Assembly: GCA_945877175.1 (NCBI GenBank)
Contig: CAMCRC010000002.1
Coordinates: 1 to 64,000 of the forward strand
DNA length: 64,000 bases
Direction of reading: 5' to 3'
Source: Klebsiella pneumoniae
GTDB lineage: Bacteria; Pseudomonadota; Gammaproteobacteria; Pseudomonadales; Pseudohongiellaceae
The position numbers and the translations under genes were made by a program. Of the stretch, positions 1-64,000 are shown piece by piece (positions within the stretch are counted from its first letter, which is position 1; each line of letters starts with the position of its first letter). The notes beneath the pieces are model-generated. The model was not told where the DNA came from and did no database searches. It was given only the letters and a program-made list of their open reading frames with translations.

Positions 1-1437
1 ATGGGCAAACCAACTGGCTTCAAAGAATTCGATCGTCGTGCTGAACCCTATCGCGCTCCCGGGGCGCGCCTGCTCGACTACAAGGAAATCTACACGGCGC
101 ACGACGACAAGCACCTGAGCACTCAGGGCGCCCGCTGCATGGACTGCGGCGTGCCATTTTGTCAGTCCGATCACGGCTGCCCCGTCTACAACCTGATTCC
201 CGAGTGGAATGATCTGGTGTATCACGGCCGCTGGCGCGAGGCGCTGGACCGTCTGCACAAGACCAACAATTTCCCGGAATTCACCGGCCGCGTCTGCCCG
301 GCACCCTGCGAAGGCGCCTGTGTGCTCGGCATCAACGAGCCGGCGGTGACCATCAAGAACATCGAAAATGCCATCATCGACAAGGGCTTCGAGAACGGTT
401 GGGTACAACCCAATCCGCCTGCGTTCCGCACCGGCAGAAAAGTGGCCGTTGTCGGCTCCGGCCCTGCCGGACTCGCAGCCGCCGCCCAGCTGAACCAGGC
501 TGGCCATAGCGTCACGGTGTACGAGCGTGAAGACCGCATCGGCGGCCTGCTGATGTATGGCATTCCCAACATGAAGCTGGAGAAGGATGTCGTGGAGCGC
601 CGCGTCAACCTGCTCCGCGCGGAAGGCGTGGAATTCATCACCAATGCCGACATCGGCGGCAGCGGCCCCAATGCCATCGCTTCCGAAACACTGCTTGCCC
701 AGGTCGACGCTCTGTGTCTGGCCACCGGTGCCACCAAGGCCCGTGACCTGAACATCCCCGGCCGTGCCGGCGACGACATCTACATGGCCATGAAATTCCT
801 GACTGCCAACACGCGCAGCCTGCTGGATTCCGAGCTGCAGGACGGCAACTACATCAGCGCGAAGGGCAAGAACGTGATTGTGATCGGCGGCGGCGACACC
901 GGTACCGACTGCATCGCCACGTCCCTGCGTCACGGCTGCAAGTCACTGGTCAACTTCGAGATCATGGCGCGTCCACCAGCCACCCGGGCCGGTGACAATC
1001 CCTGGCCGCTGTGGCCGAAGATCTACCGCGAGGACTACGGACACACCGAAGCCCAGCACGTGTTTGGTGCCGACCCCCGCACCTACTCGATCTCCGGCAA
1101 GGAATTCGTGCGCGATGCGCATGGCAAGCTGCTAGGCATCAACACGGTGGAAGTGGACAGCAAGTTCCAGGAAGTGCCAGGCACGCTGAAGTTCTGGGAG
1201 GCCGATCTGATTCTGCTGTCCATGGGCTTCCTCGGGCCGGAAGACTACGTGGCAAAACCACTGGCGCTGGAACTGGACCCCCGTTCCAACTACAAGGCTG
1301 CCTACAAGTCTTTCGTCACCAGCAACCCGAAAGTGTTTGCGGCGGGCGACTGCCGTCGTGGTCAGTCCCTGGTGGTGCGTGCAATTGACGAAGGCCGCCT
1401 GGTGGCGGACGCGATCGACAAGTACCTCTCTGCCTGA
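1..1437 (+). CDS. gltD: Glutamate synthase (NADPH) small subunit
   Basis: CxxCxxxxC cluster motifs ([18 protein letters not shown]), [10 protein letters not shown] nucleotide-binding motif, full-length ORF. Confidence 0.95.
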
Positions 1438-1461
1438 CAGTGGGCTGTAGGAGCGGGCTTG

Positions 1462-1515
1462 CTGTGATTGTGACTCTGACTGTGGGAGCCACAATCACAG
1501 GTACAGCCACAGTCA
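1462..1515. repeat. Two interlocking inverted repeats between gltD and the ABC ATPase gene
   Basis: CTGTGATTGTG (1462-1472)/CACAATCACAG (1490-1500) and TGACTGTGG (1477-1485)/CCACAGTCA (1507-1515), both perfect. Confidence 0.8.
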
Positions 1516-1545
1516 TCACCGCTTTCGACCAGTTGGAACCGCCTC

Positions 1546-2499
1546 ATGCCGGAAAACGTTCTGGAACTGAACAGGGTCTGCAAGCGCTACGGCAGCTTCA
1601 CCGCCGTCAATGACATCAGTTTTGCCATTCCCGCCGGCAGCATCTACGGCTTTCTCGGTCCCAACGGGGCCGGCAAGACCACCACCCTCCGGATGATTCT
1701 CGATATCCTCAAGCCCGACACCGGCACCATCAGCATCCTTGGTCACACTTCGGCGCTGAACGTGCGGCAGCGCATCGGCTATCTGCCTGAGGAAAAAGGC
1801 CTCTACAAGAAGATGAAGGTGTGGGCCATCATCAGCTACTTTGCCACGCTCAAGGGCATGGAGAAGAATGCGGCCCGTCTGCGTGCCTTCGAGCTGCTGG
1901 AGCAGTACGGACTCAAGGATTACGCCGACGCCAAGGTGGAATCGCTCTCCAAGGGCATGGGCCAGAAGGTGCAGGTACTCTCCGCCGTGGCCCACCGGCC
2001 CGAGCTGGTCATTCTCGACGAGCCCTTCTCGGGCCTCGACCCGGTGAATCAGGAAGTGCTGGAGCAACTGATCCGCGACATGGCCAGCGCCGGCCAGACG
2101 GTGATTTTTTCCACCCACATCATGCAACACGCCGAGCGTCTGTGTGATCGCATGCTGTTGATCGCCAAAGGACGCAAGATCTTCGATGGCACGCTCGACG
2201 ACGTGCACGCCATCATTCCCCGGCGCGTCATACTGGAATGCGCAGGCGACATCACCTCACTGCTGACCAGCCCCGGGGTGATCGGCGCCGTTGAACGCCC
2301 CCACGCAGAACACGCCCGCGCTGAAGGCACACGACTGTGGGTAATCCAGATCGAGGAACACACCAATCCACAGGTGCTGCTGCAGCGCTGTTTCGAGCAG
2401 GGCATCGCACTGACCCGTTTCGACTACACCCAGCCCAGTCTGCACGACGTGTTCGTGCATCTGGTGGGCAGCGATGCCCGGGAGCACGTGCTGCGATGA
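1546..2499 (+). CDS. ABC transporter ATP-binding protein (NatA-like)
   Basis: Walker A GPNGAGKTT, signature LSKGMGQKV, Walker B LVILDEP. Confidence 0.93.
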   Translation: MPENVLELNRVCKRYGSFTAVNDISFAIPAGSIYGFLGPNGAGKTTTLRMILDILKPDTGTISILGHTSALNVRQRIGYLPEEKGLYKKMKVWAIISYFATLKGMEKNAARLRAFELLEQYGLKDYADAKVESLSKGMGQKVQVLSAVAHRPELVILDEPFSGLDPVNQEVLEQLIRDMASAGQTVIFSTHIMQHAERLCDRMLLIAKGRKIFDGTLDDVHAIIPRRVILECAGDITSLLTSPGVIGAVERPHAEHARAEGTRLWVIQIEEHTNPQVLLQRCFEQGIALTRFDYTQPSLHDVFVHLVGSDAREHVLR

Positions 2500-4079
2500 G
2501 AATGATCCTGCTGATCGCCGTGCGCGAATATGCCGAGAACGTAAAGACCAAAGGCTTCTGGGCCGGCATCCTGCTCTTCCCCATCATCCTCATGGCCGTG
2601 TTCTTCTTTCAGACCCTCCTCTCGCAGTCCACGCCCACCCGGCACTACCTGCTGATCGACCAGTCAGGCCTGTATGCCGAAGCTGTCGAGGCCGGCATCC
2701 GCCAGGAACAGCAGCGGCGCATCTTTCAGGAATTCGTGAATTACGTGGTGGAGAACCGCCGCGAAGCGAACCCGGAGCAGACGCCTGCCGGCGCCAACGC
2801 ACAGATCGAGCAGATGCTGGATGATGCCGGCACCGACGAAGTGGCTGCTCTGGATGCCTGGCTGGAGAACGGCGGACTGGAATTTGCGCTGACGCTGGCA
2901 ACGCCGTATCTGCGCGAGAACGCGCCGCCCTTTGCAGCACCCCGCGAACAGTTCGTCCCCGCACCACTGCCCGAAGGCATCGACCCGCAGGCAAGCCCGG
3001 CCACGATTGTGGAACAGCTGCGACCATGGCTCAGCGGTGAGCGCCTGGTCGAGGTCAATGGCGAACGCAGTCCGCTGTTCGCGCTGATTCTGATACCTGC
3101 CGAGGTGAACAGCACCATTCAACGGCCCGGGGTCACGCCTCCCGGCGCCATACTCAGTGCCAGCGGCATGCAGTACTGGGCGCGCAATCTCACCGACACC
3201 CGACTGTCGGCGGCCATTGAGCGCAGTATCAATACCACCATCCGCGCCAACGAGTTCACGGCGCGCAATGTGGATGTGCAGGTGGTGCGTGAAGTACAGC
3301 GCACCCGTCTGCCCATGAGCCGGCTCGACCCGAGCAAGGCCGAAGGCGAAGAGGCCGTGAGCGTGGCAGACACCTTCCGGCAGTGGGCGCCCGTCGGCTT
3401 TGTGTACCTGATGTTCATCTCGCTGATGCAGAGCGTGCAGTACCTGCTGAGCAACACCATCGAAGAGAAGTCCAACCGCATCATCGAAGTGCTGCTGGCC
3501 TCGGTCACGCCCCTCGAGTTGATGATGGGCAAGCTGTTCGGCATCGGCCTGTCCGGCATCACCACCATCGCGGCATGGCTGGGCACTTTCTTCCTGTTCA
3601 TCGCGTTCTATCCTGGCGCGCAAACCGAGCTGCTTGGGCAGTTCTTCCAGGTTCTGCTCTCCTCCGATCTGATTCCCTGGTTCGTGTTCTATTTCCTGGC
3701 CGGGTATGCGCTGTATGCGGGCATCTTCCTGGCCATCGGCAGCCTGTGCAACACGCTCAAGGAAGCCCAGAGCCTGATGATGCCGATGATGATGGTGCTG
3801 ATCGTGCCGCTGGTGACCATGACCTTCATCGCCCAGGACCCCAACGGCCCGGTGGCACGCATCATGTCCTGGATACCCCTGTTCACGCCCTTCACCATGA
3901 TGAACCGGGCCGCGGCTGAGCCGCCGCTGCTGGATGTCATCGGCACCACTGTCGTGCTGCTGCTGTCCATCGCGCTGGTGCTGTGGCTGTCGGGGAAAAT
4001 CTTCCGGCAGGGTGTGCTGCGCACTGGACAGCCACCTCGAATAGTCGAGATCATCCGCATGTTGCGGCACAAGCACTGA
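2496..4079 (+). CDS. ABC transporter permease (NatB/ABC-2 type)
   Basis: ATGA overlap with upstream ATPase stop; multiple TM helices; NTIEEKSNRIIEVLLASVTPLELMMGK motif typical of the family. Confidence 0.9.
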   Translation: MRMILLIAVREYAENVKTKGFWAGILLFPIILMAVFFFQTLLSQSTPTRHYLLIDQSGLYAEAVEAGIRQEQQRRIFQEFVNYVVENRREANPEQTPAGANAQIEQMLDDAGTDEVAALDAWLENGGLEFALTLATPYLRENAPPFAAPREQFVPAPLPEGIDPQASPATIVEQLRPWLSGERLVEVNGERSPLFALILIPAEVNSTIQRPGVTPPGAILSASGMQYWARNLTDTRLSAAIERSINTTIRANEFTARNVDVQVVREVQRTRLPMSRLDPSKAEGEEAVSVADTFRQWAPVGFVYLMFISLMQSVQYLLSNTIEEKSNRIIEVLLASVTPLELMMGKLFGIGLSGITTIAAWLGTFFLFIAFYPGAQTELLGQFFQVLLSSDLIPWFVFYFLAGYALYAGIFLAIGSLCNTLKEAQSLMMPMMMVLIVPLVTMTFIAQDPNGPVARIMSWIPLFTPFTMMNRAAAEPPLLDVIGTTVVLLLSIALVLWLSGKIFRQGVLRTGQPPRIVEIIRMLRHKH

Positions 4080-4118
4080 GCGCACCTGCCGTTCCCTTTT
4101 CTCTCTGGAGATTCCGCC

Positions 4119-5174
4119 ATGCGTGACCTGCTCGAACGACGGACTTTCCTGATCCTTCTGGGCGTCATCACGCTGCTGTTTGCCCTGGTGCTGCGACCGT
4201 TCTGGAGCGCCATCTTCTGGGCCATCGTCGTCACCGTGCTGTTTGCGCCGATGCAGACCAGCATGCTGCGCAGACTCCAGGGCCACCGCACGCTGGCAGC
4301 CCTGATCACGCTTCTGACCCTGTCAGTCATCGTGATCATCCCGGTACTGGCGCTGTTTTCAGCCTTCATCCAGCAGGGCGCCAGCTTCTACAGTCTGATC
4401 GAATCGCGGGAGGTCGAGCCGGCGCAGTTCATCGACCAGATCGTTTCTGCCATTCCATTCCTGCCGGGCCTCATGGATCAGCTGGGGGTCGATACCGAGA
4501 GCATTCGCGCTTACCTGGCCAGTTCCGCCACCGGTATCAGTGAGATCATTGCGCAGCAGGCTCTGGCCATTGGCCGGAATACCGTCAACTTCACACTCCA
4601 TCTGGCCATGATGCTGTATCTGACGTTTTTCCTGTTGCGCGACGGTGACCGCCTGGTGGCACTGCTGACTGCTGCCGTGCCGCTGAGCGTGAACCGCAAG
4701 CAGCTGCTGTTTCACAAGTTTGTGGAAGTGACGCGGGCCACGGTGAAGGGCAATCTGCTGGTGGCCATCGTGCAGGGCGCGCTGGGGGGGTTCATTTTCT
4801 GGATGCTGGACATCCCCGCACCGATCCTGTGGGCAGTAGTCATGGCGTTCCTGTCAATGATTCCCGCAGTTGGCTCGACACTGGTATGGGCCCCGGTGGC
4901 GCTCTATCTCTACGCCACTGGGGCCACTATTGAAGCGTCCATCCTCGTGGCCTATGGCGCGATCATCATCGGCCTGGCCGACAACGTGCTGCGCCCCATC
5001 CTGGTGGGGCGCGACACCAAGCTGCCGGACTATATCGTGCTGTTCTCCACCATGGGCGGCATTGCCCTGCTGGGCATCAACGGATTCGTGATCGGGCCTC
5101 TGATCGCTGCCGTATTCCTGGCATTCTGGAACATCTTCATTTCCGACAACAAACCAGCGGTGCCTGGCAGATGA
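4119..5174 (+). CDS. AI-2E family transporter (PerM-like)
   Basis: Hydrophobic ORF with VGSTLVW and ADNVLRPILVG family motifs. Confidence 0.9.
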   Translation: MRDLLERRTFLILLGVITLLFALVLRPFWSAIFWAIVVTVLFAPMQTSMLRRLQGHRTLAALITLLTLSVIVIIPVLALFSAFIQQGASFYSLIESREVEPAQFIDQIVSAIPFLPGLMDQLGVDTESIRAYLASSATGISEIIAQQALAIGRNTVNFTLHLAMMLYLTFFLLRDGDRLVALLTAAVPLSVNRKQLLFHKFVEVTRATVKGNLLVAIVQGALGGFIFWMLDIPAPILWAVVMAFLSMIPAVGSTLVWAPVALYLYATGATIEASILVAYGAIIIGLADNVLRPILVGRDTKLPDYIVLFSTMGGIALLGINGFVIGPLIAAVFLAFWNIFISDNKPAVPGR

Positions 5175-5207
5175 CTCAGCGCGTGCCTTTGGCACTGCTC
5201 GCGCAGC

Positions 5208-5516
5208 TCATGGCGTGAACCAGAACTCCACTTCATCGGTGGCCACGTCGAAGCGTGCCGCGTGTTCCACATGGGCTGCCACGTGGTACCAGTCGCCCAC
5301 GCCATGGCGCGTGGTCATGCCGTTCTGCGTGAGGATGAGTTCACCGCGGGTAATGACGCCATAATTGTCGGTGTCGTGGGTGTGCGCAGGGATGCTCGTG
5401 TCTGCTGCATAGGAGGCAAACAGGACATCCGCCCCCTTGGCCTCAAGCTTGTAGGCATCGAAACGGCCGTCAAAGAGAGGCAGCTGGCGGATGCGGTCGG
5501 GGTACTGGCCGGACAT
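5208..5516 (-). CDS. Cupin-domain protein
   Basis: IPAHTHDTDNYGVITRGELIL cupin motif; overlaps the stop of the M20 peptidase gene. Confidence 0.7.
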   Translation of the reverse strand: MSGQYPDRIRQLPLFDGRFDAYKLEAKGADVLFASYAADTSIPAHTHDTDNYGVITRGELILTQNGMTTRHGVGDWYHVAAHVEHAARFDVATDEVEFWFTP

Positions 5517-6931
5517 TACTGCGGCGTCCCCGCGATCTCCTCCACCACCTTGTAGAAAGTCTGCACGAAGCGGTACAGCTCCGCCTCGATGATGCGTTCC
5601 TGATCGCTGTGGGAACCAAAGCCCAGCGGCCCGTCTTCCGCATCAATGCCCGGCCCCACGCCATAGCACTGAATGCCACGGGCGCGCAGATAAGCCATGT
5701 CGGTGGCCCCGGTGCTCAATACGGGCAACACGGGAGCGCCGTAGCTTTCGCCAAATACCGACTCTATGACGCGATAGAGATCGGTGTCCAGCGACGTCGA
5801 GGCGCCGGGGCGCTGGTTGCGCGACCCCCAGTCCACATTCACGGCCGGGTCATTGATCACCTCACGCACCATTTCCAGGAAGGCCGGTGCGTCTTCGTCG
5901 GGCAGCAGGCGCACGTCCAGCGTGGCGGTGGCTTCCGACGGAATCACGTTGGAGCGATAGCCACCGTCGACAATGTTCGGCGAGATTGTGCTGAACAGCA
6001 CGGCCGCGTTGCGGGGCTCGTACTGCTTCAGATAGTTCACGGCCTCCTGGCCTTCGGCGGAATACGGACTCAGCACCGCGTTGTAGCGGGCAGAGGCTTC
6101 CGGTTCGGAGATAGCGGCCAGGCGCGAGAAGTAGGACGTGGTGGTGTCGCTCAGACGAATGGGCGGCTGCCAGTCGGCAATGGTGGCTACCGCACGGGAG
6201 AGCGCCACGATGGCATTGGATTGCAGCGGCACCGAGCCATGTCCGGCCACGCCATTGCTGGTCAGCTGAATGCCGCGTGGCAATTTCTCGACCGTCTGCA
6301 CCGAGGTGTGGAATGCCGCCCCATTCTGGCGCACCACGCTGCCGCCTTCGGCCAGACAATACTCGGCGTCGATGGCGGGGAAATGTTCGTTCACGATGAA
6401 CTGAATGCCGATCTGCGTGGCACCCTCTTCGCCGGATTCCGCCAGCAGAATCACGTCGCGGTCCAGCGCCACGCCCTGACGATGCAGCAGGATCAGCGTC
6501 ATGAGCGACGCCACCAGATTGTCCTTGTCGTCCAGCGTGCCGCGCCCGTAGATCCAGCCGCTGTCTCTCTCGGCACTGTGGGGCGGGAAGGTCCATTTGC
6601 TGGCGTCCACGTTCACCGTGTCCTGGTGCGCCATCAGCAGCAGCGGGCGCTTGCTGCCGTTGCCATTCAGGCGGGCCACGATGTTGGGCCGGTCTTTCTC
6701 GAGGGAAAACACCTCGTAGGCGATGCCTTCGGCGTCCAGAACGCCGGTGATGTAGCGCGTGAGGTCTACTTCGCGACCGGGTGGATCAGCGGTGTCGATG
6801 CGCACCATGGCCTGAAAGTGTTGCAGGGTTTCGGCATCCAGTGCCGTCCAGTCCAGGTCCTGCGCGAACAGGGGTGAGGCACTCAGGCACAGCATGGCAG
6901 CGACAAGCGGCTTGCGGGAAAGACGGATCAC
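5516..6931 (-). CDS. M20 family metallopeptidase, exported
   Basis: LLLMAHQDTVNV, GRGTLDDKDN, ESGEEG motifs; GTG start precedes signal peptide VIRLSRKPLVAAMLCLSASPLFAQ; longer upstream ORF extension looks spurious. Confidence 0.88.
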   Translation of the reverse strand: MIRLSRKPLVAAMLCLSASPLFAQDLDWTALDAETLQHFQAMVRIDTADPPGREVDLTRYITGVLDAEGIAYEVFSLEKDRPNIVARLNGNGSKRPLLLMAHQDTVNVDASKWTFPPHSAERDSGWIYGRGTLDDKDNLVASLMTLILLHRQGVALDRDVILLAESGEEGATQIGIQFIVNEHFPAIDAEYCLAEGGSVVRQNGAAFHTSVQTVEKLPRGIQLTSNGVAGHGSVPLQSNAIVALSRAVATIADWQPPIRLSDTTTSYFSRLAAISEPEASARYNAVLSPYSAEGQEAVNYLKQYEPRNAAVLFSTISPNIVDGGYRSNVIPSEATATLDVRLLPDEDAPAFLEMVREVINDPAVNVDWGSRNQRPGASTSLDTDLYRVIESVFGESYGAPVLPVLSTGATDMAYLRARGIQCYGVGPGIDAEDGPLGFGSHSDQERIIEAELYRFVQTFYKVVEEIAGTPQ

Positions 6932-7095
6932 AATGGGACTCCCAGAGATTCTTGTGGTGATTGGGCGGGCGCCAGATGGCCTGATTAGTCTGCAACGGGC
7001 AGGCAAAGTCAAGCAGGGCGCGGCTGTGGCTGCAATCCTCATGCAAGGAGGGGGCCACGGTGTGAAGGAACCGACCGGTGTGGGAGCGGGCCTTG

Positions 7096-7659
7096 CCTGT
7101 GGGAGCGAGCCCTGCTCGCGAACAGTCAGGGCAATTGCGGGGACCTGCCCGGCCCTGGGGAGCACCCGACTCGTTCTGCGGCTGACCCGCACACGTCCCG
7201 TGTGCCCTCGCTTCCCCAGGAGCCTCGGTCTCCTGGCTCACTCGGTGCGGGTCTTTTATGCCGCTGAACGAGTCGGGCACTCCCCAGGGCCGGGCGTTGT
7301 GCCACGCGACAGGCCTGGCAGTTTCGGTCTGCGCGCTTCGGCAAAGTTCTGGTTCCACCACAACGTTTGAAGAGGCGGAGGACGCGTCGCGACAGCGCCT
7401 GTTTTGCCGTCGCGTGACTCGCCTAGCGCTGCTTGAAGGAGACAGAGGCCAGTCGGCTGGCACAGGGCGAGGTGTCGGGAGGGGGCAGGGCCGTTCAGCG
7501 GCATAAAAGGCCAGCGCCGAGCGAGGAAAAATGACCTTGGGCATTTTTCGGAGAGAGGGAAGCCTGGAGGGCCGCAGGTCAGCCGCAGAACGGCCCTGCG
7601 CCCGCCCGACACCGGGATAGTACAGTGGGTTGTTCGCGAGCAGGGCCCGCTCCCACAGG
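7096..7659. repeat. Non-coding inverted-repeat mosaic with REP-like ends
   Basis: Terminal arms 7096-7124 and 7631-7659 are inverted repeats (28/29 identical); at least four further internal inverted-repeat pairs. Confidence 0.85.
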
Positions 7660-7685
7660 CTAGGTTCACTCCAACAAAGTGACTG

Positions 7686-8375
7686 TCAGGACACATCCGG
7701 CGACACAATCCCCCGCCGCGACGCCTCCAGTGCCGCCTCTGCGCGGCTGGAGATATTCAGTTTGCTGTAGATCTGCTTCACATAGCCCGAGGCCGTGTTG
7801 CGCGTGATGTTCAGGAATTCCGCCACCTTGGCCGTGGTGTAGCCCTTGGCGATCAGGCCCAGCACGTCGCGCTCGCGAGCCGTCAGGCGGGTGGCATCGC
7901 GGTCTTCGCGGGGGCCAAAGAATCCCAGCAGGCGCCGGGCAATGGCGGGCGAGAGCGGCGGCTGGCCCTCGGCGATGCGCTGCAGCATGCCGGTCAGGTC
8001 CTCGCGGCTCTGATCCTTCAGCAGATAGCCCGACGCACCGGCGCCCAGCGCGGCAAACAGATGGGTGTCATCGTCAAAGACACTGGTCACCACCGACAGC
8101 ACATCGGGGTGCTGGCGGTTGAGCTCGTCGATCAGGTCGATGCCCGAGCCATCGGGCAGGCCGATGTCGATCAGCGCCACCTGCGGCAGCCGGCTGCTCA
8201 GGCGCGAGCGCGCGTCGGCCAGGCTGGCAGCGGTGTCGATCTGAATGCCGGGAAAGGCTTCGCCCATAGCGGCGATCAGCCAGTCCCGCGCGTCGGGCAG
8301 GTCTTCCACGATAAGTCCGTAGTGCACGGCAAGCCTCTGGGTCTTCTCGAGACCGGTTTTGTCTGATGGGAACAC
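7686..8375 (-). CDS. LuxR/NarL-family response regulator (orphan)
   Basis: Receiver LIDIGLPDGSG and C-terminal LTARERDVLGLIAKGYTTAKVAEFLNIT helix-turn-helix. Confidence 0.9.
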   Translation of the reverse strand: MFPSDKTGLEKTQRLAVHYGLIVEDLPDARDWLIAAMGEAFPGIQIDTAASLADARSRLSSRLPQVALIDIGLPDGSGIDLIDELNRQHPDVLSVVTSVFDDDTHLFAALGAGASGYLLKDQSREDLTGMLQRIAEGQPPLSPAIARRLLGFFGPREDRDATRLTARERDVLGLIAKGYTTAKVAEFLNITRNTASGYVKQIYSKLNISSRAEAALEASRRGIVSPDVS

Positions 8376-8526
8376 AGGCTATCTCCTCGTCGTGGTGCTC
8401 ACTACCCCCAGAACTGGGGTGCAAAGAATGCTCGCGGCCACGCTGGCAAGTGGCGGGCGCTGCGGCTAGAGTAGCGCACGGGCGTCAATGCTGACGACGA
8501 CAATGACAAGAAAAGGGGAATTCACC

Positions 8527-9447
8527 ATGCGCGCACTTCACACATTGGCCGCCGGCCTGCTGCTCGTTTCTGGCCAGGCGCTGGCCGAGGGCAGCGTGCT
8601 GTTCATCGGCAACAGTTTCACCTTCGGGGCGGGTTCCGCCGTGCGCTTCTACCGCCCCGACACCGTGACCGATCTCAACAATCTGGGCATCGGCGGGGCA
8701 CCGGCATTGTTCAAGTCATTTACCCAGCAGGCTGGACTTGAATACGACGTCTACGTGGAGACCGAACCCGGCAGCGGCCTGGACTTCCACCTGGCCAACC
8801 GTCTGGGCCTGATCGCCCGGCGCCCCTGGGACACCGTGGTGATGCACGGCCAGAGCACCCTGGACTTCGATGCTCCCGGCAGCCCGGCCAAACTGGTAGC
8901 CACAGCGCAGCAGATGGCGGAAATTCTTGTCGATCGCAATCCGGACGTGGACATTCATTTGATGGCCACCTGGTCACGCGCTGACGAAACCTATCCTGAG
9001 GATGGCGCCTGGGCGGGCCAGCCCATCGAGGCCATGGCCAATGATGTGCGCGCCGCCTATGACGCCGCCTCGGCCGCGCCGAACGTGCGCAGCGTGATTC
9101 CCGTCGGTGAGGCGTGGACGCGGGCGATGACGACGGGGGTGGCTGATGCCAATCCGTATGACGGCATCGACTTCGGCAAAGTGGATCTGTGGACCTACGA
9201 CCAGTACCACGCCAGCACCTTTGGCTATTACCTGGAAGCACTGGTGGTATTCGGCCGCCTGACGGGCCTTGACCCGCGCTCACTGGGCGACAACGAATGT
9301 TCAGCCTTCGAACTGGGCATGACCACGCAGCAGACGCGAGCGTTGCAGCAGGTGGCGTTTGACGAACTGGCCAGTCAGGGGGCCATCACACCGCTGCCCT
9401 TCGAGCCGGGCGTGCGGCTGACAGCGGCGCGGTGTTCGGCACGCTGA
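8527..9447 (+). CDS. Exported SGNH/GDSL-like hydrolase
   Basis: Signal peptide MRALHTLAAGLLLVSGQALA, then VLFIGNSFTFGAG block I-like motif. Confidence 0.65.
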   Translation: MRALHTLAAGLLLVSGQALAEGSVLFIGNSFTFGAGSAVRFYRPDTVTDLNNLGIGGAPALFKSFTQQAGLEYDVYVETEPGSGLDFHLANRLGLIARRPWDTVVMHGQSTLDFDAPGSPAKLVATAQQMAEILVDRNPDVDIHLMATWSRADETYPEDGAWAGQPIEAMANDVRAAYDAASAAPNVRSVIPVGEAWTRAMTTGVADANPYDGIDFGKVDLWTYDQYHASTFGYYLEALVVFGRLTGLDPRSLGDNECSAFELGMTTQQTRALQQVAFDELASQGAITPLPFEPGVRLTAARCSAR

Positions 9448-9453
9448 CAGCAA

Positions 9454-9639
9454 TCATCTAGCCTTCGGGGGAGCACGGTGACGAGCAGCCGCCTGTTCTT
9501 TCGTCTGCCTCCCCTTGGCTGAATTGGCTTGTTGCGCCACAGACTCCCGCAATCGCAATTCGCCAGCAGGTGGCAAGAAGTCAGCAATCACCTCCAACGC
9601 TCCCATCGGCTCATTTGAGTAGGACGTTTTCTTGCTCAT
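9454..9639 (-). pseudogene. Truncated BrnA/CopG-type antitoxin remnant
   Basis: MSKKTSYSNEPMGALEVIADFLPPAGELRLRE resembles the BrnA N-terminus, but the ribbon-helix-helix segment is absent afterwards. Confidence 0.6.
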
Positions 9640-9737
9640 AAATTGCCTTTCCCCTGCGCCTCTGCAAATGAAACTCCGTGTTTCAACAAATTGACGCGGT
9701 CTTTGTCTTGGTCCCATTCAAAATCTGCTCGCGACAT
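9636..9737 (-). pseudogene. Truncated BrnT-type toxin remnant (33 aa)
   Basis: MSRADFEWDQDKDRVNLLKHGVSFAEAQ- matches the BrnT N-terminal motif (FEWD..K...N..KHGVSFEEA), then runs into a stop; ATGA overlap with the brnA-like remnant. Confidence 0.65.
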
Positions 9738-9831
9738 CCTGCAGCCTGCTCCATGGCCTCAAGTCTTGCTTTTGTAGCCAGTTCGATCCTTTGCATCCCT
9801 TTGCGGACCGACTTGCTGCCACGAGTATAGT

Positions 9832-10212
9832 TCACACCCCCGCAATCACCAGCAGCACGCCGCTCACCGCAAGAGTTCCCGTGGTGAGCACCATGCCCGC
9901 CATGCGCAGGGGCAGCGGCTCTGGCACGCGGCTCACGCCAAGCGCGTGCAGCAGACGTCCGAGCAGCAGCGCTGCACCAAGGCCATGCAGCAGCGTAGTC
10001 GATGCGCCAGCGGAGGCCAGAAGCACCTGCAACACCAGCGCCAGCGGCACGTATTCTCCGAAGTTCGCGTGCGCGCGAATAGCCCGTTGCAGCGCTTCGC
10101 TGCCGCCATCGCCCAGGGTCACGCGCAGGCGTCCACGCAGAACAATGGTGCGAAAAGTCAGAACGAGATAGAGAAGCGCAAGAATCCCTGCGTAAAGTGC
10201 GACGACGTGCAT
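9832..10212 (-). CDS. MAPEG family membrane protein
   Basis: RAIRAHANFGEYVPLALVL motif and four hydrophobic segments. Confidence 0.85.
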   Translation of the reverse strand: MHVVALYAGILALLYLVLTFRTIVLRGRLRVTLGDGGSEALQRAIRAHANFGEYVPLALVLQVLLASAGASTTLLHGLGAALLLGRLLHALGVSRVPEPLPLRMAGMVLTTGTLAVSGVLLVIAGV

Positions 10213-10273
10213 GTGCTTGTTCTCCTGTTTCAGGTTTCTGGAACGTGGATTGTGCAGTGACCCGGCGACTGAC

Positions 10274-10906
10274 TTACAGCGTGGCAAACGCCAGTGTCAG
10301 CCCCAGCAGCACCATGATGCCTCCCAGAATGCGTTCCAGCCAGAGCGTCACGGCGGCATTGCCGCGCAGCCACCCGGCCAGTTGATCCGCACCCAGCACG
10401 GCCAGGGTTTCCACCACAAAAGCGCCCAGCACCACCAGCGTGCCCAGCAGCAGCAACTGCGCCGCAGCGCTGCCATGCCCTTCGCGCACGAACTGCGGCA
10501 GGAAGGCCATGAAGAACACCACCACCTTCGGGTTCAGCACATCCACCAGCACGCCCTGCCAGAACGCCTGCCCGGCGCTCACGCCTTGCTGCGCTGCCGC
10601 TTTGGGCAGAAACGCAGCCCCTGCCGAACGCCACATCGACACGCCCAGCCACACCAGATACGCAGCCCCGACATAGGTCAGCAGCGCGAACAGGGTGGGA
10701 GCGGCGGCCAGCAGCAGGGAAAGCCCCAGCGCCGCTGCGGTCACATGCACCATGGCGCCAGAACACACGCCTGCCACAGCAGCCAGGCCCACGCGGCGGC
10801 CGTGACCAAGGGTGCGGGAGAGCACGAATAACAGGTCGGGGCCAGGTGAGAGATTCAGGGCCAGGGCGGCTGACAGAAACAGGAGCCAGTAGGAAAGGTC
10901 GATCAT
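10274..10906 (-). CDS. LysE/RhtB family translocator
   Basis: NLSPGPDLLFVLSRTLGHGRRVGLAAVAGVCSG N-terminal family motif. Confidence 0.93.
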   Translation of the reverse strand: MIDLSYWLLFLSAALALNLSPGPDLLFVLSRTLGHGRRVGLAAVAGVCSGAMVHVTAAALGLSLLLAAAPTLFALLTYVGAAYLVWLGVSMWRSAGAAFLPKAAAQQGVSAGQAFWQGVLVDVLNPKVVVFFMAFLPQFVREGHGSAAAQLLLLGTLVVLGAFVVETLAVLGADQLAGWLRGNAAVTLWLERILGGIMVLLGLTLAFATL

Positions 10907-11077
10907 TGAAATTCTCGTGGATAGTCACAGCGTGACCAATAGAAATCAGGGCGCGCAGCGCTGCATACTGCTTACCAACACTTGGCTATCATGCCACTGC
11001 AGCAATCAATCCGTAACTCGGACCTTTGCTTGCGGCAGCTCTCTGAAACATCATCAATGTCGCGGAGATTGAACTTT

Positions 11078-11087
11078 GTCACGTGAC
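11078..11087. promoter_or_regulatory. Candidate HigA operator palindrome
   Basis: GTCACGTGAC perfect 10-bp palindrome just upstream of higB. Confidence 0.3.
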
Positions 11088-11104
11088 GCGTTACTCTCGT
11101 GCTC

Positions 11105-11386
11105 ATGATTAAAACTTTCGCCGATAAACATACTGCGGATTTGTACTTGTCTGGAAAGTCCAGGAAGGTGCCTCCAGACGTCCTTGCTCGAGCTGTTCGC
11201 AAGCTGGAGTATGTCGACCTCGCGTCATGCCTGGATGATTTGAGAGTCCCTCCCGGAAACCGTCTTCACCAGCTTTCTGGCAATCGACAGGGACAATATG
11301 CAATTTCGGTGAATGAACAGTGGCGTGTCTGCTTTCGATTCATGGATGGGGACGCATTTGACGTAGAGTTTTGTGACTATCACTGA
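11105..11386 (+). CDS. higB: HigB-like mRNA interferase toxin (RelE superfamily)
   Basis: IKTFADKHTADLY...LDDLRVPPGNRLHQLSGNRQGQYAISVNEQWRVCFRF; precedes higA. Confidence 0.92.
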   Translation: MIKTFADKHTADLYLSGKSRKVPPDVLARAVRKLEYVDLASCLDDLRVPPGNRLHQLSGNRQGQYAISVNEQWRVCFRFMDGDAFDVEFCDYH

Positions 11387-11399
11387 CTGGAGAAATATC

Positions 11400-11714
11400 A
11401 TGACTATCGCGAATACAGGCAATCTGAAGCGCAAGCCTACCCACCCCGGGGAGATGCTGCGTGAGGATTTCCTGCCTGATTACGGATTGACAGTTGCCGG
11501 CCTGGCAGACGCGCTGGGAGTCTCCAGACAGTCGGTCAATGAGCTTCTCAGAGAGCGCAGAGCACTGAGTCCTGAGATGGCGATTCGATTGAGTCGTCTG
11601 TTCAACAATTCGCCGGAATTCTGGTTGAATGCCCAACGAGCTGTTGATCTATGGGTCCTGTCACAAGAACTGCATGAAGAAGTGTCAAAAATCAAACCGC
11701 TGTTTGCAGCTTGA
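11400..11714 (+). CDS. higA: HigA-like antitoxin (HTH)
   Basis: RKPTHPGEMLREDFLPDYGLT...LADALGVSRQSVNELL family signature. Confidence 0.93.
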   Translation: MTIANTGNLKRKPTHPGEMLREDFLPDYGLTVAGLADALGVSRQSVNELLRERRALSPEMAIRLSRLFNNSPEFWLNAQRAVDLWVLSQELHEEVSKIKPLFAA

Positions 11715-11735
11715 GTCCTTGCACAAGCCCTCTGA

Positions 11736-11975
11736 TCAGGTCAGTTCATTTTGTTGAAGAACATCACTTTCACCGGCTTGCTCAGCTACCAGGTGCAGAA
11801 TTTCAGCATGCCTGGTGGACCACAGATCGACGTTTTCATGAACGTTCTGCCGGATTGACACAATATTGTGTACCGCCGCATCCAGACTTCCGGAAATTGT
11901 CTCGTCGAGAATGGATCGAATTTGCGATTCGTCTTGAGGGCGAGCTTCACGGACCAGAACCGCGTTCTCTGTCAT
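11736..11975 (-). pseudogene. Truncated GNAT acetyltransferase N-terminus
   Basis: MTENAVLVREARPQDESQIRSIL start and HLVAEQAGE strand typical of GNAT, then stop at 79 aa with no acetyl-CoA motif. Confidence 0.5.
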
Positions 11976-11997
11976 GTTGGCAACCCTGTCCCGACCT

Positions 11998-12201
11998 TCA
12001 AACCCTGAAGAAATACGGCAACGCCAGCAGCGCCAGACAAAGCCCCACCAGCACATACACGCTGCCGATGAAGTAGGGAATGATCATGAGCGCGACGCCG
12101 CAGTACAGTGCCACCCGCTTGTCCTGCTTCTTGCGATAGACGAAGAACCCCATACCCACAGAGCTGAACAATACGCCCCACAGCAACAACGATGCGTTCA
12201 T
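11998..12201 (-). CDS. Small membrane protein (67 aa)
   Basis: Two to three hydrophobic segments, complete short ORF. Confidence 0.6.
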   Translation of the reverse strand: MNASLLLWGVLFSSVGMGFFVYRKKQDKRVALYCGVALMIIPYFIGSVYVLVGLCLALLALPYFFRV

Positions 12202-12242
12202 GCAGTTCTCTCAAGAGTGAATGGTGAGGCGCGCAGTATGCC

Positions 12243-14654
12243 TTACATCCTCACGCGCAGCGACACGCCCAGCAGACGCGGATCGCCTGGCTGACCCAGG
12301 ATCAGGCCGGAGTTACCGCTCTGGACGGTCAGCGCGGTGATGTAGTCCTTGTTCAGCAGGTTGCGGGCGAACACATCCAAGAGCCAGCCATTCTGGAACT
12401 GATAGCCCACACTGGCATTGGTGACGCCATAGCCGGCAATCTGCGTATAGCGCGAACCAGCGGTGTCGCTGCTGTAGCCGCCACGGGCATGGGTGTCCAG
12501 GTGCCACACCAGTTCGCCGTTGCCCAGGGCCACGCGGTAGTCGATGCCGAGCGAACCCACCCAGCGCGACAAGCCGGGCAGACGCGTGCCGCTCAGGTTG
12601 CAGGCCACGGTGGCGGCGCTTTGTACTTCCAGCGGACAGGGGCCGGCCGGGTAGTCTTGGTGAACGCCGTCGGCATAGGCGAGGGACGCGCGCAGCGTCA
12701 CCCCTGCGAACAACGCTGCGACGACATCAGCCTCCAGGCCGCGCACCTGCACCTCGGGCACATTGGAGGGGTAAGAGCGGATGGCCGCCGTTTCCAGACT
12801 CGAGACGATGTTGGTCTGATAGTCCTCCACCGTCGTGTGAAACGCCGCGACGTTCAGTGTGACGCGCCCCTGCAGCAAGGTGTGTTTCACGCCCAGCTCC
12901 AGCGTGGTGTTGCGTTCGTCGTCGATGACGGCGGTGGCCAGCGCGGGCCTGTTGGCGGCATCCAGCGGCAGGCCGGACATGTTCAGACCTCCGGACTTGT
13001 AGCCGTACGCCACACTGGCATAGCTCATCAGGTCGTCGCTGATCTGCCAGGCCAGATTGGCGCGCCCGGACAGATTGCCGCCTTCGTCTTCCGCGCTGTA
13101 GTTCTGCGGCCGGAAGATGGACAACCTGGCACGGGTCAGTTCATTGACGGTGGCGGCGGGCAAACCCGCGAGGCTGGGTCCGCCCCCAACCTGTGTTATA
13201 TAGCTGCCGCGTTTTTCTTCGCGGGTGTAGCGCAGGCCGAGGGTGGCTGTCAGTTGCGGCGCGAGGTCGTAATTCATTTCGCCGAACGCGGCGACGCTGC
13301 GCATGTCGAACTGCTAACGTCCCGTCTGGCCGTAGCCATCCAGCAGATTGCGCGGAATCGGCACGCTGAAGCTGGCCTGATTGAGCAGCCAGTAGGCGGC
13401 CTCTGGCCCGTAGATACTGATGGGGCTGCCGCCGATATCCTGCTTGAACCAGTACAGGCCGCTCACATGCCGCAGGCGCGCACTCGCGTCCGAGGCGTAG
13501 CGCAGCTCCTGACTGTATTGATCCTGCCGCGAGGGAATGCGTTGCACCCGTTGAATGGGAATGCCGGTGTAGTCGCGGTCATTGCCCACATCCCAGCGCC
13601 AGTAGCGCCAGGCGCTGACCGAGGTGATGGTGCCCCTGCCACGCTGCCAGTCCGCAATCAGGGACACGCCGCCGTCCTGCGTGTCGATCATCGGCTCCAC
13701 ATCAATGTCTACCAGACGGTCATAGGAATCACGACTGGGCGGTTCATAATTCAGCCCTGCAGCCAGTGCCGGAAACTGCCGCGCGGCACTGCGCAGACTC
13801 TTCCCCACGCGCAGGAAATTCTGCGTGCAGCAGGCGGCATTCAGGTCGGACCCATCCGCAGTCAGGCGCAGCGACACGTCCGGTGTCGCAGTGAACAAGA
13901 GCTGGCCGCGCAGCGCGTAATTGTCGATGGCGTTCAGGTCATTGCCCGTGCGCACATTGCGCAGCACGCCGTCGCGCTTGCTGATCTGCGCAGACAGGCG
14001 AGCGGCGACCCGCTGCGTCAATGCGCCGGACACCGAACTGCGTGCCTGCAGATACTGGTTCTGGCCCACACTGACTTCCCCCGCAAGCTCGGGCTCGAAC
14101 ACCGGCTCGCGGCTGATGACGTGCAGCGCCCCGCCCGTCGTGTTCTTGCCGAACAAGGTGCCCTGGGGGCCCCGCAGCACTTCCACGCGTTCGATGTCGG
14201 TGAAGTCGAAGGACGCCGAGGCGGGACGCGCGTGGTACACCTGATCCACATAAAAACCGACGCCTGGCTCGATGCCATCATTGGCGGCGCTGATGGACAG
14301 GGAATTGGACCCCAGCCCGCGAAGGGTGTAGGCAGTGTTGCGGGGGTTGGCGGAGTTGTAATACAGCGAGGGAACCAGCTCGCCCAGCTGGCGGGTGTTC
14401 ACGGTGTACGCAGCGTCCAGAAGGTCACCATTGAGCACGGACACGGCCGCCGGCACGTTCTGCAGATTCTCGTCGCGGCGGCGGGCACTGACCAGCACCT
14501 CGACGATGCTGCTTTCGCGGGCCTCACTGTCAGTGTCTGCGGCGTGTGCCGTGGCTGGCGTCCACAGGCTCAGAGCCAGCAGGATAGCGGCGGGCAGGGC
14601 GGCAACGGCCCAGGGGTTCGGGCACGACACGGCGCACCCTTGGCTGTTCTGCAT
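12243..14654 (-). pseudogene. TonB-dependent receptor interrupted by one in-frame TAG
   Basis: Two same-frame ORFs (14654-13314 and 13304-12243) separated only by TAG at 13314-13316; plug domain LRGPQGTLFGKNTTGGALHVISREP upstream, beta-barrel to LLGVSLRVRM downstream. Confidence 0.85.
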
Positions 14655-14750
14655 GACGTTTCCTCGTTATTCCCGGCGGGGAACAACGAGAGCATAGCCA
14701 AGCCGGTCAGGAAGATCAATATGGCAGGGAAAACTCTGAACCTGTGTGCC

Positions 14751-15233
14751 TCAGTAAGGAAACAGCTCGGCCAGTTTCTCTGCCGTCAGGATGCCACTGT
14801 GAGCCGTGAAGCTGTGATCCGGCGTGAAGAAATAACTGCGCGGCAGCTCGCCGTACCACATCGGATCGATACTGAAGCGCAGGCGTTCCACAAACGTGTC
14901 CGCGAACATCCACGTGGGTACGCCATCCAGCGCGTAGCCCTGCAGGATGTCGGCAGCTTCTTCGCGTTTCTCGATGGAGTCGGTAGAAATCACCACCAGC
15001 GGGAACTCGGGATCGGCCTGTTTCAGCTTGCCCAGCATGTCCAGTTCGACACGGCACGGCGCACAATCCACAGACCAGAGGCTGACGATGAACGGTTTGC
15101 CCCCGAACTGCGACTTCAGTTCACCAAAGGTCTGCGGGCCGAAGTCCTGAATATTGTCAGCCTGAACACTCTGCACGAGCGCAAGACTCAACATGCTGCC
15201 GAGCACCGCATGGCGCCATGAATTTCTAGTCAT
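14751..15233 (-). CDS. TlpA-like periplasmic thioredoxin-fold protein
   Basis: Signal peptide plus FIVSLWSVDCAPCRVELDML (CxxC) motif; start overlaps the upstream gene's stop. Confidence 0.82.
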   Translation of the reverse strand: MTRNSWRHAVLGSMLSLALVQSVQADNIQDFGPQTFGELKSQFGGKPFIVSLWSVDCAPCRVELDMLGKLKQADPEFPLVVISTDSIEKREEAADILQGYALDGVPTWMFADTFVERLRFSIDPMWYGELPRSYFFTPDHSFTAHSGILTAEKLAELFPY

Positions 15234-16461
15234 TGGACAACTCCTGGAATACATAACCGTGCTCCTCGCTGGACCAGCTTAGATAGACACCTCGCGGCGA
15301 CGTGATCAGCAGCGGGTGGTCACTGCCCTGATCGGTTGTCATCAGCGTCTGCGGCTCAGACCAGCTGCGCCCATCGTCGCGGGACTGCATCATCTGCAAG
15401 GGTGTCGCCATCCCATCAAAGCCTTTCCACACCAGGTACAGCGTGCCCTTGTGCAGCGCCAGCGAAGGATGGCCCGCGCCCGGCGTGCCATCCACCTTGA
15501 TCAGATCTGCGGGAGAGTCCGAGGCCAGATCGTAGCGTGCGTAGTGAATGCCACTGTGCAGATTGCCGGCACTGAACCAGCTCATGTGGTACTGACCTTC
15601 CTGCGCGCCCGACACCATGCTTGGTCCGTGGTGAGGGCAGGCATCGATGTACCAGTCGTCCACCGTTGCACGCGACAGGTCGCTCACTACTCCGTCCGGG
15701 CTGAGCACGGCAATGGCGTGGTCACGAATGTGATCGTCGTAGATCTGTCGCCAGAGAATTGCCACATTGTCGTGCCCATGGGGCGCCACGGCGATGCGGC
15801 AACACTCGCAGCTATTGTGGGACACCCGCACATTGGGCATGAAGGTGGCACCCATGTCCGTGGAGACCGTGTAGTAGATTGCAGCGCCAGGATAGGCCTC
15901 ATTGCGGGCCAGCGTGGCTTCCATGTCGCGCTTGTCGATCCAGGTCAGATAGACCTTGCCCGATGGCGTCAGGAACAGGCTGTCGAAGCGGTGGCCAGTG
16001 CGCAGACCATCGTCATTGATGGTGCGCGGGGATTCAAAGCTCAGCCCGCCATCCACCGACCTGCTGAAGCGGATCTCGCCCGTGAACTGGTTGGACGTCT
16101 TCGTGGTCCAGGACAGCATCACGGTGCCGTCTTCACTCACCACAATCTTCGGACGATTCTCGCCGTTGAACTCGGCGTCCTCCGGTTCGGCGTTCACCCG
16201 CACTGGTGTGGAGTATGTGGCCCCTTCGTCATCCGAACGCGACACATACACATGTTCATCATGCACAAAAGCCACCCAGAGGTGGCCGTTGGCATCGAAG
16301 ACGGCGCTCGGGGCGCCGCCGCAATGAACACTGATCTGATCCTGCCCCTGTGCGGCGCGCAGGGCCTCACAGCTCTGCGCGTACACCGGGCCGCTCAAGG
16401 CTGGCAGGAAAGCCAGCAGAGCCAGACACAGTCGTTTAAAAGTCGTAAGAGACATTGGCAT
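15226..16461 (-). CDS. Exported BNR-repeat (sialidase-like fold) protein with CECC motif
   Basis: Signal peptide; repeated Asp-box-like segments (SRSDDEGATYSTP, SRSVDGGLSFESP, STDMGATF, SRDDGRSWSEP); NSCECCRIAV and DACPHHGPS. Confidence 0.78.
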   Translation of the reverse strand: MPMSLTTFKRLCLALLAFLPALSGPVYAQSCEALRAAQGQDQISVHCGGAPSAVFDANGHLWVAFVHDEHVYVSRSDDEGATYSTPVRVNAEPEDAEFNGENRPKIVVSEDGTVMLSWTTKTSNQFTGEIRFSRSVDGGLSFESPRTINDDGLRTGHRFDSLFLTPSGKVYLTWIDKRDMEATLARNEAYPGAAIYYTVSTDMGATFMPNVRVSHNSCECCRIAVAPHGHDNVAILWRQIYDDHIRDHAIAVLSPDGVVSDLSRATVDDWYIDACPHHGPSMVSGAQEGQYHMSWFSAGNLHSGIHYARYDLASDSPADLIKVDGTPGAGHPSLALHKGTLYLVWKGFDGMATPLQMMQSRDDGRSWSEPQTLMTTDQGSDHPLLITSPRGVYLSWSSEEHGYVFQELSND

Positions 16462-18715
16462 ACAGTGTTCTTCCCGGCCATGGATGGGCCACATAGGCAA
16501 CTTCATCTGTGAGGTTGTCGATACCCAGCCCCAGCTTCAATCCGCTCGCGAAATTGTAATCAGACTTCAGGCCGACGCGGCTGAAACCATCCTGTGCACC
16601 GTACACGCCATCTTCACGATCAACGTTGTCATTGCGACCGAAACTGTCACTGGCGTACTGGTAGTTCAGACCGGCATTCCAGCGACTGCTGAAATTGTAG
16701 GTCAGCAGCAGATTGCCGCGCCACTCCGGCATGCGGGGATAGACATTGCCTTCGATGCTGGGGTCCGGACGGTTCTTCACGATCTCAGAGTCGGTGTTCA
16801 CCAGATTGAAGCGCATGTCCAGGTTGGGAATGAGCACATCGTCCACGTTGGCGATGAATTCGATGCCAACCGTTTCGATCTCGTCCACCGGGATGAACGT
16901 GCGCACCGTCAGGCCTCCCGGCAGTGTCTCGGACTGGGATTCCACCACATCCTTGATGCTCTCCTGGAAGACGTTCACGCGCAGGTAGCCACCAGAAATC
17001 TGGCGCTCGATCATCAGGTTCTGGTGCAGACCATCTTCGGGCTGCAGCTCGGGGTTCGCCACACTGACCGCGTTGTAGGCGGAATACTGGCTGAACAGTT
17101 CTTCCACGATGGGAAAGCGGTAGGCCTTGCCCAGCGCCCAGGCGAAGCGCCAGGTTTCACTGGCCTGATAGCCGACGGAAAACTTGGGGGAGACTTCCCG
17201 GCGCGAGGTCTTTGGCACAGATACCAGATCGAATTGCGGCGTGCTGGCCACATCGCGGGAGAAATAGCCGTTGGCGCTGTCAAACGCCTCCCAGCGCACA
17301 CCCAGTCCGGCATCCCAGCGGGCGTTGATATCCCAGTTCAGCTGCGCAAACAGGGCATCCATGCTGGTCTCGCCGCCACTGCGGCTGGAGAAGCGATTGA
17401 AGTCACCGGCGTTGTGGTTGCGGGCGCTGAACACATCCATGTTCAGTTCGAAGGCATCGTGCCGCGCTCCAACGATCAGACCCAGACCGTCCAGTGGCAA
17501 TTCGTCAAAGAACAGCTTGGCCTCGGCACTCTTCCAGCCCGTGTCACCAAACCTCGTCACTTCGCCGGCACCGGTATAAACCGGGTCGGCAGGATTGGCG
17601 AGGGAGAGTCTATTCTCGTCACGCAGAATCTCGAACTGATTCAGGTTGGCTTCGAAAACGACGCCTTCGGCCACCGGACCCCGCAGACGCAGCCCGAGGG
17701 AGAGGCTGTCGCGCTCCTGCTCGGACACGCCCATGCGGGCAGCGGGCACATTGTTCTTCCAGCCATTCTGCACGACGTTGCCGCTCCAGACAGTATTGCC
17801 GGCCGCATTGCGCAGGTAACTGTTGGGGCTGTTCGAGCCATTGAAACGGTCTTCGTAGGCCACGTTCAGCAGCGCCTGCCAGTCGCCGAAGTCCTGGCCG
17901 ATCTTGAGCTTGTAGTTGTCGGTCAGTGTGTCCTGTACGCCGGTATCGCCGAACCAAAGCCGCGAGACGGAACGCTCATCATTGCCGACAATGCCGCCGC
18001 TGACTGCAGCCACGGTTGCGGCTGAGGTGTTGGAGCCAAAGTAGAAAGTCTGCGGCTGGGACTCGCTGTCCAGACGGTTGTAGGACAGATAGACACTGGT
18101 GTCGCCGAACTTGTCGCCGTAGGACAGAAAGGCCTTGTGGCCATTGACGGTATCGTCAAAACCATAGGCGCTGAAATCCTGAGTGAAGAAGGAGCTGTCG
18201 AAATGAAACTCGCGCTGCTGGGGTATCGCGGATTCGATGAGCACCACGCCGCCCATGGAATTGCCGCTGAACTCGGCTGAGAAAGGTCCGTAAAGCACTT
18301 CCACCTGGGCGATCTCACTGGCAGACACCATGGTCCAGCGGGGCGCGCCGTTCCAGCGCGACTGCAACAGATAGTGGAGCGGCACACCATCGGCGAAGAC
18401 CATGGAGCGGGAGGTCTGGAACATGTTGGAGCCACGCATGCCCATGGTGCCGTTGGAGTCGCCGATGAAGCGGCGGCGGATTACCAGACTGGGCTCGAAC
18501 TTCACCACATCTTCCGTTGAGGCCACGTTGATGCTGACGAGATCCTGCTGTGTCAGCAGGCTGGTCGGATGCGACGTGGAAGCGCGGCTTTGCGTCTGCT
18601 CTCCCCAGACAACCACTTCTTCAATGACTGGCTCGTTCTGTGCCTGTGCGGCACAAGCCGCCGTGAGTGCGAGTACTGCAGCAATGTCGCGGGCCAGTGG
18701 TTTTCTTTGCAGCAT
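16436..18715 (-). CDS. TonB-dependent outer membrane receptor
   Basis: Plug domain VEVLYGPFSAEFSGNSMGGVVLIES; C-terminal YANVSYDF; signal peptide after MLQRKPLARD. Confidence 0.9.
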   Translation of the reverse strand: MLQRKPLARDIAAVLALTAACAAQAQNEPVIEEVVVWGEQTQSRASTSHPTSLLTQQDLVSINVASTEDVVKFEPSLVIRRRFIGDSNGTMGMRGSNMFQTSRSMVFADGVPLHYLLQSRWNGAPRWTMVSASEIAQVEVLYGPFSAEFSGNSMGGVVLIESAIPQQREFHFDSSFFTQDFSAYGFDDTVNGHKAFLSYGDKFGDTSVYLSYNRLDSESQPQTFYFGSNTSAATVAAVSGGIVGNDERSVSRLWFGDTGVQDTLTDNYKLKIGQDFGDWQALLNVAYEDRFNGSNSPNSYLRNAAGNTVWSGNVVQNGWKNNVPAARMGVSEQERDSLSLGLRLRGPVAEGVVFEANLNQFEILRDENRLSLANPADPVYTGAGEVTRFGDTGWKSAEAKLFFDELPLDGLGLIVGARHDAFELNMDVFSARNHNAGDFNRFSSRSGGETSMDALFAQLNWDINARWDAGLGVRWEAFDSANGYFSRDVASTPQFDLVSVPKTSRREVSPKFSVGYQASETWRFAWALGKAYRFPIVEELFSQYSAYNAVSVANPELQPEDGLHQNLMIERQISGGYLRVNVFQESIKDVVESQSETLPGGLTVRTFIPVDEIETVGIEFIANVDDVLIPNLDMRFNLVNTDSEIVKNRPDPSIEGNVYPRMPEWRGNLLLTYNFSSRWNAGLNYQYASDSFGRNDNVDREDGVYGAQDGFSRVGLKSDYNFASGLKLGLGIDNLTDEVAYVAHPWPGRTLYANVSYDF

Positions 18716-18932
18716 GATGTGTGTTCCTTTCGTGCGTGGTTCAGGGGTTTTCAGCAATCGAGGCCTCATTCTAGAAGGGGTGGCTGTAAAGACAATGCGA
18801 CACAAGGTCGCACCTGGCTGCCACAGCCACTTGCACATCGGCTGAGTTGCCGGGGTGCTCCTCCCCCAGCCTTTAGGCTAGAATGGCCCGCACTTGAATC
18901 AGCCATCCCCTCAGGCCCGACTGGAGACGCAC

Positions 18933-19739
18933 GTGAACAACAGCAGGATCGCCTTCATCGGCGCAGGCAACATGGCAAACAGCCTGATTCGCGGCCTCAT
19001 CGCCAAGGGTGTGCCGGGACAGCAGATTGCCGCGTGTGATCTGGACGTGGCAAAACTGGAACAGCTGCAGACGGAGTGCGGCATTCGCACCGGCAGCATG
19101 GCCGAGGTCGCCACAGAGGCTGACGTGGTGCTGCTGGCGGTCAAGCCCCAGGGCATGGCCGGTGTGTGTGAAGCACTGCGCCCTTCACTGAAACAAGGCG
19201 CGCTGATCATCTCCATCGCCGCCGGCATTCCCCTGCGCAGCCTGGAAGCCTGGCTGGGCAGCGAGTGCGCCATCGTGCGCTGCATGCCCAACACCCCGGC
19301 ATTGGTCCTGGAGGGCGCTACCGGCCTGTTTGCCAATGCCAACACAACGGCCGCGCAGTCTGCGCTGGCCGAGACCATTCTGTCGGCCGTGGGCACCAGT
19401 GCCTGGCTGGCAAGTGAAGACGCCATCAATGCCGTCACGGCTCTGTCTGGCAGCGGCCCTGCTTATTTCTTTCTCCTGATGGAGGCGATGGAGCAGGCCG
19501 GCGTGGCCATGGGCCTGGCGCCCGAGCTGGCGCGTCAACTGACTTTGCAGACGGCGCTGGGCGCGGCGAAACTGGCCACTGCCAGCGATGTGGCGCCGGA
19601 TGAATTGCGGCGCCGGGTGACCTCTCCCGGCGGCACTACGGAAGCGGCCATTCGCAGCTTCGAAGGCGCAGACTTCCGCGCCATGGTAGAACACGCGCTG
19701 TTCGCCGCGCAGAAGCGCTCCGTGGAACTGGCGGGCTGA
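18933..19739 (+). CDS. proC: Pyrroline-5-carboxylate reductase
   Basis: IAFIGAGNMANSLIRGL, CIVRCMPNTPALV, ALSGSGPAYFFLLMEAM motifs; GTG start assumed. Confidence 0.94.
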   Translation: MNNSRIAFIGAGNMANSLIRGLIAKGVPGQQIAACDLDVAKLEQLQTECGIRTGSMAEVATEADVVLLAVKPQGMAGVCEALRPSLKQGALIISIAAGIPLRSLEAWLGSECAIVRCMPNTPALVLEGATGLFANANTTAAQSALAETILSAVGTSAWLASEDAINAVTALSGSGPAYFFLLMEAMEQAGVAMGLAPELARQLTLQTALGAAKLATASDVAPDELRRRVTSPGGTTEAAIRSFEGADFRAMVEHALFAAQKRSVELAG

Positions 19740-19765
19740 CACACAAACACAGGTGAGAGAATTTT

Positions 19766-20344
19766 ATGGGTGCAATTGGTAACGTCGGCTATCTGCTGGT
19801 CAACACACTCGGGGGGCTGTTCGTCCTCGCAGTACTGCTGCGCTTCATGCTGCAGGTAGCCCGTGCAGACTTCTACAACCCGTTTACCCAGGCGATCGTG
19901 CGGGTGACTGATCCTGCCGTGCGTGTGTTCCGCCGGCTGATTCCCGGCTACCGCGGCCTGGACTTCGCTTCCCTGGTACTGGCGCTGGTGGCGCAGTGCA
20001 TCTGCACGGCACTGCTCATCGTGTTCAGCGGTTTCGCCATACCCGGAGTGGGCCTGGTGATTACCTGGTCGGTGGTGGGCCTGTTGTCCTTCATCATGAA
20101 CATCTACTTCTGGTCGCTGATGATCTCGATCATCGCCAGCTTCATAGCCCCTTACAGCGGACACCCCGCACTGGTGCTGGTGCGCCAGATCACCGAACCC
20201 GTGATGGAGCCGTTCCGACGGCTGTTGCCCTCCATGGGCGGGCTGGATCTGTCGCCGATCTTTGTGTTCCTGGGGCTGCAGATCATCCGCATGGTGTTCA
20301 TCGACCCGGTGGGTGTGAATGCCCGCGTCGTGCTGGGAATCTGA
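19766..20344 (+). CDS. YggT family membrane protein
   Basis: FYNPFTQAIVRVTDP repeat and hydrophobic helices; downstream of proC. Confidence 0.93.
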   Translation: MGAIGNVGYLLVNTLGGLFVLAVLLRFMLQVARADFYNPFTQAIVRVTDPAVRVFRRLIPGYRGLDFASLVLALVAQCICTALLIVFSGFAIPGVGLVITWSVVGLLSFIMNIYFWSLMISIIASFIAPYSGHPALVLVRQITEPVMEPFRRLLPSMGGLDLSPIFVFLGLQIIRMVFIDPVGVNARVVLGI

Positions 20345-20463
20345 ACATGAACACAGCCGGCAGAAGCGTGCCATGATCACGCACCCGCAGGACCTGCCAG
20401 CCCTGCCCGGGCTGCAGTTTCCCCTTCACCACGCCAGAGAGCAGGACAGCCCCAGACACTGAC

Positions 20464-21660
20464 ATGCCCAGAACCATTCCTGAAAATTCCGTTGGCATCG
20501 TGACGCCCCAGCGCCTGCACTTCGACGAGCCGTTGATGCTGCGTAGCGGCAAGAGCATTGCGTCCTATGACCTGATGGTGGAGACCTATGGCATGCTCAA
20601 TGCCGCGCGCTCCAATGCCATCCTGATCTGCCACGCCCTGAGTGGCGATCATCACGCCGCCGGCTACCACAGCGAAACAGACGCCAAGCCGGGCTGGTGG
20701 GACAACTGCATCGGCCCGGGCAAACCCATCGACACCAACAAGTTCTTCGTGGTCTGCCTGAACAATCTGGGCGGCTGCGCGGGCAGCACCGGTCCCACCT
20801 CCATGAACCCCGAAACGGGCACCTGGTATGGTCCCGATTTCCCGGTGGTCACGGTGCGGGACTGGGTCAACAGTCAGGCGCGCCTGATGGACCGGCTGGG
20901 CATCAGCCAGTGGGCCGCGATCATTGGCGGCAGTCTGGGCGGCATGCAGGTCATGCGCTGGTCCATCAGCTACCCGGAGCGGCTGCGCCACGCCATCATG
21001 ATTGCGGTGGCGCCCAAACTCTCGGCTCAGAACATCGCCTTCAACGAAGTGGCGCGCCAGTCCATCACCGCGGATCCGCACTTCCACAATGGCCGCTATC
21101 TGGAACACGGCACCTATCCGAAGAAGGGAGTCATGCTGGCGCGCATGGTCGGGCACATCACCTATCTGTCCGACAGCGCGATGCGCGACAAATTCGGCAA
21201 GAACGCTGAGGAGCTGCCCAGCGACGCCATCAAGAGCAACTTCGGGCGCGACATGCGCACGGGCAAACTGAGTTTCGGGCTGGACGTCGACTTCCAGGTG
21301 GAAAGCTACCTGCATTACCAGGGCGAGCGCTTCTCGGAGCGTTTCGACGCCAATACCTATCTGCTGATGACCAAGGCGCTGGACTATTTCGACCCGACGG
21401 TAGATTACGACGGCGACCTCAGCAAGGCATTCGAAAACAGCCAGTGCCGCTTTCTGCTGATGTCTTTCAGCTCCGACTGGCGCTTCCCGCCCGAGCGCAC
21501 GCGGGAGATCGTCGATGCGCTGCTCAAGGCGCGCAAGCCGGTCAGCTATCTGGAGATCGACGCCGACCAGGGCCACGACGCCTTCCTGCTGCCGGTGCCC
21601 CGCTACATGCAGGCGCTGACGACCTATCTGGCACGAGTCAGTGACGAGGTGAACGCCTGA
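20464..21660 (+). CDS. metX: Homoserine O-acyltransferase (MetX)
   Basis: [34 protein letters not shown] motifs; followed by metW. Confidence 0.94.
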
Positions 21661-22250
21661 TGCGCGCCGATCTGGACATCATTCAACACTGGATCGCACC
21701 CGGCAGCCGCGTGCTCGACCTGGGCTGTGGCGACGGCAGTCTGCTGGAGTATCTCAAACGCACCAAAGGCGTGTCGGACACGGGCCTCGAGATTGACGAG
21801 CGCAAGATCCACGCGTGCCTGGAGAAAGGCGTCAACGTGCTGCAGCAGGACTTGAACAAGAGCCTGACCAATTTTTGCGACAAAAGTTTCGACACCGTGC
21901 TGCTGACACAGACGTTGCAGGCCGTGAGCTATCCCGATGTGCTCATGGACGAGATGCTGCGCATCGGCCGCAATGTCATCGTCACCTTCCCGAATTTCGG
22001 CAACTGGCGCAGCCGCTGGTATCTCACCTTCAAGGGCCGCATGCCGGTGTCCAACTTCATGCCCTATCAGTGGTATGACACGCCCAACATCCACTTCTGC
22101 ACGGTGCGGGACTTCGATGCCTTGTGCCGGGAACGGCAGATCAATGTGATCACCCGCACCGTGGTCGATCACAAGCACCAGGGCAGCTGGATGATCCGCC
22201 TGTGGCCGAACCTGCTCGGCGAAACCGCCATTTATCATCTCAGCCGCTGA
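21660..22250 (+). CDS. metW: Methionine biosynthesis protein MetW
   Basis: [35 protein letters not shown] signature. Confidence 0.94.
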
Positions 22251-22266
22251 GGGCACGGAGGTCGCC

Positions 22267-22875
22267 ATGCACAAGATCGTCCTGGCCACCGGCAATGCCG
22301 GCAAGCTGCGGGAATTCCAGCAGATGCTGGGCAGTGCCGACGTAGACTTCGTGACGCAGCGTTCGCTCGGTGTAAGTGATGCCGACGAGACCGGCCTGAG
22401 CTTCGTCGAGAACGCCATTCTGAAGGCGCGGCACGCGGCGGCGCTTACGGGGCTGCCTGCGCTGGCGGATGACTCGGGCCTGGAAGTGGACGCGCTGCTC
22501 GGTCAGCCCGGAATCTACTCCGCGCGCTATGCCGGGCCCGGCGCTACTGACGCCCATAACAATGCCAAATTGCTCGACGCCCTGCGTGAGGTGCCCGAGG
22601 CACAGCGCACGGCACGCTTCCAGTGCTGCATCGCGTTCCTGCGCCATGCTGCCGACCCGATGCCCTTCGTGTGTCACGGCACCTGGGAAGGCCGCATCCT
22701 GTTTGCCGCTGCCGGTGAGAACGGCTTCGGCTACGACCCGCTCTTTTTCGTGCCCACCCATGGCTGTGCCTCGGCGCAGCTGGAACCGGCCGTCAAGAAC
22801 AGCCTCAGTCATCGGGGCCAGGCCCTGCGTCAGCTGCTGCTGCACTGGGACACGCTGCGCGGGTCGCTGCGTTGA
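22267..22875 (+). CDS. rdgB: XTP/dITP diphosphatase (RdgB/HAM1)
   Basis: [39 protein letters not shown] motifs. Confidence 0.95.
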
Positions 22876-24032
22876 ACGCGACACCCGGTTCCTTGCTGCA
22901 GCAGCCGCCCCTGAGTCTGTATGTGCATGTGCCCTGGTGCGTGCGCAAGTGCCCCTACTGCGACTTTAATTCCCACCAGAAGAATGGCGAGCTGCCGGAA
23001 GACGCCTACGTCGACGCGCTGCTTGCTGATTTTCTGGCCGACCTCGACGGCGTGCAGGGCCGGCCGCTGCAATCGATCTTCATCGGCGGCGGCACTCCGA
23101 GTCTGTTCTCGGCGCGCGCCTATGAGCGTCTGTTCGCACAGCTGCAACGCCATGTCGCCTTCGCGCCCGACATCGAGATCACTTTGGAGGCCAACCCCGG
23201 CACCGCCGAGCGCGCGAAGTTTGCCGACTATCGCCGTGCGGGCATCAATCGGCTGTCCATCGGCATCCAGAGTTTCGACGCAGCACAGCTGCAGCACCTG
23301 GGCCGCATCCATGATGCCGACGACGCACGCAAGGCCATCGAATTCGCGCGCGCCGCAGGCTTCGACAATCTGAACCTCGACCTGATGTACGGACTGAAGG
23401 ACCAGACGCCGGAGGCCGCCCTGCTGGATCTGGAAACGGCGATGGCCTTCGCGCCGGAACACCTGTCCTGGTATCAGCTGACCATCGAGCCCAATACCGA
23501 ATTCTTCAAGCGCCCGCCGGCCCTGCCGGAAGAGGACGCGCTCATCGACATTCAGGACGCCGGACTGGCACTGCTGGCACAGCGCGGCTACCACCGCTAC
23601 GAAATCTCGGCGTTCGCCCAGCCAGGGCGCCAGGCGCGCCACAATCTCAACTACTGGCGCTTCGGGGATTATCTCGGGATCGGGGCCGGCGCCCACGGCA
23701 AGATCACCCGGCCCGACACCGGCGAGATTCTGCGCACCCGCAAGAAGAAGCAGCCGGCGCACTTCCTGGAAATCCCCGGCGAGGCCATGGCCGAAGTGCT
23801 GCCCATTCCGCAGGACGAACGCGCCATCGAATACCTGCTCAATGTGCTGCGGCTGTCAGAAGGGTTCACCGCCCTGCAGTTCGAGGCCGCCACGGGGCTG
23901 GGTTTCGAGCCCCTGCGAAAGCAGGTATCATCGCTGCAGCTCAGGCAATTGCTGAGTGTGGTCGATGGCGTGATGCGCCCGACCGACAAGGGTCAGCAGT
24001 TCTTGAACAGTGTTCTGGAAGAGTTTCTGTGA
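22872..24032 (+). CDS. hemW: Radical SAM family heme chaperone HemW
   Basis: [40 protein letters not shown] motifs. Confidence 0.95.
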
Positions 24033-24130
24033 CCGAGTCCTGGTGGCCCCATAAAGCCAATGGCCTGCCCCTGAATGACTTCGTGATGGCCGCGAAGTGC
24101 GACCTTGCAGTCAGCAACGGAGCAACGTGA
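24029..24130 (+). CDS. Candidate 33-aa small ORF between hemW and argE
   Basis: GTG overlaps hemW stop (GTGA); reads [33 protein letters not shown] to a TGA one base before the argE ATG. Confidence 0.35.
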   Translation: MTESWWPHKANGLPLNDFVMAAKCDLAVSNGAT

Positions 24131-24131
24131 C

Positions 24132-25298
24132 ATGCCGCAGTTTCCGGACCTGTTCACCCATCTTGACGCCCTCATCAGCCGCCCGAGTGTCAGCTCGGCC
24201 AATCCTGCACTCGACACCAGCAACGTGCCGGTCATCGACTACCTGGCGCAGTGCTTCGAAGATATGGGCTTTCGCACAGAGCAGATTGCGAGTCCCGGCA
24301 CCTCCGCGCTGACGGCGGGCAATGCCAAGCGCAATCTGCTGGCTACGCGCGGCGAAGGACCTGGCGGGCTGGTGCTGGCAGGACACACCGACACCGTGCC
24401 GCTGGACGAGGCCTTGTGGTCCGTGAACCCGTTTCGTCTGACCGAGAAGGACGGGCGGCTCTACGGGCTGGGCAGCACGGACATGAAGAGTTTCTTCCCG
24501 CTGATCATGGAGGCTCTGAAGGATTTCGAGGGCGTCGTCTTTCGCCAGCCCCTGATCGTGCTGGCCACCGCCGACGAAGAGACGTCCATGCAGGGCGCTC
24601 GCACGCTGGCCGAACTGGGCCGGCCAAAAGCCCGTTGTGCGGTGATCGGCGAGCCCACTGGCATGCGCCCGATCTACGCCCACAAGGGCATCATGATGGA
24701 GTCCATCGACCTGCTGGGCCGCAGCGGTCACTCGTCCAATGCCGACCTGGGCCGCAATGCTCTGGATGCCATGCATGAGGTTATCAGCGAGCTGATCCTG
24801 TTCCGGCAGTCACTGCAGCAGCGCTATCACAGCCCGCTGTTCAGCATTCCGCGCCCGACGCTGAATCTGGGCTGCATCCATGGGGGCGACAATCCCAATC
24901 GCATCTGCGGCCAGTGCCGGCTGGAATTCGACCTCCGCCTGCTGCCCGGCATGGAGATCGCCGCCATGCGCGAAGAAATTCTGCAGCGTGTGCTGCCGAT
25001 TGCCGAACGCCATGACGTGAAGGCCACCATCAAACCCTTGTTTGCCGGGCTGCCCGCGTTCTATACCGATCCGGCCAATGAACTGGTGAAGACGGCCGAG
25101 CGCCTGACCGGCAACAGCGCGGCGAGTGTGGCCTTCGGCACCGAGGCGCCACTGCTGCAACGCCTGGGCATGGACACTATCATCCTGGGCCCGGGCGACA
25201 TAGACCAGGCCCACCAGCCCGATGAGTACCTGGCGCTGGACCGTCTGCAGCCGTGCATCGACACGCTGCGCGGCCTGATCCGCCACTACTGCCTGTAA
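24132..25298 (+). CDS. argE: Acetylornithine deacetylase
   Basis: M20 motifs LAGHTDTVPLDE, LYGLGSTDMKSF, ATADEETSM; followed by argA. Confidence 0.93.
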   Translation: MPQFPDLFTHLDALISRPSVSSANPALDTSNVPVIDYLAQCFEDMGFRTEQIASPGTSALTAGNAKRNLLATRGEGPGGLVLAGHTDTVPLDEALWSVNPFRLTEKDGRLYGLGSTDMKSFFPLIMEALKDFEGVVFRQPLIVLATADEETSMQGARTLAELGRPKARCAVIGEPTGMRPIYAHKGIMMESIDLLGRSGHSSNADLGRNALDAMHEVISELILFRQSLQQRYHSPLFSIPRPTLNLGCIHGGDNPNRICGQCRLEFDLRLLPGMEIAAMREEILQRVLPIAERHDVKATIKPLFAGLPAFYTDPANELVKTAERLTGNSAASVAFGTEAPLLQRLGMDTIILGPGDIDQAHQPDEYLALDRLQPCIDTLRGLIRHYCL

Positions 25299-25321
25299 CA
25301 GAAATAGACTATATTGCCGCC

Positions 25322-26647
25322 ATGAAAAATCTTCCTCAGTACATCGACTGGTTCCGACACTCGTCCAGCTACATCAACGCGCACCGCAAGAAGGTGTTCG
25401 TCGTGCTGCTGCCTGGCGAGGCCATTGCGCACGAGAATTTCAACAACATCGTGCACGACATCACCCTGCTGCAGAGCCTTGGCGTAAAGCTGGTACTGGT
25501 CCACGGGGCGCGTCCGCAGATCAATGCAGCGCTCGAGGCGGGAGGCATCGAGTCCACCTATCACAAGGGCCTGCGCATCACCGATGCCATCAGCCTGCAG
25601 ATCATCAAGCAGATTGTCGGAGCCCTGAGCATCGACATTGAAGCGCTGTTTTCCATGGGCCTGGCCAACTCCCCCATGCACGGCGCCGACATCAAGCTGG
25701 CACGCGGCAACTTCATCACGGCGCGTCCGCTGGGGGTGCTGGACGGCATCGACCATGCACTGACTGGCGTGGTGCGCAAGATCAATGCAAAGGCCATCAT
25801 GCAGCACCTGAACCATAACAATATTGTGCTGGTGTCCAATCTTGGCTGCTCTACCACGGGCGAAGTGTTCAACCTGTCGCCTGAAGAAGTAGCGACGGAA
25901 ACTGCCATCGCACTGAATGCCGAGAAACTCATTCTGTTCATCCCGCAATCCGGCATCATGGACAGCGAGGGCAGCATTGTCAGCGCGCTCAATCCGGCAT
26001 CGGCTCAGGACGTGCTGGCGAACGTCGAACTGCATCAGGAAAACAAGGCCAATGGCGTGGCACAGGCACTGGCCGCCGCCGTGAAAGCCTGCCGCCACCA
26101 CGTCCGGCGCAGCCATCTGATCAGTTTTGAACGCAATGGTGCGCTGATCGAGGAGCTGTTCACCCGCGAGGGCAGCGGCACTCTGGTGTCCAAGGGCAAC
26201 TTTGAAAATCTGCGTCGCGCCAGCATCGCCGATGTGGGCGGCATTCTGGAACTCATCAGTCCTCTGGAAGAGGCGGGTGTGCTCGTGCACCGCTCCCGCG
26301 AGCTGCTGGAGTCCGAGATCGATTTCTTTTTCGTTATAGAACGCGAAGGCATGATCATCGCCTGTGCCGCGCTTTACCCGCTGGACACCAGCTGCGGCGA
26401 GATTGCGTGCATCGCCATCCACAAGGATTACCAGGCCAACGGCCGTGGCGAGCACCTGCTCAAGGCTCTGGAAGTGCAGGCTCGCAAGATCGGCCTGACC
26501 CATGTCATCGTGCTGACGACGCAAACCACCCACTGGTTCATGGAGAATGGCTTCCAGCCCATCGCCGTGACCGAACTGCCCGAGAAGAAGCAGAAGATGT
26601 ACAACTATCAGCGCAATTCCAAGGCGCTGAAGAAGGCATTGAACTAG
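25322..26647 (+). CDS. argA: Amino-acid N-acetyltransferase (N-acetylglutamate synthase)
   Basis: Amino-acid kinase domain plus C-terminal GNAT (HKDYQANGRGEHLLKALE); WFRHSSSYINAHRKKVFV N-terminus. Confidence 0.95.
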   Translation: MKNLPQYIDWFRHSSSYINAHRKKVFVVLLPGEAIAHENFNNIVHDITLLQSLGVKLVLVHGARPQINAALEAGGIESTYHKGLRITDAISLQIIKQIVGALSIDIEALFSMGLANSPMHGADIKLARGNFITARPLGVLDGIDHALTGVVRKINAKAIMQHLNHNNIVLVSNLGCSTTGEVFNLSPEEVATETAIALNAEKLILFIPQSGIMDSEGSIVSALNPASAQDVLANVELHQENKANGVAQALAAAVKACRHHVRRSHLISFERNGALIEELFTREGSGTLVSKGNFENLRRASIADVGGILELISPLEEAGVLVHRSRELLESEIDFFFVIEREGMIIACAALYPLDTSCGEIACIAIHKDYQANGRGEHLLKALEVQARKIGLTHVIVLTTQTTHWFMENGFQPIAVTELPEKKQKMYNYQRNSKALKKALN

Positions 26648-26759
26648 AGTCCCGGTTTTCCGGGTCTCCAGTCATCACAGCCGTCATACAAGCGGCGTAC
26701 GATTGTCCCTGACCCACTTCACTAAACACGGTTGACTACGCAACCAAGGAGATCGCTTC

Positions 26760-27689
26760 ATGAAGAAATTATTGTTGACCGCACTGGTGAGTCTCGCGGC
26801 CAGCGCTGCACAGGCCCAGGCTCCTGCTGCCACACCCGGCCCCTTCGCTGCAGGCGGCCCGCTGGGCACTGTCAATGAGGCCGGCGTGGCAACGCCAATG
26901 TCCAGCAACGTGAAAGTATTCGGCAGCTTCCGCACCGCCGAGAGCTGCACCTTTGACCCCGACCGCAATCTTATCATCGCCATGAACAACGGCATCCCGC
27001 AGAACCTGCAGGAAAACGATGGTTATGCATCCCTGATCAATCCGGACGGCAGCGTGCACACCTCCAAGTGGATCGGCGCCACACGTGACGGCCTGACACT
27101 GAACCAGCCTCTGGGCAGCGCGATCCTCAATGGCGTGCTCTACACCGTGGACATCGACACCGTGCGCATGTTCGACCTGGCCACCGGAGCCCCGATGGGT
27201 GCCGTAGCCGTGCCGGAAGCCACTGGCCTGAACGGCGTGGCCGTTGCAGCAGACGGCACCGTTTACGCCTCGAATACCGGCGGCACCCAGCGCATCTACA
27301 AGGTCACTGCGAGCGGCGAGACCTCCGTATTTGCGGAAGGCGCGCCAGTGGCATCGCCCAATGGCCTGGCCATCGACAATGACGGCAACATCGTCATGGT
27401 GAATATTGCAGACAATGCCGTGGTGACGTACAACCCTGCGGGCGAAGTCGTGTTGACCGAGCGCGCAGCGGAAGGCGGCAACGACGGCGTGGTAATCATG
27501 GCGGATGGCACGAAGTACGTGAGCAGCGTGCGCTTCGGCAGTGTCTCCCGCATTCGTCCCGGTCAGGAAGCGGAAGTCATCGCGGTGGGCATCCCGTCAG
27601 CGGCGTCCATGTGCTATGACTCGATCCAGAACCAGTTGGTCATTCCGATGAACCAGAACAATGCGCTGGCGTTCATTCCGCTGGATTGA
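26760..27689 (+). CDS. Exported SMP-30/gluconolactonase/NHL-like beta-propeller protein
   Basis: Signal peptide and repeated VAADGTVYASN / NGLAIDNDGNIVMVN blades. Confidence 0.72.
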   Translation: MKKLLLTALVSLAASAAQAQAPAATPGPFAAGGPLGTVNEAGVATPMSSNVKVFGSFRTAESCTFDPDRNLIIAMNNGIPQNLQENDGYASLINPDGSVHTSKWIGATRDGLTLNQPLGSAILNGVLYTVDIDTVRMFDLATGAPMGAVAVPEATGLNGVAVAADGTVYASNTGGTQRIYKVTASGETSVFAEGAPVASPNGLAIDNDGNIVMVNIADNAVVTYNPAGEVVLTERAAEGGNDGVVIMADGTKYVSSVRFGSVSRIRPGQEAEVIAVGIPSAASMCYDSIQNQLVIPMNQNNALAFIPLD

Positions 27690-27731
27690 TCAGTGTGGTG
27701 GGTCCGCCCCGACGTGAATGATTGGTCGGGG

Positions 27732-27850
27732 CCGGGCCGGGGTAGCGAGCGGTCTGCTCAGGACACGCCGTGAACCCATCCATGGGGGCTCGGCTGCCGC
27801 CGTCCAGGCGGCAGACGGTCCTGCGCAGACCGCTCGCTACCCCGGCCCGG
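27732..27850. repeat. Long inverted repeat / cruciform element
   Basis: 33-nt arms 27732-27764 and 27818-27850 with one mismatch (25 contiguous perfect), plus nested hairpin CTGCCGCC/GGCGGCAG. Confidence 0.85.
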
Positions 27851-27977
27851 CGCCTTTCCAACATCGCACGTTGACGACTTTCCCCACCGCACTGCGTTTG
27901 TGAGAAAGTGTGGCGCTGCACACTGAAGACTCCTCCAACTCACTTCTTTGAAGCAATGCCACGCCTTTCGTTCAAGG

Positions 27978-28544
27978 CTAAGCGTTGTCTTCCCGTGACA
28001 TGGTCTTCAGGCGGTTGTTGACGTCACGGCTGCTGCGGATACGCGCGTCGCCGTCGTGGCTTGCCGCTGATTTTGCGAGCCGGTCATAGAGCACCACGTT
28101 GACCGTCGCCGCCAGATTCATGCAGCCGATGGTCGGAATATAGACCACACTGTCTGCCGCATGAATGATCGCCTGAGGGATCGAGCCATCCTCCGGCCCG
28201 AAGACATACAGGGCGTGCAGCGGGTGCTCGAATTCCGGAAGAGACATCGCCCCTTCTGCCAGCTCCACGCACACGATCTGCATGCCCTCCGGCAGCGCAG
28301 ACAGCATGTTGTCCACCTGCAGCAGCGGAATTTTCGCGTTGAAACCCTTGGTGTCCGTGTGAAAGCGCACAGCGTGGTCGAAACGCTCGCCGGTGTAGCG
28401 CACGGCTTGCGCCTGATAGCATCCGGCAGCACGCAGGATGGCACCGACATTGGTGGGCGTCTTGGGGTCGATCAGGCCGATGACACAACTGCCAGGCGCT
28501 GATATGTCCGTCTCTGGCAGCGTGATTTCAGATCTCTCTTTCAA
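27978..28544 (-). CDS. SpoU/TrmH-family RNA methyltransferase
   Basis: NVGAILRAAGC, YVFGPEDGSIP, IPTIGCMNLAATVNVVLYD motifs. Confidence 0.9.
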   Translation of the reverse strand: MKERSEITLPETDISAPGSCVIGLIDPKTPTNVGAILRAAGCYQAQAVRYTGERFDHAVRFHTDTKGFNAKIPLLQVDNMLSALPEGMQIVCVELAEGAMSLPEFEHPLHALYVFGPEDGSIPQAIIHAADSVVYIPTIGCMNLAATVNVVLYDRLAKSAASHDGDARIRSSRDVNNRLKTMSREDNA

Positions 28545-29034
28545 GAATCAAGAAACTGTAGTCGTAGGGATTCGGCCCGTGTGCCGCAAAATCCTCACGT
28601 CCCAACTCATGCCACTGCGCCAGATCCAGTGGCGGGAAATGCGCGTCGCCCTCGACATCGGCGTGCACCTGGGTCAGATAAAGGCGGTCCGCGAGCGGCA
28701 GTGCCAACGCGTAAATCTGCGCACCGCCGATCACCACTGCCTCCTCCGCGCCGTCGATCAGACAGATCTTTTCCGCCAGCGCCAGTGCCTGCTCCAGCGT
28801 CTGCACGACGCGCGCACCTTCAGCTTGAAAACCAGCGTCCCGGGTGATGACGATATTGGTGCGGCCCGGCAGCGGGCGCCCGATGGAGTCCCAGGTCTTG
28901 CGCCCCATGATGATGGGCTTGCCCAGCGTGACGCGCTTGAAGTACTTGAGGTCTTCCGGCAGATGCCAGGGCAGCGTGTTGTTGCGGCCGATGGTGCGAT
29001 TGCGGGCCATGGCCCAGATCAAGGCTAGCTTCAC
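28528..29034 (-). CDS. folA: Dihydrofolate reductase
   Basis: IWAMARNRTIGRNNTLPWHLPEDLKYFK, IMGRKTWDSIGRPLPGR. Confidence 0.95.
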   Translation of the reverse strand: MKLALIWAMARNRTIGRNNTLPWHLPEDLKYFKRVTLGKPIIMGRKTWDSIGRPLPGRTNIVITRDAGFQAEGARVVQTLEQALALAEKICLIDGAEEAVVIGGAQIYALALPLADRLYLTQVHADVEGDAHFPPLDLAQWHELGREDFAAHGPNPYDYSFLILEREI

Positions 29035-29061
29035 GCAACGCCCTCCTGCAGTGAACGTGGA

Positions 29062-29856
29062 TCAGATGGCGACGGGCGCCTTGATGTGCGGATGGGATTC
29101 ATAACCGACGAGTTCGAAATCATCATACGCATAGCTGAAGATGTCGGCAGGACGGCGCTTGATCACCAGGGTCGGCAGTGGCAGCGGCGAGCGCGCGAGC
29201 TGCAGTTGCGTCTGCTCCAGATGATTGCTGTACAGGTGCGTGTCGCCACCGGTCCAGATGAAGTCGCCCACTTCCAGATCACACTGCTGCGCCACCATGT
29301 GGGTCAGCAAGGCGTAGGAGGCGATATTGAACGGCACGCCCAGGAAGGTGTCGGCCGAGCGCTGATACAACTGGCAGGACAGCTTGCCGTTGGCCACGTA
29401 GAACTGGAACAGGGAATGGCAGGGCGGCAGCGCCATCTGATCCACATAGGCCGGGTTGTAGGCCACTACCATCAGGCGGCGGGAATCCGGGTTGCGGCGA
29501 ATCTGCTCAATGAGCTTGCTGATCTGGTCCACGGACTGACCGTCCGGGCCTGGCCAGGAGCGCCACTGGAAACCGTACACGGGCCCCAGGTCGCCGTTCT
29601 CATCGGCCCACTCGTCCCAGATGGAGACGCCGTTTTCCTTGAGATAACGAATGTTGGTGTCCCCGGTCAGAAACCACAGCAGCTCATGGATGATGGAGCG
29701 CAGGTGCAGTTTCTTGGTGGTCAGCACCGGGAAACCTTTGGAAAGGTCGAAACGCATCTGGTGGCCAAACACGGACAGCGTGCCGGTGCCGGTGCGGTCG
29801 CCCTTGGGGGTCCCTTCATCCAGGATTCTCTGCAGCAGATCGAGGTATTGCTTCAT
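29062..29856 (-). CDS. thyA: Thymidylate synthase
   Basis: [27 protein letters not shown] catalytic motif, [14 protein letters not shown]-terminus. Confidence 0.97.
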
Positions 29857-30653
29857 GGGGATACGCGTCCAGTCGGGCCGGGGGCATAGGCCAGCTTCAG
29901 CAGCCAAAGCCCTGCAATGATCATGGGCAGGGAGAGTACCTGCCCCATCGTCATCCAGTCCAGCGCGACGAAGCCCAGCCAGGAGTCGGGCTCGCGATAG
30001 AACTCCACGAAGAAACGTTGCAGACCGTAGCCGACGCCGAAGAAGCCCGACACCGCATAACGCGGACGTGGCGTCGAGGAAAACCACCACAGCAGACCGA
30101 ACAACAGAATGCCTTCAAGCGCGAACTGATAGAGCTGCGAAGCATGGCGCGGGGCGGCATCCACATGGGGAAACACCATGCCCCAGGGCACGTCGGTGGG
30201 GCGACCCCACAGTTCGCCGCCGATGAAGTTGCCCAGTCTGCCAGCCCCCAGCCCGAAGGGCGCGAGCGGTGCAATGAAGTCCAGCACCTCGAAATAGTGC
30301 TTGCCCAGTTTGCCGGCATACCAGTACAGCGCGACCATCACCCCTAGAAAACCGCCATGGAAGGACATTCCTCCTTCCCACACCCGCAGCAGCCACAACG
30401 GGTCTTCCAGCAGGCGGTCGAAATTGTAGAAGAACGCCGAGCCTACGCGTCCGCCCAGCACAGCACCAAGCGCCCCGTAGAAGATCAGGTCGGCAATCTG
30501 CTCATCCGACCATTGTCCGGGCGCGCGTGACGCCCGAATTTTCGCCAGCCACCAGGCGCCACCAAAGGCGACGATGTACATGATGCCGTACCAGTGAACT
30601 GACAGAGGGCCAAGCGAAAAGGCGACGGGATCAAACTGGGGATAAGTCAGCAT
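29853..30653 (-). CDS. lgt: Prolipoprotein diacylglyceryl transferase
   Basis: [41 protein letters not shown] motifs. Confidence 0.96.
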
Positions 30654-30929
30654 GCAGGGCTTCTTGAACGGGATGAACCTGAGGAGTGGTGATGCTCCCT
30701 TATGCTCAGAGGGCTTGTCAAGGCGGGGGAGGATGGAAGGATGTGAGGCTGACGACGTCTTCCGTGAAGTCGTCAGTACTCGATATGTCCCTATGTCGCT
30801 TCATCTCCTGAAGCCATCCTTTGACGCATTATCCTGATTTAATTGACTATTCATGTAGGAATATTGCCATGAATCAAAAATAAACAAGGCGTCAGTCCCG
30901 CGGCACGGGCAATTGATCGAGGGATCGCA

Positions 30930-33203
30930 TCAGTTGTTGCGTGAAGTTCGCAGCAAACGGTCAACGCCTGCGTTGTACAGCGCCATGTCCACGCAGTTTC
31001 GCACCGACTGGGCATCGTCCAGTTCCATGACCTGTGCCAGGAGTTCTTTCGCAACACTCAGGGGCACGCTGCGGATGACAGCCTTCACCTTCAGCAGCGT
31101 GGTCGCATTCATGGAAAGAATGTCGAAGCCCATGGCTATCAGCAGAATGGCTGCACCGGGGTCCCCGGCCATCTCCCCGCAGATGCTCACGGGTCGGTTC
31201 TCGCGATGAGCTTCCGTCACGACGTGCTGCAACGCCTGCAGCACGGCAGGGTGGAATGAGGAATACAGGCTGGCCACGCGGGGATTGTTGCGGTCAACGG
31301 CCAGCAGATACTGCGTCAGATCATTGCTGCCCACGGAGATGAAATCCACCAGCCGACACAATGCGCGCGTCTGATACACGGCCGCCGGCAACTCGATCAT
31401 CACACCAATGGGCGGCATGCGCACGTCGTGTCCTTCTTCGCGCAACTCGCGCCAGGCCCGCTTGATGATCTGGATTGACCCAGTGACTTCCTGCACATTG
31501 GAGATCATCGGCAGCATGATCTGCAGATTGTCGAGTCCCTCACTGGCGCGAATCATGGCCCGCACCTGCGCGATGAAGATCTCGGGGTGGTCGAGGGTGA
31601 CGCGGATGCCGCGCCAGCCCAGGAAAGGGTTCTCTTCCTCGATGGGGAAGTAAGGCAACGCCTTGTCGCCGCCGATGTCGAGGGTGCGCATGGTCACCAG
31701 TTTCGGTGCAAAGGCCTGCAGTTGTTCACGATAGATATCCGCCTGCTCCTGCTCACTCGGGAAGCGTTCCGCCAGGAGGAAGGGCACTTCGGTGCGGAAC
31801 AGGCCGATACCTTCGGCGCCGTGATCAAGGGAACGCACCACGTCCGACATCAGACCTGTGTTCACCCACAGATTCACACGATGATGGTCGGGCGTCTCGC
31901 AGGGCAGATGGATCAGGCCTTCCAGCCCTTTGACCAGCTGCTCCTCTTCCTTGATGACTTCCCGGTAGCGGTTGCGCAGCTGATCCGAAGGATTGCTGTA
32001 GACCTGGCCGTTATAGCCATCGACGATCAGTTCGCGTCCATCCAGCTGGCGATAGGGCAGATCCACCACGCCCATCGCCGTGGGGATGCCCATGGTGCGG
32101 GCCAGAATGGCGACATGCGAGTTGCCCGAGCCTTTCACGGAGATCAGACCCCTCAGCTTTTCCTTGGGCACTTCGGCCAGCATTGCCGCCGTCAGTTCCT
32201 CACCCACCAGAATGGTATCGTGGGGGTACTCTGCCTTCACGACGTCTTGATCCTGCAGATAGAACAGCACGCGGCTGCACAGATCCTTGATGTCGGCGGC
32301 ACGCTCGCGCAGATACGGGTCCTTCATCAGCTCGAACGAACGGACATGATCCTTCGCCACATCGGCCAGCGCCCCTTGTGCCCAGTTGCCGAGACGGATG
32401 CGATCCTGCACTTCCTTGCCAAGCGCGTCGTCATCCAGCATGCGCAGGTAGACCGCGAACAGCTCGCGCTCTTCCGGGCGCAGTCGATTCTCAAGAGACG
32501 TGGCCAGCCGGCTCATGTCATCGCGCACGGCCTGCAGCGCGCCGTTGAAGAATTCCACTTCCTTTTCGACATCGGTACAGGCGCGATTGGGGATAAGGTC
32601 CAGGTCAGCTGGCGGAAACACAACCACGGCATGGCCGATCGCCACGCCCGTGGAGCCGGCGACGCCGCTGAAACTGGTGTCAGACTTGCGCTGACCGGAG
32701 GGACTCATGCCTTGAATAGCGCCCGTGGCTTCGGCCGCGGCAATCACGCCTGCCAGCTGGGCTGACAAGGTGATCAGGAAGGCCTCTTCGCCTTCATCGA
32801 AGCTACGCTTTTCACGGTGCTGCACTACGAGCACCCCCAGCACTTTGCGATGGTGGATGATGGGCACACCCAGGAAGGAGCTGAACTGCTCTTCGCCGGT
32901 TTCAGACAAGTAGTGATAACTGGGGTGGGATTGCGCGTCTTCCAGATTGACCGGCTCGGCATTTCTGGCGACCAGGCCGACCAGGCCTTCCCCCAGCTGC
33001 AGACTGACATGGCCAACCGCCGACTTCTTGAGCCCTTCAGTCGCCATGAGCACGTGGCTGTTGATCTCGGAATCCAGCAGGTAGACGGAGCACACCTGTG
33101 TGTTCATGGCATCCCGCACTCGGGAAACGATGACATTGAGGGCAGACTGCAGATCCTTCGCAGTGTTTACCTCTTGGACTATTTCACGCAATCGTTCAAG
33201 CAT
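30930..33203 (-). CDS. ptsP: Phosphoenolpyruvate-protein phosphotransferase PtsP (GAF domain, nitrogen PTS EI)
   Basis: GAF N-terminus, GSGNSHVAILARTMGIPTAMG, PEP-utiliser C-terminus SICGEMAGDP. Confidence 0.95.
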   Translation of the reverse strand: MLERLREIVQEVNTAKDLQSALNVIVSRVRDAMNTQVCSVYLLDSEINSHVLMATEGLKKSAVGHVSLQLGEGLVGLVARNAEPVNLEDAQSHPSYHYLSETGEEQFSSFLGVPIIHHRKVLGVLVVQHREKRSFDEGEEAFLITLSAQLAGVIAAAEATGAIQGMSPSGQRKSDTSFSGVAGSTGVAIGHAVVVFPPADLDLIPNRACTDVEKEVEFFNGALQAVRDDMSRLATSLENRLRPEERELFAVYLRMLDDDALGKEVQDRIRLGNWAQGALADVAKDHVRSFELMKDPYLRERAADIKDLCSRVLFYLQDQDVVKAEYPHDTILVGEELTAAMLAEVPKEKLRGLISVKGSGNSHVAILARTMGIPTAMGVVDLPYRQLDGRELIVDGYNGQVYSNPSDQLRNRYREVIKEEEQLVKGLEGLIHLPCETPDHHRVNLWVNTGLMSDVVRSLDHGAEGIGLFRTEVPFLLAERFPSEQEQADIYREQLQAFAPKLVTMRTLDIGGDKALPYFPIEEENPFLGWRGIRVTLDHPEIFIAQVRAMIRASEGLDNLQIMLPMISNVQEVTGSIQIIKRAWRELREEGHDVRMPPIGVMIELPAAVYQTRALCRLVDFISVGSNDLTQYLLAVDRNNPRVASLYSSFHPAVLQALQHVVTEAHRENRPVSICGEMAGDPGAAILLIAMGFDILSMNATTLLKVKAVIRSVPLSVAKELLAQVMELDDAQSVRNCVDMALYNAGVDRLLRTSRNN

Positions 33204-33216
33204 GTTCAGGGTTCCG

Positions 33217-33702
33217 TCAGGTGCGTACGAATTGATTCAGGGGCTTCACCAGCTCCTTGAGCGCCTGGCGGTAGACTTCACGCTTGAAGTCGATGACCTG
33301 ACTGAGAGGGTACCAGAAGCTTACCCATTGCCAGTCATCGAACTCGGGACTGTTGTTGGATGCCAGATTGATCTTCTGATCTTCGGAACGCAGTCCGAGC
33401 AGATACCACTTCTGCTTCTGGCCAATGCACGTGGGATTGGTATTCTGGCGAATCAGGTTCCTGGGAAGATGGTAATACAACCATCCTTTGGTGGAGGACA
33501 GTATCTGCACGTCGGCAGACTCCAGCCCGACTTCTTCCTTCAATTCGCGAAACATGGCCTGCTGTAGTCGCTCCCCATGACGGATGCCGCCCTGGGGGAA
33601 CTGCCAGGCCTCCTGGCCAATGCGCTTGGCCCACAACAGCTGGCCGCGCGTGTTGCAGATGATGATGCCGACATTTGGTCTGAACCCTTGAGAATCTATC
33701 AT
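33217..33702 (-). CDS. rppH: RNA pyrophosphohydrolase
   Basis: [17 protein letters not shown], Nudix box [27 protein letters not shown]. Confidence 0.96.
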
Positions 33703-33823
33703 CGCGCACCCGGTTCCTGTCGTTGAAAAGCATCATCGGCATTGTTTCACAACTGCGAAGGATTGTTCAACGGGATGACAGGAATCGGCCGACGGGGCTG
33801 GCACGGCCGCACACGGCGCAGGG

Positions 33824-33829
33824 TATAAT
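33824..33829 (+). promoter_or_regulatory. -10 element upstream of HAD hydrolase
   Basis: TATAAT 42 bp upstream of start; no good -35 match recognised. Confidence 0.35.
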
Positions 33830-33865
33830 GCGCGCTCATTCACGCATCCGCCGGACATCAGCCCC

Positions 33866-34549
33866 ATGACTCTTGCCATTTTCGACCTCGACAACACGCT
33901 GCTGCGTGGCGACAGCGATCACTCCTTCGGGGACTTTCTCATCAGCAAAGGGCTCGTCGACGCCGTGCAGCACAAGGCGCGCAATGACTACTTCTACCAG
34001 CAGTACAAGAATGGCGGCCTGGACATGGTGGCCTATACCGAATTCGTGGTCAGCGCGCTGCAAGGCATGTCCCGTGCGCAGCGTGACGCACTGCACCGCG
34101 ACTACATGCGCGATTTCATCGAACCGATGATGCTGCCCGCTGCCGAAGCGCTGCTGGAAACCCATCGCCTGCGTGGTGATTATTGCCTGATCATTACAGC
34201 AACGAACCGCTTCATTACCGAACCGATTGCCGCTCGTTTGGAAGTGGATGCCCTGATCGCCACAGACCTGGAGCTCGTTGACGACGAGTTCACTGGACGG
34301 ATTGTGGGCATACCGAGTTTTCAGGCGGGGAAGGTGCAGCGACTGACACATTGGCTGGAGGCATACAACGCTCAAAGTGCGTCTGGCAAGGCGCCGCTTG
34401 GCATGGAGGACAGTGTGTTCTACAGCGATTCATTCAATGACTTGCCGTTGCTGGAGCGCGCCACGCGCGCAGTTGCTGTGGACCCCGATGACACCCTGCG
34501 CGGCATAGCCGAAGCCAGGGGCTGGGAGATCATCACCCTGCGCGGGTGA
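33866..34549 (+). CDS. HAD-IB family hydrolase (SerB-like)
   Basis: LAIFDLDNTLLRGDSDHSF and YSDSFNDLPLLERA motifs. Confidence 0.9.
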   Translation: MTLAIFDLDNTLLRGDSDHSFGDFLISKGLVDAVQHKARNDYFYQQYKNGGLDMVAYTEFVVSALQGMSRAQRDALHRDYMRDFIEPMMLPAAEALLETHRLRGDYCLIITATNRFITEPIAARLEVDALIATDLELVDDEFTGRIVGIPSFQAGKVQRLTHWLEAYNAQSASGKAPLGMEDSVFYSDSFNDLPLLERATRAVAVDPDDTLRGIAEARGWEIITLRG

Positions 34550-34570
34550 GTCCCGACCCCTTGCTGCAGG

Positions 34571-35092
34571 TCACTGCAGTGACACCAGCGAGATCTCCAC
34601 AATCAGATCATCCGCCAGCTGCTCCAGCTGGCGCTGCAGGGCGTGCACATCCAGATCGGCCGGCACCTTCAGTTCAGCCTGCGCATTGAACAGCGATTCT
34701 CCCGACATGGGCGCGGTGGTGCATTGCGTGGCCAGCTCCTCCACATTCACATGCTGCAGGGCTAGAGCGCGGGAAATTTCCTTGATGATGCCTGGCCGGT
34801 CATTGCCCACCAGGGTCAGACGCAGTGAGCGCTGCCGGGCTGGCGCTTCGCTCAGTCGCACCTTTTCCACGACCAGTTTCAGCGCCGAGGACAATTTCTG
34901 CAGGTCCTGAATCAACGCGTCAGCATGCGCATCTGCCACACTGACGCGCAGAATGCCGGCAAACTTGCCTGCCAGGTGGGACATATTGCTTTCCAGCCAG
35001 TTGCCGGAATGCCTGGCGATGGTATCAGCCAGCATCTCGACGAGACCAGGCTTGTCATCACCAATGACTGTGAGTACCAGATAGGTGGACAT
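34571..35092 (-). CDS. gcvR: Glycine cleavage system transcriptional repressor-like ACT protein
   Basis: Two ACT domains: YLVLTVIGDDKPGLVEMLADTI and LTLVGNDRPGIIKEISRAL. Confidence 0.85.
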   Translation of the reverse strand: MSTYLVLTVIGDDKPGLVEMLADTIARHSGNWLESNMSHLAGKFAGILRVSVADAHADALIQDLQKLSSALKLVVEKVRLSEAPARQRSLRLTLVGNDRPGIIKEISRALALQHVNVEELATQCTTAPMSGESLFNAQAELKVPADLDVHALQRQLEQLADDLIVEISLVSLQ

Positions 35093-35095
35093 GGC

Positions 35096-36265
35096 TCAGC
35101 CCCCAATCATCACGCGCCGTGGAAACTGGCCGAACTCTTCCCAGTAACTCACGCGCTCTGGCAGCTCTTCCGCCGTGCCCTGCACGCGACCATTGCTGTC
35201 AGTGACACGTGACACCAGTGTGTGTTCGCCGGGCTGCGCGCCCTGCCAGTCGAAGCTGAACAGCTTCCACGAGAACTGCGAGGCTTCCGGGTCGAGGGTC
35301 GCCTGTTGCCAGGGTCCGTTGTCGATGCTGACTTCCACGCTGCGCAGCGGAGTGCCGTCATTTAGCACGAAACCACGGACAGTATGGGCATTGCCATTGC
35401 GCGTGACGCGGACGATGGCTGACTTCAGATTCATTTTCGCCACTGAATTTTCCACCCAGCGCTCCGTGCCGCCCACGACTTCCCGCTTCAGGGTGACGTA
35501 GTCACGGCCCATGAAGCGCCCCATATAGCGCGTATCCTGCACGTGGATCTGCGTCAGCCATTTCACGTTGGCCACGCCATACCAGCCGGGCGCCAGCAGG
35601 CGGACGGGCTTGCCGTGGAAATGCGGCAGCGCTTCACCATTCATCTCGAAGGCCAGCAGGTTGTTCTCGTTCATGGCGTCTTCCACCGACATGCTGCGCG
35701 CAAAGGCCTTGGGCACCTTGCGGCCTCGAATCTCTTCTTCGCCGATATCAGCGCCGAAAAACACCACTTCCTTGCCTTCTGGCTGAATGCCTGCTTCCGT
35801 GAGGATGTCGCGCAGGCTGACACCGCGCCAGGTGGCATTGCCGATCAGACCGTGAAAGAGGCGATTGCCGTTGCCGCCGCACTCAAAGCCGACGTCCTTT
35901 TCGATGACGGGACGACTGCGCAGCTGCTCGAGGGAAAAACTCAGCGGGCGATCCACCAGTCCTGTCACGTTCAGCTGGTAGCTTGCATTGTCCACTTCCG
36001 GCTGACCGTAGTGCTGCACGAGGTAGAAGTCATCATTGTCGGTGTAGAAGGAATTGATGCGGCGCGTATCGAGAAAATGCGTGGCGCCCGGTCGAACGGG
36101 CTGCGGATTGAAGGTGTCGGGCACATCGGTGAAGGGCACATCCAGCTCGCCCTGGGCAAGGGCAGGCATCATCCAGTGAGGAAAACTCATGGCCCCCAGG
36201 GTCACGACACCTGTATTGAGTGCTCCCTTAAGAAGCTTTCGTCGATCTGGATTCTCCGGATGCAT
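35096..36265 (-). CDS. Sulfite oxidase/SorA-like molybdopterin oxidoreductase
   Basis: RRKLLKGALNTG N-terminal export-like signal; FECGGNGNRLFHG with Cys ligand; GWYGVANVKWLTQI. Confidence 0.82.
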   Translation of the reverse strand: MHPENPDRRKLLKGALNTGVVTLGAMSFPHWMMPALAQGELDVPFTDVPDTFNPQPVRPGATHFLDTRRINSFYTDNDDFYLVQHYGQPEVDNASYQLNVTGLVDRPLSFSLEQLRSRPVIEKDVGFECGGNGNRLFHGLIGNATWRGVSLRDILTEAGIQPEGKEVVFFGADIGEEEIRGRKVPKAFARSMSVEDAMNENNLLAFEMNGEALPHFHGKPVRLLAPGWYGVANVKWLTQIHVQDTRYMGRFMGRDYVTLKREVVGGTERWVENSVAKMNLKSAIVRVTRNGNAHTVRGFVLNDGTPLRSVEVSIDNGPWQQATLDPEASQFSWKLFSFDWQGAQPGEHTLVSRVTDSNGRVQGTAEELPERVSYWEEFGQFPRRVMIGG

Positions 36266-36474
36266 GCTGTGCTCTCCCCTTTTCGTCTTTGTTGGAAACA
36301 TGTCTGCGTGCCGCGATCGGTGCGGCCCGACGATAGCACAGGCTCCGGAAGCTTGCCTACACGCAGGCAGCGACGGTGTGCTGGCTGGACTTCCCCGCGC
36401 AAATTTGGAAAGATCGGTTCGGCACGCGAGCTGATGCAGCGCTTCTGTCCATTCGACCAGCCAGCAAGAGACTT

Positions 36475-38745
36475 ATGACGCTTACCAATATCGACACGCT
36501 GTCACTCCTTCCGCCGCTGAGCATCAACCTGGGCGACCTGCGCAAGGGGATCAGCAACTACCACGTGGATGTGCGCATAAGCCCCCGCTTTGCTGCCGAT
36601 GTCAGGCGCCTGGCAACGGCGCTGACCCAGCAGGCCACCACGCAGAGCGCCCAGCCGGTGGATTTCAGCGCCCCATTCAACGCGCTGCGCGCAAGCTATC
36701 TGGACGTGATGACGGGATTGCTGCACCGCGTGAAGACAGACTTGAGCCGCGACAGTATCCAGCTGCTGGAATTTGCCCTGCTGAAGTTCATCCTGGTGAC
36801 CACACGCGCCCAGCTCGATGAGATGATTGACGCTCTGAAGGCGCGCACCTCTGAATCTCAGGAGCGTTCGTCCGCCAACGCTCTGCTGACCAACCAGCGT
36901 CTGTTCTGGCTGCAAAAGAATTACGACGCCATCCTTTTCAATGTGAACAGCCAGCTCTTCGCCCAGCTGGAACGGGTCGAGTCACGGCAGCTCGCGGAAG
37001 TGCGCACGCAGTACATGCCAATGGACGCACACAATGTGCTGGATCTTCGGCTCAACCCGATGCTGTGCTCAAGTGAGCCAGGGGCAAATACCTTCCTGAT
37101 CGACCAATACCGTCTGTGGGGGGGCGATGGCGAGGATGCCGGATTCAATTCTCTGAATGATGGAGTGGAGACTCTGTTGGGACTGCACATTCCAGAGCTG
37201 AGCATTGCACCGCTGATGGCGGCACCCGGCAGCGGCACTCCCGAGCTTTATGACGAAATGGGCGGTCTGTTTCAGACGCAGAAATTCATGGGCCTGGCCA
37301 GTGACATGAAAAGCGAATTGACGGAAGACTTCTCCTGGCTGGAAACGCCAGAGAATCTGACGGCACTCTTCGACATTGGCCGCCAGGCCGAAGCATTGCT
37401 GGATACCCGTCGCAACGCCGGCTGGGGGGCCTGGTGGGAGGCCCGCAAGCCTGTCAGCAATAGGCGCAAGGTTCTGGCCAGTGTCACGCGGCAATGGCGC
37501 AAAAAGCGCCTGTTCACCATGCTGATCGCCTCGCGACACGTCAAAAGCCTATGGTCTCCCGCCCTGGCGGAACAGATCGAAGGGCGCTTTCTGTGTCAGT
37601 ACCTGTGCGGCCAGATCGATGCAAAGAAGCTGCAGGCCAGAGCACTCAATGGCTATACCTTCACTCCGGCGCAGATGAAGCTGTTTGGCGAGGCTATCAG
37701 GCAGATCAAGCAGGAGGCAGGCCCGCGGGCACTGGAAAGTACGCTCGGCATTCTGCAGGATATCTGTCGTTTCCGCCGCCACCTCAAGTATTACCGCCTG
37801 GCTCACCGGGCCTTCAACCGACTGCACATTCTGCGCAGCGAAGAAGAGCTGAAGCTGTCACGCGAGGCCAACTCGCTCTATTCGCTGCTGACCTCCAGCG
37901 AACAGCAGGACGATCAGGACCGTATCGTGCATCACGCCATCATCAAGGCGGGTGTGCGTGGCTCCACGACTGTCACGGAAGAATTGCAGGCCAAGGCTCT
38001 GAATCCGGCTTCGTACTTCAGTCTGCGCTTCTTCAGCCCGATCAATGCGCTGCTGCCTGTTTACGGAGCCAGCAAGGTGTTCATCGAAGGTGACGCCGTC
38101 ATCCTGAGCCTCCTCGAGCATGAAAAGAGCCCGCAGCAATGGTTCGCAGTTGCCAGGGCCTGCGGCCTGGCCAGAGCCATGCTCAATGTAGTGCACGCCA
38201 ACAATCTGCATTCCGAGCAGATGGGCCTTCCCAAGCTGGAACTGGGTATCGGGCTTTGCTATGCCCCGGCAGCGCCGCTGTTTCTCTATGATGACGAGAA
38301 ACCCATCATGATTTCGGGCGCCATCGGCAAGGCAGATCGTCTGTCTTCCTGCACCTGGAAGCTGCGGCGCCTCATCCAGCCCGGTGTATTCAATGTGGAA
38401 GTGTTCGCGCTGGCCGACGGCGAGCCGGGCAGAGGGGAAAAGGGCCAGAACACCATTCGCTACAACGTGAACGGCATTCTTCTGGATAACCCTGGCTTCG
38501 AAAAGCTGCAGCAGGAAATCGTGCTCAAGCGCGTCAGCGTGCGCATCAACGGTGAAAGCGTGGCGCTGCACGTCGGAAAATTTCCTGACGTGAACGGCAA
38601 GTCACATGATCTGGTGATTCGGGAAGGACGCGTGAGGCTTTGGAAGGACGAGGCCCCGGTGGAGGGCCAGGTCTCGGACGAGCGCTTCTACGAAGTCGTC
38701 ACCAATCGCAAACTGATTACACAGCTGACGGCGCCTCAGGCCTGA
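36475..38745 (+). CDS. Large protein of unknown function (756 aa)
   Basis: Long clean ORF, no recognised catalytic motif; antisense ORFs are shorter and low-complexity. Confidence 0.85.
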   Translation: MTLTNIDTLSLLPPLSINLGDLRKGISNYHVDVRISPRFAADVRRLATALTQQATTQSAQPVDFSAPFNALRASYLDVMTGLLHRVKTDLSRDSIQLLEFALLKFILVTTRAQLDEMIDALKARTSESQERSSANALLTNQRLFWLQKNYDAILFNVNSQLFAQLERVESRQLAEVRTQYMPMDAHNVLDLRLNPMLCSSEPGANTFLIDQYRLWGGDGEDAGFNSLNDGVETLLGLHIPELSIAPLMAAPGSGTPELYDEMGGLFQTQKFMGLASDMKSELTEDFSWLETPENLTALFDIGRQAEALLDTRRNAGWGAWWEARKPVSNRRKVLASVTRQWRKKRLFTMLIASRHVKSLWSPALAEQIEGRFLCQYLCGQIDAKKLQARALNGYTFTPAQMKLFGEAIRQIKQEAGPRALESTLGILQDICRFRRHLKYYRLAHRAFNRLHILRSEEELKLSREANSLYSLLTSSEQQDDQDRIVHHAIIKAGVRGSTTVTEELQAKALNPASYFSLRFFSPINALLPVYGASKVFIEGDAVILSLLEHEKSPQQWFAVARACGLARAMLNVVHANNLHSEQMGLPKLELGIGLCYAPAAPLFLYDDEKPIMISGAIGKADRLSSCTWKLRRLIQPGVFNVEVFALADGEPGRGEKGQNTIRYNVNGILLDNPGFEKLQQEIVLKRVSVRINGESVALHVGKFPDVNGKSHDLVIREGRVRLWKDEAPVEGQVSDERFYEVVTNRKLITQLTAPQA

Positions 38746-38763
38746 GGCGCACTGACTTCAGTG
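38731..38763. terminator. Tandem palindromes at convergent gene ends
   Basis: GCGCCTCAGGCCTGAGGCGC (38731-38750) and CACTGA-CT-TCAGTG (38750-38763), overlapping both stop regions; no U-tract. Confidence 0.4.
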
Positions 38764-39309
38764 ATGGTGCCCGCCGGCGCCATGTGCGTGACGGTGCGTG
38801 ATTTCCAACGGCGTTGCCTTGCGCACCTCGACGATGTCGAGCGAGTAGTGGAGCGTCCGGCCAGCAAAAGGGTGATTGGTATCAATATCGACATTGAAGC
38901 GTCCCGCCTTGACGATCAGTGCGCTGCGAACGCCTTGATCAGTCTGCACCCCTACAATGACGCCAGGCATCAGAGGCTTCTGTTCCGCCGGCAGGTGCAG
39001 ATGCTTGATTGGCACGCGGATAATGGAGTTTGACCGACGTGGTCCATAGGCCTCCTCAGGCGCCAGCGTGATCTCAAGGGAGTCCCCCGCTTTCTTGCCG
39101 GCCATTGCCTGTTCCAGTCCCGAAATCACATTGGCATGTCCGTGCAGGTACAGCAGTGGCTCACGCCCTTCGGATTGTTCAAGCCACCCTGACTTGCTGC
39201 CATCCGGCAGAATCTCGCAAAGCTTGTAATGAAACGCCACGACGCAGTCAGCGCCAATGGTCAAGACTTCCGGGACTTTTTGTGTCGGTTCTTTCGGTTT
39301 TCGGGCCAT
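38758..39309 (-). CDS. FKBP-type peptidyl-prolyl isomerase (SlyD-like)
   Basis: GREPLLYLHGHANVISGLEQAMAGKKAGD and HAHGAGGHHH tail. Confidence 0.92.
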   Translation of the reverse strand: MARKPKEPTQKVPEVLTIGADCVVAFHYKLCEILPDGSKSGWLEQSEGREPLLYLHGHANVISGLEQAMAGKKAGDSLEITLAPEEAYGPRRSNSIIRVPIKHLHLPAEQKPLMPGVIVGVQTDQGVRSALIVKAGRFNVDIDTNHPFAGRTLHYSLDIVEVRKATPLEITHRHAHGAGGHHH

Positions 39310-39582
39310 GGTCTACCTGCACTGGTTGCGGCAAAGAATGGGTGCGATTCTAGCAAACTTCCCAAGCGACAAGACAGCACTCTCCCCGCGCCACTTCCTC
39401 GCAGGCCTTCGTTGTTTGACTAAATTTTGTACAAGCATTATTGTTTGCATCCATGTGCAATCGCCGGATAGTGCAGACTGATTTAGCCGACTAATGCCGG
39501 GATTGCTCCTAAAGATGGCGGGAAAATCGCTGATATTGATCAGCAAAACTCCTGCAGAGCCACAGGATAAAGATAGCAAAGC

Positions 39583-39876
39583 ATGCCAGACCAACAATAC
39601 AAGTTCTCACCACTGACAATTCGCATCAAAGAGCAGATCCGTCGCCTGCGCCTGCTCGCCGGGCATTCGATGACCGAAGGTTCAGCCCTTCTGGGCGTCT
39701 CGCGCAAGCAGCTGGAAGACATTGAAACCACGCGCGACTATGGCTGCCATCTCGAGATCGAGCTGCTGGCCAAGGTCAAAGTGGTCTACAAGGTATCGCT
39801 CGATGAGTTACTGGGAGACCTCCCCGCAGACACTGCTGGAGAGCTTTTCTCCCGCAAACGTCGCCGCAACGCCTGA
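39583..39876 (+). CDS. Small HTH (XRE-like) regulator
   Basis: IKEQIRRLRLLAGHSMTEGSALLGVSRKQLEDIET. Confidence 0.65.
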   Translation: MPDQQYKFSPLTIRIKEQIRRLRLLAGHSMTEGSALLGVSRKQLEDIETTRDYGCHLEIELLAKVKVVYKVSLDELLGDLPADTAGELFSRKRRRNA

Positions 39877-39891
39877 CATTCAGACCCGTCG

Positions 39892-39920
39892 TTACGATGC
39901 ACCGGCATTCTGTGTATAAT
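39892..39920 (+). promoter_or_regulatory. Sigma70-type promoter of 58-aa ORF
   Basis: TTACGA - 17 bp - TATAAT, 36 bp upstream of start codon. Confidence 0.55.
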
Positions 39921-39955
39921 ACTCGACCTTTTACACGACGAGACCAGGTATTGCC

Positions 39956-40132
39956 ATGGCTACCAAACCCAAGAAGGACCCCGCAGCAGACAATCGTATA
40001 AATCTGTCAGAACACGTCGAAGCGTTCCTCAAATCCGGGGGAAAAGTCAAACTGATCCCCTCTGGAATCAGCGGTCAAACCACCACGACGGGCCCGCGTC
40101 AGATCGTTCTGAGTCACAAGAGCAACGCCTGA
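39956..40132 (+). CDS. Conserved-looking small protein (58 aa) not in ORF track
   Basis: MATKPKKDPAADNRINLSEHVEAFLKSGGKVKLIPSGISGQTTTTGPRQIVLSHKSNA; good promoter upstream. Confidence 0.65.
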   Translation: MATKPKKDPAADNRINLSEHVEAFLKSGGKVKLIPSGISGQTTTTGPRQIVLSHKSNA

Positions 40133-40169
40133 TTCACAGTCGGATTTCTCCCTCAACTTTCGGTCCGGC

Positions 40170-41066
40170 ATGGACACACAGAATCTGAGAGCATTCGTGG
40201 CAGTCGCCGATGGCAGATCCTTTTCTGCTGCCGCCGAGAGACTGCACGTTACACAGCCTGCCATCAGCAAACGCATTCACATGCTGGAACAACAGCTGGG
40301 CACCTTGCTGTTCGATCGCATCGGCAGGCAGGTTTCTCTCACGGAGGCAGGCCGCACCCTGCTGCCCCACGCAGAAGCAATCCTGTCACGCATGGACAGC
40401 GCACGCCAGGCCCTTGCCGATCTCGATGGCGAGACCAAAGGTCAGCTGAAACTCATTACCAGTCACCACATCGGACTACACCGCCTGCCTCATATTCTGC
40501 GCGAGTACTCGGAACGGTTTCCGCGGGTGGAGCTGGACATCCGTTTCATGGATTCCGAAGAGGCTTACGCAGAGGTGCTGAAAGGGCATTGCGATCTGGG
40601 AATCATCACGGAAGTGCAGGAACAGAACGACACTATCTGTTCACATACGTTGTGGAAGGACACGCTGCATTTCGTCGCCGCGCCGCAGCATCCCCTGAGC
40701 CAGGGCGGAGCCGTCAGCCTGGCAGACATGGCTCAGTACCCTGCGCTCCTGCCCGAACGACGGTTCTATACCACACAACTGGTGGAAGATCTGTTCGCAC
40801 GCAACGGACTTCGGATCAAGATCAAGCTGTCGACCAATTATCTGGAAACCATCAAGGCACTGATTTCTGCAGGCTATGCCTGGGGAGTTCTGCCTCGCTC
40901 AATGCTGGAAGACAAGGCACTGGCCGTGCTTTGTGTACACGCTGACGCCACCGAAGGTGCCATAGCGCTCACACGCAACCTCGACTGCATTTACCACCGG
41001 CAGCGACAGATGAGCCGGGCTGCCCGCGCCTTTTTCGACTTGCTGTGTCAGCACGCCGGGGAGTGA
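40170..41066 (+). CDS. LysR-family transcriptional regulator
   Basis: N-terminal HTH LRAFVAVADGRSFSAAAERLHVTQPAISKRIHMLEQQLGTLLFDR. Confidence 0.95.
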   Translation: MDTQNLRAFVAVADGRSFSAAAERLHVTQPAISKRIHMLEQQLGTLLFDRIGRQVSLTEAGRTLLPHAEAILSRMDSARQALADLDGETKGQLKLITSHHIGLHRLPHILREYSERFPRVELDIRFMDSEEAYAEVLKGHCDLGIITEVQEQNDTICSHTLWKDTLHFVAAPQHPLSQGGAVSLADMAQYPALLPERRFYTTQLVEDLFARNGLRIKIKLSTNYLETIKALISAGYAWGVLPRSMLEDKALAVLCVHADATEGAIALTRNLDCIYHRQRQMSRAARAFFDLLCQHAGE

Positions 41067-41078
41067 ACCGGACCCCGG

Positions 41079-41990
41079 TCATTCAACTCGCGAAATCTCG
41101 AAGCCTTTCTGCTCCAGAAGACTCAGCAGACCATCTTCCCCTACCAGATGTGCCGCGCCCACCAGGACGAACTCATTCCCCTGATTCTCGAACAAAGTCT
41201 CGATGATTGCGATCCATGCAGTATTGCGGCGCACCAGCAGCGCCTCATAAAGTGTCGGGTATTCCTCTTTCATGTCGGCAACGAACAAGGCTTCCAGCGT
41301 CGCATTGTCACCACTGCGCCAGGCTGCAATCATCTGCTCCATCGCGGTCTCGATTTCCTGCATGTCGTCCAGCGACGAACGCACAAACTCACTCTCGTTG
41401 CCTTCCCCCATGTTGGCGATGAAACCGATCTGATCGTCGATCGACTCCAGCTCCCCCACCTGCTTGCCATCGCCCAGCGCACGGGAGTTGAAGTAGGCAT
41501 CGACACCCTGCGGCGTAAACCCCATTTTCTGGAACTCGATGACCTGCAGCGTGCTGACGAGCATGCCTGGCTTGAACCGCTCCATCATCTGCATGGGCAG
41601 CCCTGTTGAGGAGACATGGGCCGCAAGCGCCGCATACGTGGGCGCATCCAGCACCGTCTGCAGTGTACGGCCATCGCTGTACAGCAACTCCTGCATCATG
41701 CGGGCCTGCACGGCAAAGTCGCTCATGCCGGCAATATCGGTTTCGAAATACACCGCGCTTGAATCCTGATAAGCCTTCTCGAAAGGTTCGGGCAGCGGGT
41801 AGTCGGAAGGACGCAGCAGATGCACGGTGCCGCCCAGGTAGACCTTTTCAGCACCCGACGTAGCGACCCACACAGCGCTCTGTGCCAGCACCCAATGCCA
41901 AGGCGCAAGGCAGAACAGCGCGAGCAGGCCGGCACCCAGAGGACGCGCGAGGCGCTTGCGCGCGGTGACAGTTATCGAATTTTCGAGCAT
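41079..41990 (-). CDS. TraB/GumN family protein
   Basis: YLGGTVHLLRPSDYPLPEPFEKAYQDSSAVYFETD and FVLVGAAHLVGEDGLLSLLEQKGF. Confidence 0.9.
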   Translation of the reverse strand: MLENSITVTARKRLARPLGAGLLALFCLAPWHWVLAQSAVWVATSGAEKVYLGGTVHLLRPSDYPLPEPFEKAYQDSSAVYFETDIAGMSDFAVQARMMQELLYSDGRTLQTVLDAPTYAALAAHVSSTGLPMQMMERFKPGMLVSTLQVIEFQKMGFTPQGVDAYFNSRALGDGKQVGELESIDDQIGFIANMGEGNESEFVRSSLDDMQEIETAMEQMIAAWRSGDNATLEALFVADMKEEYPTLYEALLVRRNTAWIAIIETLFENQGNEFVLVGAAHLVGEDGLLSLLEQKGFEISRVE

Positions 41991-42069
41991 GAAGTCAGTT
42001 CCCGTGTGATTTACAGTATCGCGAAGGAGAAGGTAGCATGCCCCCCGACCCTCCTCCAAGGAAGCCAGC

Positions 42070-42429
42070 ATGGCCACATTGTTGTTCAGATTGCGTCACG
42101 TGCCCGATGACGAAGCGGACGATGTACGCGCATTGCTGGAGGAAAATGGCATCGATTTCTACGAGACAACCCCGGGCAACTGGGGCATCTCGATGCCGGC
42201 GCTGTGGCTGCGTGACGACACGCAGCACGCGCGTGCGCTGGCTTTGCTGACCGACTATCAGCAAGAGCGTACACGCCTCATGCGCGAAGAATATGAGGAA
42301 CAGTGCCGGCAGGGCGCCGCCCCGACCCTGTTCGCCAGCTTCCGCAGCCAGCCGGGGCGTTTTCTTTTCTACACGGGCCTGAGCGCCGCCATTCTCTATC
42401 TGTCCATCAGCAGCTTCTTCAGCTTCTGA
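42070..42429 (+). CDS. DUF6164-like small membrane protein
   Basis: LLFRLRHVPDDEADDVRALLEENGIDFYETTPGNWGIS; C-terminal TM segment. Confidence 0.8.
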   Translation: MATLLFRLRHVPDDEADDVRALLEENGIDFYETTPGNWGISMPALWLRDDTQHARALALLTDYQQERTRLMREEYEEQCRQGAAPTLFASFRSQPGRFLFYTGLSAAILYLSISSFFSF

Positions 42430-43132
42430 GTGCTGTCCCGATGCTGATCTTCAGTGTCTCAAGCCCGTCCACTCGACCTTCCAGCACATCGCCGGCCACC
42501 ACGGCAGCGACACCCGCCGGAGTTCCGGTGAAGATCAGGTCGCCCGGACGCAGCCGGTAATACGTGGACAATTCCGCTATCAGCTCTGGAATATTCCAGA
42601 TCAGGTCACTGATGTGGCCCTCCTGCCGCAGCTCGCCATTGACATGCAGCGTGATGTGCGCGGCGGACAAGTCTCCCACCTTTGCTACCGGAGTGAGTGC
42701 TGTCATGGGGGCGGAGTCGTCAAAGCCCTTGGCCGTGTCCCATGGCCTTGCCTTGTCTTTGGCTTCTGCCTGCAGGTCTCGGCGCGTGAAATCAATTCCC
42801 ACACCATAGCCGAACACGGCGGCCTGCGCTTCCGCCAGGGACAGACACTCGCCCTTGGCTGCCAGGGCATCACCCGCCAGCGCCACTACCAGCTCGACCT
42901 CGTGGTGCAAATCCCGGGTGCGCTGCGGGTATGGCAGCACGGCGCCATTCTGAGCGATGGCGTTGGCAGGTTTGCTGAAGAAAAAGGGCGATTCGCGCTC
43001 CGGATTCGCGCCCATCTCCCGCGCATGCGCCGCGTAGTTGCGCCCCACACAGTAGATGCGATTGACGGGAAACTGCTCCGGACGCCCCAGGATGGGAACG
43101 GTAGGGATTTCGACTGCAAAGAGTAGCGTCAT
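42419..43132 (-). CDS. Fumarylacetoacetate hydrolase family protein
   Basis: YCVGRNYAAHAREMG, HHEVELVVAL, GDLIFTGTPAGV motifs. Confidence 0.94.
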   Translation of the reverse strand: MTLLFAVEIPTVPILGRPEQFPVNRIYCVGRNYAAHAREMGANPERESPFFFSKPANAIAQNGAVLPYPQRTRDLHHEVELVVALAGDALAAKGECLSLAEAQAAVFGYGVGIDFTRRDLQAEAKDKARPWDTAKGFDDSAPMTALTPVAKVGDLSAAHITLHVNGELRQEGHISDLIWNIPELIAELSTYYRLRPGDLIFTGTPAGVAAVVAGDVLEGRVDGLETLKISIGTALRS

Positions 43133-43163
43133 GGATATCCTTGTCTGGCAGCGAGTGCCTGGT

Positions 43164-46100
43164 TCACGTACCGATGTAAGCCCGCAGCCGTGAGGGAAAC
43201 TCCCGTTGCTGCAAGACCTGTTGCAATTGCCATTGTACGTCAGGCTCCACCTCGCGCAGAAACCTGACCTTGTTGTTTTCCAGCACGGCCAGCGGCAGGC
43301 CGTCGCGATACAGAATGCGGTTGCGGGCGAGGCGCGGCAAACGGGTCTCTGGCAGAACGATGGCCAGCAGGTTCACCGGATCGGCAGCCGCCAGACTGAC
43401 ATATTCGGTGCTGCGCTGGGCAGCATCCTGATTCTTGCCGAACTGGCGCAGGGCAGTGACAGTGTCCGGGAGCGCAAACTGCTCACCGCTGATGCCGGCG
43501 ATGAACCGTCCGCCGCGCACCACCCCCTGCAACTCCAGGGTGCGCAGTTTGCGCAGGAGCAAACGCCAGGACGGCGCCGCGCTTTCTCGTTCCAGTGCGC
43601 GCTTGAACAGCACCCCCCAGCGCGCCAGGTAGATCATGATCAGGCGCTCAAGCTGCTCGTCATTCAGCGGACACTCTTCGGTCGCGACTGCCGGCACCGG
43701 GTGGTCATCTCGCAGCAGCGACCAGCGCCCGGCATCTTCCACACCGAACGTGGCGCGACGACGGCCATTGGCATGCCCTCCCGGCTTGCGGGCATCGGGC
43801 GTGAGAAGGGCTCGCAGACCTGTGAAGCTGTCGCTGGTAATGCGGCCGGCGCTGACCAGTTCGGCCAGGCCCTGCTCCAGCTGGCTGCGCAGCAGCTGCG
43901 TGCGCCGCGAGATCTGCTCGAAGAAGCTGGCGCCATGCTGGCGGATATCCGTTTCGATACGCGCGGCGAGGGAACTCAGTGGCGCTTCGTCCGCCGCACT
44001 GACCGGGTCTGCAGCCCGAGCGAGAGCGTCCCAGATATCCTGATTCTGGCGCTGCAACAACGTGATGGGTGTGCCCTTGACCGGCCCTGGCTTGCGGGAG
44101 GCGTCTGCCAGCGCGCCGCCCTTCAGCCCGGGCCGCACAAGCCGCCCCCAGACCAGCCGCCCACTGATGCACATCACATCCAGCCAGGAAGGGTCATAGC
44201 CGCTGATCCGCGATGGGAAGACATCCGCTTCCCACAGTGTGGCCGGTGCGCTCAGGCCATCCAGCCGCGCGAGCGTGCGCTGCAGCAGCCCCTGACCATC
44301 GGAAGAGGTTGGCACCAGCACGGGTCGCGCAGGCAGCCGCTGCACGCGCACTTCATGCAAGTCGAACAGGAAGCGCATATAGGATTGCAGCGACACGGGT
44401 TTGATGCTCTGCCGGTGGGAATCGATGGTGTAGCGGTGAATGCGCTGCAGCAGACGCCGTTCACACCACTGTGTTGATCCCTGCAGCAGCGTCGAGAACT
44501 GCCCCCGGAACGCAAAGCCTTCCGTTTCCAGCCCGAGCAGGGCGACCTCCACCAGCACCGGTCGCAGACCGAGCTCTGCAACCAACCGGTCCGAGGTGAC
44601 AGGACCCAGTCCTTCCAGACGGCGGCGCAGCACTTCGCGCAGGGCGGCATCGTCCTCCCATGTTTCCCGGAGCAGACTGGGCGGCAGCGCGAGCGATGGC
44701 TCACAGACAACCTTGGGATAGAGCGTTCGCAACAAGGGCAGGCGCTCGGCCGCCACCCAGAACTGCGCGGCTCCGGTGTCCAGCAGACAGCAACGCCCGG
44801 CACTGACGAGGGTGCGCAGGTGAGTCGCATAGCCGTGCAATTGCGCCTCGGCTGCCGTCACATACGCGAGGGAATACAGCGCGTCGTGCATCTCGTCGAC
44901 CGAGCGCACCAGTGGCCAGGCTTCTTCGCGCACCTGGGCAATCGCCGCTTCGTCCAGCACGCTGTAGGACTGCACCTCGGCCGGGTCTAGCCAGCTGCGG
45001 TTGCGGATTGCATTGGTACGCCGCTCTTCAAAGGGCGCATCGTCCAGAAAGGCATAGGGGCGGGCGTTGATGATCTCCTGTGCAAAGGGCGAGGGTTCGC
45101 GCAGGTCGCGGGCGATCAATGTCAGCGCGCCGCTCTCGATGTCGCTCACCAGTTGCTTGAGCCCTTCGATGTCCATGGCTTCGGTCAGGCAGTCGTGGAT
45201 GGTTTGCTGCACCAGCGGGTGCTCGGGCACCTCGCGCTTGCCCTGGATGTTCTCGAAACAGGCGATCTGATCGGGGAACACGTGGGCCACCAGGTCCTCG
45301 GCATCCATCCGCTGAAACTGCGGCGGCACGCGCTTGCCATTGCGATTGCGCTGAATGGCCAGTGAACGGGTGGCATTCCAGCGCCAGCGCACTTCGAACA
45401 TGGGGGCATCGAGCAGCGCCTGCACCAGCACGTCCTCCACGCTCCCGCTCTGCAGATAGGCGTACACCTCCTGCAATGGAAAACTGTGCACCGAGCCCAG
45501 GGAAATCACGATGCTGTCTTCGTTGGCAGCAGCCTGCAGCTCGAAGTTGAAGGTGCGGCAGAAACGCTTGCGCAGCGCCAGCCCCCAGGCGCGGTTGAGG
45601 CGACTGCCGAAGGGCGAGTGAATGACGACGTGCATGTCGCCTAATTCGTCAAAGAAGCGCTCCATCACCAGGGTCTTCTGCGTAGGCATGACTTCCAGCG
45701 CATTGCGCCCAGCCTGCAGATAATCCACAAGCTGCTGTGCGGCGGAGGCCGGCAGACGCAGCGCTTCCTTCAGCCACTGCACCGCATTGGCGGCAGAATC
45801 GTCCTGCAGGAAAGCATCGATGGTTTCCCGCAGAGCACACACCGACAGCGAGAGTTCCCGGGTACGCCCTGGTCCTTCGCCAAACCAGAAAGGAATGGTG
45901 GGCCGTGCGCCCTGGGCATCGCGCACCCGTACTTTCAGCCCGTCCACCCGCAGCAGCTGCCAGCTGTGGCTGCCCAGCGTGAAAATGTCGCCGGGCAGCG
46001 TTTCCAGTGCAAAGTCTTCATTGAGCGTGCCCACTACGGTGTCGTCCGGGTCCAGTACTACCTGATAGTCAAACATGTCCGGAATGGCGCCACCGTTGGT

Positions 46101-47588
46101 CAGCGCAGTCAGGCGGGCATTGCGGCGGGCACTGACCCGGTTGTTGATGACGTCCAGATGCAGATACGCGCCCTTGCGCCCGAGGCGCGTGGAATAGCCA
46201 TCGGCCAGCATCTGCACGATGCCGTTGAACGCCTCACGGGAAAGGTCGCGATAGGGATGCGCCCGCACGAACAGCGCGTACAGGGCGTCCAGACTCCAGC
46301 TGCCTTCGCCGCCGTCCTCTCCCTGGGACGAGGCGACTTCCGCCACAATCTGCTGCGCGAGAATGTCCACAGGCTTGTCCGGCATCAGGATGCGGTCGAG
46401 ATCGCCTTCGCGCAGGCTGTTGAGCAGCGCCGTACACTCCGCCAGATCATCCCGCGTCAGGGGGAACAGAATGCCCTTGGGCGTGCCCCGCACCGAGTGG
46501 CCACTGCGACCCACACGCTGCAGGAATTTCGCGATGCTCTTGGGCGAGGAAAACTGCACCACCAGATCCACGGAGCCCACATCGATGCCCAGCTCCATGG
46601 AGGCTGTCGCCACCAGCACCTTGAGATGCCCGTCCTTCAGTTTCTGCTCGGCCAGATGGCGATGTTCCTTGCTCATGCTGCCGTGGTGCGAACTGACCAG
46701 TCCTTCGCCCAGACGTTCGGTCAGTGCCAGTGCCAGCCGCTCGGAGAGCCGCCGCGTGTTCACGAACACCAGCGTGGTCTCGTGCGTCTCGATCAGCTGC
46801 ACAAGCCTCTGGTAGAGTTCGTCCCAGACCTCGTTGCTCATGAGCGCCGACAAGGGCGACCCCGGCACTTCCAGCGTCACATCGATGGCGCGACGATGGC
46901 CCGAGTCGACCACGACACAGGGCTGGTCGGGGCGATTGCCGGTCAGGAAATCCGCCACCAGGGACAAAGGCCTCTGGGTGGCCGAGAGCCCGATGCGCTG
47001 CAATGGGCGGTGCACGATGCTTTCCAGTCGCTCCAGGGAAAGCGCAAGGTGAGACCCGCGCTTGTCTCCGAGGAGTGCGTGGATCTCGTCGACGATGACG
47101 GTACCCACTGTCCGCAGCATCTGCCGCCCGCCCTCACTGGTCAGCAGCAGGTAGAGGGATTCCGGGGTGGTCACAAGGATGTGGGGCGGCGCGCGCAACA
47201 TGCGCTGGCGTTCGGTGGGGGTAGTGTCACCCGTGCGCACGGCAACACTGATGTCGGCAGCCGCAGCGCCGCGCTCGCGCAGCAGATCCGCCAGCCCCTG
47301 CAGGGGCACTTCCAGATTGCGGTGAATGTCGTTGCTGAGCGCCTTGAGAGGGGAAATGTAAAGGATGCGGGTAGCGCGTGGCAGCGGTCCCTCCTGAGCC
47401 TGTTGCAGAAGATCATCAATCGCGGCGTAGAACGCCGCCAAGGTCTTGCCACTGCCCGTCGGCGCCGATATCAGCGTGTGGCGTCCGGACTTGATAGCCG
47501 GCCATGCCTGCGCCTGTGCCTGGGTAGGCGCCCCGAAACGCTGCAGGAACCAGTCGCGGGCAACGGCATGAAATTGGCTCAGTGGCAT
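43164..47588 (-). CDS. lhr: Lhr-type large DEAD/H helicase
   Basis: SAPTGSGKTLAAF, VDEIHALLGDKRG, QRVGRSGHS helicase motifs; 1474 aa. Confidence 0.93.
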   Translation of the reverse strand: MPLSQFHAVARDWFLQRFGAPTQAQAQAWPAIKSGRHTLISAPTGSGKTLAAFYAAIDDLLQQAQEGPLPRATRILYISPLKALSNDIHRNLEVPLQGLADLLRERGAAAADISVAVRTGDTTPTERQRMLRAPPHILVTTPESLYLLLTSEGGRQMLRTVGTVIVDEIHALLGDKRGSHLALSLERLESIVHRPLQRIGLSATQRPLSLVADFLTGNRPDQPCVVVDSGHRRAIDVTLEVPGSPLSALMSNEVWDELYQRLVQLIETHETTLVFVNTRRLSERLALALTERLGEGLVSSHHGSMSKEHRHLAEQKLKDGHLKVLVATASMELGIDVGSVDLVVQFSSPKSIAKFLQRVGRSGHSVRGTPKGILFPLTRDDLAECTALLNSLREGDLDRILMPDKPVDILAQQIVAEVASSQGEDGGEGSWSLDALYALFVRAHPYRDLSREAFNGIVQMLADGYSTRLGRKGAYLHLDVINNRVSARRNARLTALTNGGAIPDMFDYQVVLDPDDTVVGTLNEDFALETLPGDIFTLGSHSWQLLRVDGLKVRVRDAQGARPTIPFWFGEGPGRTRELSLSVCALRETIDAFLQDDSAANAVQWLKEALRLPASAAQQLVDYLQAGRNALEVMPTQKTLVMERFFDELGDMHVVIHSPFGSRLNRAWGLALRKRFCRTFNFELQAAANEDSIVISLGSVHSFPLQEVYAYLQSGSVEDVLVQALLDAPMFEVRWRWNATRSLAIQRNRNGKRVPPQFQRMDAEDLVAHVFPDQIACFENIQGKREVPEHPLVQQTIHDCLTEAMDIEGLKQLVSDIESGALTLIARDLREPSPFAQEIINARPYAFLDDAPFEERRTNAIRNRSWLDPAEVQSYSVLDEAAIAQVREEAWPLVRSVDEMHDALYSLAYVTAAEAQLHGYATHLRTLVSAGRCCLLDTGAAQFWVAAERLPLLRTLYPKVVCEPSLALPPSLLRETWEDDAALREVLRRRLEGLGPVTSDRLVAELGLRPVLVEVALLGLETEGFAFRGQFSTLLQGSTQWCERRLLQRIHRYTIDSHRQSIKPVSLQSYMRFLFDLHEVRVQRLPARPVLVPTSSDGQGLLQRTLARLDGLSAPATLWEADVFPSRISGYDPSWLDVMCISGRLVWGRLVRPGLKGGALADASRKPGPVKGTPITLLQRQNQDIWDALARAADPVSAADEAPLSSLAARIETDIRQHGASFFEQISRRTQLLRSQLEQGLAELVSAGRITSDSFTGLRALLTPDARKPGGHANGRRRATFGVEDAGRWSLLRDDHPVPAVATEECPLNDEQLERLIMIYLARWGVLFKRALERESAAPSWRLLLRKLRTLELQGVVRGGRFIAGISGEQFALPDTVTALRQFGKNQDAAQRSTEYVSLAAADPVNLLAIVLPETRLPRLARNRILYRDGLPLAVLENNKVRFLREVEPDVQWQLQQVLQQREFPSRLRAYIGT

Positions 47589-47805
47589 GGCAGACGCGCT
47601 CGTGCTTGCAGGAGGTTGGGGAGGCAGTGCTCAACGACAAGCGTATAAGAATCGTCCGGAAGGCACCAGCATCCATTGGCTTGAGTTTCTCAACCAGGCC
47701 AGACACCACAGAGGGTTGATTGACTTGCAGCGCGGCAATCGCCTATTGTCGGCCACCTGAGTCGAGCAGAGGCGATTCGGCAATGGAACGGAGCAAGGAA
47801 ATCCC

Positions 47806-48465
47806 ATGAAGAAGTACCTGTCAGCATTCTGGCAAGAGAACAGAAAATTTCTGTTCCTGCTTCTCAGCATCGTGTTCTTCAAAAGCGCCATTGCTGATCT
47901 GAACTCCATTTCCGGGCGCTCCATGCAACCCACTCTGCTGGATGGTGACAAAGTCTGGGTCAACAAACTGGCCTACGATGTGCGCGTGCCCTTTACAGAC
48001 ATTTTCCTCGCATCGCATACCGACCCCGAACGCGGCGACATCGTGATCATCGACTCCGAAGCGGCAGAAAAGCGCCTGGTGAAGCGTATCGTCGGCCTTC
48101 CTGGCGACACCATCTACATGCGCAACAACACACTGGTCATCAATGGTCAGCCTGCCGACTATGAAGTGGTGTCAAGCGACATCGATTCCCTGATCATTCG
48201 CGAACATCTGTTTGACCACACCCATGAGGCGATGTTGTCTGACACCTTCACAAGCCGCCTCTCGCGCAGCTTCGGGCCGGAGACGGTGCCGGAAGACCAG
48301 TTCTTCGTGCTGGGCGACAACCGCGACAACAGCGCCGACAGCCGCATCTACAGTTTCATTCCCCGGGATCAGATCATCGGACGTTCCAGCTCGGTGATCT
48401 TTTCGCTGGACAGCGACCGCAACTACCTGCCGCGCGCCGACCGTTTCCTGGCCGAACTGCAATAA
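47806..48465 (+). CDS. lepB: Signal peptidase I
   Basis: SISGRSMQPTLLDGDKVWVNK, KRIVGLPGD, FFVLGDNRDNSADSR. Confidence 0.93.
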   Translation: MKKYLSAFWQENRKFLFLLLSIVFFKSAIADLNSISGRSMQPTLLDGDKVWVNKLAYDVRVPFTDIFLASHTDPERGDIVIIDSEAAEKRLVKRIVGLPGDTIYMRNNTLVINGQPADYEVVSSDIDSLIIREHLFDHTHEAMLSDTFTSRLSRSFGPETVPEDQFFVLGDNRDNSADSRIYSFIPRDQIIGRSSSVIFSLDSDRNYLPRADRFLAELQ

Positions 48466-48622
48466 TTCCTGCACCGAAATGGCACGTCTTTCAGCGGGTC
48501 TGGAGGCCATTCTGTCCTGTTAAACCCTCCTTCCAGCGAGTAGAATGGCCGCTTTGTTTTCGGCGCAGGCAGCTCCTTCTCACGCAGCCCCCGCCCCATT
48601 GCCAAGCCAGGAAACCCTCATT

Positions 48623-49723
48623 GTGGGATTGAAGACCCCTCTGTACCAGAAGCACCTGGACGCCGGTGCCCGAATCGTTGATTTCGGGGGCTGGGACATG
48701 CCCATTCAATATCAGTCGCTGATCGAAGAACATCACGCAGTGCGTCAGCATGCGGGCGTCTTCGACGTCAGCCATATGACAATCGTGGATGTCGATGGCC
48801 CGGATGCCAAAGCGTGGCTGCAATATCTGCTGGCCAATGATGTCGAGAAACTCGATGTGGCAGGCCGTGCACTCTACAGCGCCATGCTCAACGACACGGG
48901 TGGCGTTGTGGACGATCTGATTGTCTATCGCCGCGTCTTTGGCTATCGGCTGGTGGTCAATTGCGGAACCCGTGAAAAGGATCTGCGCTGGATGAATGAA
49001 CGGGTTCGGGACTGGAAAGTCAGCGTCACCGAGCGCCCCGAGCTTGCCATCCTGGCCGTGCATGGCCCGGAATCCATTGACAAGGTATGTCAGGTGCTGA
49101 CCCCGGCGCTGGCGGACAGCGTTCGCGCGCTGGGCAATTTCCGCAGCCTGGAATCCGGTGACTGGTTCATTGCTCGCACGGGGTACACTGGCGAGCGAGG
49201 TCTGGAATTGCTGATCCCCAATGCGCAGGCTCCGGCCCTCTGGGACCAGTTGCTGCAACTGGGCGTCAAACCCATCGGCCTGGGTGCACGCGATACGCTG
49301 CGCCTGGAAGCCGGCATGAATCTTTATGGTCACGACATGGATGACTCTGTGTCGCCACTTGCTGCCAACATGGAGCAGACCATCGCCTGGGAGCCTGCAA
49401 CGCGTCAGTTCATCGGCCGCACTGCGGTCGAACAGCACAAGCACGAACAACTTGCAGGGCGGCTGCCAATCCTGACCGGCCTGGTCATGGAAGAGCGCGG
49501 CGTACTGCGCGAAGGCCTGCGCGTGGTCTGCCTCGTCAATGGCGAAGAACGCGAAGGCATCATCACCAGTGGCACGTTTTCCCCGACATTGAAGCATTCC
49601 ATCGCCTTGGCTAGAATCCCGGCAGACAGCACCGATTGCCGTGTCGATCTGCGAGGAAAGCTGACACCCGTTCGCCTTGTGAAACCGAATTTCGTACGGT
49701 TTGGCAAAAAGGTTTTTGAATAA
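48623..49723 (+). CDS. gcvT: Glycine cleavage system T protein
   Basis: [38 protein letters not shown] start inferred. Confidence 0.95.
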
Positions 49724-49751
49724 ATTTTATTTTCAGCATGAGGATTGGTCA

Positions 49752-50135
49752 GTGAGCAGCTTTCCGGACAATTTGAAGTATGCCGCCACCCACGAGTGGG
49801 TGCGCGTAGAAGCAGATGGCACCTGCACCATTGGCATTACAGATCACGCACAGGAACTGCTGGGTGACATCGTGTTCATCGAGCTTCCCGACGATGGCGC
49901 CAGCGTCTCTGCAAAGCAGGAGATCAGTGTCGTCGAATCCGTGAAGGCGGCATCCGACATTTATGCGCCTGTCTCAGGCAGGATCATTGCGGTCAACAAG
50001 ACTCTCATCGACAGCCCGGAAATCGTCAACACGTCTCCTTATGGCGAAGGCTGGTTCTGTCGCATTCAGCCTGGCAATGCCGCTGAACTGGATGCTCTGC
50101 TCGACGCCGATGGTTACGCAAAAATCTGCGAATAA
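49752..50135 (+). CDS. gcvH: Glycine cleavage system H protein
   Basis: [13 protein letters not shown] and lipoyl site [20 protein letters not shown] start. Confidence 0.96.
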
Positions 50136-50178
50136 GGCGTCCGGGCGCAAGCGCCTGTCGTACTGACCAATAACACTT

Positions 50179-50196
50179 TCGAAACTCCAGTTTCGA
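50179..50196. repeat. Short perfect inverted repeat in gcvH-gcvP spacer
   Basis: TCGAAACT-CC-AGTTTCGA. Confidence 0.6.
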
Positions 50197-50304
50197 TTCC
50201 GGGCGCCTTCCACGGCGCGCCGATATGAACCGTTTTCTTTCTTGCTCCCGCGGGCCCGGAGTGCAGCTTACTGCGCTCGGCCCCGTCTATTGACCGAGGC
50301 TTAC

Positions 50305-53217
<2,913 letters not shown>

Positions 53218-53247
53218 GCAGCAGAAGCTTGCTGCCTGGAAAGCTGG

Positions 53248-53335
53248 CATATGTGGGAGCTTGTTGGTGTAGGAGCTTGCTTGCAAGCGAACTGTTCGCG
53301 GGCAAGCCCGCTCCCACACACCCGCTCCCACAATC
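53248..53335. repeat. REP-like palindromic element
   Basis: GTAGGAGCTTGCTTGCAAGCGAAC..GTTCGCGGGCAAGCCCGCTCCCAC imperfect hairpin; related copies at 54068-54095 and elsewhere. Confidence 0.75.
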
Positions 53336-54029
53336 ACGCGACCGGCTGCACCTGATGATCAAGGTGTGCGATCAGTTCTGCCGGCAGATTCAGCCGGTGA
53401 CCCAGCGCCTGCAGATAGGCTCGTTCTGCCGGATGATCCACATCGATGGCGACGCGGGACACCAGATACAGCTCGGTAGCCTGTTCTATACCCCGCGCCG
53501 AAGCGGCAATGGCAGCAATGTCCACCGGCTGTGTGAGGGCGTCGAATACAAAGGCCTTGCTCTCGGCATCCAGCCCCATCTTTTCAACTTGCTCGAACAG
53601 TGACTTCTGTTCCTGTGCATCGATATGGCCATCGGCTTTGGCAGCGCCGATCATTGCTCTGATCAGTGCCAGCTGGAATGGCTGACCATCCGCGGCAGAG
53701 GCTGTTTCGGGCAGAAACCGCGGGTCCACATTCGCGAAGTCAGCGGGTCCGGCTACTGGTGCGCTTGCCGCTGCCTTGCCCTGCTGCCAGTTCTGATAGG
53801 CCTTGAACGCAAGTGCCCCTGCAGCAGCGGCACCACCGTAGCCCGCCATCTTCTTCATCTTCTTGCCGCCGAGCATCAGCCCCAGCAGGCCGCCAACCAC
53901 GGCACCGCCGCCGAACCCGCCCATCCCCATGCCATCGAGCTGTTGTTTGGCAGAGCTACCGGTCTCGCGCATGAAGTCGGCCGCGTTGGGTCCGAGGAAT
54001 TTTTCAAGCAGGTTCTTTGAGTCGAGCAT
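53334..54029 (-). CDS. DUF533 / TerB-like protein
   Basis: Gly-rich N-terminal region with GGLLGLMLGGKKMKK, then IRAMIGAAKADGHIDAQEQKSLF. Confidence 0.88.
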   Translation of the reverse strand: MLDSKNLLEKFLGPNAADFMRETGSSAKQQLDGMGMGGFGGGAVVGGLLGLMLGGKKMKKMAGYGGAAAAGALAFKAYQNWQQGKAAASAPVAGPADFANVDPRFLPETASAADGQPFQLALIRAMIGAAKADGHIDAQEQKSLFEQVEKMGLDAESKAFVFDALTQPVDIAAIAASARGIEQATELYLVSRVAIDVDHPAERAYLQALGHRLNLPAELIAHLDHQVQPVA

Positions 54030-54067
54030 GGGGAGAGTCTCCAGTAGGTCGGTGATGCGGAATATTT

Positions 54068-54095
54068 TGGATCGCGGGCAAGCCCGCTCCCACAA
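54068..54095. repeat. REP-like element
   Basis: cgcgggcaagcccgctcccacaaat, same core as at 53296-53320. Confidence 0.7.
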
Positions 54096-54121
54096 ATTGC
54101 AGGCTTCCAGAAAGAGCAGCT

Positions 54122-56035
54122 CTACATGTAACCCTGGGCCTGCAGACGGAATAACCGGGCATAGTGCCCATTCCGTTCAAGCAACTGCTCATGGGAGCCT
54201 TCTTCTTCAATAGCACCCTTGTCCAGCACGATGATGTGGTCAGCAATCCGCACCGTGGAAAAGCGGTGCGAGATGATGATCGAGATACGTTTTGCCGTCA
54301 GCTCGCGGAAATGGGCGAAGATGTCCGCTTCCGCCTTGGCATCGATCGCGGCCGTCGGTTCATCGAGAATCAGCACATCGGCATGGCTGCGCATGAACGC
54401 CCTGGCCAGGGCTATCTTCTGCCATTGCCCTCCGGAGAGCTCCTTGCCGCCCTTGAACCACGTGCCCAGCTGAGTGTCGTAGGTGTCAGGCATATGCTTG
54501 ATGAAGTCGGCTGCCAGGCCATCCTGCGCGGCTGTTTCTATCTGGGGGCGGTTCTCCATGTTTTCCACATCGCCGATGCCGATGTTGTCGCCCACCTTCA
54601 ACTGGTAGCGCGAGAAGTCCTGAAAGATCACCCCGATCTTGTGGCGCAGCGCTTCAATGTCCCATTCCTGCAGGTCCAGTCCTTCCAGCAGAATGCGGCC
54701 GCTGGTGGGGGAATACAGGCGGGTCAGCAGTTTGATCAGCGTGGTCTTGCCCGAGCCGTTTTCGCCCACGATGGCGAGGCTTTCCCCGGCCTTGATGTGC
54801 AGGGAGAGGTTGTTCAACGCTGCCGATTTGCTCTCGGGGTAGAAGAAGCTGACGTTTTCGAAGCGAATGCCGTCGGTCGGATCGGGGCCCGTCGTCTTGT
54901 CGCCACTGGCTTCCGGCACTTTGTGGTCCAGATACTCCACCAGGTTGGACAGATACAGATTGTCCTCGTACATGCCATTGATCGCCGTCAGGCTGTTGGT
55001 CACCGCGCCCTGACCCTGGCGGAAGACGGCGATGTACATGGTCATCTGGCCGATGGTGATGGTGGTGGCGATGGCGGCAAACACCACCCAGCCGTAGGCC
55101 AGATAGAAGGCAGCACTGGCAATCAGCCCCAGTACATAGCCCCAGAAGCCGCGCCGCAGCACGAGATCACGGTCTTCCTTGTAGATGTTGTGAAAGATGT
55201 CGATGTAGCGCTGCAGAAACAGTCGGCCGATCTTGAGGAGTTTGACTTCCTTCACGCCGTCCTCGCGGGTCAGCACCATTTCCAGGTATATCTGCATGCG
55301 CCGCTCGGCAGACCGGGTGCGCTGGTTGCGGAAAGCTTCGCCGGAGAATTTTGCCTCGGCCATGAAGGCGGGCAGCCCGGCAAAACCAAGAAGCAGCACT
55401 GCCCAGGGCGAGAACTGGAACAGCAGGAAACCGAAACTGACCAGCGAGATGCTCTCGCGCGCCAGGTCAAAGGTGCGGATCACCAGACTCAGCGGGCGGC
55501 TCGAGGCCTCGCGGCGCGCGCGCACCAGCTTGTCGTAATACTCGGAATCCTCGAAGTGCCGCAACTCCAGAGTCAGGGACTTCTCGAGGATCATCACATT
55601 GATCTTGTTGCCCAGCAGCACGCGCAGGATGGACTGGCAGACCATGTTGAGGCGCTGCACGCCGGTGATGAACACCACCAGACCGGCCTCGCACAGCACA
55701 TAGAAAATGGTGAGGTCGGTGGCGGCTTCCCGGGTTTCGGGGGGCGCCTGAATGGCAGCCACCACGGCATCGACAATGAGCTGGCCGACGTACGCAATCG
55801 CCGCAGGCAGCACGCCGGCCATCAGGGTTGCAACAGCCATCGTGATCGTCAGCGCGGCACTGGTGCCCCAGACGATCGACATGGCCACGCGGCTGTACTT
55901 GAAGACAGCGAAGAAACGGGCAATGAAGGACAGGGACGCGCTTTCTTTCAAGGAGACACTCGAGGGGCGCTGATCGTCAGGCTTGCGTGATGAAAAACGG
56001 CCCGGAAAATCGCGATTTCCCGAGCCGTTGTGCAT
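54122..56035 (-). CDS. ABC transporter fused permease/ATP-binding protein
   Basis: Walker A GENGSGKTT, KELSGGQWQKIALARAF signature, LILDEPTAAID; TM N-terminal half; exact start uncertain. Confidence 0.92.
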   Translation of the reverse strand: MHNGSGNRDFPGRFSSRKPDDQRPSSVSLKESASLSFIARFFAVFKYSRVAMSIVWGTSAALTITMAVATLMAGVLPAAIAYVGQLIVDAVVAAIQAPPETREAATDLTIFYVLCEAGLVVFITGVQRLNMVCQSILRVLLGNKINVMILEKSLTLELRHFEDSEYYDKLVRARREASSRPLSLVIRTFDLARESISLVSFGFLLFQFSPWAVLLLGFAGLPAFMAEAKFSGEAFRNQRTRSAERRMQIYLEMVLTREDGVKEVKLLKIGRLFLQRYIDIFHNIYKEDRDLVLRRGFWGYVLGLIASAAFYLAYGWVVFAAIATTITIGQMTMYIAVFRQGQGAVTNSLTAINGMYEDNLYLSNLVEYLDHKVPEASGDKTTGPDPTDGIRFENVSFFYPESKSAALNNLSLHIKAGESLAIVGENGSGKTTLIKLLTRLYSPTSGRILLEGLDLQEWDIEALRHKIGVIFQDFSRYQLKVGDNIGIGDVENMENRPQIETAAQDGLAADFIKHMPDTYDTQLGTWFKGGKELSGGQWQKIALARAFMRSHADVLILDEPTAAIDAKAEADIFAHFRELTAKRISIIISHRFSTVRIADHIIVLDKGAIEEEGSHEQLLERNGHYARLFRLQAQGYM

Positions 56036-56045
56036 GACAGTCGGA

Positions 56046-56783
56046 TTACTCCGGCTTGACCAGCTTCAGAGTGAAACGGTCAGTATTTCTTTCCAGCTCA
56101 GCAGCAAACGGGGCCTGTGTGTGATTGTCACTCGGCACGTTCAGCAAATCGCTCTCTTCGGCAATTTCGAAACCCGCTTCGATGGCAGCAGCGCGCGCCA
56201 CTTCAACTGGAATTCGGTGCAGAGTTGCGTTGTCAGCACCCACATCGCCTTCGTGGTCGATCAGACCAAGCACTGCGCCTGGCTTCAGTGCATTCTTGAT
56301 GTTGACCAGAAATGCCTGTGCTGCAGCCGGATCACGGTTGTAGACGTCGTGGAAGTTCAGGTTGGTAATGGCAAAATCGATGGAGTTCGCGGGCAGGCCA
56401 AGGTCAGCAGTCACATCCTTGGTCAGCAGTTCCACATTGGTCAGGCGGCCGTTCACACGTGTATCTACCGTAGCCTGAGTCGTTCCACGCGCCAGAGCCG
56501 CTTCAGAGTTCTGCATGTACACCTTGCCACTGGCGCCAACAGCGCGTGAAAGCACTTCGGTGTACCAACCACCACTGGACATTACGTCCAGTACGGTCAT
56601 GCCGGGCTCCAGGCCCAGAAAGTCCAGCACTTCAGCAGGCTTGCGCGCCGCGTCGAGTGCCTTGTCGGCATCGCTGCGGTCTGCAGAAGCGAGTGCCTGA
56701 TTGACTGCGGCCACGTCGATCGCCTGAACATTGGCGCCAACGAGGAGGGCAGTTGCTGCCACGAGCGAGAGAATCATTTTCAT
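56046..56783 (-). CDS. Exported class I SAM-methyltransferase-like protein
   Basis: Signal peptide MKMILSLVAATALLVGANVQA; motif I-like MTVLDVMSSGGWYTEVLSRAVG. Confidence 0.8.
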   Translation of the reverse strand: MKMILSLVAATALLVGANVQAIDVAAVNQALASADRSDADKALDAARKPAEVLDFLGLEPGMTVLDVMSSGGWYTEVLSRAVGASGKVYMQNSEAALARGTTQATVDTRVNGRLTNVELLTKDVTADLGLPANSIDFAITNLNFHDVYNRDPAAAQAFLVNIKNALKPGAVLGLIDHEGDVGADNATLHRIPVEVARAAAIEAGFEIAEESDLLNVPSDNHTQAPFAAELERNTDRFTLKLVKPE

Positions 56784-56910
56784 GTTTTTCTATCCTTCAA
56801 TTTAATTGTTTTTCGGGAATTTCGAACGGGACACAGGATAAACCATGCCCCCATGGGAGTACACCTGCAAGTGAGCGGCATTGACCCCATTTGATTCTGA
56901 AAACCGGGGA

Positions 56911-57102
56911 CTAGTGCAGGCGTCGGGCACTCATCAGTTCTTTCTCGAAGAGCCTCTTCACACGCAGCAGTTCGTTCATGCCACCTGCCGATTCCATGCG
57001 CGGCATGTGACTCTCGATGTCACTGAGGATGTTGGTGATGCTGCAGGTATCCAGCGTGCTGAGGTCCATGTCGAATGGCCATACGGGCTCTTTGCCAATC
57101 AT
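56911..57102 (-). CDS. Small hypothetical protein (63 aa)
   Basis: Complete short ORF without strong competing ORF. Confidence 0.4.
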   Translation of the reverse strand: MIGKEPVWPFDMDLSTLDTCSITNILSDIESHMPRMESAGGMNELLRVKRLFEKELMSARRLH

Positions 57103-57170
57103 GAGGAATCTCCAGTGTCTGAATGCGTCCTTCAGTCATCGACCTGCGCAGGAATAACTTGAGCGCTGCG

Positions 57171-58436
57171 TCAGTCCATGCCCATGGCCGAACGCATGAT
57201 GCGGCTCTTGAGCAATACGGTGCGATCGAGGCCGGTCATGCCCGCGTTGCGCAGCCAGCGCAGGGGCAGGGCCTGATCTGCGTAAAGCCGTTTGAAGCCT
57301 TCCATCACCCACATCATCCCCAGATTGTGGCCGATGCGCTGGCGCTGATAGCGGCGCAAAACCTGCAGACTGCCGGGTTCATCCTGGCGAGCAAGTGCCT
57401 GCAGCAACTGACTGGCGAGGGCGCTGGCATCCTGAAATCCAAGATTTACCCCCTGACCAGCCAGCGGGTGGATGGTGTGGGCGGCATCGCCGATCAGGGC
57501 GATGCCCTCCTGCACATAGTGTCGTGCGTGGCGTTGTCGCAATGGCACACTGAAGCGTGGGTCCACGTGTTCGATCTGCCCGAACCTGCTTTCAATCGCC
57601 ACTTCCAGCGCGCCGGCAAACTCCACATCGCTCAGCAGCATGAGCTTGGCTGCCCGCTCAGGCAGAACCGACCAGACGATTGAGCAATAGTGTTGATCAT
57701 CCACCCCTGGGGCCGTCTGCAGGGGCAGGAACGCCAGCACGCCGTCGTCCATGAAACGTTGGGCGGCCGTGCGCTGGTGGGGCAGGCCGGTACGCACTGT
57801 CGTGACGATTGCGTGGTGCTCGTAGTCCCATTCGCTCAATTTGAAGCCGGCGAGTTCCCGCACGCGGGAATTGGCGCCATCGGCGGCGACCAGTACGCGC
57901 GCGCGCAGACTGCGGCCATCGGCAAGTGTGAGCACTGTACGAGACTGATCGGCGTCCAGTGGGCCGGGGACCGGCAGACGTTCGAGGGATTCAAGGCTGA
58001 CGGGCGCCAGCAGTTCCACGCCTGACACCCCGTGCAGCCGCTCATGCAGGGCTGCCAGCAACACGGCATTCTCGACGATGTGTCCGAGCGCCTCACAGTG
58101 GATATCCCCGGCAGCGAAATGGATCGAACCTGTGCCGTCGGCTTCCCAGACATGCATGTCAGTATAAGGTGAGGCGCGGCGCTCCAGCACGGCATCCCAG
58201 ACACCCAGGCTGTCGAGGAAGCGTTGTGAGGCGGGAGTAATGGCACTGACGCGCGGGTCGAAATGATCAAGCCCGGCCTGCGGCTCCTCACGCTGCCAGT
58301 GCTGCCTGCTCAGCGGCTGGGTGTCGAGCACGGCGATGCGAAGACCGCGCTCCGCGAGCGCCAGCACCAGACTGGCTCCGACCAGGCCACCACCAACCAC
58401 GACGATATCGTATGCATCTTGCGCGTTCTGCTGCAT
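57171..58436 (-). CDS. Ubiquinone biosynthesis FAD-dependent hydroxylase (UbiI/UbiF-like)
   Basis: YDIVVVGGGLVGASLVLALAERGL, LIGDAAHTIHPLAGQGVNLGFQD. Confidence 0.9.
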   Translation of the reverse strand: MQQNAQDAYDIVVVGGGLVGASLVLALAERGLRIAVLDTQPLSRQHWQREEPQAGLDHFDPRVSAITPASQRFLDSLGVWDAVLERRASPYTDMHVWEADGTGSIHFAAGDIHCEALGHIVENAVLLAALHERLHGVSGVELLAPVSLESLERLPVPGPLDADQSRTVLTLADGRSLRARVLVAADGANSRVRELAGFKLSEWDYEHHAIVTTVRTGLPHQRTAAQRFMDDGVLAFLPLQTAPGVDDQHYCSIVWSVLPERAAKLMLLSDVEFAGALEVAIESRFGQIEHVDPRFSVPLRQRHARHYVQEGIALIGDAAHTIHPLAGQGVNLGFQDASALASQLLQALARQDEPGSLQVLRRYQRQRIGHNLGMMWVMEGFKRLYADQALPLRWLRNAGMTGLDRTVLLKSRIMRSAMGMD

Positions 58437-58593
58437 GGGCTTTCGATTGTCCGGGCAGGGAGGAAAAGGCCACCAGTATAGCCGAGCGCCACACAGCAAT
58501 GCAGCCTGGTATTTGCAAAGCCTGATTGCTGGCAGGCAAGGGATGGTCGATACTGACACTCTTTTTCGCCCCACAGCCACAACAGGATTCAGT

Positions 58594-59106
58594 GTGTCAG
58601 ACAAGGAAAATCTCTTGAAACTTCAGCAGGATGCCGGCTCGTCGCCAACCTTCGTGACGCTTGCAGAAGCGCAGGCGTACATCGGGCTGGAAGTAGGCGT
58701 CACGCAGTGGTTCGAGATTTCCCAAACGCGCGTGAATCAGTTTTCCGAGGCCACGGGTGACTTCCAGTTCATTCATGTCGACAGTGCGAGGGCGCAGACG
58801 GAGACCGCATTCGGCGGGACCATCGCGCACGGTTTTCTGACCCTGTCTCTGCTGAGCATGCTGGCGTCGCAGACAGGCACCATCAAGATCAAGGGCTGCA
58901 ACGTGGACATCAACTATGGCCTGGACAAGGTACGTTTTCTCAACCCTGTCAAAGTGGGCAAACGCATTCGCGCGCGCTTCGAACTGATGAGTGCCGTTGA
59001 TAAGAGTCCGAACTGTTATCTGCTCAAGCACAAGGCCACCGTGGAGATCGAGGGCGAGACCAAGCCTGCCATGATCGCCGAGTGGCTCGGAATGGCGATG
59101 ATCTGA
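58594..59106 (+). CDS. MaoC-family dehydratase
   Basis: VNQFSEATGDFQFIHVD...TAFGGTIAHGFLTLSL hydratase motif; GTG start. Confidence 0.92.
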   Translation: MSDKENLLKLQQDAGSSPTFVTLAEAQAYIGLEVGVTQWFEISQTRVNQFSEATGDFQFIHVDSARAQTETAFGGTIAHGFLTLSLLSMLASQTGTIKIKGCNVDINYGLDKVRFLNPVKVGKRIRARFELMSAVDKSPNCYLLKHKATVEIEGETKPAMIAEWLGMAMI

Positions 59107-59164
59107 CCCCTTGGTGCACACCGTAGCTTTGGAACCCCCCTTTTTTACTCAGAGATTGAACACG

Positions 59165-59581
59165 ATGAAATGGAGCCTGATGATGATCCCTTTGTTGACG
59201 CTGCTCGGTTGCGCGGGCGAGCGCCCTGCCAGCCTTGGTGTGACCGCCGGACAACTGGGCACTTGCCCGGACTCGCCAAACTGTGTCTCCAGCGCCGAGA
59301 CGCGCGACAGTCACAGCATTGCGCCATTGAATGCGTCTCTGGCGCAGGTGCGCACCGCCGTCACCGCCATGCAGGGCGCACAGATCATCAGCGAACAGGA
59401 TCAGTATCTGTACGCCGAGTTCACCTCGAAACTGATGGGCTTTGTAGACGATGTGGAGTTTCTGGCAGACCCGGCTGCCGGCCTGGTGCACGTGCGTTCA
59501 GCCTCGCGGCTCGGGCACAGTGACATGGGCGTCAACCGTGACCGGATTGAGACTCTGCGCAGCGCCCTGAGCGCCCGCTGA
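59165..59581 (+). CDS. DUF1499 lipoprotein
   Basis: Lipobox LLGC; GTCPDSPNCVSS and SASRLGHSDMGVNRDRIETLR. Confidence 0.9.
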   Translation: MKWSLMMIPLLTLLGCAGERPASLGVTAGQLGTCPDSPNCVSSAETRDSHSIAPLNASLAQVRTAVTAMQGAQIISEQDQYLYAEFTSKLMGFVDDVEFLADPAAGLVHVRSASRLGHSDMGVNRDRIETLRSALSAR

Positions 59582-59582
59582 A

Positions 59583-60851
59583 TCAGGCCCGCTGCTGTCT
59601 GCGCTCGGCGAGGCCCATGGCCTGCCGGGCAAAGCCGCGTTTGAACGGGGGAATCATGTCGATGGAAAACAGGCCGAACTTGCGTGCCCACACCAGCGCA
59701 GGATGGCTGCTGGAGAACAGCCGCGTCATGTAGTCACTGAAGCTGATCGTCGCCAGCTGGTCACGCGTCTGCTGCTCCACATAGGCCTGAAGCACTGCCA
59801 TTTCGCCGGGATGTTCTCCCTTTGCCAGCGCTTGCGCCAGCAATCCCGCCAGCACCTGCGCATCGCGCAAGGCCAGATTCAAGCCCTGTCCCGCGACGGG
59901 GTGCAGCGAGTGCGCCACATTCCCCAGCAACACCAGCCCGGGCCGCACCTGCTCCCGCGCAACAGTGAGTGTCAGCGGATAGAGCGTGCGACTGCCCACC
60001 TTTTCGAAACGCCCAAGGCGATAGCCAAAGCGCTCCTGCAGCTTTTCCAGGAACAGGCGCTCAGGCAACGCGGCCACTGCTGCGGCCTCTTCATCCGCCA
60101 GCGTCCAGATCAGTGCCCCCCGATGCTCTCCCTCCTGCTCGGCCAGCGGCAGCACGGCCAGCGGGCCGCTCTCGGTGAATCGCTCGTAGGCAGTGTGTCT
60201 GTGCGGGTCGCTGAAGGCGACGTTGGCGATCAGCGCATGCTGACCGTAGGGCGTGTGGTTGCTGCTGATGCCCAGCTGTTCACTCACGGTGGACTTGCCG
60301 CCATCCGCCAGCACCACCAGTGCGGCATCTACTTTCAGCAAATCTGTCGAATCGCCCTGCACCTGCAGACGCATGCCCTGCGGGGTGGGCACCAGCGTAC
60401 TGATGCTGGCCGGACACAGAAAGTCGATGGCGGGGTCGGCGTCCAGCGCACACGTCAGCACCAGCCCGAGATGCTGGTTCTCGGCAACATGCCCGAGTGC
60501 GTCCACCTGCATGTCCGCGCTATCGATGCGTACAGCGCCGAAATGGCCGCGGTCTGATACGTGAATGCGTTGAATGGGAGCAGCATGGGTGGCAATTGCC
60601 TTCCATAGACCCAGGCTTGCGTAGATCTGCTTGCTGCCATGGGACAAGGCCGTCGAGCGGGCATCAAAACTGGTCGAAACCTGCATGGATGGCGCAGCCT
60701 CGATCACCAGGATGCGCGGCGCGACGTGTCGCGTTTGTGCCGCCAGCGCGCAGGCGAAACTGGCCCCGACGAGACCGCCGCCGATGATCACAATGTCATA
60801 GTGATGCTGGGGTTCCGAGATTCTCACAGAGTGCTGGCCTCCCGGCGGCAA
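59583..60851 (-). CDS. ubiH: Ubiquinone biosynthesis FAD-dependent hydroxylase (UbiH-like)
   Basis: YDIVIIGGGLVGASFACAL, LLGNVAHSLHPVAGQGLNLALRD; adjacent to pepP. Confidence 0.92.
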   Translation of the reverse strand: MPPGGQHSVRISEPQHHYDIVIIGGGLVGASFACALAAQTRHVAPRILVIEAAPSMQVSTSFDARSTALSHGSKQIYASLGLWKAIATHAAPIQRIHVSDRGHFGAVRIDSADMQVDALGHVAENQHLGLVLTCALDADPAIDFLCPASISTLVPTPQGMRLQVQGDSTDLLKVDAALVVLADGGKSTVSEQLGISSNHTPYGQHALIANVAFSDPHRHTAYERFTESGPLAVLPLAEQEGEHRGALIWTLADEEAAAVAALPERLFLEKLQERFGYRLGRFEKVGSRTLYPLTLTVAREQVRPGLVLLGNVAHSLHPVAGQGLNLALRDAQVLAGLLAQALAKGEHPGEMAVLQAYVEQQTRDQLATISFSDYMTRLFSSSHPALVWARKFGLFSIDMIPPFKRGFARQAMGLAERRQQRA

Positions 60852-62186
60852 TCAGGCGACTGCCTGGGTTTGGGCCTGGGCCATGAAATTTTCTATTTCT
60901 TCGACTGTCTTGGGGGCACCTTCACTCAGGATGCGATGCCCTGTGCGCGTTACCAGCACATCATCCTCGATGCGGATGCCGATGCCGCGCCATTTCTTGT
61001 CCACGTCCATGTTGTCGGGGGCAATATAAATGCCCGGCTCGATGGTCGTCACCATGCCCGGCTCCATGAGGCGCCACTTGTCGTCAATCTTGTAGTCGCC
61101 CACATCGTGCACGTCGATCCCCAGCCAGTGTCCGGCACGATGCATGTAGAAGGCCTTGTAGGCGTTCGTTGTTATCAGCTCCTGCACATTGCCCTTGAGC
61201 AGGCCGAGATTGACCAGCCCCTCGGTGATGATGCGCACGGTAACATTGTGCGGTTCGTCCCAGGCTGCTCCTGGCTTGATGGCCTTGATGGCCTGCAGCT
61301 GGGCATTGAGCACGATTTCGTACAGGGCTTTCTGCTCTTTGCTGAAACGACCGTTCACGGGAAAGGTGCGGGTGATGTCGGCCGCATAGTATTCGTATTC
61401 GCAGCCGGCATCGATGAGTACCAGATCGCCATCCTTGAGGACCGCATTGTTTTCAACGTAGTGCAGGATGCAGGCGTTCTTCCCGCCCGCGACGATGTTG
61501 TTGTAGGCTGGCGCACGGCTGCCGGAGCGCACGAATTCATGCAGCAACTCTGCCTCAAGATGGTATTCGTGCAGACCCGCGCGACAGGCCGCCATAGCAC
61601 GTTTGTGAGCCTGTGCGGAAATAGCGCCGGCTTTCTTCATCAGCTTGATTTCCATCGGGCTCTTTATCAGCCGCATTTCATTGAGCAGATGATCCAGCAC
61701 CAGAAACTCGCCCGGCGGATGCGCGCCCTGGCGCACCTTGCCGCGAATGATCTTGACCCAGTCCATGACACGCTGATCAAAGCGTGGATCCTTGCCCATC
61801 GAATAGTAGACACGCTCACGTCCTTCAATCAGCCCGGGCAGAATGTCGTCGATGTCGCCGATGGGAAACGCGTCATCAATTTTCAACTGCTCGATGGCCT
61901 GTTCCGGCCCCATCAGGATTCCCGTCCACAATTCACGGGTCTTGTCCTTTTCCTGACAGAACAGCACTACTTCACCTTGCTCGCGGCCGGGAATCAGCGC
62001 CAGCACGGCATCGTGTTCCACAAACCCCGTCAGATAATAAAAGTCACTGTTCTGCCGGTAGAGATATTCCGTGTCATTGCTGCGGGTGCTCTGTGGCGCC
62101 GCGCAGAGCAGCGCAATGCTGTCCGGTTCCATCTGCTGCATGAGCTCTTTGCGCCTGCGCGCAGCTTCTTCATGAATGTTTGTCAT
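60852..62186 (-). CDS. pepP: Xaa-Pro aminopeptidase P
   Basis: RRKELMQQM start, NSDFYYLTGF, DAGCEYEYYAADITRTFPVNG, HRAGHWLGIDVHDVG. Confidence 0.96.
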   Translation of the reverse strand: MTNIHEEAARRRKELMQQMEPDSIALLCAAPQSTRSNDTEYLYRQNSDFYYLTGFVEHDAVLALIPGREQGEVVLFCQEKDKTRELWTGILMGPEQAIEQLKIDDAFPIGDIDDILPGLIEGRERVYYSMGKDPRFDQRVMDWVKIIRGKVRQGAHPPGEFLVLDHLLNEMRLIKSPMEIKLMKKAGAISAQAHKRAMAACRAGLHEYHLEAELLHEFVRSGSRAPAYNNIVAGGKNACILHYVENNAVLKDGDLVLIDAGCEYEYYAADITRTFPVNGRFSKEQKALYEIVLNAQLQAIKAIKPGAAWDEPHNVTVRIITEGLVNLGLLKGNVQELITTNAYKAFYMHRAGHWLGIDVHDVGDYKIDDKWRLMEPGMVTTIEPGIYIAPDNMDVDKKWRGIGIRIEDDVLVTRTGHRILSEGAPKTVEEIENFMAQAQTQAVA

Positions 62187-62284
62187 CGTACACCCGCGAT
62201 TGACCGCATTGGGTCGCGCCTCTATAGTAACGGGAAGTTTACCAGTGGGTTTTTATGCATATCCTGCATATGGCGACCATCATA

Positions 62285-62500
62285 ATGACAGACGAAAAAT
62301 TTACCATGCTGGATCAAAAGATTGATGCGCTTATCGAGCTGTGTGCCACGATGAAGCGGGAAAATCAGCTGCTGAGAGCGAACGAGCATAACTGGCACTC
62401 AGAACGCCAGCAACTGGTCGAAACCAACAAACTGGCCAAGACCCGTCTTGAGTCCGTCCTGAACAGACTCAAATCTCTGGAGCAGTCACAGTCTTCCTGA
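62285..62500 (+). CDS. ZapB-like coiled-coil protein (TIGR02449-type)
   Basis: LDQKIDALIELCATMKRENQLLRANEHNWHSERQQLVETNKLAKTRLESVLNRLKSLE; upstream of zapA. Confidence 0.85.
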   Translation: MTDEKFTMLDQKIDALIELCATMKRENQLLRANEHNWHSERQQLVETNKLAKTRLESVLNRLKSLEQSQSS

Positions 62501-62561
62501 GGGGCTGGTCCCACTTTCCTGCTCAACTGTCACACGCTTCACCCTGACCAAGAGAGATCGC

Positions 62562-62888
62562 ATGAACGCAGAAGAAAATGTTCCCGGCACCGTAGTGGTC
62601 AGAATTCTCGACAAGGAGTATCAGGTCAGCTGTCCGCCTTCGGAACAGGAAGCCCTTCTGAAGTCTGCCCGCTACCTCGATGAGAACATGCGCAAGATCA
62701 AGGGTCGCGGCAATATTCATGGCCTCGAGAAAATTTCCGTGATGGCCGCATTGAACATCACACATGAAATGTTGAGCAAAAGTTTGCAGCTCAACGAGAG
62801 CCGTCATCAGAACGCACAGCAGATCAAATATCTTGAAGACAAGCTCGATCGCAGCCTGCAGGCCAATCGTCAGATTGAAATAAGCTGA
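62562..62888 (+). CDS. zapA: Cell division protein ZapA
   Basis: VVRILDKEYQVSCPPSEQEALLKSARYLDENMRKIK; zapA-ssrS-ygfA context. Confidence 0.93.
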   Translation: MNAEENVPGTVVVRILDKEYQVSCPPSEQEALLKSARYLDENMRKIKGRGNIHGLEKISVMAALNITHEMLSKSLQLNESRHQNAQQIKYLEDKLDRSLQANRQIEIS

Positions 62889-62956
62889 TCGTATTGAGAC
62901 AAAAAACTTTTCCAGGCTTTGTCGATCGGCTTTTCCAAGTGCTATATACTCGGGTC

Positions 62957-63136
62957 CGAGTTACCTAGAGCATTAGCCAGTCAAAAGTGTTCTTGAGCCG
63001 ATATCTGTTAACCTGGAGGCTCCTCGCCAGGTGCTGTTGTGCATGTCCGCCCGACGGAAAGCCTTATGCACCTCTGGAGTCACCACCTGAACCTTGGGTT
63101 CAGGACTATTTTGGTAGCGGTGCTCCGGGTAACTTC
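62957..63136 (+). ncRNA. ssrS: 6S RNA
   Basis: Between zapA and ygfA; TTGAGCCGATAT, GCATGTCCG, AAGCCTTA and CCTGAACCTTGGGTTCAGG segments as in known 6S RNAs; closing stem AGTTACCTAGAGCA/TGCTCCGGGTAACT; upstream TATACT -10. Ends approximate. Confidence 0.87.
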
Positions 63137-63159
63137 ATTCTCTCTTTCCTGCCAGTGTC

Positions 63160-63759
63160 ATGACTCCTCACGAGCGCGCCAGTCTTCGCAAATCCCTGCG
63201 TCATGCTCGACGCTCTCTGAGCCTGCGCGAACAGAATGATGCGGCCGTCGCGCTGCACAATGCACTGGCTGACCAACGCTTCTTCCGATCCGCAAAGCGT
63301 CTTGCTTTCTACCTTGCCAACGATGGCGAAATCGATCCGTCTCTGCTGTTTGCCGCCGCACTCGCACGCGGACAACACTGTTTCCTTCCGCTGCTGCACC
63401 CGTTCGGTCAGAACCGTCTGCTGTTCGTGCGCTATCGCCAGGATGACTCTCTGCGCCGCAATCGCTGGGGAATCCTGGAGCCGCGCCTGCAGGCACGCAG
63501 GCGGGTGCCGGCCCGCACGCTGGATGTGGTCCTTGTGCCGCTGGTGGGCTTCGATGCACAGGGCAACCGGCTGGGAATGGGCAAAGGCTTCTATGACAGG
63601 ACGTTCAGTTTCCGGGCCGCTGCACGGCGCCGCCGGCCACTGCTGGTGGGGCTGGCTCATGAATGTCAGCGGGTGGAGAATCTCGGGAGTCAGGCGTGGG
63701 ATGTCCGGATGGACAGAATCGTGAGTGACAAGCAGAGTTATCAGCCGAAGCCGACATGA
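63160..63759 (+). CDS. ygfA: 5-formyltetrahydrofolate cyclo-ligase
   Basis: LRKSLRHARRSLS; VLVPLVGFDAQGNRLGMGKGFYDRTF. Confidence 0.95.
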   Translation: MTPHERASLRKSLRHARRSLSLREQNDAAVALHNALADQRFFRSAKRLAFYLANDGEIDPSLLFAAALARGQHCFLPLLHPFGQNRLLFVRYRQDDSLRRNRWGILEPRLQARRRVPARTLDVVLVPLVGFDAQGNRLGMGKGFYDRTFSFRAAARRRRPLLVGLAHECQRVENLGSQAWDVRMDRIVSDKQSYQPKPT

Positions 63760-63806
63760 AGAACGCGCCCGCTGAGACAGGGGACGGCGGAATCAGGAGC
63801 CTTGAG

Positions 63807-63899
63807 TCAGAGCAATCCGCTCTGTACGACGCCGCTGGCAAGCACGCCCAACGCAAACAGGACGACGACCACCATCAGCATGTCTGGTTTCTTGTTCAT
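63807..63899 (-). CDS. Candidate 30-aa single-TM small protein
   Basis: MNKKPDMLMVVVVLFALGVLASGVVQSGLL; not in ORF track. Confidence 0.5.
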   Translation of the reverse strand: MNKKPDMLMVVVVLFALGVLASGVVQSGLL

Positions 63900-64000
63900 G
63901 AATTATTCATCTTTCCAGTCTATTGAGATTGTTATTTGAGAAGCATGTTCAGCTAATCAGGCTAAGGTGCTGAAGATTAATACAATATTTTCTGCATGAC

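Follow-up and report, generated by a model that had tools for sequence, protein, structure and literature searches.

A divergent twin of structured modules within inverted REPs, probably one of a family of undescribed dispersed non-coding elements

The intergenic block between a LuxR-type response regulator gene (7686-8375, minus strand) and an M20 peptidase gene is composed of two homologous structured modules, which lie on opposite strands, point outwards and are enclosed by an inverted pair of Pseudomonas-type REPs (Table 1). All positions refer to the window, i.e. the whole 64,000-nucleotide stretch analysed, and its own genome is called G000. The block is probably a divergent twin of undescribed dispersed, non-coding and non-autonomous structured elements, the two ends of which would act as folded-strand signals. 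The fold of the modules is strongly conserved while much of the sequence is not, hence they have the appearance of a new family of mobile structured repeats.

The sequence-only reading of the block had named a series of inverted pairs, and all of them were found where it had placed them. Three pairs delimit the architecture: 7147-7182/7260-7295 (92% complementary over 36 positions), 7471-7502/7582-7613 (91% over 32) and 7079-7124/7631-7676 (87% over 46), the latter made of REPs. The terminal arms, which match at 28 of 29 positions and had been called REP-like, are real REPs in inverted orientation. The view that crossing pairs make the block a mosaic had to be given up: 7148-7175/7267-7294 and 7471-7496/7588-7613 represent the P1 stems of separate modules and form no pseudoknot, while 7173-7187/7577-7591 and 7253-7270/7492-7509 represent one core motif in two oppositely oriented copies. 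Cross-pairs are also present at 7172-7212/7552-7592 and 7237-7316/7446-7525, and the cross-pairs GTTCTGCGGCTGACC and CGTTCAGCGGCATAAAAG occur because modules 1 and 2 are homologous copies in opposite orientation. Folding of the 598-nt block gave z values of -10.9 (plus strand) and -14.2 (minus strand), i.e. both strands lie far below their shuffles. The listed start of the M20 reading frame (5516-7192) at 7192 crosses module 1, and its true start probably lies near 6931. The covariance model R2, which was built from the module family, has only two certain matches in the window; a third match at 37494-37597 (20.4 bits) lies inside a long ORF and was set aside as probably due to chance.

Table 1. 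Features of the intergenic block (window positions).
Feature	Position	Strand	Details
Left REP	7096-7124	+	CCTGTGGGAGCGAGCCCTGCTCGCGAACA; inverted pair with 7631-7659; same REP beside many other G000 modules
Further half REP	7079-7096		Next to left REP
Module 1 including P1 arms	7147-7295	-	Points left; P1 arms 7147-7171 and about 7271-7295
Module 1 conserved core	7166-7274	-	R2 match, 114.8 bits, E 3.5e-27
Spacer between modules	7296-7448		Unconserved among G000 copies except module leaders
Module 1 5' leader	7299-7310	-	GTCGCGTGGCAC, inside spacer
Module 2 5' leader hairpin P0	7449-7460	+	CCAG-TCGG-CTGG, read in the sequence
Module 2 including P1 arms	7471-7613	+	Points right; P1 arms 7471-7496 and 7588-7613
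Module 2 conserved core	7488-7598	+	R2 match, 120.6 bits, E 1.1e-28
P3 hairpin of module 2	7528-7549	+	Approximately AAAAATG-ACCTTGGG-CATTTTT; helix 4 of family structure
Right REP	7631-7659	-	TGTTCGCGAGCAGGGCCCGCTCCCACAGG; inverted relative to left REP

Among the BLAST matches read in G000, the copies have a core of about 90 nt with two covarying hairpins in common, and their arms differ from copy to copy yet pair. A complete module comprises approximately 130-200 nt, namely a long, hypervariable and near-perfectly paired P1 stem and a conserved three-way junction that takes up about 90 nt. In an alignment of 67 modules (A1), the structure runs from P1 (19 variable and five conserved pairs) through an AUAAARG internal loop and P2 to a junction with P3 and P4, and the conserved loops are AUAAARG, GAGACC/GGCUC and a GGA-type P4 loop. 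Paired cells amounted to 96.8% in A1 compared to 75.3% after shuffling and about 40% for slid controls. Changes on both sides affect 35 of 47 pairs, and the covariation reached 0.552 versus 0.149 after shuffling. P3 alone is paired in 99.4% of the cells and has both-side changes in seven of its ten pairs. The leader hairpin P0 likewise covaries at the equal position of other copies (CCAG-TCGT-CTGG, CCAT-TCGC-ATGG, CCAC-TCGT-GTGG). Copies are 81% identical over the first 30 nt of the core but only 43% over the P1 arms; an arm pairs with its own partner at 13.1 of 15 positions versus 8.3 when the arm is swapped from another copy. These perfect but variable stems would fit selection for pairing alone.

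The same fold was found in 33 independent copies from outside the genus (A3), in which 90.6% of the cells are paired, 33 of 37 pairs changed on both sides and covariation is 0.735 versus 0.187; A3 was aligned to a covariance model and thus leans towards it, nonetheless the slid controls fall to 33-49%. Of the A3 members, L123 alone had been used to train R2. In copies such as L191, L193, L199 and L203, the P1 stem comprises 20 to 30 pairs although its sequence is unrelated between them. Taken together, the family is shown to share a conserved fold while much of its sequence varies.

The two-module arrangement is not peculiar to the window. All 24 adjacent module pairs that R2 detected in the genus are divergent (about 22 once orthologues are removed), and outside the genus nine of 13 are divergent, two +- and two --. 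Both +- cases (L195, L202) are joints between tandemly duplicated twins, which form -+-+ arrays. The divergent twin is regarded as the canonical unit, because all genus pairs and most pairs in other families are divergent. Type-B twins constitute a single homologous unit of about 480 bp, in which the left module can be told from the right and the ends are fairly sharp (GTAGATTCTAACGG ... CCCGGGATCTCCAAAAG), and in one type-B subfamily the arms are common to its members. Solo modules are frequent in G000. A candidate for an autonomous version, with a gene between a - and a + module (G000:C13, 9.4-11.4 kb), was discarded, the gene by inspection looking like a membrane transporter. As a separate observation, locus L191 (genome G794, 1501-1874) carries a twin between an engB-like GTPase gene and polA; in other Gammaproteobacteria, the engB-polA locus holds the small RNAs Spot 42 or ErsA.

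Further copies, for which a search of the genome had been proposed, were found. BLAST of the block against G000 gave 235 matches, many of them REPs, and the 2.64-Mb genome in 126 contigs contains about 40 modules, essentially all of them intergenic. With one module as query, BLAST detected copies in G000 and nine of 13 genus-mates and none in 43 other genomes of the family or order. A 26-base core pattern was present in 53 contig stretches from GTDB species; almost all of these belong to uncultured gammaproteobacterial MAGs, and several come from lakes or groundwater judging by their titles; one short contig labelled Hydrogenophaga is probably misbinned. The covariance models R1 and R2 extended the range to at least 15 of 392 genomes of the order in nine genera and to two more distant genomes (G147 and G1138). 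Copy numbers and range are underestimates, because the bulk searches score only nine candidates per genome. The distant module L123 (G147, 1511-1627) is a single copy directly after an hsdS-like gene, by inspection a type I restriction specificity subunit. Searches of viral contigs with the genus core pattern and of plasmids with the L123 module gave no match.

The earlier statement that no protein explains the block agrees with our searches, in which no protein, IS or Rfam family matched. Rfam 15 at a permissive threshold returned no family for the window region, for L123 or for ten loci outside the genus, the best matches being at chance level (E 0.67, 0.9 and 0.071) and far under the gathering scores. 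Integron attC sites, hammerhead and twister ribozymes and omega-RNAs showed no matching signature and had no Rfam match either. No earlier description was found in the openly searchable literature, though one may exist elsewhere under another name. Another repeated near-perfect palindrome, AAATTTGGGGTCAGAGTAAAAATACAG/CTGTATTTTTACTCTGACCCCAAATTT, was seen at L137, L160, L164 and L165 (G013, G009, G008), where it occupies two unrelated convergent intergenic sites in genus-mates.

Mispairs within the stems indicate which strand is folded. The genus modules contain 71 G-U but only 12 A-C mispairs (p=2e-11; 61 versus 12 distinct contexts), and 54 versus 19 were counted outside the genus. Since G-U far exceeds A-C, and the opposite strand would have A-C mismatches, one specific strand is selected to fold; what selection acts on is thereby shown to be a single strand, folded and of stated polarity. 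This excess would fit RNA and equally a single-stranded DNA signal that is read by an enzyme. The proposal of a structured RNA comes close with regard to the strongly covarying fold, but the G-U excess does not distinguish RNA from single-stranded DNA.

The main rival reading is that the modules are transcribed and act, in cis or in trans, at the ends of genes, for instance in 3'-end processing, protection or the blocking of convergent read-through, and that the copies spread because they are useful to the host. The strand-specific G-U excess and the deep covariation with conserved unpaired loops speak for it, as does the position of the modules: 12 of 22 sites are flanked by convergent genes compared to 13-18% expected (p about 1e-4 or less, with gene calls from a simple script), and most out-of-genus module clusters are likewise found between convergent genes. 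However, the range is patchy, several close relatives lack the modules, and there is no shared neighbour gene; 20 neighbours scanned with Pfam proved to be ordinary genes without a candidate enzyme. Moreover, by inspection neither a conserved promoter nor a U-run terminator was recognised at module ends: no conserved -35/-10 elements lie upstream, and the downstream consensus has no T-run after P1'. We regard such a host-functional RNA as less likely than the preferred reading. Reading TGGCAC as a sigma-54 promoter was rejected on spacing, and binding of CsrA/RsmA via the GGA loop of P4 is a weak candidate, as this loop varies outside the genus (AGA in L202, GCA in L210).

Comparisons of orthologous sites show modules to be present or absent. 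The interval between the M20 and LuxR genes measures 758 bp in the window's genome and 168, 114 and 137 bp, without a module, in the relatives G006, G007 and G012. The argH site, so named from the translations of its flanks, measures just 30-190 bp in nine relatives, all without a module. The two empty sites compared permit no reading of a target-site duplication, because their intergenic flanks are too diverged to define the ends. The idea that the core had inserted into terminator loops already in place, which would account for perfect yet variable arms, was rejected here, as no arms are present at the empty sites of G006, G007 and G012. The suggestion of a composite non-autonomous, BIME- or MITE-like element is supported in part, by the dispersed, covarying twin and the site empty in three relatives, but the REPs are not shown to belong to the element (see below).

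Copies also exchange sequence. At the argH site, G000 and G002 have the same module arms with different core types, therefore gene conversion exchanged the cores; the module of G006 at this site is a different one. At site L015, flanks and core are common to three species, and both arms differ. A recombination product, as considered before, is not needed to explain the present locus, though gene conversion and chimerism occur between copies. Two side observations concern larger rearrangements. L026 (end of G000:C115) and L079 are identical over more than 250 bp on one side from mid-core and diverged on the other side, which suggests a recent transfer or a chimeric contig. L011 differs from L061 (8 kb, CAISYX genome) by an inversion with ends at modules or REPs, suggesting recombination between inverted copies.

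Chimeric-looking copies such as L026/L079, with their identical 3' half, and the many copies at contig ends would fit collapsed repeats in a MAG, and an assembly artefact had been mentioned as a possibility. However, the window twin is situated 7 kb into a contig of 104.7 kb, MAGs obtained independently in different projects have the same architecture, and fold and divergent orientation recur across families. Such an artefact can hardly be the explanation.

The inverted REPs could suggest that the block is a REPIN with structured cargo, in which the REPs are the mobile ends and a RAYT moves everything between them. Inverted REPs indeed surround the window twin and many solo modules in G000, and a RAYT gene, the search for which had been proposed as a check, exists in the genome: L032 (G000:C122, 145-597) encodes a RAYT-like Y1 transposase of 151 aa, and REP sequences lie in the flank upstream of it. 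It is, however, likely the cognate of the REPs and not of the modules. The twins L024, L035, L049 and L074 have no REP nearby, and the module loci are without any RAYT relative. Furthermore, Y1_Tnp is missing from five module-bearing genomes (G622, G642, G807, G1138 and the incomplete G662) besides the likewise incomplete G002, while the module-free genus-mates G001, G003, G007 and G012 have two to four each. Since several module copies lack a REP and the occurrence of Y1/RAYT does not follow that of the modules, membership of the REPs in the element is not shown, and we consider mobilisation as REPIN cargo improbable. The REPs may rather be an independent repeat family using the same tolerated sites.

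For the preferred reading, a divergent twin of non-autonomous structured elements, we propose that each module would be a structural end-signal that is read as a folded single strand, either RNA or single-stranded DNA, and that an inferred enzyme reading the folded modules would move or copy the twin. In P1 only pairing, not sequence, would matter, so that the arms could drift by compensatory change, possibly through template switching, a known route to hairpin stems (PMC8794818), while the cores would be homogenised by gene conversion. Going further, the twin could tentatively be placed in a new class of mobile elements recognised by structure: an enzyme so far connected with no repeat family would mobilise it through its folded strand, and the arms would be free to vary if paired.

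Large structured RNAs or DNAs that covary across several bacterial families and occur in many copies per genome without an Rfam entry are rare. Transcription, fold and movement are open to direct testing, given the covariance model, several empty sites and examples that number well above a hundred. Moreover, the paired but freely changing P1 represents a natural test case for the role of template switching in making and maintaining hairpins (PMC8794818).

Among known systems, REPs and REPINs with their RAYT (TnpA-REP) are high-copy palindromic intergenic repeats of 20-40 bp with conserved sequence (PMC3116915, PMC8266576). The twin resembles them in its inverted doublet unit, predicted folded form and compensatory stem changes, but each half is a three-way junction of 130-200 nt with a variable outer stem, and it is not linked to a Y1 transposase. 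BIMEs, mosaics of alternating palindromes, are matched by the alternating arrays at L195 and L202, whereas the modules are much larger and have an RNA-like multi-helix fold with conserved junction loops. Overall, the family behaves as an outsized REPIN or BIME would, yet it shows no link with RAYT and has no Rfam relative. MITEs are likewise short, non-coding and non-autonomous, with inverted ends and empty sites in relatives; the twin differs in lacking sequence-conserved terminal inverted repeats, as its outer arms show, and a cognate DDE transposase. Other structured intergenic repeats, such as ERIC/IRU, bcr1-bcr18 (PMC3446304), BRE of Betaproteobacteria (PMC3110155) and further families (PMC2267715), are similarly dispersed, intergenic, foldable and mobile-like, and sometimes transcribed. 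They were described from other taxa and the modules have no Rfam relation to them; neither hypervariable yet paired arms nor an obligate divergent twin is known to be reported for them, and the separation from BRE follows its published description rather than its sequence. Judged by the features of the broad class that includes ERIC, bcr and BIME, the modules are multicopy, intergenic and united by a common predicted fold.
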